Shown in pieces: positions 1 through 64,000 of a stretch of DNA of 64,000 bases. A program made the translations under genes and the position numbers. This DNA is from an uncultured Eubacterium sp. (GTDB taxonomy: Bacteria > Bacillota > Clostridia > Lachnospirales > Lachnospiraceae). The notes below the pieces were generated by a model that searched no databases, was not told the origin of the DNA, and saw only the letters and a list, made by a program, of their open reading frames with translations. The DNA lies in assembly GCA_910580075.1 (NCBI GenBank), contig CAJTVR010000002.1, positions 32,281-96,280 of the forward strand, written 5' to 3'. How positions within the stretch are numbered: position 1 is the first letter of the stretch; the number at the start of each line of letters is the position of its first letter.

Positions 1-282
1 ATTATGACTATTATGGATATGTTTGAGGCCAGGGGTGAAAAAAGAGGCATCGAAAAAGGCATCGAAAAAGGCATTGAAAGAGGCATCGAAAAAGGCATCG
101 AAAAAGGCATCGAAAGAGGCGTAGAATTGGGTACCGCCAGAGGTATTATCAATACCGGAAGACGCCATGCCTTCAGCGATCAGATTATCATTGAAGATAT
201 TGCTGCTCAGACTGGCTGCAGTTTCCAGGATGCAAAAAAAATACTGTATGATTATGACAATATACAGCTAATTTCAGAATAA
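1..282 (+). CDS. C-terminal tail of a probable Rpn/PD-(D/E)XK family protein (partial)
   Basis: The frame is open at the left edge; the first ATG is at 4. The visible part is about 92 residues: a run of GIEKGIEKG/GIERG repeats made of near-perfect 12-bp units (about 35-125), then a short helical tail ending in LISE. Such Gly-Ile-Glu-Lys tails are typical of the C-termini of Rpn-type putative transposase/nuclease proteins, whose catalytic domain would lie left of the window. It could instead be a short degenerate remnant. No catalytic motif is visible, so the family is inferred from tail composition only. Confidence 0.5.
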   Translation: MMTIMDMFEARGEKRGIEKGIEKGIERGIEKGIEKGIERGVELGTARGIINTGRRHAFSDQIIIEDIAAQTGCSFQDAKKILYDYDNIQLISE

Positions 283-304
283 TTACGGAACAGGAGAACC
301 GCCT

Positions 305-1369
305 ATGCTGGATATATCTTTTTATAAAAACAAAAAAATACTAATCACCGGACACACCGGATTCAAAGGTTCGTGGATGTGCCAGGTACTTCTTATGGCG
401 GGTGCCGATATTACCGGATATGCGCTGAAGTCACCGACAGATCCGGGCCTTTTTGAAATCTGCCGGCTGAAAGAACGGATAAACTCTGTGACAGGTGATA
501 TCCGTGACCTCGCACATTTGAAAGAAACTTTTGATGCGGCCAGGCCGGAAATTGTGATACACATGGCAGCCCAGCCACTGGTACGTGAATCGTATCAAAA
601 CCCTGTCTATACTTATGATACGAATGTTATGGGTACTGTCAATGTACTGGAGTGCGTACGGACATCGCCTTTTGTAAAATCTTTCTTAAATGTCACGACA
701 GATAAAGTATACAAAAACAGAGAATGGGAATGGGGATACCGGGAAAATGAAGAGTTAAATGGATTTGATCCTTATTCAAATTCCAAATCGTGCTCGGAGC
801 TTGTTACAGACAGCTACCGGAATTCCTTTTTTGCGGATTCAGACACTGCAGTTTCTACAGCACGGGCTGGTAATGTAATCGGCGGAGGCGACTTTGCAAA
901 AGACCGCATTATTCCAGACTGTATCCGTGCTGCACAGGCCGGAGAAGATATTGTTGTAAGAAATCCTTATTCCACAAGGCCTTACGAGCACGTACTTGAA
1001 CCTGTGACTGCTTACCTGATGATTGCACAGGCACAGTATGAAGACAGAAAAACTGCCGGAAGCTATAATGTAGGCCCGGATGAAACTGACTGCCTGACGA
1101 CCGGAGAACTGGTCAGTCTGTTCTGCCAGAAATGGACAGAGAAAACAGGCCGGCCGCTCAAGTGGATCAACAAATATGATGGAGGACCTCATGAGGCAGC
1201 CTTTTTAAAACTTGACTGTTCAAAATTGAAGAAAACACTGAAATGGTCCCCAAGATGGGATGCACAGACTGCAGTCGAAAAAACTGTAGAATGGTTTCTT
1301 GCATATTCAAATCATGAAAATATTACTGCATGTATGGAACAGCAGATTTTAGATTTCTGCAGCAGGTAA
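305..1369 (+). CDS. rfbG: CDP-glucose 4,6-dehydratase
   Basis: Extended short-chain dehydrogenase/reductase that converts CDP-D-glucose to CDP-4-keto-6-deoxyglucose, the entry step to CDP-linked 3,6-dideoxyhexoses of surface glycans. The N-terminal NAD-binding motif GHTGFKGSW, characteristic of this enzyme, is at about residues 16-24. The catalytic YSNSK (Tyr-x-x-x-Lys) is near residue 158 and a TTDKVY stretch supplies the Ser/Thr position. The 354-residue length matches the family. AGGAGA at 292-297 precedes the ATG. No other deoxyhexose gene is next to it here, so partner genes are probably to the left or elsewhere. A hairpin terminator follows at 1400. Confidence 0.9.
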   Translation: MLDISFYKNKKILITGHTGFKGSWMCQVLLMAGADITGYALKSPTDPGLFEICRLKERINSVTGDIRDLAHLKETFDAARPEIVIHMAAQPLVRESYQNPVYTYDTNVMGTVNVLECVRTSPFVKSFLNVTTDKVYKNREWEWGYRENEELNGFDPYSNSKSCSELVTDSYRNSFFADSDTAVSTARAGNVIGGGDFAKDRIIPDCIRAAQAGEDIVVRNPYSTRPYEHVLEPVTAYLMIAQAQYEDRKTAGSYNVGPDETDCLTTGELVSLFCQKWTEKTGRPLKWINKYDGGPHEAAFLKLDCSKLKKTLKWSPRWDAQTAVEKTVEWFLAYSNHENITACMEQQILDFCSR

Positions 1370-1399
1370 AGTTTCTCTGTTATATGCCACAAAAATAAA

Positions 1400-1452
1400 C
1401 AGCCCGATACTGGCCAGTTTGTAACTGCACCAGCCAGAATCGGGCTGCTTTT
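1400..1452. terminator. Bidirectional hairpin terminator between rfbG and yigZ
   Basis: CAGCCCGAT...CTGG pairs with CCAG...ATCGGGCTG. A short T run follows on the + strand and a T-rich run (TTTATTTTT) on the - strand, so it can serve both convergent genes. Its right arm is also the first unit of the adjoining 33-bp tandem array. Confidence 0.65.
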
Positions 1453-1645
1453 ATACACTGCACTAGCCAGAACCCGGCTGCTTTCAGCTACCGCGCCAGC
1501 CAGAACCTGGCCGTTTTCAGCTTCTGCTCCAGTCAGAACCAGACTGCTTTCAGTTTCTGCATCTCTCAGAACCTGGCCGCTTTCAGCTTCTGCTCCAGTC
1601 AGAACCCGGCTGCTTTCAGTTTCTGCATCTCCCACAGTATCGGCC
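1402..1645. repeat. 33-bp minisatellite downstream of yigZ
   Basis: The word CAGAA recurs at 1435, 1468, 1501, 1534, 1567 and 1600, exactly every 33 bp, within units that read roughly CCAGAACCCGGCTGCTTTCAG. On the minus strand the array is open for about 117 codons from a TTG at 1665 that overlaps the yigZ stop by 4 bp, giving 11-residue units such as AETESSRVLTG. No recognised domain and no dedicated ribosome site are seen, so I treat it as a non-coding array that might be translated. Confidence 0.8.
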
Positions 1646-1661
1646 CGATTCAATGACTTTT

Positions 1662-2315
1662 TCAAAAAACATGAATTTTATCTGCTATTTCTGCAAATTC
1701 AGCTGTTTCTCCCCAGACCAGTTCAGCCGTCCCGCTAGTCCCTTCTGTAACTGCTTTTGCAAACTCGTTTTTTAATTCCAGCGGAATGACCGCATGAATT
1801 ACAACCCTGTCTGTGTATTCTGTATCCAGTACCGGGATTTTTCTCTGTGCGGTCAGATACTGGATTTTGCCCAGACCGTTATAGTCTGTTACGATATCCA
1901 GCATCTGTCCCTGCTGTTTTTCTATCACAACGGCTCCGGCGAGCCCTGCCTGGACAGATTTCTGATATGCCCGCACAAGCCCGCCTGTTCCAAGCAGCGT
2001 GCCTCCAAAATACCTGGTAACAACAACTGCTGTATTATGAATATCTTCCCGCAGCAGCACGTCGAGCATCGGCCTGCCCGCTGTCCCGGAAGGTTCTCCG
2101 TCATCCGAACAACGGGTCAGTTCATGATTTCTTCCAATGGTAAATGCCGAACAGTTATGAGAGGCATCCCAGTATTTCTTTTTGACTGCACCGATAAATG
2201 CCGCCGCTTCTTCTTCACTGGTTACCGGCTGAACAGCTGCAAGAAAACGGGATTTTTTTTCTATAATTTCACCGCTGCCGCTTTCGTAAGTCACTTTATA
2301 ACTGACAGATGACAT
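1662..2315 (-). CDS. yigZ: YigZ/IMPACT family protein
   Basis: Small conserved protein of the YigZ/UPF0029 family, related to the N-terminal half of eukaryotic IMPACT; its biochemical role is poorly defined, with links to translation and proteolysis. The 217 residues show the diagnostic region SHNCSAFTIG followed by DDGEPSGTAG and VVVTRYFGGTLLGTGG, and then a C-terminal DUF1949-like half. I chose the ATG at 2315 (protein MSSVSYKV) because AGGAGGA lies just upstream; an in-frame start at 2351 lacks such a site. It is convergent with rfbG, and the 33-bp repeat array lies at its 3' end. Confidence 0.88.
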   Translation of the reverse strand: MSSVSYKVTYESGSGEIIEKKSRFLAAVQPVTSEEEAAAFIGAVKKKYWDASHNCSAFTIGRNHELTRCSDDGEPSGTAGRPMLDVLLREDIHNTAVVVTRYFGGTLLGTGGLVRAYQKSVQAGLAGAVVIEKQQGQMLDIVTDYNGLGKIQYLTAQRKIPVLDTEYTDRVVIHAVIPLELKNEFAKAVTEGTSGTAELVWGETAEFAEIADKIHVF

Positions 2316-2419
2316 ATCCTCCTCCTTTAGCGCGAAGCATTTTTCAAACACACGCTGATACTGCAGCGGACCTTTCAGCTCTGTCTGCCTGCTGCAGACA
2401 GATAAAGCCCGCTGTAGTA

Positions 2420-5206
2420 CTAGTCAAAATCCATAATTACTTCTGTAGGAACTCCTTCCCCGGCACCTGGCTGCGGTGCACCCGGCTGCTGGCCGGTGCC
2501 TTCTCCCGGCGGCGTATCCGGCTGGCCAGTGTCTTCTCCCGGTGCACCCGGCTGCTCTCCGGCCTCTCCTCCCGGGCCGTCCGGCTGCCCTGCATCTTCT
2601 CCCTGCGGCGTGCCCGGCTGCCCGTTTTCCGGGTCTGTAGCTGTACCGCCTTCTTCCGGTGTATCGCCGGACGGTGTCTGCGGCGGTATCTGGGTCTGGC
2701 TTGTGTGAATATTGCAAATATTATTCAGGCTGCCTGTGTACAGATAAGGCCCGTCCTCAGAATCCGGCGAACCTCCGATTATACGTACGGATGACGCAAG
2801 CACACTTCCCGGACAGTACGGCCCTGCCATACGCCCGGATGACGCACAGACACGGATCGATGCATGATGCACACACTCTTCTTCCGGTACAGAGCCTTCT
2901 GCAAAAAATTCTGTTACTGTCATATCACCGCGCGGGTCGCGGGTACAGATGCCTGATTTTACAGGCATGCCTGATTTTTTACATACTTCAGCCGTAATAA
3001 TGCCGGAAGGCATTTTAAATTCCTTATTTTTCAGCCCCTCATGTATGCGGCTCATCACCGCACGCCAGATCATCTTCGGATAAGAAGTCGTACCGTCGTC
3101 CTGCGGTGTATTATCGTCATAGCCTCCCCATACTACAAGACTGTAATAAGGTGAGAACCCGGCAAATAAAGCGTCTTTGCTTTTCGTTGTCGTCCCGGTT
3201 TTTCCGGCAAGCGTCATTCCTTCAAAAGCGGCCTGGCGTCCTGTACCTGTCGTTATCGCCTCCTGCATCGCATTCGTCAGCAGCCAGGCTGTGGTTTTCT
3301 TTAAGGCTCTGTGCTTTTGGGGCTGGTTATCAATCAGCACGTTACCGTCATGGTCAATAATCTTTGTATACAGACGCGGCTTGATGTAAGTGCCTTTATT
3401 AGCAATGGCTGCATAAGCGGCCGTCAGTTCCAGATTGGTCACGCCCTTTGTAATGCCTCCCAGCGCAAGTGCTTCCGTACGGTCCTGATCCGTTAATGTT
3501 GTAAATCCAAATTTTTCGGTCAGGTAATCATATCCGGTGTCGATTCCGATATCCGAAAGTGTCTTTACTGTTACGACATTAATAGACTGCTTAATTGCTT
3601 CCCGAATTGATGTAAATCCCGTATATTTATTATTATAATTTTTTAACGGCGTGCCGTTTGAATATGAGTAAGGCGCGTCATCTTCAACCGAAGCAAGCGT
3701 CATCTGCCCGGTATCGATTGCAGGTGCAAATGCTGCGAGCACTTTGAAGGTCGAGCCAGGCTGGCGCACGCTGTCTGTTGCGCGGTTCAGTGTACGGTTC
3801 GCTGTCTTTTCCCCGCGTCCGCCAACCATTGCTTTTACTTCTCCTGTCTTTTGGTCTATCACTGTAAGCGCTGCCTGGGGTTGTACGGTAAACGTAACTG
3901 TCTGTCCGTTTTCCGGCACAGTGTCTCCCTCTTCTAAAATATCATTCTTGTATTTCTCGACGGCTGCCATTGCTTCTTCCTGAGAATTAAAGTTAATTGT
4001 ATATGACTTGTCCGCAGACTGGTAATATGCCAGCATTGTCTGTTCGTCATAGTATTTAAACTCGCCGTCTGGTTTTTGTATTGTCAGCGTCATGGAAAAG
4101 GAAGTTTTCGGACTGGCCGGATAATTTGCCATGTTATTAACTTCCTCATCACAGATAGCCTGAATGTCCGGGTCCTGCGTAGAATAAATCGTAAGCCCGG
4201 TATTGTATAGCCTCTTATATGCTTCTGTCTGCGAACAGCCCAGTACATTCATCAGATCTTCGATCACCTGCTCTGTCAGCGCATCGTCAAAATAAGAATG
4301 GACGCTGGACTTGTCCTGCTGTCTTGCATTGACTTTCTGTATCCGTCCGTATACATTGTCATCCATGGCTTCATCGTACTGCTGCTGGGTAATTAAACCC
4401 TGCTCCTGCATATCGCCCAGCACTTTTTTTCTCCGTTTACGGTTATCTTTCGGATGCGTAATCGGATTATAGCCGGACGGGTTTTTCGTAATTCCGGCAA
4501 TGACCGCAGATTCTGATAATGTAAGCTCTGATACGTCTTTGCCAAAATACCGCCTGGATGCTGACTGCACTCCGAGTGTATTCTGTCCCAGGTTCACAGT
4601 GTTCAGATAATTCTCTAAAATCCAGTCTTTGGATTCGACCTTTTCTAACTGCAGGGCCAGATACTGTTCCTGTATTTTGCGTTTAAAACGGTCTGCCTGG
4701 GATTTTTCAGCCGTCCATGTCGTAAATACATTATTTTTCAGCAGCTGCTGCGTAATCGTGCTGGCACCTTCGGAAAAATGAAAACCCGCTGCAATGCCTC
4801 TGATGCCCGCACGGATAATTCCTTTGATATCTATGCCGTTGTGCTCCCGAAACCTGGCATCCTCGATTGCAATAAATGCATTCTGCAGATGAATGGGTAT
4901 TTCATCCAGTGTTACATAAACCCGGTTTGATCCGGAAGCCACCAGTGTAGCAGTCGTATTTCCTTTCGAATCCAGAATGGTAGACAGATATCCCGTCGGT
5001 GAAGCGTCAATCTCATCTATGCCAGGCGAAGCTGACAGAATACCCTGGTATGCGCCGTATCCTGAACTTGCAATGCAGACTGCGAGCGCTATGACAGCAA
5101 CAAAGCAAAACTCAAAGAAAACCGTAATCAGTTTCCTTCCTATTTTGCCCCGTTTTGCTATAGCCGCTTTACGCTTTTTCTTCGTTCCTTCCTTTCCGAA
5201 ATTCAT
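2420..5206 (-). CDS. Class A penicillin-binding protein (glycosyltransferase/transpeptidase)
   Basis: Bifunctional cell-wall synthase that polymerises lipid II and cross-links peptidoglycan outside the membrane. In order it shows a basic cytoplasmic start, one membrane anchor (about residues 27-50), a GT51 domain with EDARFREHNG and GASTITQQLL, and a transpeptidase domain with the active-site GSTFK, SIN and KTGTT motifs. The last 100 or so residues are a Pro/Gly/Glu/Gln-rich tail (PGEGTGQQPGAP type), a low-complexity wall-spanning extension common in Firmicutes PBP1. The length (928 aa) is normal for PBP1A-type proteins. The ATG at 5206 follows GGAGGT. It appears monocistronic, with its own promoter at about 5337-5365. 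Confidence 0.93.
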   Translation of the reverse strand: MNFGKEGTKKKRKAAIAKRGKIGRKLITVFFEFCFVAVIALAVCIASSGYGAYQGILSASPGIDEIDASPTGYLSTILDSKGNTTATLVASGSNRVYVTLDEIPIHLQNAFIAIEDARFREHNGIDIKGIIRAGIRGIAAGFHFSEGASTITQQLLKNNVFTTWTAEKSQADRFKRKIQEQYLALQLEKVESKDWILENYLNTVNLGQNTLGVQSASRRYFGKDVSELTLSESAVIAGITKNPSGYNPITHPKDNRKRRKKVLGDMQEQGLITQQQYDEAMDDNVYGRIQKVNARQQDKSSVHSYFDDALTEQVIEDLMNVLGCSQTEAYKRLYNTGLTIYSTQDPDIQAICDEEVNNMANYPASPKTSFSMTLTIQKPDGEFKYYDEQTMLAYYQSADKSYTINFNSQEEAMAAVEKYKNDILEEGDTVPENGQTVTFTVQPQAALTVIDQKTGEVKAMVGGRGEKTANRTLNRATDSVRQPGSTFKVLAAFAPAIDTGQMTLASVEDDAPYSYSNGTPLKNYNNKYTGFTSIREAIKQSINVVTVKTLSDIGIDTGYDYLTEKFGFTTLTDQDRTEALALGGITKGVTNLELTAAYAAIANKGTYIKPRLYTKIIDHDGNVLIDNQPQKHRALKKTTAWLLTNAMQEAITTGTGRQAAFEGMTLAGKTGTTTKSKDALFAGFSPYYSLVVWGGYDDNTPQDDGTTSYPKMIWRAVMSRIHEGLKNKEFKMPSGIITAEVCKKSGMPVKSGICTRDPRGDMTVTEFFAEGSVPEEECVHHASIRVCASSGRMAGPYCPGSVLASSVRIIGGSPDSEDGPYLYTGSLNNICNIHTSQTQIPPQTPSGDTPEEGGTATDPENGQPGTPQGEDAGQPDGPGGEAGEQPGAPGEDTGQPDTPPGEGTGQQPGAPQPGAGEGVPTEVIMDFD

Positions 5207-5336
5207 GCAGACCTCCTGTATCCTGCTGCCAGACAGATCAGCAGTATCTTATAAAAATATCTGTACATTTTCTATCCATTCTGTACCCATAATCCTTCTG
5301 GCAGATTTTTTATAGCAGTAATTTTATTCTGTGCAT

Positions 5337-5365
5337 ATTATAACAAATAATCCCGGATTTGTAAA
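5337..5365 (-). promoter_or_regulatory. Sigma-A type promoter of the PBP gene
   Basis: On the minus strand TTTACA (5365-5360) and TATAAT (5342-5337) are separated by 17 bp, a near-consensus housekeeping promoter about 130 bp upstream of the PBP start codon. Confidence 0.65.
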
Positions 5366-5419
5366 ACAGAAAGAGGATGCTGCTGATATAACAGATGTTT
5401 CCCAAAACTGCATAAGAAA

Positions 5420-5516
5420 AGGGCTGTCACACCAGGAAAAACGATACAGGGTATAGTAGTTTAAATCCTTCTTGCAGACTATATCTTGTATATATTTTAC
5501 TTCGTGTGACAGTCCC
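5420..5516. terminator. Dispersed GGCTGTCACAC hairpin, long form
   Basis: GGGCTGTCACACC at the left pairs with GTGTGACAGTCCC at the right. The interior carries a TATAGT...ACTATATCTTG stem also found in the copy at 44858. It lies 3' of the sulfotransferase gene and probably ends its transcript. The rest of the 5207-5656 gap holds only the PBP promoter; I see no gene in it. Confidence 0.6.
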
Positions 5517-5656
5517 ATCCTAGTTTCTGTCCTCATAAAAATGATAAATAACTGCCTGTTTCACTAGCAGGGTACTTACATGCATCCCTGTCACTTTTTA
5601 TGTCCGATCGAAAGAAACAGTTTCCGCTTCCCGCCCTGTTCGCTGAAAGCCTTTTT

Positions 5657-6712
5657 TTAAGATTTTTTCCTGCCTTCCAGCTCTTCGATTCTGCTTTGAA
5701 GCATGCGGTTTTCCTCCATTAGCTGCATGCAGCAGGCTCCTACAAAGCGAATCAGGTCATCCTGCATATGCGGATTGTCTTTCTCCCATTTCGGGATATC
5801 CTTCCATCCGGGTTCAAACAGCGGCTGGCCTTCAAAATACATCTCAGACACCTGTTCATTTTCTTCCCGGTACTGTTCCAGAAACGCTTCCGCTTCTTCT
5901 TTGGAAAACATTTCACATGGATATTTTTCGCCGGACAAATCTGCATAGGTAAGCAGCGCCCGCCTGAAAAAACTGTGATAAACCGGGTTCATTTCCGGCA
6001 TTCCGTTCAGCACCCGCTGAATCTCATGCGTATTGCCCGCAAGTCTTGTATTGCGTAAAGACTGTTCGATATGGTATTCATCTGTCAGTTCCAGCCCGAC
6101 TGTATCCAGGAAGTCCGAATATACAGATCCGCCTTTAAAGTGCTTTGGTTCAAAGCGTCTGACAATAATATTTTTCTCGCCCCAGAATGCTGCTATCTTT
6201 TTTAAATGTGTCGCGTACTTCATCTTGTTAATCGATACCAGATCCTGTACATAATCATTCCACGGCTTATCTGCCCCGTTTCCAATGCCGCTTTTTACCA
6301 TCTGATTCCATCCAGAAATCAGATACGTATCCTGCCTTCTTAAATATACAATAACTTTCACTTTAAATCCGGCTTCTTTTGCTTCTGCCTTTAACGCTCT
6401 CCACATATTGATGCGCTGCTCGTAAGCAGACGACCAGATGCCTTCATCTGAAAGTATAATGCTGTGGTATTTCTGAAATAAATCCAGAATCCGGTCCATG
6501 CCTTCCCGAAATCTGCCGCTTGATCTTTCAGACGCTTCTGCAATCAGAAAATGAGCGTTCCTTCTTTCCGATACGTCTTTATACGAATATGGAAACAGCG
6601 GATAACAGTACCCTTTCTGATTCAGCACTTCCTGATTATCTATGCAGAAACTCTGAACAGCTGTTGTTCCCGTCTTTGTTGTGCCAATATGCACATAAAG
6701 TGTTTTTTTCAT
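5657..6712 (-). CDS. PAPS-dependent sulfotransferase family protein
   Basis: Predicted to transfer sulfate from PAPS to an unknown acceptor, probably a glycan or lipid. The N-terminus KKTLYVHIG followed by TTKTGTTAVQ is the 5'-phosphosulfate-binding P-loop of the sulfotransferase superfamily. The later segment VIVYLRRQDTYLISGW fits the 3'-phosphate-binding Arg/Ser region. The protein has about 351 residues, is soluble, and ends in a coiled-coil-like tail (MEENRMLQSRIEELEG). The ATG at 6712 follows GAGAGGG at good spacing; a TTG at 6718 is a less likely start. The gene lies 188 bp downstream of the APS kinase that would make its donor, on the same strand, which supports the assignment. The acceptor cannot be told from sequence. 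Confidence 0.82.
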   Translation of the reverse strand: MKKTLYVHIGTTKTGTTAVQSFCIDNQEVLNQKGYCYPLFPYSYKDVSERRNAHFLIAEASERSSGRFREGMDRILDLFQKYHSIILSDEGIWSSAYEQRINMWRALKAEAKEAGFKVKVIVYLRRQDTYLISGWNQMVKSGIGNGADKPWNDYVQDLVSINKMKYATHLKKIAAFWGEKNIIVRRFEPKHFKGGSVYSDFLDTVGLELTDEYHIEQSLRNTRLAGNTHEIQRVLNGMPEMNPVYHSFFRRALLTYADLSGEKYPCEMFSKEEAEAFLEQYREENEQVSEMYFEGQPLFEPGWKDIPKWEKDNPHMQDDLIRFVGACCMQLMEENRMLQSRIEELEGRKKS

Positions 6713-6900
6713 CCCCAATGTCCCTCTCAGATCTATTGTTACTTATATCCATGTCCTGCTGCCGGCAGTATTTTGATTCGGTATCCTTATACTGCCTGGC
6801 ATATACCGCATTTGCATTCCTGGCGCATTTCGGATTTACTGCTTTGACACCGCATCCTGCCAGAACTTTCATGTCCTGATTCTGCCTGATCTGCCACGCC

Positions 6901-7500
6901 TCAGTATCCCAGTGCTGCCGCCAGCTGTGCAACACATGCTTCAATGCTTCTGCTGCTGGTATCGATAACGGCTTGCGGCTGCAAAGGAGCTTCATAAGCG
7001 CTTGTAATTCCTGTAAATTCTGCAATTTCGCCTTTTCTAGCGGCCTGATACAGGCCTTTGACGTCCCTTCTTTCACATTCCTCCAGCGGCGTGCTTACAT
7101 ATACTTCCATAAAGCAGTCTCCGATAATCTGGCGTGCCGTCTGCCTGTCTCTCAGAAACGGCGATATAAAGGAAGTCAGCACAATCAGGCCGGCATCGTT
7201 CATAAGTTTTGCTGTTTCCGCAATCCGGCGAATATTTTCAATCCGGTCTTTTTCTGAAAAACCAAGATCCCTGTTCAGTCCCAGGCGCACATTATCCCCG
7301 TCCAGCAGCATGGTATGCTTACCTTTTGCTGCCAGATACTGCTCAAATGCATTCGCAAGCGTTGATTTCCCGGAGCCGGAAAGCCCGGTAAACCATATCA
7401 CAGCTGCTTTTTGTCCCATCTGCTCTTCCCGGTATGCCCGGGTAATGTCCATTTCATGCCATGTAAGATTGCGTTCCGTTCCAGCAGTCTGATTCTCCAA
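6901..7500 (-). CDS. cysC: Adenylylsulfate (APS) kinase
   Basis: Phosphorylates APS to PAPS. Visible motifs are the Walker A GLSGSGKST, the DGDNVR substrate region, SFISPFLRDR and the family signature CERRDVKGLY. The usual TGIDSPYEAP appears as TGITSAYEAP. I place the start at the TTG at 7500 because AAAGGGAGG lies 9 bp upstream and the resulting 199 residues match the family. The frame stays open to 7644, but that extension is made of tandem-repeat spacer with units that are not multiples of 3. No ATP sulfurylase is in the window, so APS must come from elsewhere. With the sulfotransferase downstream it forms a two-gene sulfation cassette. Confidence 0.88.
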   Translation of the reverse strand: MENQTAGTERNLTWHEMDITRAYREEQMGQKAAVIWFTGLSGSGKSTLANAFEQYLAAKGKHTMLLDGDNVRLGLNRDLGFSEKDRIENIRRIAETAKLMNDAGLIVLTSFISPFLRDRQTARQIIGDCFMEVYVSTPLEECERRDVKGLYQAARKGEIAEFTGITSAYEAPLQPQAVIDTSSRSIEACVAQLAAALGY

Positions 7501-7530
7501 TGTATTGTTCCTCCCTTTCCTCTGAATGTG

Positions 7531-7699
7531 TTCCTGCATTACAGGAGTATTTCTTATCAAAAAACTGTTTTCCTGTACTTCAGGAATGTCTTTTATCAAA
7601 AGCTGCTGCTTTCCTTTCCCGCTTTCAGAAGTGTCTTTTATCAAAAGCTGCTGCTTTCTTTTCCGCTTTCAGGAATGTCCTTTATCCATAACTGCTGCC
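7531..7699. repeat. Tandem repeats (39-45 bp units) upstream of cysC
   Basis: Four units start at about 7531, 7570, 7611 and 7656. They share TTCCTG/TTCCTTTCCCGCTTTC and CTTTTATCAAAAGCTGCTGC. Unit lengths are about 39, 41, 45 and 44 bp, so not frame-preserving. This argues that the array is a spacer and not part of CysC. Confidence 0.75.
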
Positions 7700-7714
7700 T
7701 TCCCTCCCTGCAGC

Positions 7715-9034
7715 TTATAGTGTTATGACTGGCAGTAGCAGCGTAAACCGGCTGCCCTGTCCCGGACTGCTTTCCGCATATACAGTGCCGCCGTGCTTTT
7801 GCGCGATTTTCATTGTCAGCGGAAGCCCCAGGCCAAAGCCCTGTGAATTTCTGGATTTATCTGTTTTATAAAAACGCTTGAAAATATGCGGCATATCTTC
7901 TTTTGCAATCCCGGGTCCGTAATCTTTTACAGATACAAATACCATGCCGTCCTGTACGCCCGTCTCTATTTCTACAGCATATCCCTCGCTGCCGTACTTT
8001 ACTGCATTCCCGGCCAGATTCTGTATTGCAATCATAATAAGGCCGATATCTCCCATTGTACGTGCTTCGGCAAGCGTAAGTTTGATCTTTAAGCTGTCGT
8101 TAGATTTCTGCTGTAAATCTTCACAGACGGATTCCACAATCTCAGGAAGGTCAATCTCCTCTTTCTGAATCTCCACACGGTCATAATCCAGTCTGGACAA
8201 ATCTAACAGTCTTGATATAATAGCTCCTGCTTTTAACGACTGGCGCTCAATGACTTCAAATGCTTCCTGATATTCCTCTCTGCTGACAGTTTTGCCGCGG
8301 GCATACTGGCACTGCGCCGTCATCACCGCAACCGGCGTACGCAGCTCATGCGCTACGTCCGAAGTAAACTGCTCCTGCTGGCGGAAGGTTTCTTCTAAAC
8401 GGTCCAGCATCCGGTTATTCGCCTGGGCAAGCACGGTAAGCTCATAAAACCTGCCCTGATATTCCATCCGGCCGGACATATTCATATTCTGTCCGACTGA
8501 CTCTGCCATCTGGCACATTTTTTTCAGAGAACTGGAAATCCGCCTTGAGAACATGATCCCTCCTGCAATTGCAGCACAAGATACAGCCAGAATACTTAAA
8601 TATGCCAGATATTCCAGAGTCTGGTAACGGCTGTACGCATCAGATTTACAGACAATCGCCCTTAAATAAATCCTATTGTTTTTGTTTTTACTTTTCTCTG
8701 CCTGTTTGCGCATATCCCGGATATAGAAAACTTCCCCTTTTTCTGAAACCTGCTGCAGTCTTTTCAGCATCGGTTTCAGATCCTGCGGGCAGCCTTTGGG
8801 GTATTCGCCCAGAATCACGCTGCCTTTTCCATTCAGTATCAGATAATGAATATCTCCGTTTTTTTCTACGAATCCATCGTCATATTGAATCTGGCCATTC
8901 TCGTCAATCGAGATTTCTTTCAGATTGCTGTACACTTCCCGTTCCAGATTCTGCCTGATATCATATTCCACAGCTTCATTTGCCAGTATATGCACAAATA
9001 TAAACATCGCTGCAGCCATGACTGCAAATACCAC
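7715..9034 (-). CDS. Sensor histidine kinase
   Basis: Membrane sensor kinase partnered with the response regulator just upstream. It has an N-terminal membrane helix, an extracellular sensor of about 110 residues rich in Lys/Asp, a second helix (about residues 142-163, AYLSILAVSCAAIAGGIMF), a HAMP-like linker, HisKA with the phospho-accepting His in FTSDVAHELRTP, and HATPase_c with NAVKYG, DYGPGI and GFGLGLPLTMK. The first in-frame standard start is a GTG at 9034 with no good ribosome site. The hydrophobic frame continues upstream to the response-regulator stop (9076), so the true start may be a few codons further up and translationally coupled. Confidence 0.88.
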   Translation of the reverse strand: MVFAVMAAAMFIFVHILANEAVEYDIRQNLEREVYSNLKEISIDENGQIQYDDGFVEKNGDIHYLILNGKGSVILGEYPKGCPQDLKPMLKRLQQVSEKGEVFYIRDMRKQAEKSKNKNNRIYLRAIVCKSDAYSRYQTLEYLAYLSILAVSCAAIAGGIMFSRRISSSLKKMCQMAESVGQNMNMSGRMEYQGRFYELTVLAQANNRMLDRLEETFRQQEQFTSDVAHELRTPVAVMTAQCQYARGKTVSREEYQEAFEVIERQSLKAGAIISRLLDLSRLDYDRVEIQKEEIDLPEIVESVCEDLQQKSNDSLKIKLTLAEARTMGDIGLIMIAIQNLAGNAVKYGSEGYAVEIETGVQDGMVFVSVKDYGPGIAKEDMPHIFKRFYKTDKSRNSQGFGLGLPLTMKIAQKHGGTVYAESSPGQGSRFTLLLPVITL

Positions 9035-9075
9035 AATCAGAAGCTTCAGTATATAATGCCCGATTGTTACCTGTT

Positions 9076-9750
9076 TTATCCCTGCGGTCTTAATACATAC
9101 CCCACCCCTCTGATTGTCTGTATCAGCTTTGTTTCATATGGGTCATCAATTTTTTTGCGCAGATAACGGATATACACATCAATGACATTAGAATAACTGT
9201 CATGATCCATATCCCATATATTCGCCTCTATCTGTTCTCTGGAGACTACAATATTCTGATTGCGGATTAAATAAAGCAGCACAGAAAATTCTTTTGGTGA
9301 AAGACTGATATGATCATTCCCGCGCCGTACTGTATGTTCGTTGCAGTCTACGGTCAGTTCTCCGCAGCGGTAAATATTTTCACGCACTCCGGCTTTTTTA
9401 CGTGTCATGGCCCGCACTCTTGCAGACAGCTCCTGAAACGCAAACGGCTTTACCATATAATCATCCGCCCCTATATCCAGACCCTCTACGATATCATCAA
9501 TATGACTGCGGGCAGATAAAAACAGCACAGGTGTCTGGACGCCCTGTGTACGCGCTTTTTTCAAGACCTCAAGACCGTTCATTTTAGGCAGCATAACATC
9601 TAAAATCGCTCCGTCGTACTCTTCCATCGTCAGGTAATCATAAGCACTTTCTCCGTCAAAGCATGTGTCCACCAGATATCCTTCTGACTCCAGCTCTTTT
9701 TTAATAATATGATTCAAATCTTTTTCATCTTCTACAAGCAGTATCTTCAT
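9076..9750 (-). CDS. OmpR/PhoB-family response regulator
   Basis: DNA-binding regulator of a two-component pair. The receiver domain (about residues 1-115) shows the acidic EDEK pocket, the phospho-acceptor Asp in GAILDVMLPKMNG, and conserved Thr/Ser and Lys in SARS and VKPFAF. The C-terminal winged helix (about 125-222) has the usual LSPKEFSVLLYLIRN and VDVYIRYLRKKID-like stretches. 224 residues is standard. The ATG follows AAAGGAAA. The kinase gene follows with essentially no gap. The target genes are unknown; the sulfation cassette is downstream on the same strand and could share the transcript. Confidence 0.92.
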   Translation of the reverse strand: MKILLVEDEKDLNHIIKKELESEGYLVDTCFDGESAYDYLTMEEYDGAILDVMLPKMNGLEVLKKARTQGVQTPVLFLSARSHIDDIVEGLDIGADDYMVKPFAFQELSARVRAMTRKKAGVRENIYRCGELTVDCNEHTVRRGNDHISLSPKEFSVLLYLIRNQNIVVSREQIEANIWDMDHDSYSNVIDVYIRYLRKKIDDPYETKLIQTIRGVGYVLRPQG

Positions 9751-9891
9751 CTTACAGTATTTCCTTTGCCTTCATTATTATATCCTTAATAATGCCGCAT
9801 TCCCTGGTACAGAAAATCCTGCTGTTTCTATGAACCAGCCTGCCTGAATTTTTCCGCTTCCCTGCTGCCTGTGCACAGTCTGCCTGAATTT

Positions 9892-10986
9892 TTATGATTC
9901 ATCCAGCAGCGTTGTGCGGCACAGCGCGAAAAATCCAGGTGCTATTTTGCGCAGCCCGGATGCTGTCAGGTAAATCACAGCTGTCGTGCATAGAACTGCC
10001 AGCACATATTTTGGATACAGATTTGCATAATTCTGTCCCGGATACATACGCACAAGTGCATGACTCCAGTAATTGTGCGACAGATATACCGGAAAACTGA
10101 TTTTTCCGAGGAAGTATATCATAGGTTTATTAAAAAAAGATGAAAGCAGGCTCTTGCCGCTGAAGGTTACAACGACTCCGGCTGCAAATAAAAGCAGCAT
10201 AACAAAATCCATCTGGGAACCTTTATGCGCATAAGACCAGGCGATTACCCCAAAATAACAGCACAGTTCCAGCATTGTCAAAAGTGCTTCTGCGAGTTTT
10301 GACAGCCTCAGATCTTTTATTTTCTGACAGATTCCCCAGCAGATGACGCCCATGCACAGTTCTCCAACCGCACGCAGCCAGCCTTTATAGCAAAATCCAA
10401 GCCAGTCCGTCGGTCCCCGCAGGTCTCCGACATTTTTTGAAAGATACCCTAGCGCTGCAATTGCAAGAACCGGTGCCCATACATTTACAAAGACGTCCCT
10501 GTTTTTCAGGAATAAAGGCACGAGCACGAGCATCGCTAACAGCATCGCAGATATATACCACGCTGCCGGATTTGCCTTAAATCCTTCCAGGCCGGACTCC
10601 CGCAGAAAGAACATGTCCCATACGCCTGTCATCAGATCTTTGATCAGAGCAGCTGGAGTGACATTTTTCTTTGCAATATGCTGTACTACAAACCCGATTC
10701 CCCATGCAATGAAAATCTCCGGACAGAGACCTTTGATTTTATGCAGCATAAAATTACGGCTGTCTCTTCCTACCAGAATTTCATCTTCTTTATAACGGGA
10801 AATGGAAGCAGCCATCAGGTAGCCGGAAACAAGAAAAAAGAATTCGACCGCAATCGCTGCACCGACAAAAGGGGTTGTTTTAATTTTAGTCAGATTCGAG
10901 GAATGAAACTGCACAACCAGAATGGAAAAAATAAATTTCCAGAAATCGATAGCGCCGTTACGTGTCTTTGTCTGTCTGTCTGACAT
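9892..10986 (-). CDS. Acyltransferase family 3 membrane protein (OafA/YrhL-like)
   Basis: Integral membrane O-acyltransferase expected to acylate a surface polysaccharide or glycolipid. The protein begins with the family's typical stretch NGAIDFWKFIFSILVVQFHS, has about ten hydrophobic segments, and includes the FFLVSGYLMA motif of acyltransferase_3 proteins. There is no extracellular SGNH domain, and about 364 residues is the usual length without one. I prefer the ATG at 10986 (MSDRQTK) because AAGGAGA lies 9 bp upstream; the ATG at 10995 abuts that site. Acceptor unknown. Confidence 0.85.
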   Translation of the reverse strand: MSDRQTKTRNGAIDFWKFIFSILVVQFHSSNLTKIKTTPFVGAAIAVEFFFLVSGYLMAASISRYKEDEILVGRDSRNFMLHKIKGLCPEIFIAWGIGFVVQHIAKKNVTPAALIKDLMTGVWDMFFLRESGLEGFKANPAAWYISAMLLAMLVLVPLFLKNRDVFVNVWAPVLAIAALGYLSKNVGDLRGPTDWLGFCYKGWLRAVGELCMGVICWGICQKIKDLRLSKLAEALLTMLELCCYFGVIAWSYAHKGSQMDFVMLLLFAAGVVVTFSGKSLLSSFFNKPMIYFLGKISFPVYLSHNYWSHALVRMYPGQNYANLYPKYVLAVLCTTAVIYLTASGLRKIAPGFFALCRTTLLDES

Positions 10987-11118
10987 GATATGCATTCTCC
11001 TTATTAGTTTAGTATGGAGGCATTATAGCAAAAAATCACAGAATCCGCAATCATTATTGCAGCCGGATTTGTGCCGGATTTCCTGGAATGGATGAGAATT
11101 TCCAGGCAGACGAAAAAA

Positions 11119-11160
11119 AGACCGCCGCACTAAGCATGTTCTTAATGCGACAGCCTCTTT
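11119..11160 (-). terminator. Intrinsic terminator of the flagellin-csrA unit
   Basis: Read on the minus strand, GAGGCTGTCGCATTAAG, a 6-nt loop, then CTTAGTGCGGCGGTCT is followed directly by a run of T. It is the short form of the dispersed hairpin family, placed about 35 bp after the csrA stop. Confidence 0.85.
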
Positions 11161-11195
11161 ATAGTTCGAATCCGGGGGACCGGGCAGGACGTCTG

Positions 11196-11477
11196 CTACT
11201 GTCCCTGCCGGTCTGCCTTCTGACTTTTCATTTTTCCGGCCAGGTGTTCCCGCCGCAGAATGCTGACAATTTCTTTCTGTGCCTCTTTGGATATTCCCTT
11301 TTCAGCATAGTAAGACGTCTTTGCCCTGCTGCCTCCTGCACTGCTCCTGGCAATGTTTATTTCCCTGGGCGCTTCTACAAGCACATGGATATTGTTTGCA
11401 GAACCGCCGGAAAAAACGACTTTTACTTCTTCGCCAATCCGAAGATAATCACCTGGTTTTAATGTAAGTTTCAGCAT
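11196..11477 (-). CDS. csrA: CsrA-family translational regulator
   Basis: RNA-binding protein that blocks or remodels translation by binding GGA-containing leader sequences; in Bacillus subtilis its main target is flagellin mRNA, countered by FliW. The sequence starts MLKLTLKPGDYLRIGEEV and contains IHVLVEAPREINIAR, which carries the conserved region of the RNA-binding face. At 93 residues it is longer than the usual 61-75, with a basic C-terminal extension. GGAGGT precedes the ATG at 11477. It lies 52 bp downstream of the flagellin stop on the same strand, so the two are probably co-transcribed, which would give negative feedback. FliW is not in the window. Confidence 0.88.
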   Translation of the reverse strand: MLKLTLKPGDYLRIGEEVKVVFSGGSANNIHVLVEAPREINIARSSAGGSRAKTSYYAEKGISKEAQKEIVSILRREHLAGKMKSQKADRQGQ

Positions 11478-11529
11478 ATATAACCTCCCTGTTTTCCCGG
11501 TTTTACCCTGTCCCCGTTATTCTTTTATG

Positions 11530-14046
11530 TTAGCCAAGCAGAGAAAGAACGCCCTGTGTAGACTGATTTGCCTGTGCAAGCATTGCCTGGCCTGCCTGTG
11601 CAAGAATGTTATTCTTGCTGTATTCTACCATTTCAGATGCCATATCTGTATCACGGATGCGTGATTCTGCAGAAGTTGTATTCTCAACAACGTTATCCAG
11701 GTTGGCAATTGTATGCTCTAAACGGTTCTGGATCGCACCCAGTGAGCTTCTCTGTGCAGAAACTTTCGAGATTGCATCCTGGATTGCATCAATCGCATAA
11801 GTTGCTCCTGTTCCGTCTGCATCAGATAAATCAAGCCCTTTAATACCCAGATAAGATGAATTCATCGTCTTGATGTCTACCTGGATTTTATTTGTCATGT
11901 CTGCGTCTGCGCCTACATGGAGATTGAAGCTCAGTGTTTTAGCAACTGTTGCAGAAGCTGTTGTAATGTTAAATACATTCTCTGCTCCAGCGCCTGCTGC
12001 ATTTTCTAATTCAGCTGCTTTTGCTGCAGTTATAACTGTTTTATCATCTGTTACAGCTATTTTTGCTCCATCCACGGCTACACCTGCATCTGGTGTAAAC
12101 TCAACAACTGCACCTGCTGCAATCAAAGCTTCCATATCTGCTGCCGTCTTGTCAGCGCTTGTAGTATTGTTTGTAGCATGTGTCAGATTTGCAGTATTTG
12201 TGCTGTTATATACAGCATCTCCGTTTCTGTCTGTAAAAATATACAGTGTAGTTGTTCCGTCAGAAATGCTTCCGACTGCCTTAAGAGCAGTACCATTACC
12301 GCCTGCTGAAGCGCCGGCTGCTGCGGCTGCTGCAGCAATCGCATCCGTCACTGCTGTCTTTACATTATCTGCCGTATCGCCAATTGTATACGCTGTGCCG
12401 TCAATTGTTACTGTGTCGCCAGCTTTATAATCAGCTTCTGTCTTTTCTGTTCCTGCCGCTGCTGCGTTTTCTACTTTTGCAGTGCCGTTTGTATCACCGA
12501 TCTGGTTTGCTGCAAGCAGTTCCTTCTTTGCCAGCTCATAAGCTTCTTTGGCAGTGATTTCATTATCTGCCCTTTCAGCTGCATCATAATAAAGTTTTTC
12601 TCCTTTATCATAAGCTGCCTTGATTTCTTCTGCACTGAGCGCCTCTTTGCCGCCTTTTGCGTATACCGGCTTATCAACAGTTACATTTGTAACTTCGCCG
12701 TCTGTCATGGCAGGAGTCGGTGTTGTTGTACCGCCATCCACGTCTGCATTTTCAATTACAACAGCTGCTGCACCGCCTATTTTTGCTTCTTCGATCGTAA
12801 TCTTGTCATTTGCTTCTGTGACTACCCAGTCGTCGCCAAGATCTGTCTGTAACTGTGCTGCTATGTCCGCTACAGTTGCAAAATTAGCCTCTGTATAGGA
12901 TTTTCCGCCGATATCTACTGTACCGTTAGTGGTCCAGCCTGTCAGGTCAATCTCGCTCTTTGCTTTTGTGCCTTCTGCTTTGTAATCCTCAGCCTTTACT
13001 TCATTTGTCTGGCTGACAGCGCCTGGCGTTGAGTAAAGTTCTTTTCCCTGCTTATATGCTTCTGTGATTTCCTCAGCAGTCAGCTCTTCTTTGCTGTTTT
13101 GTGCATACAGCTTTGTCTTTGCTTCTACGCTGTCAAGAGATCCGTCTGTCATAACAGGTGTCGGTGTTGTTGTACCGCCATCCACGTCTGCATTTTCAAT
13201 TACAACAGCTGCTGCACCGCCTATTTTTGCTTCTTCGATCGTAATCTTGTCATTTGCTTCTGTGACTACCCAGTCGTCGCCAAGATCTGTCTGTAACTGT
13301 GCTGCTATGTCCGCTACAGTTGCAAAATTAGCCTCTGTATAGGATTTTCCGCCGATATCTACTGTACCGTTAGTGGTCCAGCCTGTCAGGTCAATTTCAC
13401 TCTTTGCTTTCGTGCCCTTTACTTCATAATCTCCGTCCGGGCCTTCTACGGCAGCCTTTTGTTCTGCATCGTCAACAATCTTATAATTTTTGCCGCCGAT
13501 ATTTACAGTGTCGCCTGTCTTCAGCTCATCCATTACAAAGGTTGCTGTACCGTTGCCGTTATCTGTCAGCTTTCCTTTTAAACCTGCATCATGTGCCGCC
13601 ATTTTCACATTTTTTGTGCCATCGTCACCCTTTAACAGGTAGATTTCATTAAATTTTGTAGTCTCTGCAACACGGTCAATTTCGGTTGCAAGCTGATCGA
13701 TTTCTGCCTGAATGGCATCACGGTCTTTCTGGCTCTCTGTACCGTTTGCTGCCTGGGTTGCCAGCTCGTTCATACGCTGGAGCATGGAGTGCACTTCTGT
13801 CAGTGCGCCTTCTGCAGTCTGTACGGAAGATACGCCGTCCTGAGCATTCGTAGATGCCTGGGAAAGTCCGCGGACCTGTCTTCTCATCTTTTCCGAAATC
13901 GTAAGTCCGGCTGCATCGTCTGCTGCACGGTTGATTCTGTAACCAGATGAAAGTTTTTCTGTGGATTTTGACTGCTGCCCGGATGTGATTCCTAAGAGCC
14001 TGTTTGCGTTCATTGCCTGTAAATTGTGCTGTACTACCATTGACAT
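11530..14046 (-). CDS. hag: Flagellin with a very large, internally duplicated central domain
   Basis: Flagellar filament subunit. The conserved D0/D1 N-terminus ([32 protein letters not shown], about residues 1-150) and C-terminus ([35 protein letters not shown]) are intact. Total length is 838 residues, against roughly 270-500 for many flagellins. The excess is a central acidic, Thr/Ala-rich region that should form the exposed D2/D3 face. Part of it is duplicated at a 444-bp (148-residue) offset. GGAGG at 14055-14059 precedes the ATG. No promoter is evident in the 125 bp between the start codon and the left inverted repeat, so expression probably depends on the invertible segment upstream. 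csrA follows. Confidence 0.93.
12717..12951. repeat. Flagellin internal direct repeat, copy 1 (235 bp)
   Basis: As read base by base, 12717-12951 is identical to 13161-13395, an in-frame offset of 444 bp. It encodes the segment containing [20 protein letters not shown] and [20 protein letters not shown]. Similarity continues, less perfectly, on both sides. Confidence 0.9.
13161..13395. repeat. Flagellin internal direct repeat, copy 2 (235 bp)
   Basis: Second copy of the 235-bp segment at 12717-12951. Apparent complete identity implies a very recent duplication, or ongoing conversion or length variation of the exposed domain. Confidence 0.9.
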
Positions 14047-14053
14047 AAAATGT

Positions 14054-14063
14054 ACCTCCTTGT
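14054..14063 (-). promoter_or_regulatory. Probable CsrA site overlapping the flagellin Shine-Dalgarno
   Basis: The minus strand reads ACAAGGAGGT, 9 of 10 matches to the CsrA consensus ACARGGAUGU, and contains the flagellin ribosome site 8 nt from the ATG. Binding here would block initiation. Confidence 0.65.
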
Positions 14064-14105
14064 GGTCTTAATTGTCTGCCGCTGCCTTCCTTTGCGCGGC
14101 TTTGC

Positions 14106-14121
14106 GGGAATTCCGTTTCCC
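14106..14121 (-). promoter_or_regulatory. Leader hairpin with GGA in the loop (candidate CsrA site)
   Basis: On the minus strand GGGAA-ACGGAA-TTCCC forms a 5-bp stem with GGA in the 6-nt loop, a typical CsrA recognition presentation. Confidence 0.5.
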
Positions 14122-14139
14122 TTTTTTCTAGTTTCCTGT

Positions 14140-14170
14140 CCGGATCTGCGCCTTATCCTGCAGGATCCGG
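14140..14170 (-). promoter_or_regulatory. Leader hairpin with AGGA loop (candidate CsrA site)
   Basis: On the minus strand CCGGAT(C)CTGC pairs with GCAGATCCGG, a 10-bp stem with one bulge. It presents AGGATAAGGC in the loop, about 80 nt upstream of the Shine-Dalgarno site. The two-site arrangement recalls the B. subtilis hag leader. Confidence 0.6.
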
Positions 14171-14201
14171 AATGCAACAATTTGTTATAAACTGTTGCAT
14201 T
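14171..14201. repeat. Left inverted repeat (IRL) of the invertible segment
   Basis: A 31-bp site made of 13-bp arms (AATGCAACAATTT and AAACTGTTGCATT) around the 5-bp core GTTAT. Its reverse complement matches the site at 14881-14911 at 30 of 31 positions. The arm-core-arm layout is that of a tyrosine recombinase crossover site. The core also contains TGTTATAAA, an extended -10-like sequence reading into the recombinase gene. Confidence 0.88.
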
Positions 14202-14223
14202 GTCATAAGGAGGAAATCAGACT

Positions 14224-14802
14224 ATGGGAACGGCTCAGCCAATCAAAAACGAAGAAGCACTCAGAGAATTTACCGATTATTACAGGCTCACACGGCCTTC
14301 TGCAAGAAACTATGCACTTATCATCTTTTCATTAAATACCGCGCTTCGCATCAGTGACCTTCTTGCCTTGAAATGGGAAAACATTTATGACTTTGAATCA
14401 GAAAAAATGACGAAACATTTATGCATACGCGAGCACAAGACCGGAAAGATTTCCGTAATCGCTCTAAACAGCCGGATTCACGCTGCCGTATATTTTTATA
14501 TGGAAGAACGCTGCCCGGCAAAAGGAGAATTTCTATTCAGCAGAAATACTTCCCACACCGAACCGCTCAGCCGTACACAGGCATACCGGATTATCCGTAA
14601 AGCAGCCGCCGAAACCCTGCATCTGCCAAATATCAGCTGCCATTCCATGCGCAAGACATTCGGCTATCATGCCTGGAAACAGGGCACGCCGCCAGCGCTT
14701 CTAATGGATATATACAATCATTCCACTTATGCGCATACCAAACGCTACCTCGGCATAGATCAGGATGAACGGGATTCTGTATTTCTGGAGGTTATGCTGT
14801 AA
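14224..14802 (+). CDS. Small tyrosine recombinase (site-specific invertase)
   Basis: Predicted to recombine the two 31-bp sites that flank its own gene. The 192 residues correspond to the catalytic domain. They include the first catalytic Arg in ALRISDLLAL, the beta-hairpin Lys in HKTGK, the HSMRKTFGYH box (His-x-x-Arg) and the nucleophile Tyr in HTKRYLGI. A SAM-like core-binding domain of normal size is missing, as in FimB/FimE-type invertases. AAGGAGG precedes the ATG at 14224. It is the only gene in the invertible segment, so it flips with each event and is divergent from flagellin in the present orientation. The family is certain; its action on these sites is inferred. Confidence 0.9.
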   Translation: MGTAQPIKNEEALREFTDYYRLTRPSARNYALIIFSLNTALRISDLLALKWENIYDFESEKMTKHLCIREHKTGKISVIALNSRIHAAVYFYMEERCPAKGEFLFSRNTSHTEPLSRTQAYRIIRKAAAETLHLPNISCHSMRKTFGYHAWKQGTPPALLMDIYNHSTYAHTKRYLGIDQDERDSVFLEVML

Positions 14803-14836
14803 CTGCAAAATTTTTCAAAAAAATACGAAAAAACAC

Positions 14837-14863
14837 TAAAGTATTCCTGCATCAGTCCGATAT
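14837..14863 (+). promoter_or_regulatory. Sigma-28/sigma-D flagellar promoter inside the invertible segment
   Basis: TAAA at 14837-14840, 16 bp, then CCGATAT at 14857-14863, an almost exact match to the B. subtilis sigma-D consensus (TAAA-N15-GCCGATAT). It points right, out through the right repeat and away from flagellin. The predicted start is near 14870. Confidence 0.8.
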
Positions 14864-14880
14864 ATTAGGTGTAAATAAAA

Positions 14881-14911
14881 AATGCAACAGTTTATAACAA
14901 ACTGTTGCATT
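14881..14911. repeat. Right inverted repeat (IRR) of the invertible segment
   Basis: A 31-bp site with perfect 13-bp arms (AATGCAACAGTTT / AAACTGTTGCATT) around the core ATAAC, the reverse complement of the left site's core. Opposed asymmetric cores predict inversion and not deletion. A T run follows at 14910-14915. Confidence 0.88.
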
Positions 14912-14978
14912 TTTTGTTGATAGTATTTTAATAGTATACAATATTTATCCGGTATTTAAACAGTGCGTGCGAAAAAAC

Positions 14979-15030
14979 AGGGCTGCCACATAAATCAAAA
15001 CAGTTACGTTTCTCTTAATGCGGCAGCCCT
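14979..15030 (-). terminator. Dispersed hairpin terminator downstream of the AAA-ATPase gene
   Basis: AGGGCTGCC...GGCAGCCCT stem; on the minus strand a run of six T follows, so it ends the 15084-16652 transcript. It would also be the first barrier met by a transcript from the sigma-28-like promoter in the present orientation, though without a T run on that strand. Confidence 0.75.
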
Positions 15031-15083
15031 GGAAAACCTTATGGGTATAAAATTTCTACGGCACATGCATGCTCTTTTGTTTT

Positions 15084-16652
15084 TCAGTCATAACTAATTC
15101 CGGCCGCTAGAATCCTTCCTGTATATTTTGCTTTTTCTCCAAGTTTCCCTTTCAGGCGCAGTGCATAATTTTTATTTTTAATCTGTGAAACGGCCTCCTG
15201 CGGAGTACTGTCTATTTTCAGCTCCAAAATAATGGCATCATCATTTTTATGTTCCGGATAAAAAATAAAATCCACGTATCCTCTTGCAGCTTTATCTTCC
15301 CGTTCCACCCGGTACTTATCGCGCGCAGCCAGATAAACAAGATTCACTACAGCCGACAGTTCAATTTCACTGTTGTATGAAAAAACAGGAGATTCCGTAT
15401 CATGTGCAAAATTCAGTATTTCTGCCATTGTACTGGTATTTCCGGCAAGTGTGGCTGTAAGCATTTTCTCTGATTCGATTGCAGGACGATGGACATATCC
15501 AAGGCTGCTTTTGGACATCAGCAGCTCCTGAAACTGTTCCATCAATTCCCTGTTAGGTATAAAAACGGAACCGTCTTCGTATGTCAGCAAACCGTATACC
15601 ACCATCGCAGAATAAATCTGATTTTTCGTATTTAATTCAGCGGATGTAGCAGCATATCCCTGAAGTTTTACTGCGATATGTTCTCCGGCAATCATCAGTA
15701 CCAGGTCGTCACGAACATCACGGATATTGTTACGTATATAATAGAAAATCTCATCATAAGGTCCGGAATTCGTCCAGTAACTGCTAATCTGGTTATCGGT
15801 CAATGCACATATCACTGAACGCGGATTATACAGCCGGATTCCCGCTGCAGTATGATATCCGTCATACCATTCAGCCAGTTCCTGCCGTGTAATTTTTGCA
15901 TCAGGAACCGAATTCTGGTAAGAAGCAAAAAGCCTGTCTGTTTCCGCATCAGAAAATCCAAAATATTCGCTGAACTTTTCTCTGGATGACATGTCGTATT
16001 CCTGAAACATGTTAATCTCTGAACCGCTGGAATATTTTGCTATAGGCAGAACGCCCGTCATATAGGCCAGTTCCACATAGGCCCGTCCTTTTAACAGATC
16101 CCGCAGAAATTCCAGATAACTCTTTTTGTTTTCGCCGCTGACAAAATTTTTATGAAAAATCGCGTCCCACTCATCGATAATAAATATAAACCTGGTTCTT
16201 GTTTTTTCAAAAATCAGCTGCAGATTATCCCATACTGCTTCCCCGATATCAATCTGATACTGTGGGTATGCTTCTGCCAGATCTTTGTTTATTCCGTTTT
16301 GTATTCGCCCGATATAGCGTTCGTAGCTGCTGCAGTTTCTGGGAAGCCTGCTAAAATCAATATAAATAACATCCCATTTGTTTAAATGCTTATGATATTG
16401 TTCATAACCGGCTATGTTAAGCCCGTCAAACAAAGACTTTCCGTCAGCAGCTTTTCCATAAAAAGCCCCCAGCATCGTTGCCATTACGGTTTTCCCAAAC
16501 CGCCGCGGCCTGGTGATGCACAAATATTTCTGGCCGTCTGAAGCAGACTGAATAACCTGTGCAATTAAATCCGTTTTATCTGCAAAAAACCTGGTACCGG
16601 CAAGTTCTTTATACGATTCATACGGAGCAATGCTGTTTAGAAAAATTCCCAT
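15084..16652 (-). CDS. AAA-ATPase with C-terminal PD-(D/E)XK nuclease-like domain
   Basis: 522-residue protein of the AAA-ATPase-like/PDDEXK_9 family, abundant in gut anaerobes and of unproven function. The N-terminus has the family opening FFADKTDLI, the Walker A-like TRPRRFGKTVMATML, and the Walker B FIFIIDEWDAIF at about residues 145-156. The C-terminal domain has the nuclease-like core GYVDFIFYPEHKNDDAIILELK, with the Asp and Glu-x-Lys of the PD-(D/E)XK fold. A GGAAAAGGAA stretch precedes the ATG. It is a lone gene with its own terminator. It could be a mobile-element relative or a defence gene, but nothing here decides that. Confidence 0.85.
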   Translation of the reverse strand: MGIFLNSIAPYESYKELAGTRFFADKTDLIAQVIQSASDGQKYLCITRPRRFGKTVMATMLGAFYGKAADGKSLFDGLNIAGYEQYHKHLNKWDVIYIDFSRLPRNCSSYERYIGRIQNGINKDLAEAYPQYQIDIGEAVWDNLQLIFEKTRTRFIFIIDEWDAIFHKNFVSGENKKSYLEFLRDLLKGRAYVELAYMTGVLPIAKYSSGSEINMFQEYDMSSREKFSEYFGFSDAETDRLFASYQNSVPDAKITRQELAEWYDGYHTAAGIRLYNPRSVICALTDNQISSYWTNSGPYDEIFYYIRNNIRDVRDDLVLMIAGEHIAVKLQGYAATSAELNTKNQIYSAMVVYGLLTYEDGSVFIPNRELMEQFQELLMSKSSLGYVHRPAIESEKMLTATLAGNTSTMAEILNFAHDTESPVFSYNSEIELSAVVNLVYLAARDKYRVEREDKAARGYVDFIFYPEHKNDDAIILELKIDSTPQEAVSQIKNKNYALRLKGKLGEKAKYTGRILAAGISYD

Positions 16653-16792
16653 TTTTCGCCTATTCCTTTTCCTTTCAGATATTTACCGGAATCCGCCCAG
16701 CCTGAACAATCCACAGCCGGCTGTTACAGAATATTATACCATAGTATCAGACTGGCTGAACATTTATTTTCTATCATCATATGAATTTTCAT

Positions 16793-17353
16793 TCAGCCAC
16801 GCAGTCTGGCACGTTCTTTCACAATTTCAAGAAAATCCGCTTTCACATCTTCGTACTTTGAGGCATCCCGCAAAACCGCTGACGGATGGTACACGGCCGT
16901 CAGCGCGCAGTTTTTCCTATATGTCCATGTGCCATGCTGTCTCGTGATTTTATAATCCGGCGAGATAATACGCTGTGCGGCGACACGGCCGAGGCAGACG
17001 ATGATCGCGGGTTTTAAAAGAAATGTTTCATATTTTAAATATGGAAAACATGCATCTTTTTCTTCGTCTTTTGGATCACGGTTGCCGGGAGGATGGCATT
17101 TTATAATATTGGTTATGTAAATTTCCTCTCTGCTCAGACCGCAGTCCTGTAATAGATGATCTAATATTTCACCGGAACGTCCCACAAACGGCATTCCTTC
17201 CTCATCTTCCTGCCCTCCCGGAGCTTCGGCAATGAGCATAATATCAGCCTGGTAATTTCCACGTCCCATAACAGGCCTGTGCCTGGTCCTGCTCAGAGGA
17301 CAGCAGACACAGTCAGCGACGTGCTTTTCTATATCCTTCCATGTATACTGCAT
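16793..17353 (-). CDS. Type 4 uracil-DNA glycosylase ([4Fe-4S])
   Basis: Base-excision repair enzyme that removes uracil from DNA. The N-terminal cysteines CVCC and the later NIIKCHPPGNRDP (Cys ligand and family motif) fit the iron-sulfur UDG family. AEAPGGQEDEEGMPFVGRSG is the uracil-binding motif region, and YHPSAVLR is the C-terminal active-site motif. The ATG at 17353 (MQYTWKD) is preceded by AAAGGAGA, giving 186 residues; an upstream in-frame start at 17377 lacks a site. It lies next to the AAA-ATPase/nuclease gene, but a gap of about 140 bp suggests an independent unit. Confidence 0.9.
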   Translation of the reverse strand: MQYTWKDIEKHVADCVCCPLSRTRHRPVMGRGNYQADIMLIAEAPGGQEDEEGMPFVGRSGEILDHLLQDCGLSREEIYITNIIKCHPPGNRDPKDEEKDACFPYLKYETFLLKPAIIVCLGRVAAQRIISPDYKITRQHGTWTYRKNCALTAVYHPSAVLRDASKYEDVKADFLEIVKERARLRG

Positions 17354-17379
17354 AAACTCTCCTTTGTAATTTTCCACAC

Positions 17380-17500
17380 CTGTGAATGCCTGCCTGGATT
17401 CCGGCCAGGCTGCCGTTAATCACTTTGTCAGATATTCTTTATCACACCCGCGAATATCTGCTCGGATTCTGGCCAAACTCCCGTTTAAACGCTTTGAGAA
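17380..17500. repeat. Degenerate duplication of the araC 3' end
   Basis: The last 50 or so bases of the AraC gene (about 17445-17500, with GGATTCTGGCCAAACT) are imperfectly repeated just downstream (about 17380-17430, with GGATTCCGGCCAGGCT). The downstream copy is out of use after the stop codon and also forms a small GCCTGG...CCAGGC hairpin. Confidence 0.55.
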
Positions 17501-18293
17501 AGTTTGAATAATCCCGGAATCCGCACCAGAGACAGGCATCCATAACCGTACTGCCTGTGCGCAGCATGTCCCTGGCGATAATCAGCCTTTTTTTCATAAT
17601 ATACTGATACAGCGTCAGACCTGTAAACTGCTTAAACTGTCTTCCCAGATAATACTTGCTTGTGTAAAATATGGAAGAAAGCAGATCCAGGGATAATTCT
17701 TCTGTAATATGGTCATTAATATAAGTGATCATCTGATTGATTTTTCCGTTTTCTGTCATGTCCTGCTTGACAGAATCCGGTGCGTCATAATAGGCCCTCG
17801 AAACATGGACTAAAAATTCTGTCAAATAAGCCGTTGTAAGTGCCGCGCTGCCAGTCTGCCCGCTGTTTTTGGCCCTGGACATCTGGATGCAGAGCTGCTT
17901 TAGCTGGGCAATGCTCTGGCTGTCAGGACGTACCAGCCTGTGGTCGTTGATGGCCGCATCCGTAAAACAGGATGTAAAATCTTCGTCAAAGAAATACTGC
18001 ATATATTCAAAAAAATCGTTGGCAAGCCAGATTACAATCCGCTCGTAAGGCTTGCCGGGATGCACATCCGAACAGTGCAGGTCTGCGCTGCTGGTTAAAA
18101 GGATATCTCCCGGCCTTAGTTTATAGTTCCTGCCTTCTATGACATAATTTACATTTCCGGACAGGAAAAAGAAAATTTCATAAAAAGAATGCTGGTGAGA
18201 CTCTACTTTAGGAGGAGTTTCATTGTAAAAATGGTGAAATTCGTAAAACCGTTCTTGCATAATCTGACTTGGATTAAATTTTTCTTTGTACAT
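17442..18293 (-). CDS. AraC-family transcriptional regulator
   Basis: Predicted sugar-responsive activator of the divergent TRAP/uronate operon. The N-terminal cupin-like sensor has HQHSFYEIFFFLSG and YKLRPGDILLT (about residues 35-75). The C-terminal double helix-turn-helix (about 185-283) has LDLLSSIFYTSKYYLGRQFK and the signature GFRDYSNFLKAFKREFGQNP. 283 residues is standard. The start at 18293 has only a weak ribosome site. The divergent arrangement with the transporter genes 180 bp away supports the proposed role; the ligand is inferred to be a uronate or a derivative. Confidence 0.9.
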   Translation of the reverse strand: MYKEKFNPSQIMQERFYEFHHFYNETPPKVESHQHSFYEIFFFLSGNVNYVIEGRNYKLRPGDILLTSSADLHCSDVHPGKPYERIVIWLANDFFEYMQYFFDEDFTSCFTDAAINDHRLVRPDSQSIAQLKQLCIQMSRAKNSGQTGSAALTTAYLTEFLVHVSRAYYDAPDSVKQDMTENGKINQMITYINDHITEELSLDLLSSIFYTSKYYLGRQFKQFTGLTLYQYIMKKRLIIARDMLRTGSTVMDACLWCGFRDYSNFLKAFKREFGQNPSRYSRV

Positions 18294-18419
18294 AATTCAC
18301 AAAACTCGCTTTCCAGTATTAACTATTCTGCATGAAAATATGATATTTTCCTACTATTATATAGCAATATTCACCATATTTCAAGCAGTAACTGCCACGT
18401 ATTTCCATTCAATACCTGT

Positions 18420-18425
18420 TATAAT
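18420..18425 (+). promoter_or_regulatory. -10 element of the TRAP/uronate operon
   Basis: A perfect TATAAT 50 bp before the first gene, with no recognisable -35 at 16-18 bp upstream, which is what an AraC-activated promoter looks like. Confidence 0.45.
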
Positions 18426-18475
18426 GCTGTTTAGCAGAACGGTTTTGCCAAAAAACGCAAAAGGAGGAACAACTT

Positions 18476-19507
18476 ATGAAACTACATTGCAGGATGCTGG
18501 CTGGACTTCTTAGTATCGGAATGCTTGCGGCATCACTTTCCGGCTGCGGTGCGGGCGGAAATGATCACCGCCGGATTATCCGCATCGGTCACAACCAGGC
18601 TACAGACCACCCTACAAATATTGCACTGGTGGCTTTTGAAGAGTATATTGAGAGCAAACTTGGGGACAAATACAATGTAGAAGTATACCCCAGCGAACTG
18701 TTAGGCTCTCAGACGGACATGGTTCAGCTGACACAGACTGGAGCTATTGATTTTTGCGTGGCAAGCAATTCCATTCTGGAAACATTTTCGGAAAATTATA
18801 CACTTTTTAACCTGCCATATCTGTTTGCTTCTGCAGAAGCATACCACATGTCCATGGATGACACAGAAATTGCAGACCCGATTTTTGAGTCAACCAAACA
18901 GGCTGGTTTTGAAGCTGTCACATGGATTGATGCAGGCACCCGGAATTTTTATACCGTATCGACGCCGATTGAAACTCCGGCAGATTTAAAAGGCCTGAAA
19001 ATCAGAGTACAGCAGTCGCCTACTAATGTCGAGATGATGCGGCTCTTAGGCGGTTCTGCAACACCGATGGGATTTGGCGAAGTATACACAGCTCTGCAGT
19101 CGAAAGTAATCGACGGCGCAGAAAACAATGAAATGGCACTGACCTCAAACGGTCACGGCGATGTGTGCAAATATTACTCTTATGACATGCATCAGATGAT
19201 TCCTGATATTTTAATTGGCAACTGTGCATTTTTAGACGGACTGCCAGAAGATGAACGTGCTATATTTGAGGAAGGTTTTGAACTTGTAAACAGCGTAGAA
19301 CGTGAAGAATGGGTCAAAGCAGTAGAAGCTGCAAAAAATAAAGCAGAAAATGAGCAAGGTGTTTCTTTCCTGTATCCGGATACGAAGCCGTTTCAGGAAA
19401 TATGCGAATCCATGCACGCTTCCATGTTAGAGCAGTATCAGGACCTGAAGCCGATTTATGAAAAGATTCAGGAATACAACGCACAGTATCCGTCAGAAGC
19501 AGAATAG
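18476..19507 (+). CDS. dctP: TRAP transporter solute-binding lipoprotein (DctP family)
   Basis: Extracellular binding component of a TRAP uptake system driven by an ion gradient. It has a lipoprotein signal peptide with lipobox LSGC (Cys24), then the DctP fold with IRIGHNQATDHPTNIALVAF, the ligand-binding segment LKGLKIRVQQSPTNVEMMRL, and GGSATPMGFGEVYTALQSKV. The Arg of KIRVQ normally binds the substrate carboxylate, which suits a uronate. AAGGAGGAA precedes the ATG. It is first in an operon with dctQ, dctM, uxuA and an SDR dehydrogenase, spaced by 0-46 bp. Confidence 0.93.
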   Translation: MKLHCRMLAGLLSIGMLAASLSGCGAGGNDHRRIIRIGHNQATDHPTNIALVAFEEYIESKLGDKYNVEVYPSELLGSQTDMVQLTQTGAIDFCVASNSILETFSENYTLFNLPYLFASAEAYHMSMDDTEIADPIFESTKQAGFEAVTWIDAGTRNFYTVSTPIETPADLKGLKIRVQQSPTNVEMMRLLGGSATPMGFGEVYTALQSKVIDGAENNEMALTSNGHGDVCKYYSYDMHQMIPDILIGNCAFLDGLPEDERAIFEEGFELVNSVEREEWVKAVEAAKNKAENEQGVSFLYPDTKPFQEICESMHASMLEQYQDLKPIYEKIQEYNAQYPSEAE

Positions 19508-19521
19508 GAGGTATCAGTTTT

Positions 19522-20007
19522 ATGAAAGCATTTCGAAATGGGATTACACAAATCTTAAATGTTCTGGCTGGAATCAGCTTTCTTGCAATGGTAATTCTGA
19601 CCTGCTGGCAGGTACTGACCCGGTATGTATTCCAAAACCCGTCCACATGGTCAGAAGAGCTGGTAAGCTACCTGTTTGCATGGATGAGTCTGTTAGGCGC
19701 TTCTTTAGTCACCTGTGAACGCGGACATATGAATATTCCGATTGTTGTGGAACAGTTTTCCAAACCTGTACAAAAAGGCCTGAACTGCCTGGGAGAGCTC
19801 ATCGCATTTTTATTCTCTGCAGCTATCCTTGTATTCGGCGGTGTTCAGATTACAGCCCTGGCTATGGGACAGATGACTTCTTCGCTTGGCGTGCCGATTG
19901 GAATTTTTTATGTCGTGCTGCCGCTTTGCGGTATTTTAAATATGATTTATACAGTTTTAAACATGATTGATATTATACAGGATCAGACAGAAAAGGAGGC
20001 GGCGTAA
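19522..20007 (+). CDS. dctQ: TRAP transporter small membrane subunit (DctQ)
   Basis: 161-residue protein with four predicted membrane helices, the small permease subunit. The family signature appears as LTCWQVLTRYVFQNPSTWSE followed by ELVSYLFAWMSLLGAS. AGGAGGT precedes the ATG, and its stop codon touches the start of dctM. It works only together with DctM and DctP. Confidence 0.92.
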   Translation: MKAFRNGITQILNVLAGISFLAMVILTCWQVLTRYVFQNPSTWSEELVSYLFAWMSLLGASLVTCERGHMNIPIVVEQFSKPVQKGLNCLGELIAFLFSAAILVFGGVQITALAMGQMTSSLGVPIGIFYVVLPLCGILNMIYTVLNMIDIIQDQTEKEAA

Positions 20008-21309
20008 ATGGCAATACAGTCACTAGTTATTATTCTTGTTGTATTATTAATCCTGCTTGCACTGGGCGTACCGATTGCATATTCGATTGGAATCTCCGCA
20101 CTGGTAGCTATTCTGCAGACAGTCCCTCTGGATATTTCTGTCGTCACCGCTGCCCAGAGAACCTTTGTGGGCATGAGTAAATTCAGTCTGACTGCTATAC
20201 CGTTTTTCATTCTGGCAGGCAATCTGATGAACCAGGGCGGTATTGCAAAACGCCTGGTTGATTTTGTTATGGCAATCCTTGGCAAGCTGCCGGGAGCCCT
20301 GCTCGTAACAAACGCGGGTGCCAATGCCCTGTTTGGAGCAATTTCCGGTTCTGCTTCCGCTGCAGCTGCTGCAGTAGGCAGCATGGTAAAAGAAGGGGAA
20401 GAAGAACTCGGATATGATCCTGCTTTATGTGCTGCAACCAATGGGGCATCCGCTCCGTCTGGTTTATTAATACCGCCTTCAAACGCGCTGATTACATATT
20501 CGCTTGCATCCGGCGGCACATCTGTTGCTGCCCTGTTCTTAGGCGGATATGTACCGGGATTTCTGTGGGCTTTATGCTGTATCATTGTCGGCGTCATCCT
20601 TGCAAAACACAAAGGTTATAAAGGCGCCCAAGGCAAATATGACTGGAAAAACCTCGCATCCACAACTATAAGTGCTTTGCCGGCCCTTTCCCTGATTGTA
20701 ATCGTAATCGGCGGAATCGTGGCAGGTGTATTTACAGCTACAGAAGGATCGGCAATTGCAGTCGTTTATGCATTACTGCTTGGTGTGTTATACCGCAACA
20801 TTACCCTGAAATCCTTTTGGGAAATCGTGGTAAGCAGTGCCAAAATGAGCGGCATGGTTGTATTCTTAATCGGCGTATCGAACATCTTAGGCTGGGTAAT
20901 GGCATTTATGCAGATTCCTCAGGCTGTTTCTGCCGCACTGTTAGGACTGACAGATAACTATATTTTAATACTGCTTATCATGAATGTCATCCTTCTTATC
21001 GCAGGAACTTTTATGGACGTTACACCTGCCATACTGATTTTTACACCGCTCTTTTTACCGATTGTCCAGACTTTCGGCATGCACCCGGTACATTTTGGCC
21101 TGATCTTAGTTTACAACCTCTGTATTGGGAATATTACCCCTCCAGTAGGAAACACACTGTTTGTAGCAATCAAGGTAGGCGATACTTCACTGGCTAAAAC
21201 AATACCGTATATGCTCTGGTATTATGCAGCAATTTTATTAGGGCTTTTATTAATCACTTACGTTCCGTTCTTAAGTACCGGTTTACCGATGGCAGCGGGA
21301 CTCATTTAA
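20008..21309 (+). CDS. dctM: TRAP transporter large membrane subunit (DctM)
   Basis: 433-residue transport channel subunit with about eleven to twelve hydrophobic segments. Family motifs include GVPIAYSIGISAL, FFILAGNLMNQGGIAKRLVD, GAISGSASAAAAAVGSMV and NITPPVGNTLFV. It starts directly after the dctQ stop with GGAGGCGG as ribosome site inside the preceding gene, indicating translational coupling. Confidence 0.94.
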   Translation: MAIQSLVIILVVLLILLALGVPIAYSIGISALVAILQTVPLDISVVTAAQRTFVGMSKFSLTAIPFFILAGNLMNQGGIAKRLVDFVMAILGKLPGALLVTNAGANALFGAISGSASAAAAAVGSMVKEGEEELGYDPALCAATNGASAPSGLLIPPSNALITYSLASGGTSVAALFLGGYVPGFLWALCCIIVGVILAKHKGYKGAQGKYDWKNLASTTISALPALSLIVIVIGGIVAGVFTATEGSAIAVVYALLLGVLYRNITLKSFWEIVVSSAKMSGMVVFLIGVSNILGWVMAFMQIPQAVSAALLGLTDNYILILLIMNVILLIAGTFMDVTPAILIFTPLFLPIVQTFGMHPVHFGLILVYNLCIGNITPPVGNTLFVAIKVGDTSLAKTIPYMLWYYAAILLGLLLITYVPFLSTGLPMAAGLI

Positions 21310-21330
21310 TAACGAAAGGAGAAACATATT

Positions 21331-22407
21331 ATGCAGATGACATTTCGCTGGTATGGCGAAGGAAACGACAGTATTACACCGGAAATGATTAAGCAGATTC
21401 CTGGCGTAACCGGACTGGTATGGGCACTTCACGACAAACAGGCAGGAGAAGTCTGGGAAGTAGAAGAAATCGAAAAAGCAAGACAGCAGATTGAGGGAGC
21501 AGGATTCAATATGGACGTTGTAGAAAGTGTAAACGTCCATGACGATATCAAAATCGGCCTTCCTACCAGAGACAAATACATTGAAAACTACAAAACAACA
21601 CTGCGCAATCTTGCAAAATTTGGCGTAAAAGTAGTAACTTATAACTTCATGCCGATTTTTGACTGGACAAGAACCGACCTGTTCCATCCGTTAGAAGACG
21701 GCTCTACTGCACTGTTTTATGAAAAAGACCGTATACATGACGATTACAAGGAAATGGCTGACTACATCCTGAATAATCTGCATGGCATGACTTTCCCTGG
21801 CTGGGAACCGGAAAGAATGGCAAAATTAGACGAGCTTTTTGAAGCATACCGTCCGGTAACTAAGGAAAAACTATGGGAGAACCTGAAATATTTCCTGGAA
21901 GCAATTATGCCGGTCTGCCATGAGACAAATATTAAAATGGCGATTCATCAGGACGATCCGCCATGGGATATTTTCGGTATTCCGCGTCTGCTTTGTGATA
22001 AAGAAGCCATTGGACGCTTTTTAAGCATGGTAGATGACGAATATAACTGCCTGTGCCTGTGCTCCGGATCTCTTGGTGCAAATAAAGAAAACAATGTGGC
22101 TGATATCGTCCGCACATACTGCGACCGTATTGCATTTGCCCACATCCGCAATGTACGCCATTATCCAAACGGAGATTTTACAGAGGCTTCCCATCGTGAC
22201 TGTGACGGCGATACAGGCATTCTGGATATTGTAAAAGCTTACCACGACTGCGGCTATACCGGCTATGTACGCCCGGATCACGGACGCCATATCTGGGGCG
22301 AACAGTGCAGGCCAGGTTACGGCCTATATGACCGCGCGCTCGGCATTATGTATCTGTGGGGCTGCTGGGATATGCTGGAAAAGACAGAAGGAAAAGTTAC
22401 AAAATAA
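21331..22407 (+). CDS. uxuA: D-mannonate dehydratase
   Basis: Converts D-mannonate to 2-keto-3-deoxygluconate in glucuronate catabolism. The start TFRWYGEGNDSITPEMIKQIPG is the UxuA signature. Metal-binding residues are expected in MAIHQDDPPWDIFG, AHIRNVR and VRPDHGRHIWG, all present. 358 residues is typical. AAGGAG precedes the ATG, 21 bp after dctM. Together with the next gene it forms the fructuronate-mannonate-KDG segment of the pathway. UxaC, KdgK and Eda are not in the window. Confidence 0.94.
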   Translation: MQMTFRWYGEGNDSITPEMIKQIPGVTGLVWALHDKQAGEVWEVEEIEKARQQIEGAGFNMDVVESVNVHDDIKIGLPTRDKYIENYKTTLRNLAKFGVKVVTYNFMPIFDWTRTDLFHPLEDGSTALFYEKDRIHDDYKEMADYILNNLHGMTFPGWEPERMAKLDELFEAYRPVTKEKLWENLKYFLEAIMPVCHETNIKMAIHQDDPPWDIFGIPRLLCDKEAIGRFLSMVDDEYNCLCLCSGSLGANKENNVADIVRTYCDRIAFAHIRNVRHYPNGDFTEASHRDCDGDTGILDIVKAYHDCGYTGYVRPDHGRHIWGEQCRPGYGLYDRALGIMYLWGCWDMLEKTEGKVTK

Positions 22408-22453
22408 TCTGTTTAAAACAAGGTTCTAAATTAAATTTTGAGAGGAGAAGAAA

Positions 22454-23296
22454 ATGAATTTACCTTTAAACATTGATTTCTCAGGAAAAGTAGTTGTTGT
22501 TACAGGCGCAGGCGGCGTTTTATGCGGCGATATGGCAAAAGCATTTGCACAGGCCGGCGCAAAAGTAGCGGCTCTGGATTTAAATGAAGAAGCTGTAAAA
22601 AAACTTGCTGACGAATGCAAGGCACAGGGCTATATCTGCGAAGGTTACAAAGCAAACGTGCTTGAACCGGAAGCACTTGCACAGGTTCATGAAGCTGTGT
22701 TAAAAGACCTCGGCCCATGCGATATTCTCGTAAACGGCGCAGGCGGCAATAACCCAAGAGCAACAACGGACAACGAATACCACCATGAAGCAAAAGAAGG
22801 CCAGAAAACATTTTTCGACCTGGATGCAGCCGGCGTGGATTTCGTATTTAAACTGAATTTCCAGGGAACCCTGCTTCCGACACAGCAGTTTGCAAAAGAT
22901 ATGGTTGAGAAAAAATCAGGCTGTATTTTAAATATCTCTTCCATGAATGCTTATATTCCGCTTACAAAAATACCGGCTTATTCCGGTGCAAAAGCTGCTA
23001 TTTCCAACTTTACACAGTGGCTGGCTACCCATTTTGCCGGAACCGGAATCCGCTGCAACGCAATCGCTCCTGGATTTTTAGTATCCAACCAGAACCGGGC
23101 GCTGCTGTTTAACGAAGACGGAACACCGACTGCACGCTCCAACAAAATCTTAAACGGAACTCCTACCGGACGTTTTGTGGACAGCGAAGAGCTTCTTGGA
23201 GGCGTATTCTTCCTTTGTGACGACAAAGCTGCCAGTGCGATTACCGGAGTGGTACTGCCGATTGATGCGGGATTTGCTGCTTATTCAGGTGTTTAA
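22454..23296 (+). CDS. SDR-family D-mannonate oxidoreductase (fructuronate reductase)
   Basis: NAD(P)-dependent short-chain dehydrogenase that probably interconverts D-fructuronate and D-mannonate, replacing the classical long-chain UxuB. It shows the Rossmann motif VVTGAGGVLCG (about residues 16-26), NGAGG, the catalytic Ser in NISSMN, and YSGAK as the Tyr-x-x-x-Lys pair. The 280-residue length and the insertion NNPRATTDNEYHHEAKEG match the mannonate-oxidoreductase group. GAGGAGAAG precedes the ATG. It is the last gene of the TRAP operon, followed by hairpins at 23311-23352 and 23374-23424. Confidence 0.87.
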   Translation: MNLPLNIDFSGKVVVVTGAGGVLCGDMAKAFAQAGAKVAALDLNEEAVKKLADECKAQGYICEGYKANVLEPEALAQVHEAVLKDLGPCDILVNGAGGNNPRATTDNEYHHEAKEGQKTFFDLDAAGVDFVFKLNFQGTLLPTQQFAKDMVEKKSGCILNISSMNAYIPLTKIPAYSGAKAAISNFTQWLATHFAGTGIRCNAIAPGFLVSNQNRALLFNEDGTPTARSNKILNGTPTGRFVDSEELLGGVFFLCDDKAASAITGVVLPIDAGFAAYSGV

Positions 23297-23310
23297 TAAA
23301 ATTCAATACT

Positions 23311-23424
23311 TGCACACTGGATGCGCTTCATCTGGCGAATGGCCTGTGTGCATATAATGTGTGGGGATTTTTATATAAAGCCGGCGGGCTGTACTTTTGA
23401 GGGTGCAGGCCGTCGGCTTTATGG
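23311..23424 (+). terminator. Two consecutive hairpins after the uronate operon
   Basis: TGCACAC...GTGTGCA (23311-23352), then AAAGCCGGCGGGCTGTAC pairing with GTGCAGGCCGTCGGCTTT (about 23377-23420). The second is strong but is not followed by a clear T run, so it may act as an attenuated terminator or an mRNA 3' stabiliser. Confidence 0.5.
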
Positions 23425-23430
23425 TGTATT

Positions 23431-23742
23431 GTATAGGTTATCCGGACGCCAGGCGGAGAAACTTTTTCCTTTTTTTGTTCCGCCTGCGAACAGTAAGAAC
23501 TTCTAAATTTTCTGCTTCCAGTCTCTGGCAGCGGACGGACCGGTGCCTGATGCCCTGACGCTGTGGCATGCTTTATGTATTGGCACTGGCAGGCACCTTT
23601 TGGGGCTTCCAGGTTTTTACACGCGTCAGGCAGTGTGCCCCAAATCCTGGATACTGGGCAGAAAATTAAGAATTTCTAACTGTTCTACGGAGTCACAAAA
23701 AAAGGAAAAAGTTTCTCCGCCTGGCGTCCGGGCATCTATTTC
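23431..23742. mobile_element. MITE-like palindromic element, copy A (most complete)
   Basis: The ends read CCGGACGCCAGGCGGAGAAA from 23442 and its reverse complement up to 23731, with a perfect 37-bp terminal inverted repeat. Imperfect pairing extends to about 80 bp, and TATAG-type flanks add a few bases. The interior of about 130 bp is also partly self-complementary and encodes nothing. It fills the gap between the uronate operon and the ABC permease. Related copies are at B-H in this window. Confidence 0.85.
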
Positions 23743-23746
23743 TCCT

Positions 23747-26089
23747 CTATTCCCCCATAAGCATCTCCCTCGGCACAATTTTTCGTATCCTCAACGAAAG
23801 CAGGCATGTCATCGCAAATGTATATACAATCATCCCTGCACCGGCTGCCGCTAAAAACCCGCCTGGTACGGCAAAGGTGCATTTTAAAATCCCAATGCCC
23901 CTTAAAAACAGCCCTGTCAGAGGATTAATCACCATGCTGTTTAGAAAAAATCCAACCAGAACCGAAATCATAACCGGAGGCATTAAGCACAGTGCTGTCT
24001 GCATTACGAGCTGACCCGTCGTGTATCCAAGCGCTTTGAGTATTCCGTATTCCTGCTTTTTGCGGTTCAGCATCGTCCTTACAAGCAGATACAGCACAAA
24101 GATAATGACTGCAGCACTCAGAATGAGAATGCCCGTTACAATGATTTTCATAAGCGTCACATAAACGCTCGCCGTTCCTTCCAGTATTGACTGTACATTG
24201 ACTACGCCATTCACGCCTCCCGCCAGCTGAGTGCTGATCTCTTCGTTAAACGCATCAATGTCTGTTCCTTTTGTCAGATTCAGATAATAGCTTAAATCCG
24301 GCAGTCTGCCCATGCGCTGATAGCCGTCCCTGGTCAGCAGACAGTCTTTTCCAAGATTATTGCTGATCTGTGTAAATCCGCAAATCAGATATTTCGCTTC
24401 CGTGCCGTCTGCCGTAAGTGTAATTTCATCCCCGATGCGCAGATGACGTTCTTTTGCATATTTGACCGCGGCTGCCATTTCGTTATCGTACTTTGGAAAC
24501 CTTCCTTCTATACAGACGCGCTTATTATTGACCATGGAAAAATCTTCTGACATCGTAGCCACCAGTTCGATGCCGCCTGCATGACGCACTTCCCTCGAAG
24601 TATACAGGTATACTTTTTCTACCCGCGGATCCTTTTCCATCATCCGCAGAAATTCTGCCTCATGTCCAGGTGCGACATTGATACAGCTGTCAGCCGTCTC
24701 GCCTACAATCAGATCTACGAAAGGTGTCATATCCGTAATCACATTTTCTACCATCAGACCGGAAAATACCACGACCAGTGAGAGTACATACATCGTAATG
24801 CAGATAATCACGTTCTGCTTCAGACTCGAACAGGCTGTCTTGAAGGCAAGTGCGGTATTTACAGGCAGACTGCTTTTTTCAAGCGAAATCCAGTTCCTTT
24901 TAAAATTATGCGTCTTCATTCCCTGGCGCAGTGCGGCGACCGGCTCCGTCTTTTTTATTTTCCAGGAAGACAAAAGAACCGCCGCTGCCACTGAACCGCC
25001 CAGAATTGCAACTGTCAGAAGACCCGGAACCGGCAGAAAACGAACTTCATACGGAATCCCTGTCTGTGAAACCATCATCGTGTTAATTCCCGGAAACAGC
25101 ATATAAGACCCGGCGATTCCAGCTGCCGCACTTATTATCGTAATACCCAGATACTGCAGCAGAAGCTGCCGGATTAACTGAACGCCCGTGTACCCGGCTG
25201 CCTTTAGTACGCCAAGATTTTTCATGTTTTCCTGAATATCATTTAAAATATTTGAACAGGTCACTACAAGGACAATGATTAAGATGAAAAATGCCATGGC
25301 ACTGACTACACCGGAGCAGACCATCTGTGAAATATAACGGGATGATGAAACCATCGCATAAGAATTGCTGAACATATAGATATCCGGATACTCAGCCGAT
25401 ATTCTGTTTTTCAGCGATGCTTCAAAATCTTCACTCTTTGTTTTATCCTGAATGCGTACCGAAAGATAGACAGATTTTAACGCATAGCCTTTTTCTTCCA
25501 GTTCCTGATACTGATCTTGTGTTAAAAGCAGCGTGCACATGCCGCAGTTATGCGACCCGGCCATAGAGCTGTTTAGAAAACCGCAGACCGGATAATTTAC
25601 CGAATGGCTGCCAATACTGATATCAATCGTCTTTCCCGCTGCAATTTCACCGGTTTTATAAAGCATCGGAAGATAAATGCCTTCTGACAGACTGCCTTGT
25701 TCTGTAATTTCCACTCTCCCTGACGGACGTGACAGTGCTTCTTCCTTTTTTAATATTACAAACTCTGTATTCATCTCTCCGCTATTATAATGGAAGGAAC
25801 CCGGCATGCTTAAAGCGTCTGACATATAATACTCTGTAACACTTGTATCGTTTTGCAGTATATCTGATAAAAAATCTTTCATGCTGCCGCTGCTGTCTCC
25901 CAGGACAAAAGCCGCATGCTCGCCGTTGAGCCGCTCATGGCAGCGCTCAAAATTCTGCTTATAATCCATTGCCAGCATCAGCCAGATATTGAGCATAAGT
26001 GCCGCTGACAGTACAAGCGCCGCAATTGCTGCCGTCTGCCCTTTTGCCCTTCGCAGGCCGGATTTTATAAGTAACAGATTCCTTAACAT
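23747..26089 (-). CDS. ABC transporter permease, FtsX/MacB-like
   Basis: 780-residue permease with an N-terminal helix, a large extracytoplasmic domain, three helices with an FtsX core (NILNDIQENMKNLGVLKAAG), a second large external region and a second FtsX core (RKKQEYGILKALGYTTGQLV). This double-FtsX plan suits antimicrobial-peptide or lipid-related export/signalling modules of the Bce/MacB type. I chose the ATG at 26089 (MLRNLLLIK): it follows the ATPase stop as TAATATG, with GGGGTGG as ribosome site. The divergent two-component system at 27271 probably regulates it. Substrate unknown. Confidence 0.88.
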   Translation of the reverse strand: MLRNLLLIKSGLRRAKGQTAAIAALVLSAALMLNIWLMLAMDYKQNFERCHERLNGEHAAFVLGDSSGSMKDFLSDILQNDTSVTEYYMSDALSMPGSFHYNSGEMNTEFVILKKEEALSRPSGRVEITEQGSLSEGIYLPMLYKTGEIAAGKTIDISIGSHSVNYPVCGFLNSSMAGSHNCGMCTLLLTQDQYQELEEKGYALKSVYLSVRIQDKTKSEDFEASLKNRISAEYPDIYMFSNSYAMVSSSRYISQMVCSGVVSAMAFFILIIVLVVTCSNILNDIQENMKNLGVLKAAGYTGVQLIRQLLLQYLGITIISAAAGIAGSYMLFPGINTMMVSQTGIPYEVRFLPVPGLLTVAILGGSVAAAVLLSSWKIKKTEPVAALRQGMKTHNFKRNWISLEKSSLPVNTALAFKTACSSLKQNVIICITMYVLSLVVVFSGLMVENVITDMTPFVDLIVGETADSCINVAPGHEAEFLRMMEKDPRVEKVYLYTSREVRHAGGIELVATMSEDFSMVNNKRVCIEGRFPKYDNEMAAAVKYAKERHLRIGDEITLTADGTEAKYLICGFTQISNNLGKDCLLTRDGYQRMGRLPDLSYYLNLTKGTDIDAFNEEISTQLAGGVNGVVNVQSILEGTASVYVTLMKIIVTGILILSAAVIIFVLYLLVRTMLNRKKQEYGILKALGYTTGQLVMQTALCLMPPVMISVLVGFFLNSMVINPLTGLFLRGIGILKCTFAVPGGFLAAAGAGMIVYTFAMTCLLSLRIRKIVPREMLMGE

Positions 26090-26090
26090 A

Positions 26091-26849
26091 TTACCACCCC
26101 ATTTCCGAAAGAAAGGCTGACAGTTTTTCATGCCTTGCCATATCTCCATGCACATATCTGCCGAGCTGGCATTCTCCTATAATACTGCCGTCTTTTAAGT
26201 ACAAAATCCGGTTTCCCCTCCTGGCTGACCGCATATCATGGGTTACCATAACCACACTCTGTCCTGATTCATGAAACCGGCTGAACATATCCAGCACATC
26301 CAGCCCTGTTTTTGAATTCAGCGCCCCGGTCGGCTCATCGGCAAACAGTATTTTCGGTGAATTAATCAGCCCTCTTACAATTCCGACACGCTGCGCTTCC
26401 CCGCCGGAAATCTGCGCCGGAAATTTTTTCTGCATTTCCTCAGAAATTCCAGCCTTTTCAAACAATTCCCTGGTCCGTGCAGCCACCGCTTTTTTATCCT
26501 TTGACACAAGCAGCCCGGCTGCGAGCACATTGTCCAAAAGACTCATGCTGTCAATCAGATAAATCTGCTGAAAGACAAATCCGCAGTTTCTGCGCCGGAA
26601 TACGGCCAGTTCGTCTGTACTGCAGCGGGATATTTCCTGTCCCGCAAATGTAATTGTGCCAAGCGTCGGCGTATCCATTCCTGAGAGCGCATACATAAGC
26701 GTCGATTTTCCGGCTCCGCTCGCGCCCATAATAACAGTAAAATCTCCTTCGTATAAATCCAGGTCAATATTTTTTAAAATATGCTGCATAGTCCCTCCGT
26801 TTGAAAAAGACTTGCTTAAATTTTCGGTTCTGATCAATATCTGATTCAT
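26091..26849 (-). CDS. ABC transporter ATP-binding protein
   Basis: 252-residue ATPase of the MacB/LolD/Bce type. It has Walker A GASGAGKSTL, the signature QISGGEAQRVG, Walker B ILFADEPTGALNS and the switch His in VVMVTHDMRSA. AAGGAGGGGG precedes the ATG. It overlaps the ribosome site of the permease gene that follows, so the two are translationally coupled. It should energise the FtsX-type permease. Confidence 0.94.
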   Translation of the reverse strand: MNQILIRTENLSKSFSNGGTMQHILKNIDLDLYEGDFTVIMGASGAGKSTLMYALSGMDTPTLGTITFAGQEISRCSTDELAVFRRRNCGFVFQQIYLIDSMSLLDNVLAAGLLVSKDKKAVAARTRELFEKAGISEEMQKKFPAQISGGEAQRVGIVRGLINSPKILFADEPTGALNSKTGLDVLDMFSRFHESGQSVVMVTHDMRSARRGNRILYLKDGSIIGECQLGRYVHGDMARHEKLSAFLSEMGW

Positions 26850-26875
26850 AGGCTCCCCCTCCTTTTCATATCCTC

Positions 26876-26930
26876 ATTTTAGATTTTTAACCCTTAAATG
26901 TCTTTAGGGAATTCTTAAACATTTCTTAAA
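26876..26930 (-). promoter_or_regulatory. ABC transporter promoter with 11-bp-phased CTTAAA repeats
   Basis: Read on the plus strand, CTTAAA occurs at 26893, 26914 and 26925, with CTTTAG at 26902, so spaced about one or two helical turns. A -10-like TAAAAT (minus strand, 26881-26876) lies downstream. Such direct repeats are typical operators of OmpR-family regulators, and one is encoded divergently at 27271. The rest of 26850-27270 holds leader repeats and element B, and no gene. Confidence 0.55.
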
Positions 26931-27037
26931 TCGTTCAGGCGGCAGATGCTGAACTTCGTATGTAAGTAAATAATATTAGGATGCAAATAACTGTATTTAG
27001 TGATATAATACAAAAGGATTCACTGTTATATATGCAA

Positions 27038-27265
27038 TCTGCATATTATTTTGATTTAGGACGCAGACATGCGGACTCGCTGCTTTTATGCATCCTGCAT
27101 ATTTTTTGATTTAGGACGTAACTACTGGTCCGTCCGCCGCCATAGCCTTGAAACACAAAATTTAGAATTTCTTACTGTTCGAAGGCGGAGCAGAAAAAGG
27201 AAAAAGTTTCTCCGCCCGGCGTCCAGGTGATCTATGCATTGTGCCTATCATTTTGTTTTAGGAGG
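27038..27265. repeat. Triplicated leader sequence upstream of the response regulator
   Basis: Three related segments end in TTTTGATTTAGGACG (about 27049-27063), TTTTGATTTAGGACG (about 27104-27118) and TTTTGTTTTAGGAGG (about 27251-27265). Only the last has a real AGGAGG, used by the gene at 27271. Element B lies between copies 2 and 3. Confidence 0.55.
27127..27230. mobile_element. MITE-like element, copy B (one arm only)
   Basis: Matches the right arm of the family: GGTCCGTCCGCC, AAATTTAGAATTTCTTACTG, then GGAAAAAGTTTCTCCGCC and GGCGTCCAGG at the end. The left half is absent. It sits in the leader of the response regulator gene, about 40 bp before its start codon. Confidence 0.75.
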
Positions 27266-27270
27266 TAATC

Positions 27271-27954
27271 ATGCAGTACGACTGTCTGATCATTGATGAT
27301 GAAAAAATGCTTGCCGACAGCACAGCAGAATATTTTAATTTATTTGAAGTAAAAACGGCTGCTGTATACAGCGTAGAAGAATGCCGCAGTTTCCTGCAGA
27401 CACATACAGCCCAGCTGCTGCTTTTAGATATCAATCTTGGAGACGGCAGCGGTTTTGTTCTGTGCAAGGATTTACGCAGGACTACAAATATCCCTATTCT
27501 GTTTATTTCCGCCAGATCAAGCGACGAAGATAAAATCACTGCCTTAAATATCGGCGGCGATGACTATGTGCAAAAGCCCTATTCCCTTGTTGTTTTGCTC
27601 GCCAAAGTAAAGGCAGTATTAAAACGTTATGGAGACAGCTGCAGAAAAGACGGCTATACGGACGCAAGACTGACAATTCATTTTGCTTCCAAATGCGTCC
27701 ATGTCGAAGGCCGCCCCGTTAAACTGACTATGCTGGAATTTAAACTGCTGTCATATCTGGTCAGAAACTGTGGCAGAGTCGTGTCCAAGCAAGAGCTGTT
27801 TGAAAACGTCTGGGAAGACAGATTCACCGGAGACGGAACACTGAATGTACATATCAGAAAAATCCGGGAATGCATTGAGCCAAATCCGAATAAACCGGAA
27901 TATATCATTACCTGCTGGGGAGAAGGCTATCGGTTTGAGGGAAGCGGAACATGA
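27271..27954 (+). CDS. OmpR-family response regulator
   Basis: 227-residue DNA-binding regulator. The receiver domain has IIDDEK, the phospho-acceptor Asp in LLLDINLGDGSG, SARSSDEDK and the Lys of VQKPYSLVVL. The winged helix has LTMLEFKLLSYLVRNCGRVV and LNVHIRKIRE. AGGAGGT precedes the ATG. It overlaps the kinase gene by 4 bp (ATGA). It is divergent from the ABC exporter, whose upstream CTTAAA repeats are its likely target. Confidence 0.93.
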   Translation: MQYDCLIIDDEKMLADSTAEYFNLFEVKTAAVYSVEECRSFLQTHTAQLLLLDINLGDGSGFVLCKDLRRTTNIPILFISARSSDEDKITALNIGGDDYVQKPYSLVVLLAKVKAVLKRYGDSCRKDGYTDARLTIHFASKCVHVEGRPVKLTMLEFKLLSYLVRNCGRVVSKQELFENVWEDRFTGDGTLNVHIRKIRECIEPNPNKPEYIITCWGEGYRFEGSGT

Positions 27955-29225
27955 AAAAGACGATTGTATTATTTTGTCTGCTGCTGCCATTTCTTGCACA
28001 GGCGGCTGCCCTGATTTTATTTGCAGAAAACAGTCAGGCTGTCCCTCAGGATACAATTGCAGTAAATGACATTTTAAAAACGATAGAAGCCCGCTGGAAT
28101 GTTCAGGAAATTCCTGCCGCACAAGGCAGCCCTATGCCGGACTTTGCCGTGCTTGATAAAGACGGGCAGCTCTTATGGAAAACAGCTGATTTTGTGAGCG
28201 AAAGCATTCATGCTGCCATTCAGCACCGGGATACAATACTGGATATCTGCCCAAACGGAGAAACAGCAGGGAAACTGATTGTTTATAACACAGCCGAAGA
28301 AATATTTTCATCACAAAAACAGACGGCTGTCTGTATATTTATATTATCACTCCTTTTTCAGGCGCTTGTGCTGGCCGTTTTTATTTTCTATTTTGAGCGG
28401 ACTTTTATCCGGCCGTTTCAGAAATTAGAAGACTTTGCGCAGCGGGTAGCAGGCGGCTGCCTGGATATCCCGCTTGCCATGGACAGGAAAAATATATTCG
28501 GCGCATTTACCGAAAGTTTTGACCTGATGCGCACAGAGCTGAAAAAAGCAAAATCAGCCGAAGCCAGGGCCAGCGAAGAAAAAAAAGAACTGGTAGCAAA
28601 ACTCTCTCACGATATCCGGACCCCTGCTGCCAGCATCAAAGCTGCCTCTGAACTGGGACTGGCGCTGTCTGAAACAGAACGTATGAAAGATAATTATACA
28701 CAGATTATCCGCAAAGCAGACCAGATCAATACATTAATTACAGATTTATTCACAGCGACACTCAAAGAACTGCAGCAGCTTCCAGTCGAACCCTGTGAAA
28801 TCGAAAGCAGCATCCTTGCCACGCTGCTTGAAAATGCAGACTATCTGCACCATGCCGTAATCCCTGACATTCCAGAATGCCTGCTCTATGCTGACAAACT
28901 CCGTCTGCAGCAGGTTATTGACAATATTTTTGCAAATTCCTACAAATATGCAGATACAGACATCACGATCCGCGTCTGCCAGAGGAAGGGCTGTTTTATA
29001 CTGGAAATAGAAGATTTCGGCGGAGGAGTCCCGCCAGAGGAACTTGCAGTCATGAAACACAAATTTCAGCGCGGCAGCAACGCAAAGGATGCCCAGGGTG
29101 CTGGTCTTGGACTTTATATTTCAGATTATTTTATGAAAGAAATGGGCGGGGAACTTATAGTGAAAAATGGAGAAAATGGATTAAATGTAAAAGTAGTAAT
29201 TATGCTGGCAGGCAGAGCAGCGTGA
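27951..29225 (+). CDS. Sensor histidine kinase
   Basis: 424-residue membrane kinase. It has an N-terminal helix, an extracytoplasmic sensor of about 95 residues, a second helix (about 120-142, IFILSLLFQALVLAVFIFY), a HAMP-like segment, HisKA with His in VAKLSHDIRTPAAS and HATPase_c with NSYKYA, EDFGGG and GAGLGLYIS. The external sensor is larger than the short loop of true BceS kinases, so it probably senses a ligand itself. It overlaps the response regulator gene by 4 bp. Confidence 0.9.
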   Translation: MKKTIVLFCLLLPFLAQAAALILFAENSQAVPQDTIAVNDILKTIEARWNVQEIPAAQGSPMPDFAVLDKDGQLLWKTADFVSESIHAAIQHRDTILDICPNGETAGKLIVYNTAEEIFSSQKQTAVCIFILSLLFQALVLAVFIFYFERTFIRPFQKLEDFAQRVAGGCLDIPLAMDRKNIFGAFTESFDLMRTELKKAKSAEARASEEKKELVAKLSHDIRTPAASIKAASELGLALSETERMKDNYTQIIRKADQINTLITDLFTATLKELQQLPVEPCEIESSILATLLENADYLHHAVIPDIPECLLYADKLRLQQVIDNIFANSYKYADTDITIRVCQRKGCFILEIEDFGGGVPPEELAVMKHKFQRGSNAKDAQGAGLGLYISDYFMKEMGGELIVKNGENGLNVKVVIMLAGRAA

Positions 29226-29276
29226 TGCTGTGTCTTGCTTGCGTCTGTGGCTGCACACCACGGACCGGGGTTTGAT

Positions 29277-29476
29277 GGCCTGGCGTTTCGGATTGCAGAA
29301 CAGTATAATATAGGATTCCCGAACGCCAGGCAGAGAAATGTTTTCCTTTTTCTGTTCCGCCTTCGAACAGTAAGAAATTCTAAATTTTCTGCTTCCAGTC
29401 TGTGGCAGCGGACGGACCGGTGTCTGATGCCCTGTCGTTATTTCATACTTTATGCAGTGGCACTGGCTGGTACCGG
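29277..29476. mobile_element. MITE-like element, copy C (left arm plus an end fragment)
   Basis: GAACGCCAGGCAGAGAAATG at 29321 begins a left arm that runs to about 29476 (GTAAGAAATTCTAAATTTTC, GGACGGACCGG). Just before it, CCTGGCGTTTCGG (29278-29290) looks like the outward end of another copy. The right arm is missing. Confidence 0.7.
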
Positions 29477-29584
29477 ATGAATTTTACGTGTATTCCTGGA
29501 TTCCGTTTTCAAGACTTGCAAAGTACGGCCTTCGGCTGCCTGTGACAGGGCAGTATCATGCTCTGCCTGGCTGCGGCAGGGCAG

Positions 29585-29799
29585 CATCATGCTGGAAGAC
29601 CGCTGTACAAAGGCGGCTGCTGGCTGCGACAGGATAAACATGATACTGGCAGATCGCTGTATAAAGGCACGGCTGCTGGCTGCGACAGGATAAACATCAT
29701 GCTGGCAGATCGCTGTACAAAGGCAGCTGCTGGCTGCGACAGGAAAACATCATGCTGGCAAACCTCTATACAAAGGCGGCTGCTGGCTGCGGCAGAATA
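29585..29799. repeat. Minisatellite of four 53-56 bp units
   Basis: Units start at 29585, 29639, 29695 and 29748. They share CATCATGCTGGCAGATCGCTG, TACAAAGGC and GGCTGCTGGCTGCGACAGG. It lies in the 986-bp gap 29226-30211, which otherwise holds elements C and D. No gene is supported there. Confidence 0.85.
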
Positions 29800-29881
29800 A
29801 ATATCCATATACCAGGCTCTGAAATACGTCTGAAAAATGGCATGGCTGCGGGACAGACACGTGAAATACATCCAGTAAACA

Positions 29882-30107
29882 GCCAGGCGGAGAAACTTTT
29901 TCCTTTTTCTGTGACTCCGTAGAACTGTTAGAAATTCTTAATTTTCTGCCTGATAAACAGGATTTGGGGCACACTGCCTGTCGCTGCAGAAAACCCGGAA
30001 TCCCCAAAAGGTGCTTGCCAGTGCCAGAACATAAAGCATGCCAAAGCGTCGGAGGCGGAACAGAAAAAGGAAAAAGTTTCTCCGCCTGGCGTCCGGCTAA
30101 TCTATAC
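29882..30107. mobile_element. MITE-like element, copy D (near complete, opposite orientation to A)
   Basis: Left end GCCAGGCGGAGAAACTTTTT at 29883, right end GGAAAAAGTTTCTCCGCC and GGCGTCCGG to 30096. The interior matches the reverse complement of copy A (GGATTTGGGGCACACTGCCT, CCCCAAAAGGTGC) but lacks about 75 bp. Confidence 0.82.
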
Positions 30108-30211
30108 TTTTCAGCATGCATCTGCTTTGAATTTTAAGCACACACTAAAGCGCCCCGAAACTGTATCCGTATGATACAATAGAAATAAAAGCATCAAGGC
30201 AGGAAATATTT

Positions 30212-30859
30212 ATGGAATTTCATGAAAAATTACAGGAACTCAGAAAACAAAAAAATTTAACACAGGAAGAACTTTCTGAAATGCTGTTTGTTTCACGAAC
30301 TGCTATTTCAAAATGGGAATCAGGCCTTGGTTATCCTAGCATTGATTCATTAAAAGCTATTGCACAATTTTTCGGGATAACAATAGATGATCTGCTCTCT
30401 AACAGGGAATTGATCTGCATAGCAGAAGAAGACAGCTGTAAAAAAACACAGCATATGCGTGATTTAGTGTTTGGCCTGCTTGACTGTTCTATTGGAATGC
30501 TGTTTTTTCTGCCTCTTTTTGGCCAGCAGGTAAATGGGATTATTTATCAGGTGCCGCTTCTATCATTAGAGAATCTTCCCTTGTACATAAAATCTGCATA
30601 CTTTGCAGTTATTTTATTAACAGCTCTTATGCTGTGTATTATACCTACAGCTATTATGCAGTTTAACCGCTTAATTTCCTGCGAAAAAATAAGGTATACG
30701 GCCACTGCTCTTTGCAGCATTTATGCCGCTCTTATGGTTATTGGCCGGATTTTGTCCGGTGTGCATTGGATTAGTGATATTTTAGGAGGAATACTGCTTA
30801 GTGCAACGCTTGTTATGTTTTATTATTCTATAGTTTCAGCAGTGTGCAAAGAGATATAA
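30212..30859 (+). CDS. XRE-family regulator fused to a membrane domain with a PAP2-like motif
   Basis: Residues 1-65 are a helix-turn-helix of the XRE/Cro type (KLQELRKQKNLTQEELSEML, SRTAISKWESGLGYPSIDSL). The remaining 150 residues form about four membrane helices. The last ones contain GRILSGVHWISDILGG, which resembles the third motif of PAP2 phosphatases (R-x3-G-x-H-x3-D), but I see no PSGH or KxxxxxxRP motif. It may be a membrane-tethered regulator derived from such a fusion, probably without phosphatase activity. The gene is AT-richer than its neighbours and stands alone. Confidence 0.75.
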   Translation: MEFHEKLQELRKQKNLTQEELSEMLFVSRTAISKWESGLGYPSIDSLKAIAQFFGITIDDLLSNRELICIAEEDSCKKTQHMRDLVFGLLDCSIGMLFFLPLFGQQVNGIIYQVPLLSLENLPLYIKSAYFAVILLTALMLCIIPTAIMQFNRLISCEKIRYTATALCSIYAALMVIGRILSGVHWISDILGGILLSATLVMFYYSIVSAVCKEI

Positions 30860-31075
30860 AATGAAGAATCTGACTGCCCCTGTACAGGCAGCCAGCGATT
30901 ATGTTACAATAAACTGGAAAATCTGACTTTTCTACTTTGCATACTGGTAACATTTTTATATCATCTGCAGTCAGGGAAAGACTGTCCAGAACAGGAAGTA
31001 TACTTACGAAGCTGGAAATCCCCGCACCGGGGCGGAAAGGTCTGCAGACAGGAAAGCGAATTTAAGGAGGTTTAT

Positions 31076-31846
31076 ATGATTGAACAGATAAAAACAGCGG
31101 TAATAAATGCCAGCTGCATTATGCTGGAAGCTGAAGAGAAAAGCATCGATATACATGATAAAGGCGGTCACGCTAATTTTGTAACACAATATGATTCGCG
31201 TGTACAGGAGCAGCTGACAGAATCTCTCTCGAAAATCCTGCCGGAGGCTGTGTTTATGGGGGAGGAAGATGACGCATCATCTTCTTATACAGATAAGGGA
31301 TATCTGTTTATCATTGATCCCATTGACGGAACTACGAATTTTATCCGCCAGAACCATACCAGCAGCATTTCCGTCGGCCTGTTAAAAGACGGGGAGAGCA
31401 TGCTTGGCGTTGTGTATAATCCATATAAAAAAGAAATATTTTATGCCGAAAAAGGCCGCGGTGCTTATCGAAACGGAAGTCCCATACATGTTTCCGAAGA
31501 ACCTTTGTCAAACGGCATTCTGCTCTTTGGCACTTGTCCATACTACGAAGATCTCGCCAGGCCGTCTTTTGATGCCGCTTATCATTATTTTAGAAAATGT
31601 CTGGATTTGCGAAGAAGCGGATCTGCTGCCATAGATCTCTGCGATATCGCCTGCGGCAGGGCTGAACTGTTTTTTGAACTAAAGCTGAGTCCCTGGGATT
31701 ACGCAGCGGGTTCCCTGATTATAAAAGAGGCCGGAGGTAATATCTGCGGGCCGGGCCAGACAGAACTGCAGTTTCGGGAAGCACAGGGAATTGTTGCCTG
31801 TGGAAAAGGGATTTCAACAGAGGATCTGTCTTATTTTTCAAGATGA
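31076..31846 (+). CDS. Inositol monophosphatase family protein
   Basis: Mg-dependent sugar/nucleotide phosphatase of the IMPase/SuhB/CysQ superfamily. It shows the metal site residues in GEEDD, the signature DPIDGTTNF (about residues 82-90) and the C-terminal WDYAAGSLIIKEAGG. 256 residues is standard. AAGGAGGT precedes the ATG. With a PAPS-making kinase elsewhere in the window, a PAP phosphatase (CysQ) role is conceivable, but sequence alone does not separate it from inositol phosphatase. Confidence 0.9.
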   Translation: MIEQIKTAVINASCIMLEAEEKSIDIHDKGGHANFVTQYDSRVQEQLTESLSKILPEAVFMGEEDDASSSYTDKGYLFIIDPIDGTTNFIRQNHTSSISVGLLKDGESMLGVVYNPYKKEIFYAEKGRGAYRNGSPIHVSEEPLSNGILLFGTCPYYEDLARPSFDAAYHYFRKCLDLRRSGSAAIDLCDIACGRAELFFELKLSPWDYAAGSLIIKEAGGNICGPGQTELQFREAQGIVACGKGISTEDLSYFSR

Positions 31847-32002
31847 CAGATGCTTTAGAGCTTGTCTTAAAAATATTTTCCGTAATCACGTTTTGCAGAG
31901 AATTTATCCCAAATTTATAAGGCATAGCAGGCTGCACTGTCTAAATCGGGAATGAATTCTCCGCAAAGCAGGGAATAAAGACTGCTGAAATGAATAACAG
32001 CT

Positions 32003-32045
32003 CCAGCCAGAGGGCGGATATACTCCTCCATCCGGCTGGTTTTTG
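32003..32045 (+). terminator. Intrinsic terminator after the inositol monophosphatase gene
   Basis: CCAGCC...GGCTGG stem with an internal GGCGGA/TCC-rich pairing, followed directly by TTTTT. A GAGGCTGTCACACTAAG hairpin-family fragment lies just beyond (32062-32107). Confidence 0.7.
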
Positions 32046-32061
32046 ATCAAGTCAAAATTCA

Positions 32062-32107
32062 GAGGCTGTCACACTAAGTAAAACACAGACAGAATGTCGC
32101 TCAGTGC
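32062..32107. terminator. Degenerate copy of the dispersed GAGGCTGTC hairpin
   Basis: The left arm GAGGCTGTCACACTAAG is clear; the right arm is weak (GCTCAGTGCC). It lies 3' of both the phosphatase gene and the convergent coiled-coil gene. Confidence 0.45.
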
Positions 32108-32122
32108 CTTGCAAATTTCTGC

Positions 32123-33109
32123 TTACAGTCTGTAGTCAATATGGCGGTAATTTTTTAAATCTTCTGTTTCAAAAAACATCATATGCCTGACTGCTTCCCG
32201 TTCTGCTGCCTCGGCTTTTCTCTTCATCCGTTCCTCTGCAATACGGTTTTCAGCAGCCTCAGCTATAGTTTCTTTCGAATGCTGTGACGTATCTGCAGAC
32301 ATCGTCTGCCCGTCGTCCTGCCGCTTAACCAGCCTTTCTTCCAGGCCGGACTCTGCTTTTCCCGGCCCTTTCTGTAAACTGGCAGCTGTCCCGTCTTTCA
32401 GGCTTTCCTCTGTCCTGTCTTCCTGATTTTCCTGCAGTCCCTGGTTCAGACTTCCCTGTAAGCTGGCAGCTGTCCTGTCTTCCTGATTTTCCTGCAGCTC
32501 CTGGTTCAGCTCATATTCCAGGCCTTCCTGCAGTCCCTGGTTCAGTTCTTCTTCCAGACTTCCCTGTAAGCCGGCGTCTGTTTCATTTTCCAGGCCTTCC
32601 TGCAATTTGTCCATTTCCTCATTCTGATTTTCCTGCAGCTCCTGGTTCAGTTCTTCTTCGAGCTCTTCCTCCACTTCTTCCATCACTTCCGTTATTTCGT
32701 CCATGATTTCTGTCAGCATGCCTTTGCTCTCTTCTTCGGTTCCGCAGGCTTCTTCGATTCTGTCTTCCCTGCGTTCTTCTTCGGTCTTCGGAGCTGTTTT
32801 TTCTGCTTCTTCTGCAATCTTTTCCCCGATTTCCTCTGCTTCATCCAGGATATGCATCATCTGGCTGTTATTGTACTGCTGTTTTGCTGCAGCAATCTGG
32901 TCTTCATAGGAATGGAACATTTCCAGTTTCCTTGCAATATCTTCCAGGCTGCTGCATTCCATATTTTTCAGGTTATCTTTCTGCTTTTCAAAAAAATCTA
33001 CCTGGCTGGCACATTTTTGCTGCCTCTGCACTTTTTCCTGAGTGCTTTTTAATCCGCTGTTCATCTGTATAAATGACAGCATCCCGCCTGCCTGTACGCT
33101 TACATTCAT
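32123..33109 (-). CDS. Glu/Gln-rich coiled-coil protein with internal repeats, function unknown
   Basis: 328 residues, with no signal peptide and no membrane segment. The N-terminal 120 residues (IQMNSGLKSTQEKVQRQQK, MFHSYEDQIAAAKQQYNNSQ) look like a conserved helical region. The centre is an expanded set of units such as EELNQELQENQ, LQEGLE and EDRTAASLQGSL. The C-terminus is basic/acidic helical. The central repeats are probably length-variable. GGAGGGCC precedes the ATG. I do not recognise a family with a known role. Confidence 0.7.
   Translation of the reverse strand: MNVSVQAGGMLSFIQMNSGLKSTQEKVQRQQKCASQVDFFEKQKDNLKNMECSSLEDIARKLEMFHSYEDQIAAAKQQYNNSQMMHILDEAEEIGEKIAEEAEKTAPKTEEERREDRIEEACGTEEESKGMLTEIMDEITEVMEEVEEELEEELNQELQENQNEEMDKLQEGLENETDAGLQGSLEEELNQGLQEGLEYELNQELQENQEDRTAASLQGSLNQGLQENQEDRTEESLKDGTAASLQKGPGKAESGLEERLVKRQDDGQTMSADTSQHSKETIAEAAENRIAEERMKRKAEAAEREAVRHMMFFETEDLKNYRHIDYRL
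32400..32670. repeat. In-frame repeat region of the coiled-coil gene
   Basis: Repeated words TTCCTGATTTTCCTGCAG, CTGGTTCAG and CTTCCTGTAAGC recur several times across this stretch with variable spacing, producing the ELNQELQENQ repeats. Confidence 0.7.
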
Positions 33110-33170
33110 AAAGGCCCTCCTTTCTTAGAGCGTGTCTTGAAAATCTGTGTAATTATATTATTGGCCGGAC

Positions 33171-33280
33171 AGTATAGGTTACCCGGACGCCAGGCGGAGA
33201 AACTTTTTCCTTTTTCTGTTCCGCTTTCGAACAGAAAAAGGAAAACATTTCTCTGCCTGGCGTTCGGGAATCCCATACTG
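33171..33280. mobile_element. MITE-like element, copy E (compact palindrome)
   Basis: Both ends are present without the interior: CCGGACGCCAGGCGGAGAAA... directly facing ...TTTCTCTGCCTGGCGTTCGG around a 7-bp turn at GAACAG/CTGTTC. Outer flanks CAGTATAGG and CATACTG are also inverted. Transcribed, it would be a single long hairpin of about 100 nt. Confidence 0.8.
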
Positions 33281-33311
33281 TTCGGGAATCCCATATTATT
33301 TCAAACACACT

Positions 33312-34595
33312 CTATATCAAATACTTTAGAATAAAAGATTTCAGCTCATCCGTCCATTCCTGCCTGCCCAGCAAAGATACATCTGCCGTATCCCTGATGT
33401 TTACATATGCTGCCTGGCCCAGGCCTCCGCATCCTGGTACTTTCATAATGGTGCCATAACTGAAAACTGCATAGTTTCCTTTTATTTTATATTTTGCGGC
33501 CAGCTGATTCATCTGACCGGGACTGATGAAAAAGGCATCATTTGCAGCCTCCGCCTGAAAACCTTCTGATTCCAGGTCATAGGTCAAAAGATTCATATTT
33601 TCATCATAGACTGCAATTTCTTCTGATACCGTATATCTTGGAACAGAGACTGCTATAACGGCTGCCGCCCCTGTTATAATCACCATGGCCGCGGCTGCCC
33701 TGCTGGTTTTCAGCCTCTTTTTATACCGGACTATTTCGCATGGATGCTTATTCAGCAGCTCTTTCAGTTCCGCAAGCCTTTCCATACGCTTTTTTAATAC
33801 TGCAAAGCAGCTTCCTGAAAAGGCTGTAATGCTTTCCTGAATCAGATACTGCCGCTTCATTCTGACTGTTTTGAGCATGACGCCTGCATATCCGCAGACA
33901 TCCAGCGGTCCGAGCGTTACGCTTATTTCATCACTGCTGTATTCCATATTTTCCCGCAGCTTTTCATCCAGTATATACACAAGCGGATGCACCCACCATA
34001 GTATTTTTAACAATGCATAAATATTGAGCAAAAATACATGTCCCTGCCGGATATGGACGGCTTCATGATAAAGAACTGCATAGAATTCTTCCTTCGTAAG
34101 CGTTTCTTTTAAATACTCAGGAACTACAATATAAGGTTTTATCAGACCTCCCGCAAAAGGACTGCACTGCATCTTTGTCAGATATACCTGAATGCGGCAT
34201 GTTCCTCTTTTCTGTTTTAGAAAAAGCGGATATTCTTCCCTGCGCATACGCTGCATGGATTTCAGGCTGCGGCGCAGCCGGCGGCACATAAGTGCATAAC
34301 GCAGGGCTGGAATTCCTGCAATGCCAAAGTAACAGACTGCCATTTTGATTGTTACAAGCTGCTGCAGCCAGTTAGAATACAAAAACATCCGCCCTTCATA
34401 AAAAATCCTGGAATATCCCGTCAGTACAGCTAACGGAACCAGTGCAAGCGCCAGCATGCTGCAGCCCCATCTGCGTGATCCGCCAGCATGGCAGATTATA
34501 AGCGCAGCTGTCATAAATACTGTCGCAGCTGTCATAATGCGCAGCAGCTTCAAGAAACTGTATAAAATGATAAATGCAATAAAATCCGGCATCAT
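33312..34595 (-). CDS. BlaR1/MecR1-like M56 metalloprotease sensor (no PBP sensor domain)
   Basis: Membrane metalloprotease that normally inactivates the BlaI-type repressor encoded with it. Four hydrophobic segments surround the zinc motif YHEAVHIRQGH (HExxH) at about residues 177-187. After the last membrane helix only a short extracellular part remains, without a penicillin-binding sensor. The inducer may therefore not be a beta-lactam. It overlaps the repressor gene by 4 bp. 427 residues. Confidence 0.85.
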   Translation of the reverse strand: MMPDFIAFIILYSFLKLLRIMTAATVFMTAALIICHAGGSRRWGCSMLALALVPLAVLTGYSRIFYEGRMFLYSNWLQQLVTIKMAVCYFGIAGIPALRYALMCRRLRRSLKSMQRMRREEYPLFLKQKRGTCRIQVYLTKMQCSPFAGGLIKPYIVVPEYLKETLTKEEFYAVLYHEAVHIRQGHVFLLNIYALLKILWWVHPLVYILDEKLRENMEYSSDEISVTLGPLDVCGYAGVMLKTVRMKRQYLIQESITAFSGSCFAVLKKRMERLAELKELLNKHPCEIVRYKKRLKTSRAAAAMVIITGAAAVIAVSVPRYTVSEEIAVYDENMNLLTYDLESEGFQAEAANDAFFISPGQMNQLAAKYKIKGNYAVFSYGTIMKVPGCGGLGQAAYVNIRDTADVSLLGRQEWTDELKSFILKYLI

Positions 34596-34996
34596 CCTCC
34601 ATCTCTTTCTCCCTCTTTCAGCCTGTCCATAAGTTCTTCTAATTCAGAAAGCTGTTCTCCGCTCAGCTGTGAATGTTCCAGAAAACTGGCCACAGCCAGC
34701 GTAGAGTTGCCGCCAAAATAATTACGTACAAAACGCTCCTGTTTTTCTCTCAGGCATTCCTCTTTGGATTTAACCACATAATAATGATAGACACGTGCGT
34801 CTTTTTCATCTATTTCATACCGGATGACTCCTTTGACCAGCAGGCGGTTAATCAGCACGCGGATTGTTCTTGCAGTTACATCCAGCGTACCTTTTAATAA
34901 CTGTATAATTTCTGAAGCAGTCATATCCCTGCCTTCCTTCCAGAGTACTTCCATTACGAGCCATTCTGTTTCACTTGGCGTCGTTTCTCTTACCAT
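34592..34996 (-). CDS. BlaI/MecI-family transcriptional repressor
   Basis: 134-residue winged-helix repressor. It has a helix-turn-helix with WLVMEVLWKEGRDMTASEII and TARTIRVLINRLLVKGVI, then a dimerisation tail ending in a typical LEELMDRLKEG. AGGGAGGT precedes the ATG. It should bind the twin palindromes at 35054-35105 and repress its own operon with the M56 protease. Confidence 0.92.
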   Translation of the reverse strand: MVRETTPSETEWLVMEVLWKEGRDMTASEIIQLLKGTLDVTARTIRVLINRLLVKGVIRYEIDEKDARVYHYYVVKSKEECLREKQERFVRNYFGGNSTLAVASFLEHSQLSGEQLSELEELMDRLKEGERDGG

Positions 34997-35053
34997 ATGA
35001 ACCTCCCTGTTCCTGTTAAAAGAATCGGTTAAATCCCAGTTGCATGCTCTGGC

Positions 35054-35105
35054 TTTCTGTACATAAACTGCTATGCATTATTTATATCGGTTTATGTACA
35101 TAAAC
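35054..35105. promoter_or_regulatory. Twin BlaI-type operators
   Basis: Two TGTACA-centred palindromes 37 bp apart: TTTCTGTACATAAA around 35058-35063 and the perfect 14-bp TTTATGTACATAAA at 35091-35104. TACA/TGTA dyads are the known BlaI/MecI recognition elements. They lie between the blaI start and the end of the upstream transglutaminase gene. Confidence 0.7.
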
Positions 35106-35107
35106 AT

Positions 35108-37828
35108 TTAACCATTATCTGAATTTTTCCTTTGCGAACGCTTCAGCGTCCCATATACCTGACAGCAGAATTCTGCTTCATCTTTTGATATTTCATCCCG
35201 GGCATAAACTGCAGCCCTGACTGCCTGCATAAAATGCGTCCAGTCTTCAGCAGACACTTTTTTGAAACAATCTTTCAGCAGCTGTTCATAGCAGATATCC
35301 GAAAGATATGTCCGTGGAATTTTACCTCGCAGATACAGCCTCCGGTATATCCGTCTGTTAATACGCCTGACCGCTCTGCTGTATGTGCCGTGTCTGATAT
35401 CCCTTTTTGCTGCTGTATCATAAAAACGGGCAGACTGCCAGAGAAGCCAGCACATCAATGCAGCCAGAAGATATAAAAATATGCGGGACAGCCATTGGTT
35501 CCTATGGACCCCGGCGGCTCCCTCCTGCTGCTTTTTATTCTCTTTTTCATCGGTGTGCGTTTCTTTTTCGTCTGTCTGAGTTTCTTCTTCATCCGTACCG
35601 GTATTTTGGGGATCCTTGTCTTTCTGATTATTCTGATTTCCAGAACCATTCGTTTTTTCATTCCAGACATTCATCTGATCCCGTCTTTGTTCCATACCAG
35701 GCGTTACATCTATAGGAGCCCAGCCGAACCCGTCCAGATAAATTTCAGCCCATGCATGTGCAGCTTCGTCTTTTACCGATGCTACATAAGAATCTCCTTT
35801 TTTAGTAAAGTCATCCACCCTTACTGCATATCCTGAAGCATACCTGGCTGGAATTCCAAGCTGTCTGAACAGCTGCACGGCTGCGCTTGCAAAATGCACA
35901 CAGTATCCCTGGCGGCTTTTCATAAGAAAATAACTCACCGGATCTTCACCCTGTGGCAGCGGACGCAGGTCTGTGCTGTAGTTTTGGTAAAATTTTAAAT
36001 ACGTACTAACCATCAGCGCCAGATTCAGCCTGGCCTGATTCCGCTGATACGGCTCGGCATACCGTGCAGCTTCGTCCAGATAATACTCAAATGCATAAAA
36101 ATCATTGATGCCGGTTACCTTATTTATATAATCTGTAATCGCAGGTACTGATTCGCAAATGTCCAGATATCTGTTTCTGGCAAATTCATCATACCATTCA
36201 AATACCCCGTTGTCCGGTGCATCCGATTTCCACATAATGGCATTATCTCCCATCGTAGTGTTCCATACACGAAAAGTAAATGTATCCTGATTCCATGCTC
36301 TTTGCGCTGTCACATCGCCTGCTAACCGTTCTCTGCCCCGGCTTTGCGCATAATCAGCTGCATAAGGCAGATATGCCTGCTTTCCCCGGGCACCGGTATA
36401 ATCAATCGTATACGTAAGGTCTCCTCTGTCTAACGTTAAAACTGCTGAAGCCGCGCTGCTGATATAAACGGATGCAGAAGTATATCCCCCTCCCTGGTCA
36501 AATATGTCATATGGTGTCTGCAAAAGCTCCAGCTCCGCCTCTTTGAGATCATATCCTGCCCTGGCACACGCCTGTTTAAATTTCCCATTGTCACATACCC
36601 AGCTGCCGTTTCTGTAATCCGTGCCACAAAATCCTTTCAGCAGTACATCTTCAAACGGCTCCTGCGAAGCAGTGACCTTTAACATTTCTTTTCCTGTATA
36701 ATGAGGTGCCTGGTTAGTAACAGACTCCCGCTTTGGAGCCATAAATCTGCCCGCAATTTCTGCCACATTCCGCTCTGTCTTTTTCTGAAATTCTATCACT
36801 TTCGGAGCCTGTTTCATCAGGGACGGCGCTGCTGCTTCAGACAGCCTGCTGCTTACAGACAGCATCAGTACAAGAGCTCCGGCAAGGCATACCGGCGGCA
36901 GCCAGCATACATACCAGCGCACTGCCCGCCGCCCGTCCGCACGTGCATGCAGCAGCGCATATCTTTTATTTTTTTCCGTCCCTGCATCTGTCTGGCGAAA
37001 TGGACGGCTGTCTGTATAAAGCCGTTCCTTTCCACTTTCTGTGCTGTCTTTCTTCCTCCCGGACTTTTTCTTTCCTAATGAGAAAAGTGTTTCCGGCGCT
37101 CTGCCAGCCTGTCCGTTATCCCGGTGCCTGAACTTTTTCTTTCCTAATGAGAAAAGTGTTTCTGACACTCTGCCAGCCTGGCCGCCATCCCGGCATCTGA
37201 TCCATATCCTGCCATTAGCCCCGCCATCTGCCTGCATAAACAAAAGTGCTGTGAAAAAAAGCAGCATTCCTTTCTGCTGCGGCACAAATCCAATGGTCAG
37301 CTCTGCTGCAAAAACTGCTGCCGGAAAAAGCAGAAGAAGCGCCCGCTTTCTAAAAAGCAGCGCCAGTATCAGCAGACCGAGCAGGATTACAAGTGTCCAG
37401 AAAGCAAGTGCCAGTCCTATAAATTCTGTTTTTCCAATCCATATAGCATAAAAAGTTCCAATGTGTCTGTTAAATTTCTCCAGAAACTGTGTCGCTAACG
37501 CGCACGCTCCGTCTTCCAGATCAATTCTTACAGACTCTGCATAGCGGAAACACACATCTGCATAAACTGCCGGCACGAGCAGTGCCAGAAAAACGCGTAT
37601 GCGCATAAATCTTAAAATTACGGCTTCATACAGCACAATGGTAAATACTGCCAGTCCTGCTATCCAGATCTGAGCCGTCTGCGAAAGTCTCCATTCCGGG
37701 AAAATATCCTGTGCCATAAAGACAGCAGAATAGAAACTAAGCAGTGTAACCAGGCTCCAGAAAAACCCTCCTGCAGCTGTCTGCGCCACTGTATATTGAT
37801 TTGTCTGCCGCCTCCTGTTTTTTTGCAT
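35108..37828 (-). CDS. Transglutaminase-like membrane protein (TgpA/YebA type)
   Basis: 906 residues. An N-terminal block of about seven membrane helices is interrupted by a basic cytoplasmic insertion, followed by an extracytoplasmic transglutaminase-like domain (about residues 600-740) and a final helix with a cytoplasmic tail. The catalytic triad is visible: Cys in SRQGYCVHFASAA, His in EAAHAWAEIYLDG and Asp in APIDVTPG. AGGAGGAG precedes the ATG. It is the last gene of the MoxR-DUF58-transglutaminase operon, a set linked to envelope protein or peptidoglycan processing in many bacteria. The insertion contains a 23-residue tandem duplication. Confidence 0.88.
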   Translation of the reverse strand: MQKNRRRQTNQYTVAQTAAGGFFWSLVTLLSFYSAVFMAQDIFPEWRLSQTAQIWIAGLAVFTIVLYEAVILRFMRIRVFLALLVPAVYADVCFRYAESVRIDLEDGACALATQFLEKFNRHIGTFYAIWIGKTEFIGLALAFWTLVILLGLLILALLFRKRALLLLFPAAVFAAELTIGFVPQQKGMLLFFTALLFMQADGGANGRIWIRCRDGGQAGRVSETLFSLGKKKFRHRDNGQAGRAPETLFSLGKKKSGRKKDSTESGKERLYTDSRPFRQTDAGTEKNKRYALLHARADGRRAVRWYVCWLPPVCLAGALVLMLSVSSRLSEAAAPSLMKQAPKVIEFQKKTERNVAEIAGRFMAPKRESVTNQAPHYTGKEMLKVTASQEPFEDVLLKGFCGTDYRNGSWVCDNGKFKQACARAGYDLKEAELELLQTPYDIFDQGGGYTSASVYISSAASAVLTLDRGDLTYTIDYTGARGKQAYLPYAADYAQSRGRERLAGDVTAQRAWNQDTFTFRVWNTTMGDNAIMWKSDAPDNGVFEWYDEFARNRYLDICESVPAITDYINKVTGINDFYAFEYYLDEAARYAEPYQRNQARLNLALMVSTYLKFYQNYSTDLRPLPQGEDPVSYFLMKSRQGYCVHFASAAVQLFRQLGIPARYASGYAVRVDDFTKKGDSYVASVKDEAAHAWAEIYLDGFGWAPIDVTPGMEQRRDQMNVWNEKTNGSGNQNNQKDKDPQNTGTDEEETQTDEKETHTDEKENKKQQEGAAGVHRNQWLSRIFLYLLAALMCWLLWQSARFYDTAAKRDIRHGTYSRAVRRINRRIYRRLYLRGKIPRTYLSDICYEQLLKDCFKKVSAEDWTHFMQAVRAAVYARDEISKDEAEFCCQVYGTLKRSQRKNSDNG
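37063..37200. repeat. In-frame 69-bp tandem duplication in the transglutaminase gene
   Basis: ACTTTTTCTTTCCTAATGAG begins at 37063 and again at 37132. It encodes two 23-residue units containing GQAGR and ETLFSLGKKK in the cytoplasmic insertion between membrane helices. Confidence 0.88.
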
Positions 37829-37932
37829 CAGCCCGTCTCCTCCTGCCTTTCCGCTTTTTTCTGGATTCTTTTTTTAACACTCCAGACGTTCTTTTCAGTC
37901 CCTTTCAGATTTTCTCATTTTAGATTATCATT

Positions 37933-38282
37933 CTTCTGCAGTAGTTCTTTCCAGTCTTTTTCAGATTTCTTTCATTCTTCTGCAGCGGCCCTTTCCGGCC
38001 TTTTCCAGATTTCCTTTTTACATTTTCACTCTTCTGCTGCTGTGCCTTCCGGCCTTTTCCAGATTTCCTTTTTACATTTTCACTCTTCTGCTGCTGTGCC
38101 TTCCAGCTTTTTCCAGATTTCCTTTTACATTTCCACTCTTCTACTGCAGCTCTTTCCGGCCTTTCCAGATTTCCTTTTACATTTTACTCTTCTGCTGCAG
38201 CTCTTTCTGGCCTTTTCCAGATTCCTTTTTTACATTTCCACTCTTCTGCTGCAGCTCTTCCCGGCCTTTTCCAGATTTCTCT
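37933..38282. repeat. Minisatellite of seven about 54-bp units inside the MoxR operon
   Basis: Units beginning CTTCTGC/CTTCTAC start at 37933, 37977, 38031, 38085, 38138, 38189 and 38243, with lengths 44, 54, 54, 53, 51, 54 and about 40. They share GGCCTTTTCCAGATTTCC. The array fills the 454-bp gap between the DUF58 and transglutaminase genes. Read on the transcribed minus strand it repeats AAAGGAAATCTGG, a weak ribosome-site-like word. Confidence 0.88.
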
Positions 38283-39380
38283 TTATAAAATAATATCCAG
38301 CCCCTGCAACCGTTCCCTCCAGCCTTTCACCCTGAATCCTTCTATTTTAGTCTGATTTTTGTATAGCTCCAGCCTCTCGTCTAACTGCAGGACATACAGA
38401 TAATTTTCTCCCCTGTATTTTTCTTCATATGCTTCCAGCAGACTGCCCGGATACTTTTGAAACGATTCTTCCAGATAACAGTTCAGAAACAGATACAGGC
38501 TTTCTTCATCGTCCACGCGTACCCTTACAAGGTCCTCGCGGCTGGTGCTGTACCATGCTGCATAATGCGGGCAGCCGGCATCCATCAGTGAAAATGAGAT
38601 GCTTGCAAGCACTGTCAGATAAGCATTTACCTTTTCTTCTGTCTTCTGCTTTTCATTTTTATAACCTAGCAGGAAAATAACCGGGCATGCTTTTGGCAGA
38701 CTGTCATCTTTTACAAGCAGTTCTTCCGATTTCGCACTTAATTTCCAGTGAATTCTCTGAATTCTGTCTCCATTTTGAAAAGGCCGTACCTGAAACAGCT
38801 CGCTATGATCATCCCCCGGGCGGAAATCGTCATATACATCTGCTTCTCCCAGAAAATTCCGCACTGCCTCAGTAAGGTGTATCCCTATTTCCTGCATATT
38901 CGGAAGCACCTGGACACGGCCTGTACTTTTTATTTTTTTATCAAAATACAAAAGACCTGTCAGATCATAAATGCGCAGTTTTTTCAGATCCATGTCATAG
39001 CTCCCATAATCATAAATAACAGCAGAGTGGTCAAAACTGCTCGTTCCAGACACCGCCATCCCGCCCAGCAGCCAGTTTTTCTGTTTATGATTCAAAAGGC
39101 GGTTTTTCTGTACTAACAGACAGCGAAATTTCATACATGGGATAAAACCTGAATTTTCTATCTGAATACATGCTGTCAGCGGCCTGCCACACTCTGCAAT
39201 GGAAACCGGAAAGGTAATGCGGCACTGAACCGTGCGCACGCGGTATGCCAGAAACAGGCACGCCAGGACAAAATAAGATGCACAGGCACAGGCAAAAAGC
39301 ACGAGTGATGCGCTTTTATATAAAACAGCCGTATAGAATGCCGAAGCTGTAACGATAACTGCTGCGAGGATACTAAACAT
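38283..39380 (-). CDS. DUF58 family protein
   Basis: 365 residues: two N-terminal membrane helices (about 1-45), then a cytoplasmic region with the DUF58 core FRPGDDHSELFQVRPFQNGD and RIHWKLSAKSEELLVKD. The rest resembles a von Willebrand A-like fold. Members are encoded between MoxR ATPases and transglutaminase-like proteins, as here. The complex is presumed to assemble or activate envelope proteins. The biochemical function is unproven. Confidence 0.88.
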   Translation of the reverse strand: MFSILAAVIVTASAFYTAVLYKSASLVLFACACASYFVLACLFLAYRVRTVQCRITFPVSIAECGRPLTACIQIENSGFIPCMKFRCLLVQKNRLLNHKQKNWLLGGMAVSGTSSFDHSAVIYDYGSYDMDLKKLRIYDLTGLLYFDKKIKSTGRVQVLPNMQEIGIHLTEAVRNFLGEADVYDDFRPGDDHSELFQVRPFQNGDRIQRIHWKLSAKSEELLVKDDSLPKACPVIFLLGYKNEKQKTEEKVNAYLTVLASISFSLMDAGCPHYAAWYSTSREDLVRVRVDDEESLYLFLNCYLEESFQKYPGSLLEAYEEKYRGENYLYVLQLDERLELYKNQTKIEGFRVKGWRERLQGLDIIL

Positions 39381-39449
39381 GAGGACTGCTCACTTTCTTA
39401 TTTGAAATACATAAGGACATGCTTTAAATTAATTTTTGCCGGTAAATAT

Positions 39450-39624
39450 TGGTTACCGGGACGCCAGGCAGCCTAAAGCCCCCAAAAGGTGCCTGCCAGT
39501 GCCAAAACATCAGGCACCGGTCCGTCAGCCGCCACTGCCCTGAAGCAGAAAATTTAGAATTTCTTACTGTTCGAAGGCGGAACAGAAAAAGGAAAAAGTT
39601 TCTCCGCCCGGCGTCCGGGTAATC
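39450..39624. mobile_element. MITE-like element, copy F, inside the moxR-DUF58 gap
   Basis: Left end GGTTACCGGGACGCCAGGC at about 39451, right end GGAAAAAGTTTCTCCGCC to GTCCGGGTAATC at 39624. The left arm is shortened, while the interior CCCCAAAAGGTGCCTGCCAG and the right arm AAATTTAGAATTTCTTACTG are intact. It lies within an otherwise tight operon. Confidence 0.82.
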
Positions 39625-39649
39625 ATTTACTTAGCACACCGTCAGCCAT

Positions 39650-40600
39650 TTACATTTTATAGGAAACCGGCGCACGCACAGCCCCCAGCACTTCCGCGAT
39701 CACTGCATCCGCAGATACATGCGTGACACGTGCTTTTGTATTCAGCAGCATCCGGTGCTTTGCAACTTCCGGAAAGACTTCGGCCACATCTTCGGGTATT
39801 ACAAAATTTCTGTTTTGAAGAAATGCCCAGGCTTTCGCCATTTTGGTACATGCAATCGATCCTCTCGGGCTCATTCCCAGTTCGACATACTGATTTTCCC
39901 GTGTCGCCTGCGCCAGATGCACAATATACGAATAAAGGTTATCATGTACATATACCTGCTCCGCTGCGTCCTGCATCTGCTCCAGCTCGGAGGCACTGAG
40001 CACACACTGCACCTGTTCTGTGCCAAAACGGACGCTGCGTCCTTTTGCGATCTCGATCTCACTGTTTTCATCAGGATATCCCATGCTCATGCAGATCATA
40101 AACCGGTCCAGCTGTGCTTCCGGCAGCAGCTGTGTCCCGGCACTTCCTTTCGGATTCTGGGTGGCCATTACGATAAACGGCCTTGGAACTTCCCTGCTTA
40201 CGCCGTCTACCGTCACCATTCCCTCTTCCATGACTTCCAAAAGTGCAGACTGCGTTTTTGGCGATGTCCGGTTGATTTCATCAGCCAGGAAAAGATTGCA
40301 CATAATCGTACCTTCATGATAGACGAATTTTCCTGTGTCTTTCTGATACATGCTAAAGCCTAACAAATCAGACGGCATGACATCCGGCGTAAACTGAACC
40401 CGGTGGTTGTTTAAATCCATCGCTTTGGAAAAAGCGACCGCCAGTGTTGTTTTGCCTACTCCGGGCACATCTTCGATTAAAATATGCCCTCTGGATAAAA
40501 TTGCTGCAAATACTTTCTGGATACAGCTGTCTTTTCCCGTCAGCGCTTTTTTTACCTCATCAGATGCTTTTACCGCTTTTGTGTATAATCCGCTTGTCAT
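39650..40600 (-). CDS. MoxR-family AAA ATPase
   Basis: 316-residue AAA+ chaperone-like ATPase. Walker A is GVPGVGKTTLA, Walker B with sensor is FLADEINRTSPKTQSALLEV, sensor 1 is ATQNP, and the Arg finger and lid follow (SPRGSIACTKMAKAWAF). AAAGGAAA precedes the ATG. First gene of the MoxR-DUF58-transglutaminase operon, separated from DUF58 by element F. Confidence 0.93.
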   Translation of the reverse strand: MTSGLYTKAVKASDEVKKALTGKDSCIQKVFAAILSRGHILIEDVPGVGKTTLAVAFSKAMDLNNHRVQFTPDVMPSDLLGFSMYQKDTGKFVYHEGTIMCNLFLADEINRTSPKTQSALLEVMEEGMVTVDGVSREVPRPFIVMATQNPKGSAGTQLLPEAQLDRFMICMSMGYPDENSEIEIAKGRSVRFGTEQVQCVLSASELEQMQDAAEQVYVHDNLYSYIVHLAQATRENQYVELGMSPRGSIACTKMAKAWAFLQNRNFVIPEDVAEVFPEVAKHRMLLNTKARVTHVSADAVIAEVLGAVRAPVSYKM

Positions 40601-40665
40601 ATATGTTACACATTTCCTTTCCTGGCTGTGAGACAGATGAAAATGCGCTGCAGCGCTTTCAGTGT

Positions 40666-41571
40666 CTATTCATGCACAGCTCCGATAATTTCATTTATAT
40701 CCTGAATTCCTTCTGCGATCATAAACTGCGAAATATCATTTACAATATCAGCTGCCACCGTCGGATTCGCAAAATTTGCCGTACCGATTTCTACGGCAGC
40801 AGCTCCTGCCATCATCATTTCAATAGCGTCTTCTGCATTCATAATGCCCCCGATTCCGATGACCGGGATTTCTACTGCATGGGCTGCTTCATAGACCATG
40901 CGCACTGCAATCGGATGAATAGCCGGGCCGGAGAGTCCGCCTGTCTTATTGGCCAGTGCAAATTTGCGTTTTTTCACATCAATCTTCATGCCTGTCAGCG
41001 TATTAATCAGCGAGACCGCATCCGCTCCGGCCGCTTCTACCGCTTTCGCCATTTCTGCTATATTTGTCACATTCGGACTTAATTTCATAATAATCGGATG
41101 TGTAGATTTTTTCCGGATTTCCTGCGTAATATGCGCTGCCATATTCGGAGCCTGTCCAAAAGCGATACCGCCCTGTTTGACATTCGGGCATGAGATATTG
41201 ATTTCCAGCATATTTACCGGCTGGTCATTTAAACGCTCAACGACATCCAGATAGTCATATACGGAACGCCCGCAGACATTTATAATAATTCTTGTATCAA
41301 ACTGTTTCAAAAAAGGAATATCTCTTTGAATAAATACATCAATTCCCGGATTCTGCAGTCCAATGGCGTTTAACATGCCGCCATACACTTCCGCCACCCG
41401 CGGCGTCGGATTGCCTTCCCATGGCACATTTGCCACTCCTTTTGTAATCACTCCGCCTAACCGGTTTAGGTCTACAAACTGGGAATATTCTTCTCCGGAG
41501 CCAAAAGTGCCTGATGCTGTCAGGACTGGATTTTTAAAAGTAATGCCAGCGATTGTTACTTTCGTATTCAT
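40666..41571 (-). CDS. pyrD: Dihydroorotate dehydrogenase B, catalytic subunit
   Basis: FMN enzyme oxidising dihydroorotate to orotate in pyrimidine synthesis; class 1B, using NAD+ through PyrK. Features: the start KVTIAGITFKNPVLTASGTF, the active-site Cys in EINISCPNVKQGG, KLSPNVT, and the FMN phosphate-binding IGIGGIMNAEDAIEMMMAGA. 301 residues. Its start overlaps the pyrK stop, so the pair is coupled. Last gene of the pyr cluster. Confidence 0.95.
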   Translation of the reverse strand: MNTKVTIAGITFKNPVLTASGTFGSGEEYSQFVDLNRLGGVITKGVANVPWEGNPTPRVAEVYGGMLNAIGLQNPGIDVFIQRDIPFLKQFDTRIIINVCGRSVYDYLDVVERLNDQPVNMLEINISCPNVKQGGIAFGQAPNMAAHITQEIRKKSTHPIIMKLSPNVTNIAEMAKAVEAAGADAVSLINTLTGMKIDVKKRKFALANKTGGLSGPAIHPIAVRMVYEAAHAVEIPVIGIGGIMNAEDAIEMMMAGAAAVEIGTANFANPTVAADIVNDISQFMIAEGIQDINEIIGAVHE

Positions 41572-42341
41572 TAGATATCCACCTCCTTCGCATCAAAGAC
41601 CGGACCTTCTGTACAGATCCGTTTGTTTTTCACACGGGTATGCTCATCTTTATGTTTTGATCTGCAGACGCAGCCGAGACATGCTCCTACTCCGCATGCC
41701 ATCCGCTCTTCGAGGGAAATATAACATTTCATATCCTGATCCTGCGCATACGCTTTGAGCGCTTTTAACATCGGCATCGGACCGCAGGCATAAATAATAT
41801 CCGCTTTCAGGTTTCTGCTTTTTACTGCATCCAGCACATTTCCTCTTGTACCCACTGAGCCGTCTTCGGTAGCAATATGAACCGGTCCCCACAGCTCAAA
41901 CTGCTCGCTCAGAAAAATCTGTCTGTTCTGATAACCTAAAATGATCTCTTTGTCGCAGTCTAAATCTTTTGCAAGCTGTAACATAGGAGGGATTCCGATT
42001 CCGCCTCCAATCACAAGCGCTTTTTCCTTCTCCTTTGGAAAACCGTTTCCAAGCGGGCCGATCACATATAACGGCATTCCGGTACGCATATAAGAAAATT
42101 CATCTGTACCCTTTCCAGCTATCCGGTATACAATCCGTACCGCCTGGTCTTCCTGATCTATTTCACAAATGCTGACAGGCCTTGGCAAAAGCCTGCTGCC
42201 ATCCCTGCAGTATACCCCGATAAACTGGCCAGCCTCCGCTTCCTGCGCAATTTTATCTGTATGCAGCCACATGCTGTAAATATCCGTTGCGATTTCTTCC
42301 TGACGGATAATGACTGCCTCTTCTTTAAACTTCCGGGCCAT
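41571..42341 (-). CDS. pyrK: Dihydroorotate dehydrogenase B, electron-transfer subunit
   Basis: FAD/[2Fe-2S] subunit that passes electrons from PyrD to NAD+. The FAD-binding RPVSICEID, the nucleotide-binding GGGIGIPPML and the iron-sulfur motif CGVGACLGCVCRSK are all present. 256 residues, and the ATG lies 28 bp after the pyrF stop. Confidence 0.95.
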   Translation of the reverse strand: MARKFKEEAVIIRQEEIATDIYSMWLHTDKIAQEAEAGQFIGVYCRDGSRLLPRPVSICEIDQEDQAVRIVYRIAGKGTDEFSYMRTGMPLYVIGPLGNGFPKEKEKALVIGGGIGIPPMLQLAKDLDCDKEIILGYQNRQIFLSEQFELWGPVHIATEDGSVGTRGNVLDAVKSRNLKADIIYACGPMPMLKALKAYAQDQDMKCYISLEERMACGVGACLGCVCRSKHKDEHTRVKNKRICTEGPVFDAKEVDI

Positions 42342-42369
42342 TTTCCACTCTCCTTATAAAATGCTGCTT

Positions 42370-43299
42370 TTATTTACGCTGCTGCAGCGCCCCTTGAATA
42401 TCTGCCGTCATATCCAGTACTGCCTGTCTGGAAGCGTCCGCATAATTTTCCGGTGAAAAATGCGCATACTGCTCCAGTTTGTAAGCAGCGATAATTCCTC
42501 TGGATGAATTTACAATCGCACCTAAGCCGTCTTCATTAAAATAATGCACAAGGTCTGCACCTTTTCCGCCCTGTGCACCGTAACCCGGTACCAGAATATA
42601 TGTCTTTGGCATCAGTCTGCGCATAATTTTTCCAGCCTCCGGATAAGTCGCTCCTACTACGGCTCCGATATAGCTGTAGTCATCTCCCATATGCTGTGCG
42701 CCCCATTCTGCTACTTTTTCTCCGACGTATTCATATAACGGCCTTCCGCCAGTCAGACGGTCCTGAAATTCGCCGCTGGAAGGATTGGATGTCTTGACAA
42801 GAATAAACAGCCCTTTCTTTTCCTCTTTGCAGACATCGATAAACGGCTGGATACCGTCTGAGCCGAGATAAGGATTTACTGTGGCAAAGTCTTCATTAAA
42901 TGCAGAATACGTTCTGCTGCCAGCCGTTACTTTTCCTAAATGCCCGGCCGCGTATGCTGCGGATGTCGATCCGATGTCCCCGCGTTTGATATCTCCGATT
43001 ACAACAAGATCTTTTTCATGACAGTAATCGACTGTCTTTTGAAATGCTTTCATTCCTTCTATGCCAAACTGTTCATACATCGCAATCTGCGGCTTGACTG
43101 CCGGAATCAGATCATAAATGCTGTCAATAATCCCTTTGTTAAACTGCCAGACAGCATCTGCCGCACCCTCTAACGTTTCTCCGTACTGCTCATATGATTT
43201 TTTTAAAATATGCTCCGGTATATAAGAAAGCATCGGATCTAATCCTGCCACAACCGGCGCATTTGTCTTTTTAATTTTTTCTATTAATTTATGAATCAT
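42370..43299 (-). CDS. pyrF: Orotidine 5'-phosphate decarboxylase (type 2)
   Basis: Forms UMP from OMP. Catalytic DIKRGDIGSTSAAYA, the N-terminal APVVAGLDPML, and phosphate-binding GYGAQGGKGAD are visible, as is TSNPSSGEFQDR, typical of the longer type 2 group. I chose the ATG at 43299 (MIHKLIEKI), preceded by AAGGGGGAA, giving 309 residues; an upstream frame start overlaps pyrC. Third from the end of the pyr cluster. Confidence 0.94.
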   Translation of the reverse strand: MIHKLIEKIKKTNAPVVAGLDPMLSYIPEHILKKSYEQYGETLEGAADAVWQFNKGIIDSIYDLIPAVKPQIAMYEQFGIEGMKAFQKTVDYCHEKDLVVIGDIKRGDIGSTSAAYAAGHLGKVTAGSRTYSAFNEDFATVNPYLGSDGIQPFIDVCKEEKKGLFILVKTSNPSSGEFQDRLTGGRPLYEYVGEKVAEWGAQHMGDDYSYIGAVVGATYPEAGKIMRRLMPKTYILVPGYGAQGGKGADLVHYFNEDGLGAIVNSSRGIIAAYKLEQYAHFSPENYADASRQAVLDMTADIQGALQQRK

Positions 43300-43315
43300 C
43301 TGTTCACATTCCCCC

Positions 43316-44608
43316 TTACAGTTCTTCTGACTGGTAGGCAATTTCCCCGCCTGCAATCGTTGCCCTGACAGCTCCTGTTACCCTCCGGCCATGAAACGGC
43401 GTGTTTCTGCTTTGTGATGCAGACTTCGATGCGTCGATTTCATACGTTTTGTGCGGGTCAAAAATTACGATGTCAGCTGTCCTGCCAGGCTGAAGGCTTC
43501 CTTTGTCTATCCCAAGCACCCTGGCTGGATTGTAACTCATCTTCTGTGCCATCTGCATCGGCGTCAGATAACCGCCCAGCACCAGCTCGGTGTACGTAAG
43601 GGCAGCGGCTGTTTCCAGACCGATAATCCCAAACGGTGCCCGGAGCATGGAATCATTTTTATCCTGTTTGGAATGCGGCGCATGATCCGTTGCTATTACA
43701 TCCATGATATCGTCTTTTAATCCCTGACGCAGTGCTTCTGTATCTTCTTTTGTACGCAGAGGCGGGTTCATTTTAAAATTGGTATCCCCGGTGATCATAT
43801 CATCGGATGTCAGCGTAAAATGGTGCGGACATACTTCCGCGGAAATGCGTACTCCTCTTTCCCGTGCAAGTTTTACGATTTCTACACTTTCTTTTGTAGA
43901 ACAGTGGCACAGATGCAGTTTTGCACCTGTATCTTTTGCGATCATAATATCCCTGACCGCAATCATATTTTCTACCAGGTTTGAAATGCCTGGCAGACCG
44001 TTTCTCTTTGCATTTTCATCTTCGTTTACAACTCCGCCGTTTAACAGCGATTTTTCTTCACAATGGGATAAAACCGGGATATCCAGCTGTTTTGCCAGCC
44101 TCATGGCTTTCTGCATCAGATATGCATTCATAACCGACTTTCCATCTTCGCTGATTGCCGGACTTCCTGCCTGAACCATGCCTTTGATGTCCGATAACCG
44201 CTCGCCCGCCATTTTCTGCGTAATCGCTCCTGCCTGCAGTACATTGATTTTTGCCATATTTTTTGCTTTGTTATGAACATAACTGATTACATCTGCATTA
44301 TCTGCAGCAGGTTTTGTATTGGGCATTGCTACAACCGTTGTATACCCGCCGCGTGCCGCTGCTGCCGCTCCAGTGGCAACGGTTTCTTTATATTCAAATC
44401 CAGGGTCTCGCAGGTGTACATGCAGGTCAATAAAACCGGGCATCACATAACAGCCCTCTGCATTTATCTGCCTTATCTGCGGATCTGTCATTTCCTGCAT
44501 CTGCGGCTGAATATCCGCTATTTTTCCATCCTGTATCAGGATATCAGCCACTGCATCCTGCATGGAGGCCGGATCAATGACGCGGCCGTTTCTTATTAGA
44601 AGTGTCAT
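43316..44608 (-). CDS. pyrC: Dihydroorotase
   Basis: Zinc amidohydrolase cyclising carbamoyl-aspartate to dihydroorotate. It shows the metal-binding DLHVHLRDPG, GYTTVVAMPNTKPA, the His ligands in LSHCEE and LCHCST, and ATDHAPH. The ATG at 44608 (MTLLIRNGR) follows AAAGGAA and gives 430 residues, normal for the class I enzyme; upstream in-frame starts to 44800 have no site. First of four pyr genes. pyrB, pyrR and carAB are not in the window. Confidence 0.95.
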   Translation of the reverse strand: MTLLIRNGRVIDPASMQDAVADILIQDGKIADIQPQMQEMTDPQIRQINAEGCYVMPGFIDLHVHLRDPGFEYKETVATGAAAAARGGYTTVVAMPNTKPAADNADVISYVHNKAKNMAKINVLQAGAITQKMAGERLSDIKGMVQAGSPAISEDGKSVMNAYLMQKAMRLAKQLDIPVLSHCEEKSLLNGGVVNEDENAKRNGLPGISNLVENMIAVRDIMIAKDTGAKLHLCHCSTKESVEIVKLARERGVRISAEVCPHHFTLTSDDMITGDTNFKMNPPLRTKEDTEALRQGLKDDIMDVIATDHAPHSKQDKNDSMLRAPFGIIGLETAAALTYTELVLGGYLTPMQMAQKMSYNPARVLGIDKGSLQPGRTADIVIFDPHKTYEIDASKSASQSRNTPFHGRRVTGAVRATIAGGEIAYQSEEL

Positions 44609-44857
44609 TTCGGGTTCCTTTCTGCCTTGGTCAGCTTGGTTTGTGTAGCTGGTTCTATGATAACACATATGGGTGTAATCAGCAACTCTCAAGCTGTCTA
44701 TTTTTCCTGAAGCGGAACGCTGTTTTTCATAAGTGATATTGAAAGAATTAGTGTTTTGCAGATAAATCTGCGGAAACTCAAAAATAATACATGATGACAT
44801 TTCTCACCAAAATATTCTGTAATCCGATCAGGACGCGCAGAGTTTCCTTTATAAAAC

Positions 44858-44955
44858 GAGGCTGTCGCACTAAGCAAAACTCATACAAGATATAGTTCCA
44901 AAGAACGATTTAAACAACTATATCTTGTATAATTTTTCTTAATGCAACAGCCTCT
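44858..44955. terminator. Dispersed GAGGCTGTCGCAC hairpin, long form
   Basis: GAGGCTGTCGCACTAAG at the left pairs with CTTAATGCAACAGCCTC at the right. An inner stem ATACAAGATATAGTT/AACTATATCTTGTAT is shared with the copy at 5420. It lies 3' of the TPR lipoprotein gene. The rest of 44609-45019 shows no gene. Confidence 0.7.
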
Positions 44956-45019
44956 TCTAAGATTTCATAAAAGAATTAACACACTGGATCCAGCCAGCTG
45001 TTTTTCGTAAAATCCGGCA

Positions 45020-45997
45020 TCATCTTGTTTTTAAGAAAATATACTCTTTCTGCGCCTCTTCATCATGCGGATAATTTTCCAGATACAGCTCCATCTCCTG
45101 CAATGCAGCCGAAAAATTACCTGCATATTCCAGTGCAGCAATTTTTCCGCTCCAAAGGGCCCGTTTGTTCATAATGTTTTCGCATCCCAGCCCCTGGTCA
45201 AACCAGGTTACTGCTTTGTCATACTCTCCCTGGGAGAATGCCAGGCTTCCAAGCTCGTATAAAACTGCAGCGTCATTAGGATGATCCTGCAAATAGGACT
45301 CATAATAATTCTGAGACTGTCCGCTGTCGCCCCTGGCCTGAAAAAGCCTGCCCAGATACAGGTCTGCTAACGGCTCTTTCTGCTCTAACGCTTCACCAAG
45401 CTCTGTCTCTGCTTTATCATAATCACCGCTTAAAAGATACAGTTTTCCGCGCATCAGGCATTCCGGCCCTTTATCTCCCTTGATAGAAAGGCCCTTTTTC
45501 AGATAAGGCGCTGCTTCTTTTTCAAGCCCGGCGGTCATCAGCTGCTCATAAATACCGGCACACATTTCGCCGCTGTCCTTTTTATTCTGCTCTGCCATTT
45601 CAAAATCTTTCAAAGCTTCCTTTGTCTTACCCTGGCTGATATATGCACAGCCGCGCAGATAGTATGCGTCTGCATTCTTTTTATCGTAGTCTGCCAGCGC
45701 CGTATAGGTACTGACTGCTTCTTTCATCTGTCCGGCTTCCATCTGGGCATATGCTTTGTAAAAATTAATGTCTTCTTCCAGATTTGACACAATGCCGGCC
45801 CGCTGGCCTAACGCCTCGTTAAATGCCAGCACGGCCTTATCATAATCTCCCGCATCCAGATATCCGAGGCCTGTTTTGCGCAGAGACATTTCATTTTCGA
45901 CCTGTTTCGCATCGCCGCAGCCGGAAACAGACGCCAGTATCCATAGAGCTGCGCCGGCTCCCGCAGCTGCCTTCCAGATACATTTTTTTAAATTCAT
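45020..45997 (-). CDS. TPR-repeat lipoprotein
   Basis: 325 residues with a lipoprotein signal peptide and lipobox VSGC (Cys27), followed by about seven tetratricopeptide repeats, for example GYLDAGDYDKAVLAFNEAL, DAYYLRGCAYISQGKTKEAL and AVLYELGSLAFSQGEYDKAV. It should be a surface-anchored scaffold. The ATG at 45997 follows GGAGGAAT; the frame runs further up into asnS but without a start signal. It lies 28 bp after asnS and is probably co-transcribed with it. Confidence 0.88.
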   Translation of the reverse strand: MNLKKCIWKAAAGAGAALWILASVSGCGDAKQVENEMSLRKTGLGYLDAGDYDKAVLAFNEALGQRAGIVSNLEEDINFYKAYAQMEAGQMKEAVSTYTALADYDKKNADAYYLRGCAYISQGKTKEALKDFEMAEQNKKDSGEMCAGIYEQLMTAGLEKEAAPYLKKGLSIKGDKGPECLMRGKLYLLSGDYDKAETELGEALEQKEPLADLYLGRLFQARGDSGQSQNYYESYLQDHPNDAAVLYELGSLAFSQGEYDKAVTWFDQGLGCENIMNKRALWSGKIAALEYAGNFSAALQEMELYLENYPHDEEAQKEYIFLKTR

Positions 45998-46025
45998 AAT
46001 TCCTCCAGTCCGGGAATCGCTGTTA

Positions 46026-47417
46026 TTAAAGGTCACAGTTATTCACAGTCCTTGGGAATGGAACGACGTCACGGATATTGGACATGCCTGTTAAATACAT
46101 GACACAGCGTTCAAAGCCAAGCCCAAATCCCGCATGCCTTGCAGAACCATACTTACGCAGATCCAGATAAAAACCATAGTCTTCTTCCCTGAGCCCCAGT
46201 TCCTGAATTCTTAACAGCAGCTTTTCATAATCATCTTCACGCTGGCTGCCGCCGATAATCTCCCCGATTCCCGGTACCAGACAGTCTACTGCTGCTACTG
46301 TCCTGCCGTCATCATTCATCTTCATATAAAATGCTTTGATTTCTTTCGGATAATCATATACAAATACCGGACGCTTAAATACTTTTTCTGTCAGATACCG
46401 CTCATGCTCTGTCTGTAAATCTGCGCCCCAGGATACTTTATAATCGAATTTACTGTTGTTCTTTTCAAGCAGCTTTACAGCCTCTGTGTAAGAAACTCTT
46501 GCAAAGTCTGAGTTCATGACATGCTCCAGCCGTTCGATTAATCCTTTGTCTACAAACTGGTTTAAAAATGCCATTTCTTCCGGAGCATGCTCTAACACAT
46601 AACGGATAATATATTTCAGCATGGCTTCTGCCAGCATCATATTATCGGTCAGATCCGCAAAAGCAATTTCCGGCTCAATCATCCAGAATTCTGCAGCATG
46701 CCTGGTTGTATTTGAATTCTCTGCACGGAATGTCGGCCCAAATGTGTAGATATTTTTAAATGCCATCGCGTAAGTCTCACCGTTGAGCTGGCCGCTGACT
46801 GTCAGATTTGCGGCTTTTCCAAAGAAATCCTGTGCATAATCTATGCTGCCGTCTTCTTTTCTTGGCACATTGTTTAAATCCATCGTTGTAACCTGGAACA
46901 TTTCGCCTGCACCCTCACAGTCGCTTCCGGTAATAATTGGCGTATGCACGTATACAAAATCCCGCTCCTGGAAAAACTGGTGTATCGCATAAGCCGTCAG
47001 AGAACGCACGCGGAATACTGCCTCAAACGTATTCGTCCTCGGTCTTAAATGCGTAATCGTCCTTAAATACTCAAACGTATGCCTTTTTTTCTGCAGCGGA
47101 TAATCCGGAGAAGACGCCCCTTCAATCTCCACATTCTTTGCCTGGATTTCAAAAGGCTGCTTTGCATCCGGCGTAACTACAAATGTTCCTGTAATTACAA
47201 GAGCCGCCCCTACATTCACTTTTCCGATGTCTTCAAAGTTTTCCAGCCCGTCTCCATAGACAATCTGCACCGGCTCAAAAAACGTGCCGTCATTTACCAT
47301 TAAAAACCCAAATGCCTTTGACTTGCGGTTGCTGCGCACCCATCCTCCGATTGTTACTTCCTTGTCTGTATACTGCTGCTGGTTACGGAATAATTCCCTG
47401 ATATTTGTGAGATCCAT
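46026..47417 (-). CDS. asnS: Asparaginyl-tRNA synthetase
   Basis: Class II aminoacyl-tRNA synthetase charging tRNA-Asn. An N-terminal OB-fold anticodon-binding domain ([19 protein letters not shown]) precedes the catalytic core with [37 protein letters not shown] and the C-terminal [16 protein letters not shown]. The ATG at 47417 ([10 protein letters not shown]) has AAAGGA 9 bp upstream; the ATG at 47426 is too close to that site. 463 residues. No T-box leader is visible in the short upstream gap. Confidence 0.96.
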
Positions 47418-47503
47418 CACTTTCATTCCTTTCTATTGTTTATTATTGTTTATTCATCTAAAATTCAGTCACTGTGACAGCCTTTATCCGCATCTTCTGC
47501 TTT

Positions 47504-48670
47504 TTACTTCGGTGCTGTGCCATATTTTACGGATGCATTTTCTACCACCATATCAAGCGCCCGGTTGCATACATACACCTTCTTTTCATAAGCCTCTCCG
47601 GCTTCAGCACTGACTCCGTTCGACTTATAAAAATCCTCTTCCGATTCATAGCCGTACGTACTGACCTGTTCTTCCACAAATTTTCTGAAAGCCTCTTCAT
47701 CCAGTTCCATGTTTTCTTTCTTTACAATAGCCTCCAGAATCAGCTCTGTCTGCAGATTTCCTTCCATTTCATTTTTAATATCTTCGCGGAAATCTTCTTC
47801 TGACATGCCGTTATAAGTCTGAGCCAGAAAATCTTTCAGGCTCTGCCCTTCTTTGCAGTTATTATTTGAGTACTGGATAACATAATCAGATACACGTGCA
47901 TCCAGCAGATCCTCCGGCATTGACACTTCACAGATTTCGAGCAGTTTATCAATAACTGCCTGTCTGGTATCCCGTTCCTTATTGCTCTTCTTACTGCTCT
48001 CCAGATACGATTTTACGTTTTCCTTGTATTCCTCTACCGTTTTAAATTCTGTATTCTGCGCTATATACTCGTCCGTTAACTCAAATTTTTTATCCGGGTC
48101 CGGTTCTACGATTTTATTGACTTTGACGGTAAATACGACGTCCTCTCCGGCAAGATCCTGGCTTGGGTAGGATTCCGGGAAAGTCAGGTTCAGCTCCACT
48201 GTTTCCCCGACCTTCGCTCCAACCAGCCCTTCTTCAAATCCGTCAATAAAATTGTTAGATCCAATAGTCAGATTATATCCCGACGATGTTCCTCCGGCAA
48301 AAGCTACGCCGTCCTTTTTACCTTCGTAATCAATATTAACGACATCGCCGTCTTCTACTTTCTTTTTATCTGTATCTCTGTAAACAGGCTGTGCATTGGA
48401 CTCTGCCGCGCTCAGAGCATATTCGTCAATCTCTTTTTTTGTAACTTTGTAATTGTCAGACAGCGATATTTTGATATTTGAATAATCCCCCAGCTTTACA
48501 CATTTGTCAATATCATAAGAAATTTTATCCGCTTCTGCACCTGTATCTGTGTTTTTTTCATCTGTCTGTGACTGTGAAGCCCCTCCGTTCTCCTGTTTTT
48601 CATCTCCGCATGCCGCCGCAGACACCGTTATGACTGCAGCAAGTAAAATCATCATTATTTTTCTTTTCAT
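47504..48670 (-). CDS. FKBP/trigger-factor-like lipoprotein (peptidyl-prolyl isomerase)
   Basis: 388 residues. Lipoprotein signal peptide ending AAAC (Cys21), an acidic linker, then an FKBP domain with VEDGDVVNIDYEGKKDGVAF and GFEEGLVGAKVGETVELNLT. It continues as a trigger-factor C-terminal helical chaperone region (VSMPEDLLDARVSDYVIQYS). The order matches trigger factor without its ribosome-binding domain and with an export signal, so an extracellular folding factor is likely. Confidence 0.88.
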   Translation of the reverse strand: MKRKIMMILLAAVITVSAAACGDEKQENGGASQSQTDEKNTDTGAEADKISYDIDKCVKLGDYSNIKISLSDNYKVTKKEIDEYALSAAESNAQPVYRDTDKKKVEDGDVVNIDYEGKKDGVAFAGGTSSGYNLTIGSNNFIDGFEEGLVGAKVGETVELNLTFPESYPSQDLAGEDVVFTVKVNKIVEPDPDKKFELTDEYIAQNTEFKTVEEYKENVKSYLESSKKSNKERDTRQAVIDKLLEICEVSMPEDLLDARVSDYVIQYSNNNCKEGQSLKDFLAQTYNGMSEEDFREDIKNEMEGNLQTELILEAIVKKENMELDEEAFRKFVEEQVSTYGYESEEDFYKSNGVSAEAGEAYEKKVYVCNRALDMVVENASVKYGTAPK

Positions 48671-48798
48671 TGCATTCCATATCCCTTCTTAAATATAATA
48701 AATTGCTTTGTCTGCCACTGCCTGCCGCTACATCGAAAGACAGCAGCTTTTCCGTATTATTAACCATAACACAGAATTGTGAAAATTTAAAGTTTTTA

Positions 48799-48827
48799 TT
48801 GCTTTACATTCAAAATAATGCTATAAT
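48799..48827 (+). promoter_or_regulatory. Sigma-A type promoter for the 48895 gene
   Basis: TTGCTT at 48799-48804, 17 bp, TATAAT at 48822-48827, about 65 bp before the chosen start codon. Confidence 0.6.
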
Positions 48828-48894
48828 TTTAAACAGTTATGGAATGAAATGGAGAACGGGCATTTCCGGAAACAAAATGGAGGAGGATAGCAGT

Positions 48895-49401
48895 ATGAGA
48901 CCGTGGCAGATTGTCTTATTAGTCATTACCGCAGTACTGTTGATTGCGCTGGTAGTTCTTTATTTTCTCGGCAGAAAGCTGCAGAAGAAAAAAGAAGAAT
49001 CGGACAGACAGTTAGCTGCTGCATCACAGACAGTCCCGATGCTGATTATTGACAAGAAAAAGATGAAACTAAAGGAGGCCGGCCTCCCCGCAATGGTTTA
49101 CGAACAGACGCCAAAACTTCTCCGCCGCCAGAAGGTTCCTATTGTAAAGGCGAAGATAGGGCCGAAAATCCAGACTTTTATGTGCGATGAGGCAGTATTT
49201 AATGATATTCCGTTAAAAAAGGAAGTCCGTGTGATTGTCAGCGGACTGTATATTACTGGCGTAAAGGGGCTTCGCAAACCATTGGAAAAACCAGCATCGC
49301 CAAAGAAAAAGAAATTATTCCAGCGGCTGCAGGATAAAGCCAGAAACCTTCAGGCTCAGCAGCAGAGCACTGCATCTTCCGGCAGTAAGAAGAAAAAATA
49401 A
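48895..49401 (+). CDS. Membrane-anchored basic protein, function unknown
   Basis: 168 residues: one N-terminal membrane helix (PWQIVLLVITAVLLIALVVL), a basic linker, a compact domain (PMLIIDKKKMKLKEAGLPAM, RVIVSGLYITGVKGLR) and a Lys-rich tail. I chose the ATG at 48895, which follows GGAGGAGGAT; the frame is open further up but without signals. I do not recognise the family. The cytoplasmic domain has a small beta-rich look and could bind membrane or nucleic acid. Confidence 0.75.
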   Translation: MRPWQIVLLVITAVLLIALVVLYFLGRKLQKKKEESDRQLAAASQTVPMLIIDKKKMKLKEAGLPAMVYEQTPKLLRRQKVPIVKAKIGPKIQTFMCDEAVFNDIPLKKEVRVIVSGLYITGVKGLRKPLEKPASPKKKKLFQRLQDKARNLQAQQQSTASSGSKKKK

Positions 49402-49409
49402 ATAAAACC

Positions 49410-49465
49410 GGGCATCCCGTATTTCTTAAGTGCTTTGCACATGTGGATATGGGATGCCCTTTTTG
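49410..49465 (+). terminator. Intrinsic terminator after the 48895 gene
   Basis: GGGCATCCCGTAT pairs with ATATGGGATGCCC (one mismatch) and is followed by TTTTTG. Confidence 0.85.
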
Positions 49466-49476
49466 TTATATATAAT

Positions 49477-49535
49477 CCGGACGGCGGGCGGAGAAACGTT
49501 TTCCTTTTTCTGTTCCGCCTACAAACAGTAAGGAA
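49477..49535. mobile_element. MITE-like element, copy G (left arm only)
   Basis: CCGGACGGCGGGCGGAGAAA, TTTTCCTTTTTCTGTTCCGC and AAACAGTAAGGAATTCCTG match the family's left arm. The rest is missing, and the fragment ends just at the 3' end of the toxin gene. Confidence 0.7.
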
Positions 49536-49542
49536 TTCCTGT

Positions 49543-49875
49543 TCAGTATTCCATTTCTGTCTCACTTAGCTGTCTGCGGATATCCCTGCCGCCGTACATG
49601 ATGCGGACAATGCTCACTGTGTTTTTGGTTTCATCCGGCAGATAAAACACAAGGTAATTATCAACAGGGAAAAAACGGAGTCCTTCGCTGTGCCACGGTT
49701 CTCCTTCGTACAGCCGGAACCGCATCGGCATTTCATCAAGAACGCGGATTTCTTTCATGATCCGCTGCGTCTGCCCTGCTGCCGTTTCCGGCACAAGCAG
49801 TTCATATGCAATATACTCGTATATATTCCTCAGATCTCGCCTCGCCCCGGCCGTGTATACGATATCCCAGCTCAT
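49543..49875 (-). CDS. RelE/ParE-family toxin
   Basis: 110 residues of the RelE/ParE fold. It begins SWDIVYTAGARRDLRNIYEY and ends with the strand VSIVRIMYGGRDIRRQL, as usual for this group. Either mRNA cleavage (RelE) or gyrase inhibition (ParE) is possible. It starts inside the antitoxin stop (4-bp overlap) and is translationally coupled. Active-site residues cannot be assigned with confidence. Confidence 0.85.
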   Translation of the reverse strand: MSWDIVYTAGARRDLRNIYEYIAYELLVPETAAGQTQRIMKEIRVLDEMPMRFRLYEGEPWHSEGLRFFPVDNYLVFYLPDETKNTVSIVRIMYGGRDIRRQLSETEMEY

Positions 49876-50177
49876 ATCCCGTAATCCCGCCGCATTTCTT
49901 CTTCCACTGCATCTGCTGAAAATACCCTGCCTTCCTGTATATCCTCCATGCCCTTTCCTATCTCCGCGTCAAACTGCTCTTTTGTAAGGGAGCCGTATGC
50001 AGGCGGTGCCTTCTTCGGCAGCTTCATCTCGAACGGGATCCCCTGCTGAAGCACGACCTGCCTTAAAAACATACCGACTGCATTTGACATCGGTATCCCA
50101 AGCTGGTCAAGCACCCGTTCCGCCTGCTCTTTGATCTCAGGCTCAACACGTGCGAATACATTTGATGTCCTTGCCAT
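49872..50177 (-). CDS. RelB/DinJ-family antitoxin
   Basis: 101 residues. The ribbon-helix-helix N-terminus NVFARVEPEIKEQAERVLDQ followed by LGIPMSNAVGMFLRQVV is the DinJ/RelB signature. The C-terminal half (SLTKEQFDAEIGKGMEDI) should wrap the toxin. It is the first gene of the pair and expected to autorepress from the dyad at 50216-50232. Confidence 0.9.
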   Translation of the reverse strand: MARTSNVFARVEPEIKEQAERVLDQLGIPMSNAVGMFLRQVVLQQGIPFEMKLPKKAPPAYGSLTKEQFDAEIGKGMEDIQEGRVFSADAVEEEMRRDYGI

Positions 50178-50201
50178 CTAAACCACATCCTTTCACTATA
50201 T

Positions 50202-50232
50202 AATATACTGCTTTTGCTTGCGGTATGCAAGC
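50202..50232 (-). promoter_or_regulatory. Toxin-antitoxin promoter and operator
   Basis: On the minus strand TTGCAT (50230-50225), a 17-bp spacer, and TATATT (50207-50202) form a good promoter. The perfect dyad GCTTGC-GGTAT-GCAAGC (50216-50232) covers the -35 box, a fitting site for antitoxin autorepression. Confidence 0.7.
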
Positions 50233-50356
50233 GTTCCGCTTGATTATTGAAGAATTTGCGATACCCATATACACGCACGGGGAAGGATACAAAGCCGGGA
50301 TTATCTGAAAAACTGAATAGGCAGCATACAATAACTTTAGAGAAAAGCCGGATTAT

Positions 50357-50869
50357 TCACTCTTTAAAATAATCTGCCATACCAATTGCTGCTGTTTCAA
50401 AATACTTTGACTGCAGATAATCATTTTCCATCTCTGTATTATAACATCCTTCTGCCTTTGCTTCTGCTATTGACTCAGCTGTGTCTTTCGGTGTTATTCC
50501 TCTATGGAAAGCTATACTCTGCGATTGTATACAAAAATCATACAAATTATCACAATTTTGAGAATCACGATCCTCAACCCCGCACTTTTTGCATAAAAAG
50601 GAAATAACCTCCGCGTCCTGCATTTGAAACGGATTTATCCCATACAGGGAAAGAACAAGGTTCTCATCTTTCGACACCTCAGCAAATGCAAGTCTGCCAT
50701 CCACAAATTCCAGCTGCAGACAATTTTCAAAATAATAAATCCTGTCTTCTATTTCCGCATCCCCTTTTCCAAGGATATTTATAAGATCTTTCCGGCTCTG
50801 CCCAAACTCAATGATACTGCTATCATTTACTTCAATGCCACATAATGGCATCATCTTTATTTTAACCAT
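50357..50869 (-). CDS. Hypothetical cytoplasmic protein
   Basis: 170 residues, acidic, with no signal peptide or membrane helix. The sequence begins MVKIKMMPLCGIEVNDSS, includes the beta-rich run IYYFENCLQLEFVDGRLAF, and a Cys-containing segment ISFLCKKCGVED. The style (small acidic, stand-alone, AT-rich) resembles immunity-type accessory proteins, but no family is recognised. I chose the ATG at 50869, with GGGAGAAG upstream. Confidence 0.65.
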   Translation of the reverse strand: MVKIKMMPLCGIEVNDSSIIEFGQSRKDLINILGKGDAEIEDRIYYFENCLQLEFVDGRLAFAEVSKDENLVLSLYGINPFQMQDAEVISFLCKKCGVEDRDSQNCDNLYDFCIQSQSIAFHRGITPKDTAESIAEAKAEGCYNTEMENDYLQSKYFETAAIGMADYFKE

Positions 50870-51017
50870 ATATTCTTCTCCCTTTTTATTCATTACTTGT
50901 TTTATTTTGCGACGCAAATCAATCGCCAGCCTCTTTATGCATTATACTCATTATAATTTATATTATCAAGTCTAACATCAATACCATTGATATTACCCTG
51001 ACACACAGGATCCAGCT

Positions 51018-51080
51018 CAGAAAATTAAGAATTTCTTACTGTTTGCAAGCGGAACAGAAAAAGGAAAAAATATCGTCCGC
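51018..51080. mobile_element. MITE-like element, copy H (right arm fragment)
   Basis: CAGAAAATTAAGAATTTCTT, ACTGTTTGCAAGCGGAACAG and AAAAAGGAAAAA match the family's right arm, which then breaks down at TATCGTCCGC. Confidence 0.65.
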
Positions 51081-51086
51081 ATTTAT

Positions 51087-51169
51087 GCTAAGAATCCGCT
51101 AAAATCCCGCTAACAGACCGCTAAGGAATGCTAAAATCTATTCCCTTTCTTTATGTTTTCCGTTATGAT
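51087..51169 (+). promoter_or_regulatory. Five GCTAA repeats at 10-11 bp spacing plus a -10 box
   Basis: GCTAA occurs at 51087, 51098, 51109, 51120 and 51130, in units such as GCTAAGAATCC, GCTAAAATCCC and GCTAACAGACC. The TATGAT at 51164-51169 is placed so that the last repeat abuts the -35 position. This is the layout of an OmpR-family activator site in front of the small-peptide genes. Confidence 0.7.
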
Positions 51170-51211
51170 ACATCTGCCAGAATCATGTATAAAAAGGGAG
51201 GAATTTTCATA

Positions 51212-51295
51212 ATGGAAACAGTCATTGTCATTTTTAGCGTGATCATAGTCGCAGGCGTATGTGCCTGGAATTTCTTTGATACTTATCATAAATAA
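51212..51295 (+). CDS. 27-residue predicted membrane peptide
   Basis: A short reading frame with a strong site (GGGAGGAA, then ATG at 51212). It starts METVIVIFSVIIVAGV, a single hydrophobic helix, and ends NFFDTYHK. Its size and single helix recall KdpF-like peptides, but the sequence does not let me assign one. It sits directly behind the GCTAA repeats and just before a second small membrane peptide, upstream of a KdpDE-like system. Confidence 0.6.
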   Translation: METVIVIFSVIIVAGVCAWNFFDTYHK

Positions 51296-51317
51296 TATGG
51301 AATAATGAGGTGATATC

Positions 51318-51461
51318 ATGAATATACTTAGTCTTGCCGCTCTTTTCATTGGCGGTACATTTTCAGTTTTAATTCTGCTCTATCTGTTTGCCGGACTGAT
51401 TGCGGTGCTGGCATGGAAAGTTTACAGAACGGCTCATCTGGGATGTTCGTTCTGGGATTAA
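51318..51461 (+). CDS. 47-residue predicted membrane peptide
   Basis: ATG at 51318 with GAGGTG upstream, 22 bp after the 27-residue peptide. It has one long hydrophobic stretch (LAALFIGGTF through LIAVLAW) and a polar C-terminus (KVYRTAHLGCSFWD). Probably co-transcribed with the preceding peptide. No family recognised. Hairpins at 51529-51567 and 51597-51625 follow. Confidence 0.55.
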   Translation: MNILSLAALFIGGTFSVLILLYLFAGLIAVLAWKVYRTAHLGCSFWD

Positions 51462-51528
51462 CCCGTGCCTGTGTCTGTGCCGGCTGACTGCTGCCGGATG
51501 TCTGAACACTGAATACAGCATATGTTCT

Positions 51529-51626
51529 TTCGGATGTCTGCTGCGGAAAGAAAGCAGGGCATCCGAAGGAAACACTGACTGATGCGGCTGGTTTTGGCAG
51601 AATTCAGATCCGGAATCTGCTTTTTC
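51529..51626 (+). terminator. Hairpins after the small-peptide genes
   Basis: TTCGGATG...CATCCGAA (51529-51567), then GCAGAATTC pairing with GAATCTGC followed by TTTTT (51598-51625). The second looks like an intrinsic terminator that separates the peptide unit from the kinase gene. Confidence 0.55.
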
Positions 51627-51663
51627 CTGGAATTTTTACAGTCCGTCTGCATTTTCTTATATT

Positions 51664-51719
51664 TTAGCAGAATCTTAGCGCTCTTTTCACTTGCAGTTTT
51701 CTTTGTGATATATTATTGT
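51664..51719 (+). promoter_or_regulatory. Second GCTAA pair and promoter of the KdpDE-like operon
   Basis: On the minus strand GCTAAGATTCT-GCTAA reads from 51679 to 51664, the same word at the same 11-bp spacing as at 51087 but inverted. TTGCAG (51691-51696), 17 bp and TATTGT (51714-51719) follow. This suggests autoregulation. Confidence 0.6.
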
Positions 51720-51793
51720 AGAAAGGTGCACATACTATATTTATCAGCCCGTGCCGCATATTTTCCATACAGTTTGAATCAGGAGAACTGCCA

Positions 51794-52852
51794 ATGACCT
51801 CCCTCATAGATGTTGTAAAAAAACACCATGCTGTACTGACAATCCTTATCATGTCTGCAGCGACATTATGTTCTTTTCTTTTTTTCTTTCTTGTACCTTC
51901 CGGATCTGCAAATATTACATTATTTTATGTGTTTGCGCTTATTATAATCGCACGCTATACAAAAGGATACCGTTACGGCATTGCAGCTGCGCTGTTTTGC
52001 GTTGTATTTATTAATTACTTTTTTACTTATCCGCATTTTAAATTAAATTTTACGCTGGCCGGATATCCGGTTACTTTTATTGTTATGCTTGCGATTACGC
52101 TAATCACAAGTACCCTGACATCTCATATGAAGCGCCAGGCGGAGGCTCTGGCTGCAGCGGAAAAGGAAAAAATGCGGGCAAATCTGCTTCGTGCCGTTTC
52201 CCATGACCTGCGCACTCCGCTAACAGGCATTATCGGCTCTGTCGCTACGCTGCGCGAAGACAGCCTCATACAGACTGACCTGCAGCTGCACGAAACCGTA
52301 AACCATATTTACGATGATGCAGCCTGGCTCTTAAATATGGTTGAAAACCTTCTTTCTGTTACCCGAATCCAGGACACGGATACACATGTCAAAAAGTCAA
52401 TGGAAGTGGTGGAAGAAGTTGTATCTGAATCCATTGCCCGGCTCAAAAAAAGGCTTCCGCAGGCCCGGATTGAAGCAGCCCTTCCGCAGGATTTCATTAT
52501 GATTCCAATGGATGCAATTTTAATCGAACAGGTGCTGATTAATCTTATGGAAAATGCGCTGGTACATTCCAAAAGCACACAGCCTGTCCGCCTGCAGGTA
52601 ACCGCAGACCTGTCTTGTGTACTGTTTGAAGTGATTGATTACGGTGTGGGAATTCCCAAAGATTTGCTGGATACGATTTTTGACGGTGTTCCTTCCTGTG
52701 AATCCAAGTCCGCAGACAGCAGAAAAGGCATGGGCATCGGCCTGTCTATCTGCAAAACAATTGTTCTGGCGCATCATGGAACTATTACGGCAAAAAATCA
52801 TACGGACGGCGCTGTATTTTCCTTTACACTGCCTTCCGCTGAATGCAGCTGA
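51794..52852 (+). CDS. KdpD-like sensor histidine kinase lacking the N-terminal KdpD/USP domains
   Basis: 352 residues. A DUF4118-type block of about four membrane helices (LFFFLVPSGSANITLFYVFA, YPVTFIVMLAITLITSTLTS) begins almost at the N-terminus. HisKA follows with His in RAVSHDLRTPLTG, and HATPase_c with NLMENALVHS, DYGVGI and GMGIGLSICK. Full KdpD has about 900 residues with a cytoplasmic sensor; here only the membrane and kinase half is present. AGGAGAA precedes the ATG. The response regulator follows after 55 bp. Confidence 0.9.
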   Translation: MTSLIDVVKKHHAVLTILIMSAATLCSFLFFFLVPSGSANITLFYVFALIIIARYTKGYRYGIAAALFCVVFINYFFTYPHFKLNFTLAGYPVTFIVMLAITLITSTLTSHMKRQAEALAAAEKEKMRANLLRAVSHDLRTPLTGIIGSVATLREDSLIQTDLQLHETVNHIYDDAAWLLNMVENLLSVTRIQDTDTHVKKSMEVVEEVVSESIARLKKRLPQARIEAALPQDFIMIPMDAILIEQVLINLMENALVHSKSTQPVRLQVTADLSCVLFEVIDYGVGIPKDLLDTIFDGVPSCESKSADSRKGMGIGLSICKTIVLAHHGTITAKNHTDGAVFSFTLPSAECS

Positions 52853-52907
52853 AAGATTCGCCCAGATTTATGAAACACATCCTAAATATACTGAAAGGAA
52901 CTTTTTT

Positions 52908-53639
52908 ATGAAAAATCAGTTTTCTGTTTTGATTATTGAAGATGAAAAAAATATATGTGACTTTATGACAAAATTTCTGACTTCCCACGGTTACCGTGTA
53001 ACCGCCGCTTCCTGTGGCAGAGACGGACTGTCTGTGATTTCTTCCTGCTGCCCGGATATCATACTGCTGGACTTAGGGCTCCCGGATATGGACGGTATGG
53101 AAATCATTCAAAAGGTGCGCACATGGTCAGCCAGCCCGATTATTGTCATATCTGCACGTACCATGGAGCAGGATAAAGTCCATGCACTGGATGCCGGAGC
53201 CGACGATTATATTACAAAACCTTTTGGCACATCCGAACTGCTTGCCCGCATCCGCACCTCTCTGCGCCACAGCAATCAGTTAAATTCCGGCGGAGATTTA
53301 TACAACAAACCTTATCAGGCGCTGGATCTGACAATTGATTTTGAAAAACATCTCGTGCTGCTGGCCGGCAGACAGCTGCATCTGACGCCTGTAGAATACC
53401 GGATTGTAACTTTTCTGGCACAAAATTCCGGCAAAGTGCTGACCTACAGCGCCATTATGCAGAATGTCTGGGGACCTTATATCGACAGCAGCAATAAAAT
53501 TCTCCGCGTTAATATGGCAAATATACGCAGAAAACTTGAAAAAAATCCGGCTGAACCACAGTATATTTTTACAGAAATAGGCGTTGGATACCGGATGATT
53601 GAAAACGGAATTACATTTCAAAACCTGCCCCAGGATTGA
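52908..53639 (+). CDS. KdpE-like OmpR-family response regulator
   Basis: 243 residues. The receiver has IIEDEK, the phospho-acceptor Asp in IILLDLGLPDMDG, SARTMEQDK and TKPFGTSELLARIR; the winged helix has LTPVEYRIVTFLAQNSGKVL and LRVNMANIRRKLE, in the KdpE style. The ATG at 52908 follows AAAGGAAC; the longer in-frame extension overlaps the kinase gene and has no signal. No kdpFABC genes are in the window, so targets are inferred to be the GCTAA-controlled units upstream. Confidence 0.92.
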   Translation: MKNQFSVLIIEDEKNICDFMTKFLTSHGYRVTAASCGRDGLSVISSCCPDIILLDLGLPDMDGMEIIQKVRTWSASPIIVISARTMEQDKVHALDAGADDYITKPFGTSELLARIRTSLRHSNQLNSGGDLYNKPYQALDLTIDFEKHLVLLAGRQLHLTPVEYRIVTFLAQNSGKVLTYSAIMQNVWGPYIDSSNKILRVNMANIRRKLEKNPAEPQYIFTEIGVGYRMIENGITFQNLPQD

Positions 53640-53665
53640 AAACAGAACCACATTTCTTATCCTGT

Positions 53666-54121
53666 TTACAGACTGAAATGGCTCTGATCCTTGGACTGGA
53701 CATACAAATCTATCGTACAGTCTGCCAGATGCTCATAATTTACATCCAGTGCATACGCCACCTGCGCATGGATTTCTTCTTCTGATTCTTCGATCGAAAT
53801 ACTATGGGCGTCAATTCCCATCATCATGCTGCCGAACGGAGTGCTGTAGCAGGTCATATTCTTTCTGTCCTTCTCAAATATCATATGCACATTGGAAGAG
53901 CCTCTGCGTGTAATTTCCAAAGAATCCTTCTGCAGTTTTAACACATTTTTTGTTACATTTTCAAATCCTTCCACAACTTCGTCATAAAGTATATAATGCT
54001 TTCCGTTTTTGTAGTAATATTCTCCCGGCGCTATGATTTCTACCGGTTCGGAATCATTGATATCATCGCTGTCTGCGGAAAACTGAAGGCCGCTGATTTT
54101 TAAAAGTATGTCCTTTGTCAT
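53666..54121 (-). CDS. DUF1934 (YwiB-like) family protein
   Basis: 151 residues predicted to form a calycin-like beta barrel. Typical stretches are GEYYYKNGKHYILYDEV, SSNVHMIFEK and MTCYSTPFGSMMMGIDAHSI. AAGGAG precedes the ATG at 54121. Function not established for the family. It is convergent with the KdpE-like gene. Confidence 0.82.
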   Translation of the reverse strand: MTKDILLKISGLQFSADSDDINDSEPVEIIAPGEYYYKNGKHYILYDEVVEGFENVTKNVLKLQKDSLEITRRGSSNVHMIFEKDRKNMTCYSTPFGSMMMGIDAHSISIEESEEEIHAQVAYALDVNYEHLADCTIDLYVQSKDQSHFSL

Positions 54122-54251
54122 CATTTAACTCCTTTTTGGCTTGGAAATACTGGCGCGTGTTTCATATAAATGTCAGTTTTATGGAATACCGGCTGTGTAT
54201 TCCGGATATATTTTAACTTTTTTTATGCGGATTTGCAAGATTCGATTGCAT

Positions 54252-55157
54252 CTATATTTTCACCACAAATCTGCGGGCCCTTCTGTAATTCGGTCTGCCT
54301 TCCACGCCGCTCAGACTGAAACTGACTCCAAAATAACTGTGGTTTTTGTCGATCAGCTGCCAGGAAGGATCGTATACTTTTCCGCCTGCTTCTGCCCAGC
54401 CATGTCCTCCGCTGGATACCGCATAACAGTTTTTGTACCCGGCTGCATTGGCCAGAAATGCAAAAGCTGCTCCATAAGCATAACAGCTGCCATGTTTCTC
54501 CCAAAACATCGCCCGGGCATAATCCTGTTCCCAGTGTCTGGTATGCAAAAATTCAGGAGAGCCGCGGTACTGGTAATGTTTCAGCAGATAGTCAAAACTC
54601 TTTCTTAGTTTTTCCTGTTTTGTCATGGCAGGCTTCGATGCCTTTTCAACAATCTGATTCGCCATTGCCAGTATTTCCAGCTTCGCTCTGCTTTCGTCTG
54701 TCAGTTTTGCCTTTCCGTCTGATGCCAGCGTGATGTCATTAATTTTATCAGATACAATCATAAAACCTTTGCCTGCATTTGCTGTTTTGAAAAAATAATA
54801 TTGATCTTCGTATTTCTGCCAGCCTGTATGCTGGACTCCTTTAGAATCAAAATAATACTTTTTGCCATTGATGGTTTTGATTCCTTTCACCTTCCTGCCG
54901 CCTTCATAGTACAGATATTTCTGATTTCTGCATATCCATCCCTCCTGTGCAGATTTGGTGCTGTATGCCTGTGCATCTTCAGGCTCTTTCGCATTTCCAG
55001 GCTCTTTGATATCTTCGGATGCTTTTACATCTTCCATTTTGCCAGACAGCTGTTCCTGCTGTGCCCAGGTCTTCACACTGCAGCATCCCATACAAATCAG
55101 CACAGCTGCCGTCAGCAGAATACCACGCACGGTTCCTGCTGATATTCTGATCTTCAT
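54252..55157 (-). CDS. Secreted transglutaminase-like protein with wall-binding repeats
   Basis: About 301 residues. A signal peptide (GILLTAAVLICMGCC) is followed by two glucan/choline-binding-type repeats (KTINGKKYYFDSKGVQHTGW, KYEDQYYFF). A transglutaminase-like domain follows with Cys in KHGSCYAYGAAFAFL, His in SSGGHGWAEAGG and Asp in VYDPSW. The triad looks complete, so a thiol hydrolase or cross-linking role outside the cell is possible. The ATG at 55157 has AAAAGG 9 bp upstream; a TTG at 55175 with GAGGGGG upstream is an equally possible start, adding MKRFLF. Confidence 0.82.
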   Translation of the reverse strand: MKIRISAGTVRGILLTAAVLICMGCCSVKTWAQQEQLSGKMEDVKASEDIKEPGNAKEPEDAQAYSTKSAQEGWICRNQKYLYYEGGRKVKGIKTINGKKYYFDSKGVQHTGWQKYEDQYYFFKTANAGKGFMIVSDKINDITLASDGKAKLTDESRAKLEILAMANQIVEKASKPAMTKQEKLRKSFDYLLKHYQYRGSPEFLHTRHWEQDYARAMFWEKHGSCYAYGAAFAFLANAAGYKNCYAVSSGGHGWAEAGGKVYDPSWQLIDKNHSYFGVSFSLSGVEGRPNYRRARRFVVKI

Positions 55158-55239
55158 AAATAAAAACCTTTTCAAACTGAAACCCCCTCTTTCATTGCAT
55201 AAGGTCCGTCAGCGGGCTTTCTGCTGAATTCCTGCCAGT

Positions 55240-55419
55240 TTCTGCCAGCTGAATTCTGCTTCATCAGCAGATGCTTTTTGCTGTTGCCGCCTTCAGCACT
55301 TCCGACCTCCCTCTCAGCTTCTGCCAGATGAATCCTGCTTCACCAGCAGATGCTTTTCTCTGTTGCCGCCTTCAGCGCTTCCGCTTTCCCTCTCAGTTTC
55401 TGCCAGATGAACCCTGCAA
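55240..55419. repeat. 79-bp tandem repeat between the two transglutaminase genes
   Basis: TTCTGCCAG starts units at 55240, 55319 and 55398 (79-bp period). Shared words are CAGCAGATGCTTTT, CTGTTGCCGCCTTCAGC and CCCTCTCAG. It occupies most of the 305-bp gap 55176-55480. No gene is seen. Confidence 0.85.
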
Positions 55420-55480
55420 AATAACCGGATTTTCTATAGATGCCTTAAGCATCTTTCACTCTCACAGATTTTCACTGCTG

Positions 55481-57361
55481 CTAAATCAGCCTCTTTAACA
55501 CCGGACGCATTCCGTAGCCGTCATAAGACCTGTTATAATATTCACTGAATCCGCGTGCTTCTGCAAACAGCGGATCATATACCCGTCCATTCAATTCTAC
55601 CCATGCGTGCGACGTATCACAGGCTACATACACCTGCGGATAGCCGCATTCGTGAAATAGAAATGCTGCCGCCGATGCTTCTGATACGCAGCATCCCTGA
55701 TGATTGTCAAAAATATCATTTGCAAATGTAACTTCCCATCCAGCCTGTCTGTAAATTGGCTGCAGCCTCCGGTAGCGTTTGTATGGAAACTGGAAAATCC
55801 AGCGGAAGCATTTTTCGATTTTCTGGCTTCTGCTGTCAGATGCATTTGTTACCTGGTCTACAATCGCGCGTGCTTTCATCATAGTCTGGATTTTCTTTAC
55901 ATTTGCGTCTGTCTTTTGCGCCGTTCCGCTGCCTGTAATTTTAATACCGTCAATTCTGGCTGAAGAAGCCATGACTCCTGTCTCTCTGTCAAAATAATAA
56001 TATTCACTGCCGATTTTTTTCCAGCCGCACACAGCTTTACCGTTTTGATCTATGTAATAAGTCTTTTCAAACTCTCTTAGAAACTGCTCTGCCAGCTTCC
56101 TGCTCATAGACCGGAACGGTTTTTTAGATACCGCAAAAATTCCGCCTTTGGAAACTGATATTTTCAGATTCCCTTCTTTGGATACGACTGGCGGATGATA
56201 AAACAACGGCTCAAAATTCCGTTTATTTTTATCATAGCGGTATACATATACTTCTGTGCCGCTTTCCCAGCCTTCTGCCGGAAAAATTACATCCATATCC
56301 AGTTTAGCGCCGCTTCCAAAAGAAAATTTCAAAACTTTTACGCGGCCTGCTGAAATACTATTTTTCTGCAGCGCTTTTTTCATATCAGTCCGAAATGACT
56401 TTAGCAGACTGTCCGTACTGTCTTTTAAATCAGCCAGTTCCAGGCTGCTGCCTGACTGTCTGATACGGCTTGTTTTTACATCTAATTCCAGTTTACCGGA
56501 CACTTTTTTAATACGGTCCGCACTGGCTTTCATATGATAAGACCTGCCTGAGGCATCTTTGATCGTTATTTTAAGATTTTTCCCGCTGTCTGCCAATGCG
56601 CTTACTGCATCTTCTTCCAGCACAGCTCCTGGAAGTGCATCCGTACTGCTGCCTTCGTCTGTGACTGCTGCCAGAATCGTGACAGAATCAGCCTTTTTAT
56701 CTGACACTGCTTTCTTAAGAAGATCTCCCCGAACCTGCAGGCTGACATGTTCTGCTGCGCCCGCTAATACACCGTTTATCCTGAATGCAGCTGTTACGGC
56801 CGTTCCAGATTTTTTGACTGTGCTTTTAGCCGGGATAATCAGTATATTCTTTAAATTCGTGCAGTCTGTAAAAGTATGTTTTCCAATATCAGAAACACTG
56901 TCTGGTATTTCTATTTTCTGCAGTCCGCTGCAGTCTGCAAATGCTGTTTCTCTGATGCCCTTTACGGTATAACTTTTATCCGCACCATAAATTTTTTCTG
57001 GAATAACAATACTTCCTGGCATTTGTTTTTCATAGCCGTTTATGTAACATGTACTATTATCATACAGCTCATAGATCACGCCCTGGCTATCCGTAAAAAC
57101 AGGCTGCATACCGTTTTCAGCGGTTTCGTCTGGCTGTTTCGTCCAGCCGTCTGTGTCTGCGGTGTCCGGCATTTCATATTCCTGCGCATATTCCGGCTGA
57201 CCTGCCTGAATACCTGTGTCTGCGGCGTCTGCCAGCGTAGATTTTTCCTCCGCCTGTGATAATATCTGCGTGTGTAACAGGAAAAGAATAGCAAATCCTA
57301 TTACGGCACTCGTTTTCATAACAGTATAAAAGCCTCTGCCGCATGTTAAAAAATTTTTCAT
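55481..57361 (-). CDS. Secreted LRR/transglutaminase-like protein
   Basis: 626 residues. Signal peptide (SAVIGFAILFLLHTQILSQA), an acidic linker, a short BspA-type leucine-rich stretch (IRETAFADCSGLQKIEIPDS, VSDIGKHTFTDCTNLKNI), a middle region of unknown fold, one wall-binding-like repeat (YIDQNGKAVCGWKKIGSEYY), and a C-terminal transglutaminase-like domain with Cys in NHQGCCVSEASAAAFLF, His in CDTSHAWVELNG and Asp in VYDPLF. The ATG at 57361 has GGAGGAA upstream. It shares domain type with the gene at 54252, so they may be an old duplication with different N-termini. Confidence 0.84.
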   Translation of the reverse strand: MKNFLTCGRGFYTVMKTSAVIGFAILFLLHTQILSQAEEKSTLADAADTGIQAGQPEYAQEYEMPDTADTDGWTKQPDETAENGMQPVFTDSQGVIYELYDNSTCYINGYEKQMPGSIVIPEKIYGADKSYTVKGIRETAFADCSGLQKIEIPDSVSDIGKHTFTDCTNLKNILIIPAKSTVKKSGTAVTAAFRINGVLAGAAEHVSLQVRGDLLKKAVSDKKADSVTILAAVTDEGSSTDALPGAVLEEDAVSALADSGKNLKITIKDASGRSYHMKASADRIKKVSGKLELDVKTSRIRQSGSSLELADLKDSTDSLLKSFRTDMKKALQKNSISAGRVKVLKFSFGSGAKLDMDVIFPAEGWESGTEVYVYRYDKNKRNFEPLFYHPPVVSKEGNLKISVSKGGIFAVSKKPFRSMSRKLAEQFLREFEKTYYIDQNGKAVCGWKKIGSEYYYFDRETGVMASSARIDGIKITGSGTAQKTDANVKKIQTMMKARAIVDQVTNASDSRSQKIEKCFRWIFQFPYKRYRRLQPIYRQAGWEVTFANDIFDNHQGCCVSEASAAAFLFHECGYPQVYVACDTSHAWVELNGRVYDPLFAEARGFSEYYNRSYDGYGMRPVLKRLI

Positions 57362-57484
57362 AACTGCATAATTCCTCCTCACTCCTTCAGATGATTTTGT
57401 CTTTTTTATTATACTAAAAAGGAAAACGGCTATCAATGCTTTCTTTTCTAAATATATCCGCAAGGTATATGTTACCCGGACAAA

Positions 57485-57538
57485 AGAAGAGGCTGACTCA
57501 CTAAGCAAAATATTTAGTGAGACAGCCCCTTCTTTTGC
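57485..57538. terminator. Dispersed hairpin terminator between sortase and LRR genes
   Basis: AAGAAGAGGCTG...TCACTAA pairs with TTAGTGA...CAGCCCCTTCTT, with a T run on each side. It terminates the sortase transcript and belongs to the GAGGCTGTC family. Confidence 0.75.
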
Positions 57539-57582
57539 AGTATATGTATTAATCCTGTATTGTCCGTCAAATGCCAGACTCT

Positions 57583-59196
57583 TTATCTGCATTTACGTGC
57601 TACGACTACCAGCCTTCCATTTTCCTGCGAATACTCACAGGTAGACAGCATCAGTATCTGGTCTCCATATTCCATAAAACAGCCTGAATCAAATAACTGG
57701 TTTTCTTTTACAAAATCCAGGCATTTCTGAAATTCCTCCCGGCTGTTATAACTGAAAAACTGATAATACCGGAATCCCTGTTCATTTTCATTTAATATCC
57801 TTGTCTTAAACACTGCCACGGCTTCGTATCTGCCGGTTTCATACACTGTGTCAAAACGGATTTCTCTGTGTGCCTGAAAAAAAGCAGCATCCTCATACAG
57901 ATCCAGCGAGCCAAACATATGTCCGTTTTTCATGTTATGCCCGTAAACAATCGTATTATCGTCCAGCGGCCAGCAGCTGTTCAGAGGGTCTGCAAACAGT
58001 GCCCCTTCCACAGAATCTGAGCCTGTAAAATCATGGTCAAGATAATACTCCTTTTCTTTAAAAGGCTGCATAACCGGCTGATCTATCTGTGTGCCCGGAA
58101 TCTGCAGCCAGCCGAACAGCCCTGGATATTCCTGTGCTATATGCTGATACTGTTTTAAGATCTTCGGGCGTTTTGTGTGTCCTGAACTGCCTGCAGCCTG
58201 GTCTGGCGTTTTGGAATCCTCCTTCTGCTTTTCGCCAGGCGTTTTTTTCAAAGACAAGTCTTGAAGCTGTGTATTCTGATGTCCTGGCACAGATTTGTCT
58301 GCTCTGTCTGTTTCGTATGCCTGCGGATTGTATTCCAAAGCATCCTGCAAATCTGCATTCATGGAGATATCTTCTTTCTGGGAAGCGGATACTTTCATCT
58401 GGTGTGCATTCCAGGTATTCTGGTTTCTGGCAATCTGCCCATACAGCCATGCTGTCATAAAACAAACTGACAGACTGGCAAATATAAAAACAACAGAATT
58501 GTGCATACGGTCTGCAGACGGACCATGGAGTTTTGGATGCATAAATACCGCGGAATTATGCATATGTTTCGAAAACAGACCGTGCTGTTTTAGATACATA
58601 AATACCGCGGAATTATTATGCATCCGCTTCGAAGACACACCGCAGCATTTATGATGAGAATCCTGCATCACCCATGCCGCAAGCCTTTCCAGTTCGTCTT
58701 TATCATCTTTACCGTCTGTACCTGTTCCAGCAGCGCAGGGCTTTTCAGACTCATACGGACAGCTGTTTTTCAAATGAACCGCGCCTGAACAATTCTCTTC
58801 TGACAGACCCAGTTTTTCTTTCAGCGTGAGAACAAACATCAGACCGATTTTCGTTTTAAAATAGTTCTCCTGATGTTCTTCCAGCTTTGGCAGAACACAG
58901 ATCCATTTCTCTTTTCCAAGATGCCCGTATCTGCTTATCAGCTGGATCAGCTGTCCGGTATCACTGAAAAGCTCCGGCCAGTTTTTTACACCGTGTCCGC
59001 CATCTGCTGTATCCGCTATCTGCTCTAAGTATACCAGAAATGCATTTCCCAGTCTGCCAGGCAGCAGCTCCTGCTGTCTGTGGCGAAGACCCCGGCAGCA
59101 GAAACGCAGCTGCCGGCTGTTCATGCGCCAGGCTTTTTCAATGATTTTTTTCATATTTAAAAGAGTATTTTGTTCTGCTGTCCAATCCAGAGCCAT
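57583..59196 (-). CDS. Class B-like sortase with a large N-terminal cytoplasmic domain
   Basis: 537 residues. The N-terminal 230 or so residues are soluble, Leu/Cys/His-rich and of unknown fold. A membrane helix (VVFIFASLSVCFMTAWLYGQ), a variable linker and a sortase domain (about residues 350-537) follow, with His in IVYGHNMKNG, Cys in LMLSTCEYS and Arg in NGRLVVVARK. Sortases usually have only a short cytoplasmic start, so the N-terminal domain is unusual. The ATG at 59196 follows GAGGACAG. The catalytic set is complete, so it should anchor proteins to the wall. No sorting-signal substrate is evident among its neighbours. Confidence 0.86.
   Translation of the reverse strand: MALDWTAEQNTLLNMKKIIEKAWRMNSRQLRFCCRGLRHRQQELLPGRLGNAFLVYLEQIADTADGGHGVKNWPELFSDTGQLIQLISRYGHLGKEKWICVLPKLEEHQENYFKTKIGLMFVLTLKEKLGLSEENCSGAVHLKNSCPYESEKPCAAGTGTDGKDDKDELERLAAWVMQDSHHKCCGVSSKRMHNNSAVFMYLKQHGLFSKHMHNSAVFMHPKLHGPSADRMHNSVVFIFASLSVCFMTAWLYGQIARNQNTWNAHQMKVSASQKEDISMNADLQDALEYNPQAYETDRADKSVPGHQNTQLQDLSLKKTPGEKQKEDSKTPDQAAGSSGHTKRPKILKQYQHIAQEYPGLFGWLQIPGTQIDQPVMQPFKEKEYYLDHDFTGSDSVEGALFADPLNSCWPLDDNTIVYGHNMKNGHMFGSLDLYEDAAFFQAHREIRFDTVYETGRYEAVAVFKTRILNENEQGFRYYQFFSYNSREEFQKCLDFVKENQLFDSGCFMEYGDQILMLSTCEYSQENGRLVVVARKCR
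58490..58650. repeat. In-frame tandem repeat in the sortase gene
   Basis: Three units of about 57 bp encode RMHNNSAVFMYLKQHGLFSK, HMHNSAVFMHPKLHGPSAD and RMHNSVVF, directly before the membrane helix. The third unit merges into the helix. Confidence 0.8.
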
Positions 59197-59242
59197 ATTC
59201 TGTCCTCTTTCTCTGATAAGTATGTCAGAAAACAATCTTAAA

Positions 59243-60787
59243 TTACCGTTTTGATAACAGCTGGATTCCCAGCACAGCTAAATTGCCATTAAATTCTGCT
59301 TCTGTCAGCCACCGGTATCCTGTCTGGTATGTTCCTCTATTCGAAGATTTATAAGAGTCCAGAATCAGGTATCTGCCATTTTCATACGAAACCAGTGCCA
59401 TAAGATGACCCGGGACACTAATCACTGCTGTTCCTCCATTTTGCAAGTGTGACCGCGCGCTGCTTACTCTGCTGACACTGCCAGCGTATTTGAAACCATA
59501 TGCAGACCCGTATGCATCCGCATATGCCTTATATAAAGATAACGCTGTTCCCTCACCATTGATCCGGTGGTTATTGCTTACTGACCAGGCTGCCAGCTCT
59601 GAAGGCTGTATGAAATTTCCTGTCATGTGATAAACTGCGTTTACATACGCCAGTATCCCGCAGCCGGCCTGCGATAGATTTGCATTTCTACCGCCTGGTC
59701 CTCTGCCATAAGATACATTTGCCCACCTGCTGTCAGTCTGGCTGAATACCGTTATAGGCCGCTGTGCAGGAGGATTATTCTGTGCCGGTTTTTCATAGTA
59801 TCTGCCATCTACTGTTGTACTCTGCAGCCGGAATTTCTGCGCATCACTCCCGTTTCCTGTCCAGCACCGGACATTGATTCCGCCTACAGCTCTTCCGTCT
59901 TCTACGTCCAGATATAAACCATTACACTTGGAAATAAATGAACAGCGTCCATCCGATGTCTTTATGATCTTCCATTTCTGGTTATCGCCTCCGTGACTTT
60001 CGTACTGCATGATATTCGTGCCGCTGGACTGCCCGTTTCCGGCAACATCCAGTGACCTTCCTGAATGGACTGCTGTAATTGTATAGTAACCGTCCGGCTG
60101 CCTGCGGACCAAAAAGATCTGGTTCTTTAACCCAAGGTTGCGGTATATCTGTATATTTGCACCGTCGTCCATATAGGCACCATATACGTCTAAGACAAAG
60201 TTAAAGTCAAGAGCGCTTTCAATCCGGTAGTATCCGTCCTCAATATTAGCATCCTGAGTACTGTTTGTACTGTATTTTCCAGAAACCCAGCCCATTTTAT
60301 ATCCGCCAGATACCGGATAAATAATCTGTGTTTTATTTCCAGATGTTCCTACGATTATAACATTGTCACTGCTATAAACAGTACCCAGTGACTGGGAAAG
60401 ATTTGATCTGCGGTAAACTGTTTTGCTTACTCCTAAGCGTACTTTATTTGGAGAAAAATTAATGTTAGAAAAAAAACTGCTGCTCTGTGCATATGCAGTA
60501 CGGTAACCTCTCAATACCGGATATTTCACCCTGCAATAGCCATCTGACTGCACTTGCTGAATTACGCACTTATCTGTATAGCCATCAATATACCCAGTAT
60601 ATGTATATCGGCCATTACTTAGATTGTAGGTATTGACACGTCCTGTTGGAATTGTATAACAAGTAACAGGGACCCAGTTTGTCTCAGTCGCTGCCTGAAC
60701 AGGTAAGAAATTCACCATAACGCATGCCATAAACAGCATAATCCCGGTTAAACTAAATAGCATCTGCCTGATTTGTTTTTTTGTCAT
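59243..60787 (-). CDS. Secreted C39-like peptidase with ricin-type lectin domain
   Basis: 514 residues. Signal peptide (LFSLTGIMLFMACVMVNFLP), an SH3-like repeat region (about 35-180), a ricin B-type beta-trefoil (about 185-330, with QPDGYYTITAVHSGRSLDV and WKIIKTSDGRCSFIS), and a C-terminal papain-like C39_2 domain with the nucleophile Cys in NLSQAGCGILAYVNAVYHM and the His in SVPGHLMALVSYENG. It is predicted to bind a glycan and cleave a peptide outside the cell. A string of G and A before the ATG gives the site (GAGGAAGA). Confidence 0.86.
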   Translation of the reverse strand: MTKKQIRQMLFSLTGIMLFMACVMVNFLPVQAATETNWVPVTCYTIPTGRVNTYNLSNGRYTYTGYIDGYTDKCVIQQVQSDGYCRVKYPVLRGYRTAYAQSSSFFSNINFSPNKVRLGVSKTVYRRSNLSQSLGTVYSSDNVIIVGTSGNKTQIIYPVSGGYKMGWVSGKYSTNSTQDANIEDGYYRIESALDFNFVLDVYGAYMDDGANIQIYRNLGLKNQIFLVRRQPDGYYTITAVHSGRSLDVAGNGQSSGTNIMQYESHGGDNQKWKIIKTSDGRCSFISKCNGLYLDVEDGRAVGGINVRCWTGNGSDAQKFRLQSTTVDGRYYEKPAQNNPPAQRPITVFSQTDSRWANVSYGRGPGGRNANLSQAGCGILAYVNAVYHMTGNFIQPSELAAWSVSNNHRINGEGTALSLYKAYADAYGSAYGFKYAGSVSRVSSARSHLQNGGTAVISVPGHLMALVSYENGRYLILDSYKSSNRGTYQTGYRWLTEAEFNGNLAVLGIQLLSKR

Positions 60788-60808
60788 AATGTCTTCCTCC
60801 TCATATTA

Positions 60809-61867
60809 CTAATACATTGTCGATGAATCTCCATATTCACTATAATAGATCTTTCCATTCCACTGTTTTACCGTCTTTGCACGGACATAATATACCTTCG
60901 ACTTTTTCAGCCCTGTCAGCTTTATATTCGGACTTTTACTTTTTTTCGTTTTCGTAAGCCCTTTCGTGAATTCACTGGATGTAGAATACTGTAAAATATA
61001 TCCTGTTACACCAGGCTGTTTTTCGATTTCGACAACTGCCTTCGACTGGTTTCTCTTTGTCTGGGCAATCTGGCACGGATTCGGCTTTACATGAATCTTA
61101 AAGTTATAAAAGGCGCTGCTGCCTGCCCATGGGGCGACTTTCAAATAATAATCTCCCTTTTCCAAAGAACATGTATCGACAGAATGGGCATATCCTTTAT
61201 TTGAATCATAACCAGCACGAAATCTGTTCAATCTACGGCCTTCCAAATCCAGAATACTAAATTCCATTATTTGTCCATAGCTATAATGCGACATGCTGAT
61301 CTGTCCAGAAAACGGCATATGGAACATATAAAAATCCTGTCCGTCATCCAGTCCAATCTGCCCTGTATATTTCGATTCTGCTTTGATACTAACCGCCTGG
61401 CTCAGTATATCATTGGGATGCGTCTGCGATTCCGGAAAACTTTCATTTGCAGAATCAAACTGCAGTGCAAATGAATAAGCCCCTTCACTTCCGGTAATAC
61501 GCATATAATAAGTCCCTGCCAATAAATACCACTCTTCTTTGCGATAAAGACAGCCACGGTTTGAATCATGATAAATATCTTTTCCATCCAGTCTTTCATA
61601 TTCATGATTCAGCAGCTGCAAATGTCCATTGGACGTGTTCATCGATACTGTATATGTCACCTTTCCCGATTCTCCCAAAACAAACTTATAATAATCGACG
61701 CATTCATCCTCCAGCCGGCCGCTGTAGGAATGATCCACATGAACAGGAACTGCATCATAAACTGTCTGTTCCTGCGCAGAAACACTGACTGCCAATAAGC
61801 CGTTCATCAGAAAGACCGTGCAGAAACACACCGCCTTTACCCAGTTATTTTTCAAAAACTGCTTCAC
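60809..61867 (-). CDS. Secreted protein with pre-peptidase (PPC) and Fn3-like domains
   Basis: About 352 residues. Signal peptide (WVKAVCFCTVFLMNGLLAVS), two PPC-type beta domains (SYSGRLEDECVDYYKFVLGE and KYTGQIGLDDGQDFYMFHMP), and a C-terminal fibronectin-III-like domain (GYILQYSTSSEFTKGLTKTK, KVYYVRAKT). No catalytic domain is seen. I placed the start at a GTG (61867), 8 nt after GGAGG; the ATG at 61873 nearly touches that site. It is probably co-expressed with the peptidase gene 21 bp downstream. Confidence 0.78.
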   Translation of the reverse strand: MKQFLKNNWVKAVCFCTVFLMNGLLAVSVSAQEQTVYDAVPVHVDHSYSGRLEDECVDYYKFVLGESGKVTYTVSMNTSNGHLQLLNHEYERLDGKDIYHDSNRGCLYRKEEWYLLAGTYYMRITGSEGAYSFALQFDSANESFPESQTHPNDILSQAVSIKAESKYTGQIGLDDGQDFYMFHMPFSGQISMSHYSYGQIMEFSILDLEGRRLNRFRAGYDSNKGYAHSVDTCSLEKGDYYLKVAPWAGSSAFYNFKIHVKPNPCQIAQTKRNQSKAVVEIEKQPGVTGYILQYSTSSEFTKGLTKTKKSKSPNIKLTGLKKSKVYYVRAKTVKQWNGKIYYSEYGDSSTMY

Positions 61868-61932
61868 TCCCATTTCCTCCCATCTCACATTTTGACTAAA
61901 AACAAACGCAATCGCATTTTCACTGACCTCTG

Positions 61933-64000
61933 TTATTTCACAACAACTTTCACCTTTATAGTCTTTTTTCCGCTTTTTACCTTAATAACTGCTGTTCCCT
62001 TTTTCTTTGCCTTAATAAGTCCTTTTTTATCCACCGCAGCTATTTTCGAATCTGATGACAGATACCGGATCGCCTGTGAAGATGTAACCGGCGTTACTTC
62101 TGTTTCCAGGCGGAATTTTTTTCCAGCTTTCAGTCTTACATTCTTTTTATTGACTGTAATCTTTTTTGTCTTAACCGCCTTTTTTTGTACCTTAATCTGT
62201 ACAGCTGCCATATTTCCGCGTTTTGTAACAGCCCGTACAAATGCTTTTCCGGCTTTGATTCCTTTTATCTTTCCTGAAGTACTTACAGCCACAACAGATG
62301 CATTCGACGTTTGGTACCGCACGATTTCATCATCGCCAGTCACATATGCTTTTACTGCCGTGGTTATCTTTCCTTTCTGCAGGACTGCTGATTTTACATT
62401 CCATTCCACGGCACATTCTTCGTCCTGTTCTTCGTCTTCATAGTCTCCGTCTTGTGCATTGTCAGGATCTGTATCTTCATAAAATAGGTCATCGTCTGCC
62501 CAGCCGCCTGTATCAGAATCGTCCTGCTGCTGTTCATTTTCCTGCAGTGTACTGTCACCGTCCGGCACTGTCTGGTTACCATCTGTAAAATCTGTCTGGC
62601 CCGGCCCGTTCTGATTCTGGTTCGTCTGATTCTGATCTTCCAAAGGCTCATCTTTCGTATTCTGATCCGGCAAATCCTGGTCAGGTAAATTCTTGTCAGG
62701 TAACATATCAGACGGTTCGAGATTAGAATCTTTAATTTCTTCAAGTTCTCCTGTTTCCAGATCTGTATGTTCATTCTGTTCACCGGAAATATTCTGATTT
62801 TTATCATCCGTCTGCTGCGTCTGATCTTTCTCTGCATCTGGTTTCTGCTGAATCTGGTCTTTTTCAGTATCTGGTCTGATTCCTGTATCTGGTTTATGAT
62901 CTGGTACAGGTCCCGGTGCCGGAATATTCTTTTCCCACTTTGCTGTCAGCTGGCAGTCTGCACCAATTTTGGTATTCACAGCTGTCTTTGACTTTCCGTA
63001 ATACCAGCCTTTAAAGGTATATCCATCACGTACCGGCACTGGCAGTTTCCCCAGACTTACGCTTGCATAATATGCATACAGCGTCTGATCGGATGTTAAT
63101 GTAACGTACGCACCCGGCTGATATATCTCAGACGGTTCAGATCTTTTCGGCGTCCATCCTTTAAAATATGTCTTAAGCTGAATCCTGTCTGTATTTACTG
63201 TCCCGCCATCCGCATTCAGAAGCACGGTATAAGACCTCACAGGAACAGTATAGCTGATCCTGGTTTTTGAACCGGCTTCCACTGTCTGTATGCCCGACCC
63301 GCCGCTTCCTCCATTCGCATCATAAGCAAGCGTTACTTTCTTTCCCTGACGGTTATTTACCTGAATATTGTAAGAAACTGTTTTCGTAATCCCGGCTTCT
63401 GTGTAGCTGACCTGTACTTTCTGCGTGCCGGCAGAATTCGTATTTCCAGTCACTTTGTACCCGGTCACTGTTTTGCTTTTTCCATTATTATAATTCGCGG
63501 TTACCGTCATGCCGTCTGTATTCAGTTTTTCCCCGGTTATATAAACAGTCTTTAATGGTTTTTGGGTAATACTGATCGAAGCAAGCTGTTTTTCCACTGG
63601 AAATTCACTTATGATTCCAACTATAAACTGCTGCATCAGTTCCACATCTTTTTTGTCCACATACCCGTCTCCGTTTACATCTGCCCGTTTCTTTTCATCC
63701 GGCGTCAGCGTAATCTTTCCGTTTGCCGCCTGGTTAATGACTGTCAGATCTGTTGCCGTCACTCTGCGGTTACCGTCTAAATCACCATAATAAAGATCCC
63801 GCCTTGTATTGACCGGTTCGCTGATTGTAATCTGTACAGATTCCCGGACTGTTCTGCCATTCACCTCAGCCTGCACGGTTCCTCTGTATACCCCTGTCCC
63901 GTCCAGAGACGACCTGATCCAGTTATAGTCACTCTGGTCATATGTATAAGAAAATTTTCTGCTTCCGTCAGGATGAAAAATGGTTTCTGTCACCTTATAA
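61933..64000 (-). CDS. Surface protein with dockerin and Ig-like domains (5' end beyond the window)
   Basis: The frame is open to the right edge; at least 688 residues are visible. In order: the end of an Ig-like domain, a type I dockerin pair (DLDGNRRVTATDLTVINQA and ADVNGDGYVDKKDVELMQQF), a Big_3-like domain (KPLKTVYITGEKLNTDGMTV), InlB-type repeats (FKGWTPKRSEPSEIYQPGAY and GYTFKGWYYGKSKTA), a long acidic Asn/Gln/Asp linker and two Big_2-like domains ending in a Lys-rich strand. It is probably the tail of a large adhesin or glycan-degrading enzyme. The dockerin lies mid-protein, which is unusual, and no cohesin is in the window. Confidence 0.85.
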   Translation of the reverse strand, partial: YKVTETIFHPDGSRKFSYTYDQSDYNWIRSSLDGTGVYRGTVQAEVNGRTVRESVQITISEPVNTRRDLYYGDLDGNRRVTATDLTVINQAANGKITLTPDEKKRADVNGDGYVDKKDVELMQQFIVGIISEFPVEKQLASISITQKPLKTVYITGEKLNTDGMTVTANYNNGKSKTVTGYKVTGNTNSAGTQKVQVSYTEAGITKTVSYNIQVNNRQGKKVTLAYDANGGSGGSGIQTVEAGSKTRISYTVPVRSYTVLLNADGGTVNTDRIQLKTYFKGWTPKRSEPSEIYQPGAYVTLTSDQTLYAYYASVSLGKLPVPVRDGYTFKGWYYGKSKTAVNTKIGADCQLTAKWEKNIPAPGPVPDHKPDTGIRPDTEKDQIQQKPDAEKDQTQQTDDKNQNISGEQNEHTDLETGELEEIKDSNLEPSDMLPDKNLPDQDLPDQNTKDEPLEDQNQTNQNQNGPGQTDFTDGNQTVPDGDSTLQENEQQQDDSDTGGWADDDLFYEDTDPDNAQDGDYEDEEQDEECAVEWNVKSAVLQKGKITTAVKAYVTGDDEIVRYQTSNASVVAVSTSGKIKGIKAGKAFVRAVTKRGNMAAVQIKVQKKAVKTKKITVNKKNVRLKAGKKFRLETEVTPVTSSQAIRYLSSDSKIAAVDKKGLIKAKKKGTAVIKVKSGKKTIKVKVVVK

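Follow-up and report, generated by a model that had tools for sequence, protein, structure and literature searches.

The segment at positions 14171-14911 (741 bp) of the 64,000-nucleotide stretch analysed here, which we call the window, is most likely an invertible flagellin switch with its own tyrosine recombinase, a movable sigma-D-type promoter and a predicted terminator on its off side, a reading that we hold with considerable confidence. The segment lies beside a flagellin gene and contains, between two inverted sites, a recombinase gene and a predicted flagellar promoter. In the mechanism that we propose, the segment would be inverted by strand exchange between the two sites, catalysed by the recombinase that it encodes; one orientation would aim the promoter at flagellin, and the sequenced orientation, the predicted OFF state, would aim it away. 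In the OFF state the promoter would face the right site, whose two arms together with a T-run outside the segment would form an intrinsic terminator, so that the OFF transcript would end there after about 45-50 nt. Inversion would swap the outer half of the off-side site and join its inner half-site to the outer half on the flagellin side. The resulting ON junction would lack a T-run, its hairpin is predicted to be weaker, and transcription would continue as far as the start codon of flagellin, giving a leader of about 166 nt.

A pair of 31-bp sites had been noted in the preliminary description of this DNA, and 14171-14201 and 14881-14911 are indeed reverse complements at 30 of 31 positions. 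They constitute the longest inverted pair in an inverted-repeat listing of 10000-20000, and a site-derived pattern allowing up to three mismatches finds no site besides them in the window, with 0 matches in 100 shuffles. The proposed division into 13-bp arms and a 5-bp core also holds: the right site (14881-14911, minus strand), on the non-flagellin flank, is a perfect 13+5+13 palindrome, and the left site (14171-14201, plus strand), on the flagellin flank, has one arm mismatch and is without a T-run read toward flagellin. The site pattern had no match in virus contigs, and an Rfam scan of the window returned nothing at the gathering threshold. We infer that the recombinase acts on these two sites.

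The gene between them (14224-14802, plus strand) encodes a tyrosine recombinase of 192 aa, for which PF00589 was the sole Pfam family found (E 6e-22; 78.6 bits against a cut-off of 27.1, residues 23-178). Residues R42, K72, H140, R143, H166 and Y175, which we take to be the catalytic residues R-K-H-R-H-Y of tyrosine recombinases, are invariant in an alignment of 44 sequences comprising the window protein, 35 sequences picked among the 120 matches listed of 2,436, and eight loci. The best of five structure models reached a mean pLDDT of 87.6 (69-84 for the other four); the top PDB folds for this model were XerA, the Tn1549 integrase and Xer, at 16-22% identity, and the protein aligns to residues 121-264 of a 292-aa Xer. 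FimB and FimE of E. coli are small tyrosine recombinases that invert a promoter, and the window enzyme had been described as FimB-like. This fits its single catalytic domain, its length of 192 aa and its PF00589 match, but an NCBIfam search with the recombinase passed no cut-off, and the two 'tyrosine-type DNA invertase' models, presumably FimB/FimE, gave 56.6 and 30.6 bits against cut-offs of 222 and 221. A sigma-A scan identified no promoter of the recombinase's own, with three matches where 2.8 were expected. Site cores were considered as -10 boxes, but cores such as CTGGGGGAG contain none, and the idea was abandoned.

The candidate flagellar promoter, TAAA-N15-TCCGATAT (14837-14863, plus strand), reads right as sequenced, away from flagellin and toward a convergent gene (15084-16652, minus strand) that encodes an AAA-ATPase-like protein with a PD-(D/E)XK domain. 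The sigma-D consensus is TAAA-N15-GCCGATAW, from which the promoter departs by one mismatch; its distance to the right site is 17 bp and not 18 bp. As a bare motif it is weak evidence, a looser pattern having 74 matches in the window against 72 expected; at one mismatch there are eight matches in the window (two of them overlapping) against 2.7 expected from mononucleotide shuffles. We credit the promoter because its position is kept in relatives, not because of the bare motif. The chance frequency of the loose motif would also suit an integrase relic that happens to lie beside flagellin with a spurious motif, yet the module and its geometry recur in dozens of loci, with a median promoter-to-site distance of 19 (quartiles 18-21), and the chance explanation, scarcely credible to us, is already contradicted by these comparative data. 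We favour a genuine promoter, one that sigma-D presumably uses.

The predicted target is an 838-aa flagellin with Flagellin_N and Flagellin_C domains (11530-14046, minus strand), whose start lies 124 bp beyond the left site. The fixed leader region between the left site and the start codon (14047-14170, minus strand) has AGGAGG ahead of the start, and no sigma-D match at up to two mismatches was found between flagellin and the left site. In a modelled flip the promoter comes to lie at 14245-14219 and reads left, so that transcription would begin near 14212 and the leader would measure about 166 nt; the flagellin start previously placed near 14212 therefore corresponds to the predicted transcription start after the flip, but the coding start is 14046. 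The variable region of this flagellin contains an internal duplication (12698-12987 and 13142-13431), with 279 of 290 bases identical and a period of 444 bp (148 aa). Downstream of flagellin lies a csrA-like gene (11196-11477, minus strand), which in many relatives is found between the switch and flagellin. CsrA is a flagellin repressor in other bacteria, and with csrA in that position the ON state would therefore express CsrA too.

In species genomes a scan confirmed 140 relatives, and the 80 best were retained as loci; the relatives are titled mostly Lachnospiraceae, Roseburia, Eubacterium or Acetatifactor, apart from a few MAG titles. Including further genomes, 167 recombinase copies were collected and reduced to 138 non-identical ones, copies being counted as non-identical if they differed over a 440-base stretch of the gene; some of the 138 are still near-identical, and counts per 75% cluster are therefore given as well. 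Seventy-six of the 138 were scorable, having a site pair with a promoter and, to one side, flagellin or csrA (csrA alone in two). Nine had a site pair and a side with no promoter match, two a site pair and a promoter with no flagellin within 1.5 kb, 21 a flagellin or csrA alongside with no accepted site pair within 320 bp (two cut by a contig or locus end), and 30 neither side gene nor site pair (four cut). In at least five of the 21 pairless copies a partner site lies 1.1-1.4 kb off. Four loci (L149, L037, L030 and L077) are larger switches: the partner site lies 1.1-1.4 kb past the recombinase, the segment includes an additional ORF of about 335-370 aa, and a sigma-D match still adjoins the far site. 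L132 and L141 have a site pair and a sigma-D match around a recombinase of this kind, with neither flagellin nor csrA reading away from them within 1.5 kb, and may act on another gene.

Within the segment, a sigma-D match was present in 73 of the 82 non-identical loci that have a site pair of at least 22/27 and a flagellin or csrA side, against 1.5 expected from shuffles. Such a match occurred in the fixed stretch toward flagellin in three of 74 loci at up to one mismatch (0.9 expected) and in 13 of 74 at up to two (10.4 expected). With few matches in the fixed stretch and many in the segment, the movable promoter is the only sigma-D-type promoter seen for flagellin at most loci. The module occurs in two layouts: in type A, to which the window belongs, the promoter lies past the 3' end of the recombinase gene and in the same direction, and in type B it lies ahead of the recombinase and in the opposite direction. 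Both types occur ON and OFF.

A search of related genomes for the opposite orientation had been suggested as a check, and among the 76 scorable loci we found 72 OFF and four ON (L018, L036, L041 and L058); a fifth ON locus, L048, falls below the stricter site cut applied to the 138-copy set. In the first set (the 80 loci and the window), 63 had all parts and, with L025 left out for a poor promoter call on the other strand, 57 of 62 were OFF and five ON, L048 being counted as ON here. L024, whose site frame is wrong, and L049, for which the wrong promoter was chosen, are part of this 62-locus set; L024 and L025 are without an accepted promoter in the 138-copy set. The ON cases are rare (four to five) and all are MAGs by title. 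Both orientations were found between related species. When L058 (ON) and L061 (OFF) are both laid out with flagellin to the left, their flanks align on the same strand (81% over 215 nt) but their segments on opposite strands (74% over 688 nt), and a separate alignment placed the strand change-over at the site. L048 and L067 likewise share the strand of the flank with the segment reversed. By their divergence L058 and L061 are different species, so their comparison shows an inversion since the split and not its rate.

OFF predominates in the assemblies (72 of 76, then 7 of 7 in a draw of family genomes). A recombinase promoter specific to the ON state was considered as the cause of this bias and found unsupported: inward promoter scores differed weakly between the flanks of 75 loci, and the flagellin flank had the higher ones (z 0.61 vs 0.13, p 0.03). 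The dominance of OFF would be compatible with the window copy being a locked relic that no longer inverts, and one sequence, P0010, equals the window recombinase up to about residue 125 and from about residue 126 differs as a frameshift would give, so the enzyme can be lost; judging from it, strains with a locked switch may exist. For the window itself we regard this as improbable, since its recombinase ORF is intact with all six residues present, a 99% identical sequence (P0001) represents 31 contigs, and the cores of the two sites are identical, their single mismatch lying in the outer arm, where relatives vary too. On the reading favoured here, the window segment would probably invert in its own species.

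The site cores point to strand exchange. The central 7 bp are the same within the locus in 63 of 63 filtered site pairs, over which 48 different 9-bp cores are distributed; the filter, by identity (at least 22/27) and palindromy, favours overall identity and not its placement. Core identity is 0.96 within loci and 0.44 between loci, compared with 0.92 and 0.83 for the arms. Mismatches concentrate close to the core in the outer arm, where position 7 is mismatched in 20, position 8 in 26 and position 10 in 15 of the 63 pairs, and the window's single mismatch is at position 8. Cores that match within loci in spite of 48 different cores are a mark of strand exchange. Taken together, the two orientations, the change-over at the site, the core identity and the kept promoter position support the earlier proposal that inversion would place a sigma-D promoter at flagellin. 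The region L111 contains seven flagellins, three of which are coupled to switches with like arms and unlike cores. Three others (829-1474, 2520-3172 and 9322-9966) have fixed sigma-D-like promoters about 200 bp upstream, and OFF at one locus therefore need not mean the absence of flagella. For this reason the switching of motility, put forward in the preliminary description, cannot be claimed.

A terminator-like hairpin is predicted at the off-side site, a feature new here that the preliminary description had missed. The predicted intrinsic terminator (14874-14918, plus strand) has a 20-pair stem built on the right site, with the T-run located outside the segment. Its folding energy is -23 kcal/mol (z -7.3), and its stem is by far the longest among three matches in the region (1.2 expected) in a separate terminator scan. 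Across the 76 loci the hairpin at the OFF junction was stronger than in the modelled ON state in 74 (mean -17.8 vs -9.3 kcal/mol), and a T-run of at least four within 10 nt was present on the OFF side in 64 and on the flagellin side in nine. With one locus per 75% cluster the OFF hairpin was stronger in 49 of 51, and such T-runs numbered 41 vs 3. The OFF-side T-run was longer in 67 loci, equal in eight and shorter in one; as a control, more T residues were counted beside the OFF site than 16-25 nt away from it in 50 of 62 loci, and equally many in seven. The exceptions to the pattern are L168 (opposite) and L099 (equal) in the 76-locus set, and L068 (opposite) and L024 (equal) in the 62-locus set. 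In the family draw, all seven scorable among 13 loci fitted the pattern, not all of them independent of the first set (L194 is a copy of L141, and L185 and L042 have the same site pair). In the four ON loci the T-run lay on the non-flagellin flank in 4/4, as expected if the flanks stay while the segment turns. The modelled ON hairpin of the window still amounts to -13.4 kcal/mol, so the T-run would be the main difference between the two states.

The hairpin and T-run might instead serve the recombinase, as its own terminator or as part of its recognition site, and not the shut-off of the sigma-D promoter. The type A recombinase likewise reads into the off-side site when OFF, and A/T tracts could aid binding. 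The type B recombinase, however, reads the other way, and there the hairpin is nevertheless stronger on the promoter-OFF side in nine of ten loci, although the T-run alone is less clear (at least four in 6/10 on the OFF side vs 2/10 on the other). Nor is the tract common to both sites, given the 64 vs 9 of 76 above. On this evidence a role for the recombinase seems rather unlikely to us, and we presume that transcription terminates at the OFF junction. We also considered an either/or switch, in which the OFF orientation would drive a gene on the non-flagellin side. On this flank the first large ORF is co-directional in 18 of the 76 loci, but it is convergent in 48 (eight flanks were too short and two without an ORF), the gene on this flank of the window is itself convergent, and the predicted terminator intervenes, all of which makes such a switch highly improbable.

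Of 120 family genomes drawn, 67 had flagellin and 11 the recombinase (E 1e-30 or better); flagellin was present in 10 of the 11 recombinase-bearing genomes and in 57 of the 109 others (Fisher p 0.022). With 10 of 67 flagellated genomes (about 15%) carrying the recombinase, it is a minority trait. One genome, G145, has a recombinase of the family and no flagellin match, and may invert something else. The closest of 397 sampled genomes by asnS DNA (80%) had no close recombinase relative. On balance we lean towards a broader reading, in which the module would be a tyrosine-recombinase counterpart of Hin, widespread among gut Lachnospiraceae and with a double lock (promoter turned and terminator reassembled), core addresses would let several flagellins of one genome, such as the three with switches in L111, flip independently, and populations would be mostly OFF. 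One crossover would both turn the promoter and rebuild the terminator from site halves, so OFF would be tight.

Flagella genes are among those near invertible sites in 34 species, according to an excerpt of PMC5903667. The main text of that paper contains no Lachnospir-, Roseburia or Eubacterium, that of PMC11892184 no 'flagell', and among the open-licence PMC matches listed there was no description of a Lachnospiraceae flagellin inverton, although an entry in an inverton-survey catalogue may exist. Raised antibodies against Lachnospiraceae flagellins accompany both Crohn's disease and chronic fatigue syndrome, as an excerpt of PMC11285207 states. A cis-encoded ON/OFF switch for flagellin, if true, would explain antigen hiding by flagellated gut commensals, and the ratio of junctions in metagenome reads would tell which members express flagellin in the gut, and when. 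A recombination site that doubles as a terminator would make for compact regulation, and the matched cores hint at a naturally occurring set of small recombinases that act on separate addresses.

Hin is a serine recombinase whose gene lies inside the invertible segment together with a promoter that, in one of the two orientations, drives flagellin, and the Hin switch alternates two flagellins through a repressor. By sequence, the window resembles Hin/fljBA in having a recombinase gene in the segment and a promoter for flagellin; it differs in its enzyme, whose only Pfam match is PF00589 with no serine recombinase domain, and in the predicted OFF-side terminator. The enzyme is unrelated and the layout is that of Hin. 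A recombinase in its own segment is already familiar from Hin. The Salmonella Hin segment is given as 966 bp in PMC5903667, which also gives a second precedent, a putative 844-bp fimbrial inversion of Providencia stuartii with 14-bp imperfect repeats that likewise encloses a recombinase ORF and, unlike the window, is near a fimbriae locus. In the E. coli fim switch, as excerpted, small tyrosine recombinases also invert a promoter (PMC9993118), but the target is pili and fimE lies 5' of the invertible fimS, outside it (PMC5386303). Cdi4 of C. difficile (154 bp), in the passages concerned, shares with the window a tyrosine recombinase (RecV) and inverted repeats acting over flagella, and its OFF state is silenced after initiation, a process mediated by Rho (PMC5386303, PMC7446863); it lies upstream of the early flgB operon, whereas the window has recombinase and promoter inside the segment and flagellin adjacent. 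The terminator itself resembles that of the C. difficile cwpV switch (Cdi1), for which an excerpt of PMC2784873 describes a predicted intrinsic terminator at the junction of repeat and inverted region in OFF. In the window an intrinsic terminator is similarly predicted in silico in OFF and lost in ON; however, the cwpV promoter is upstream and fixed, whereas in the window the promoter would be inside and moving, and the terminator would consist of the recombination site and a fixed flanking T-run.
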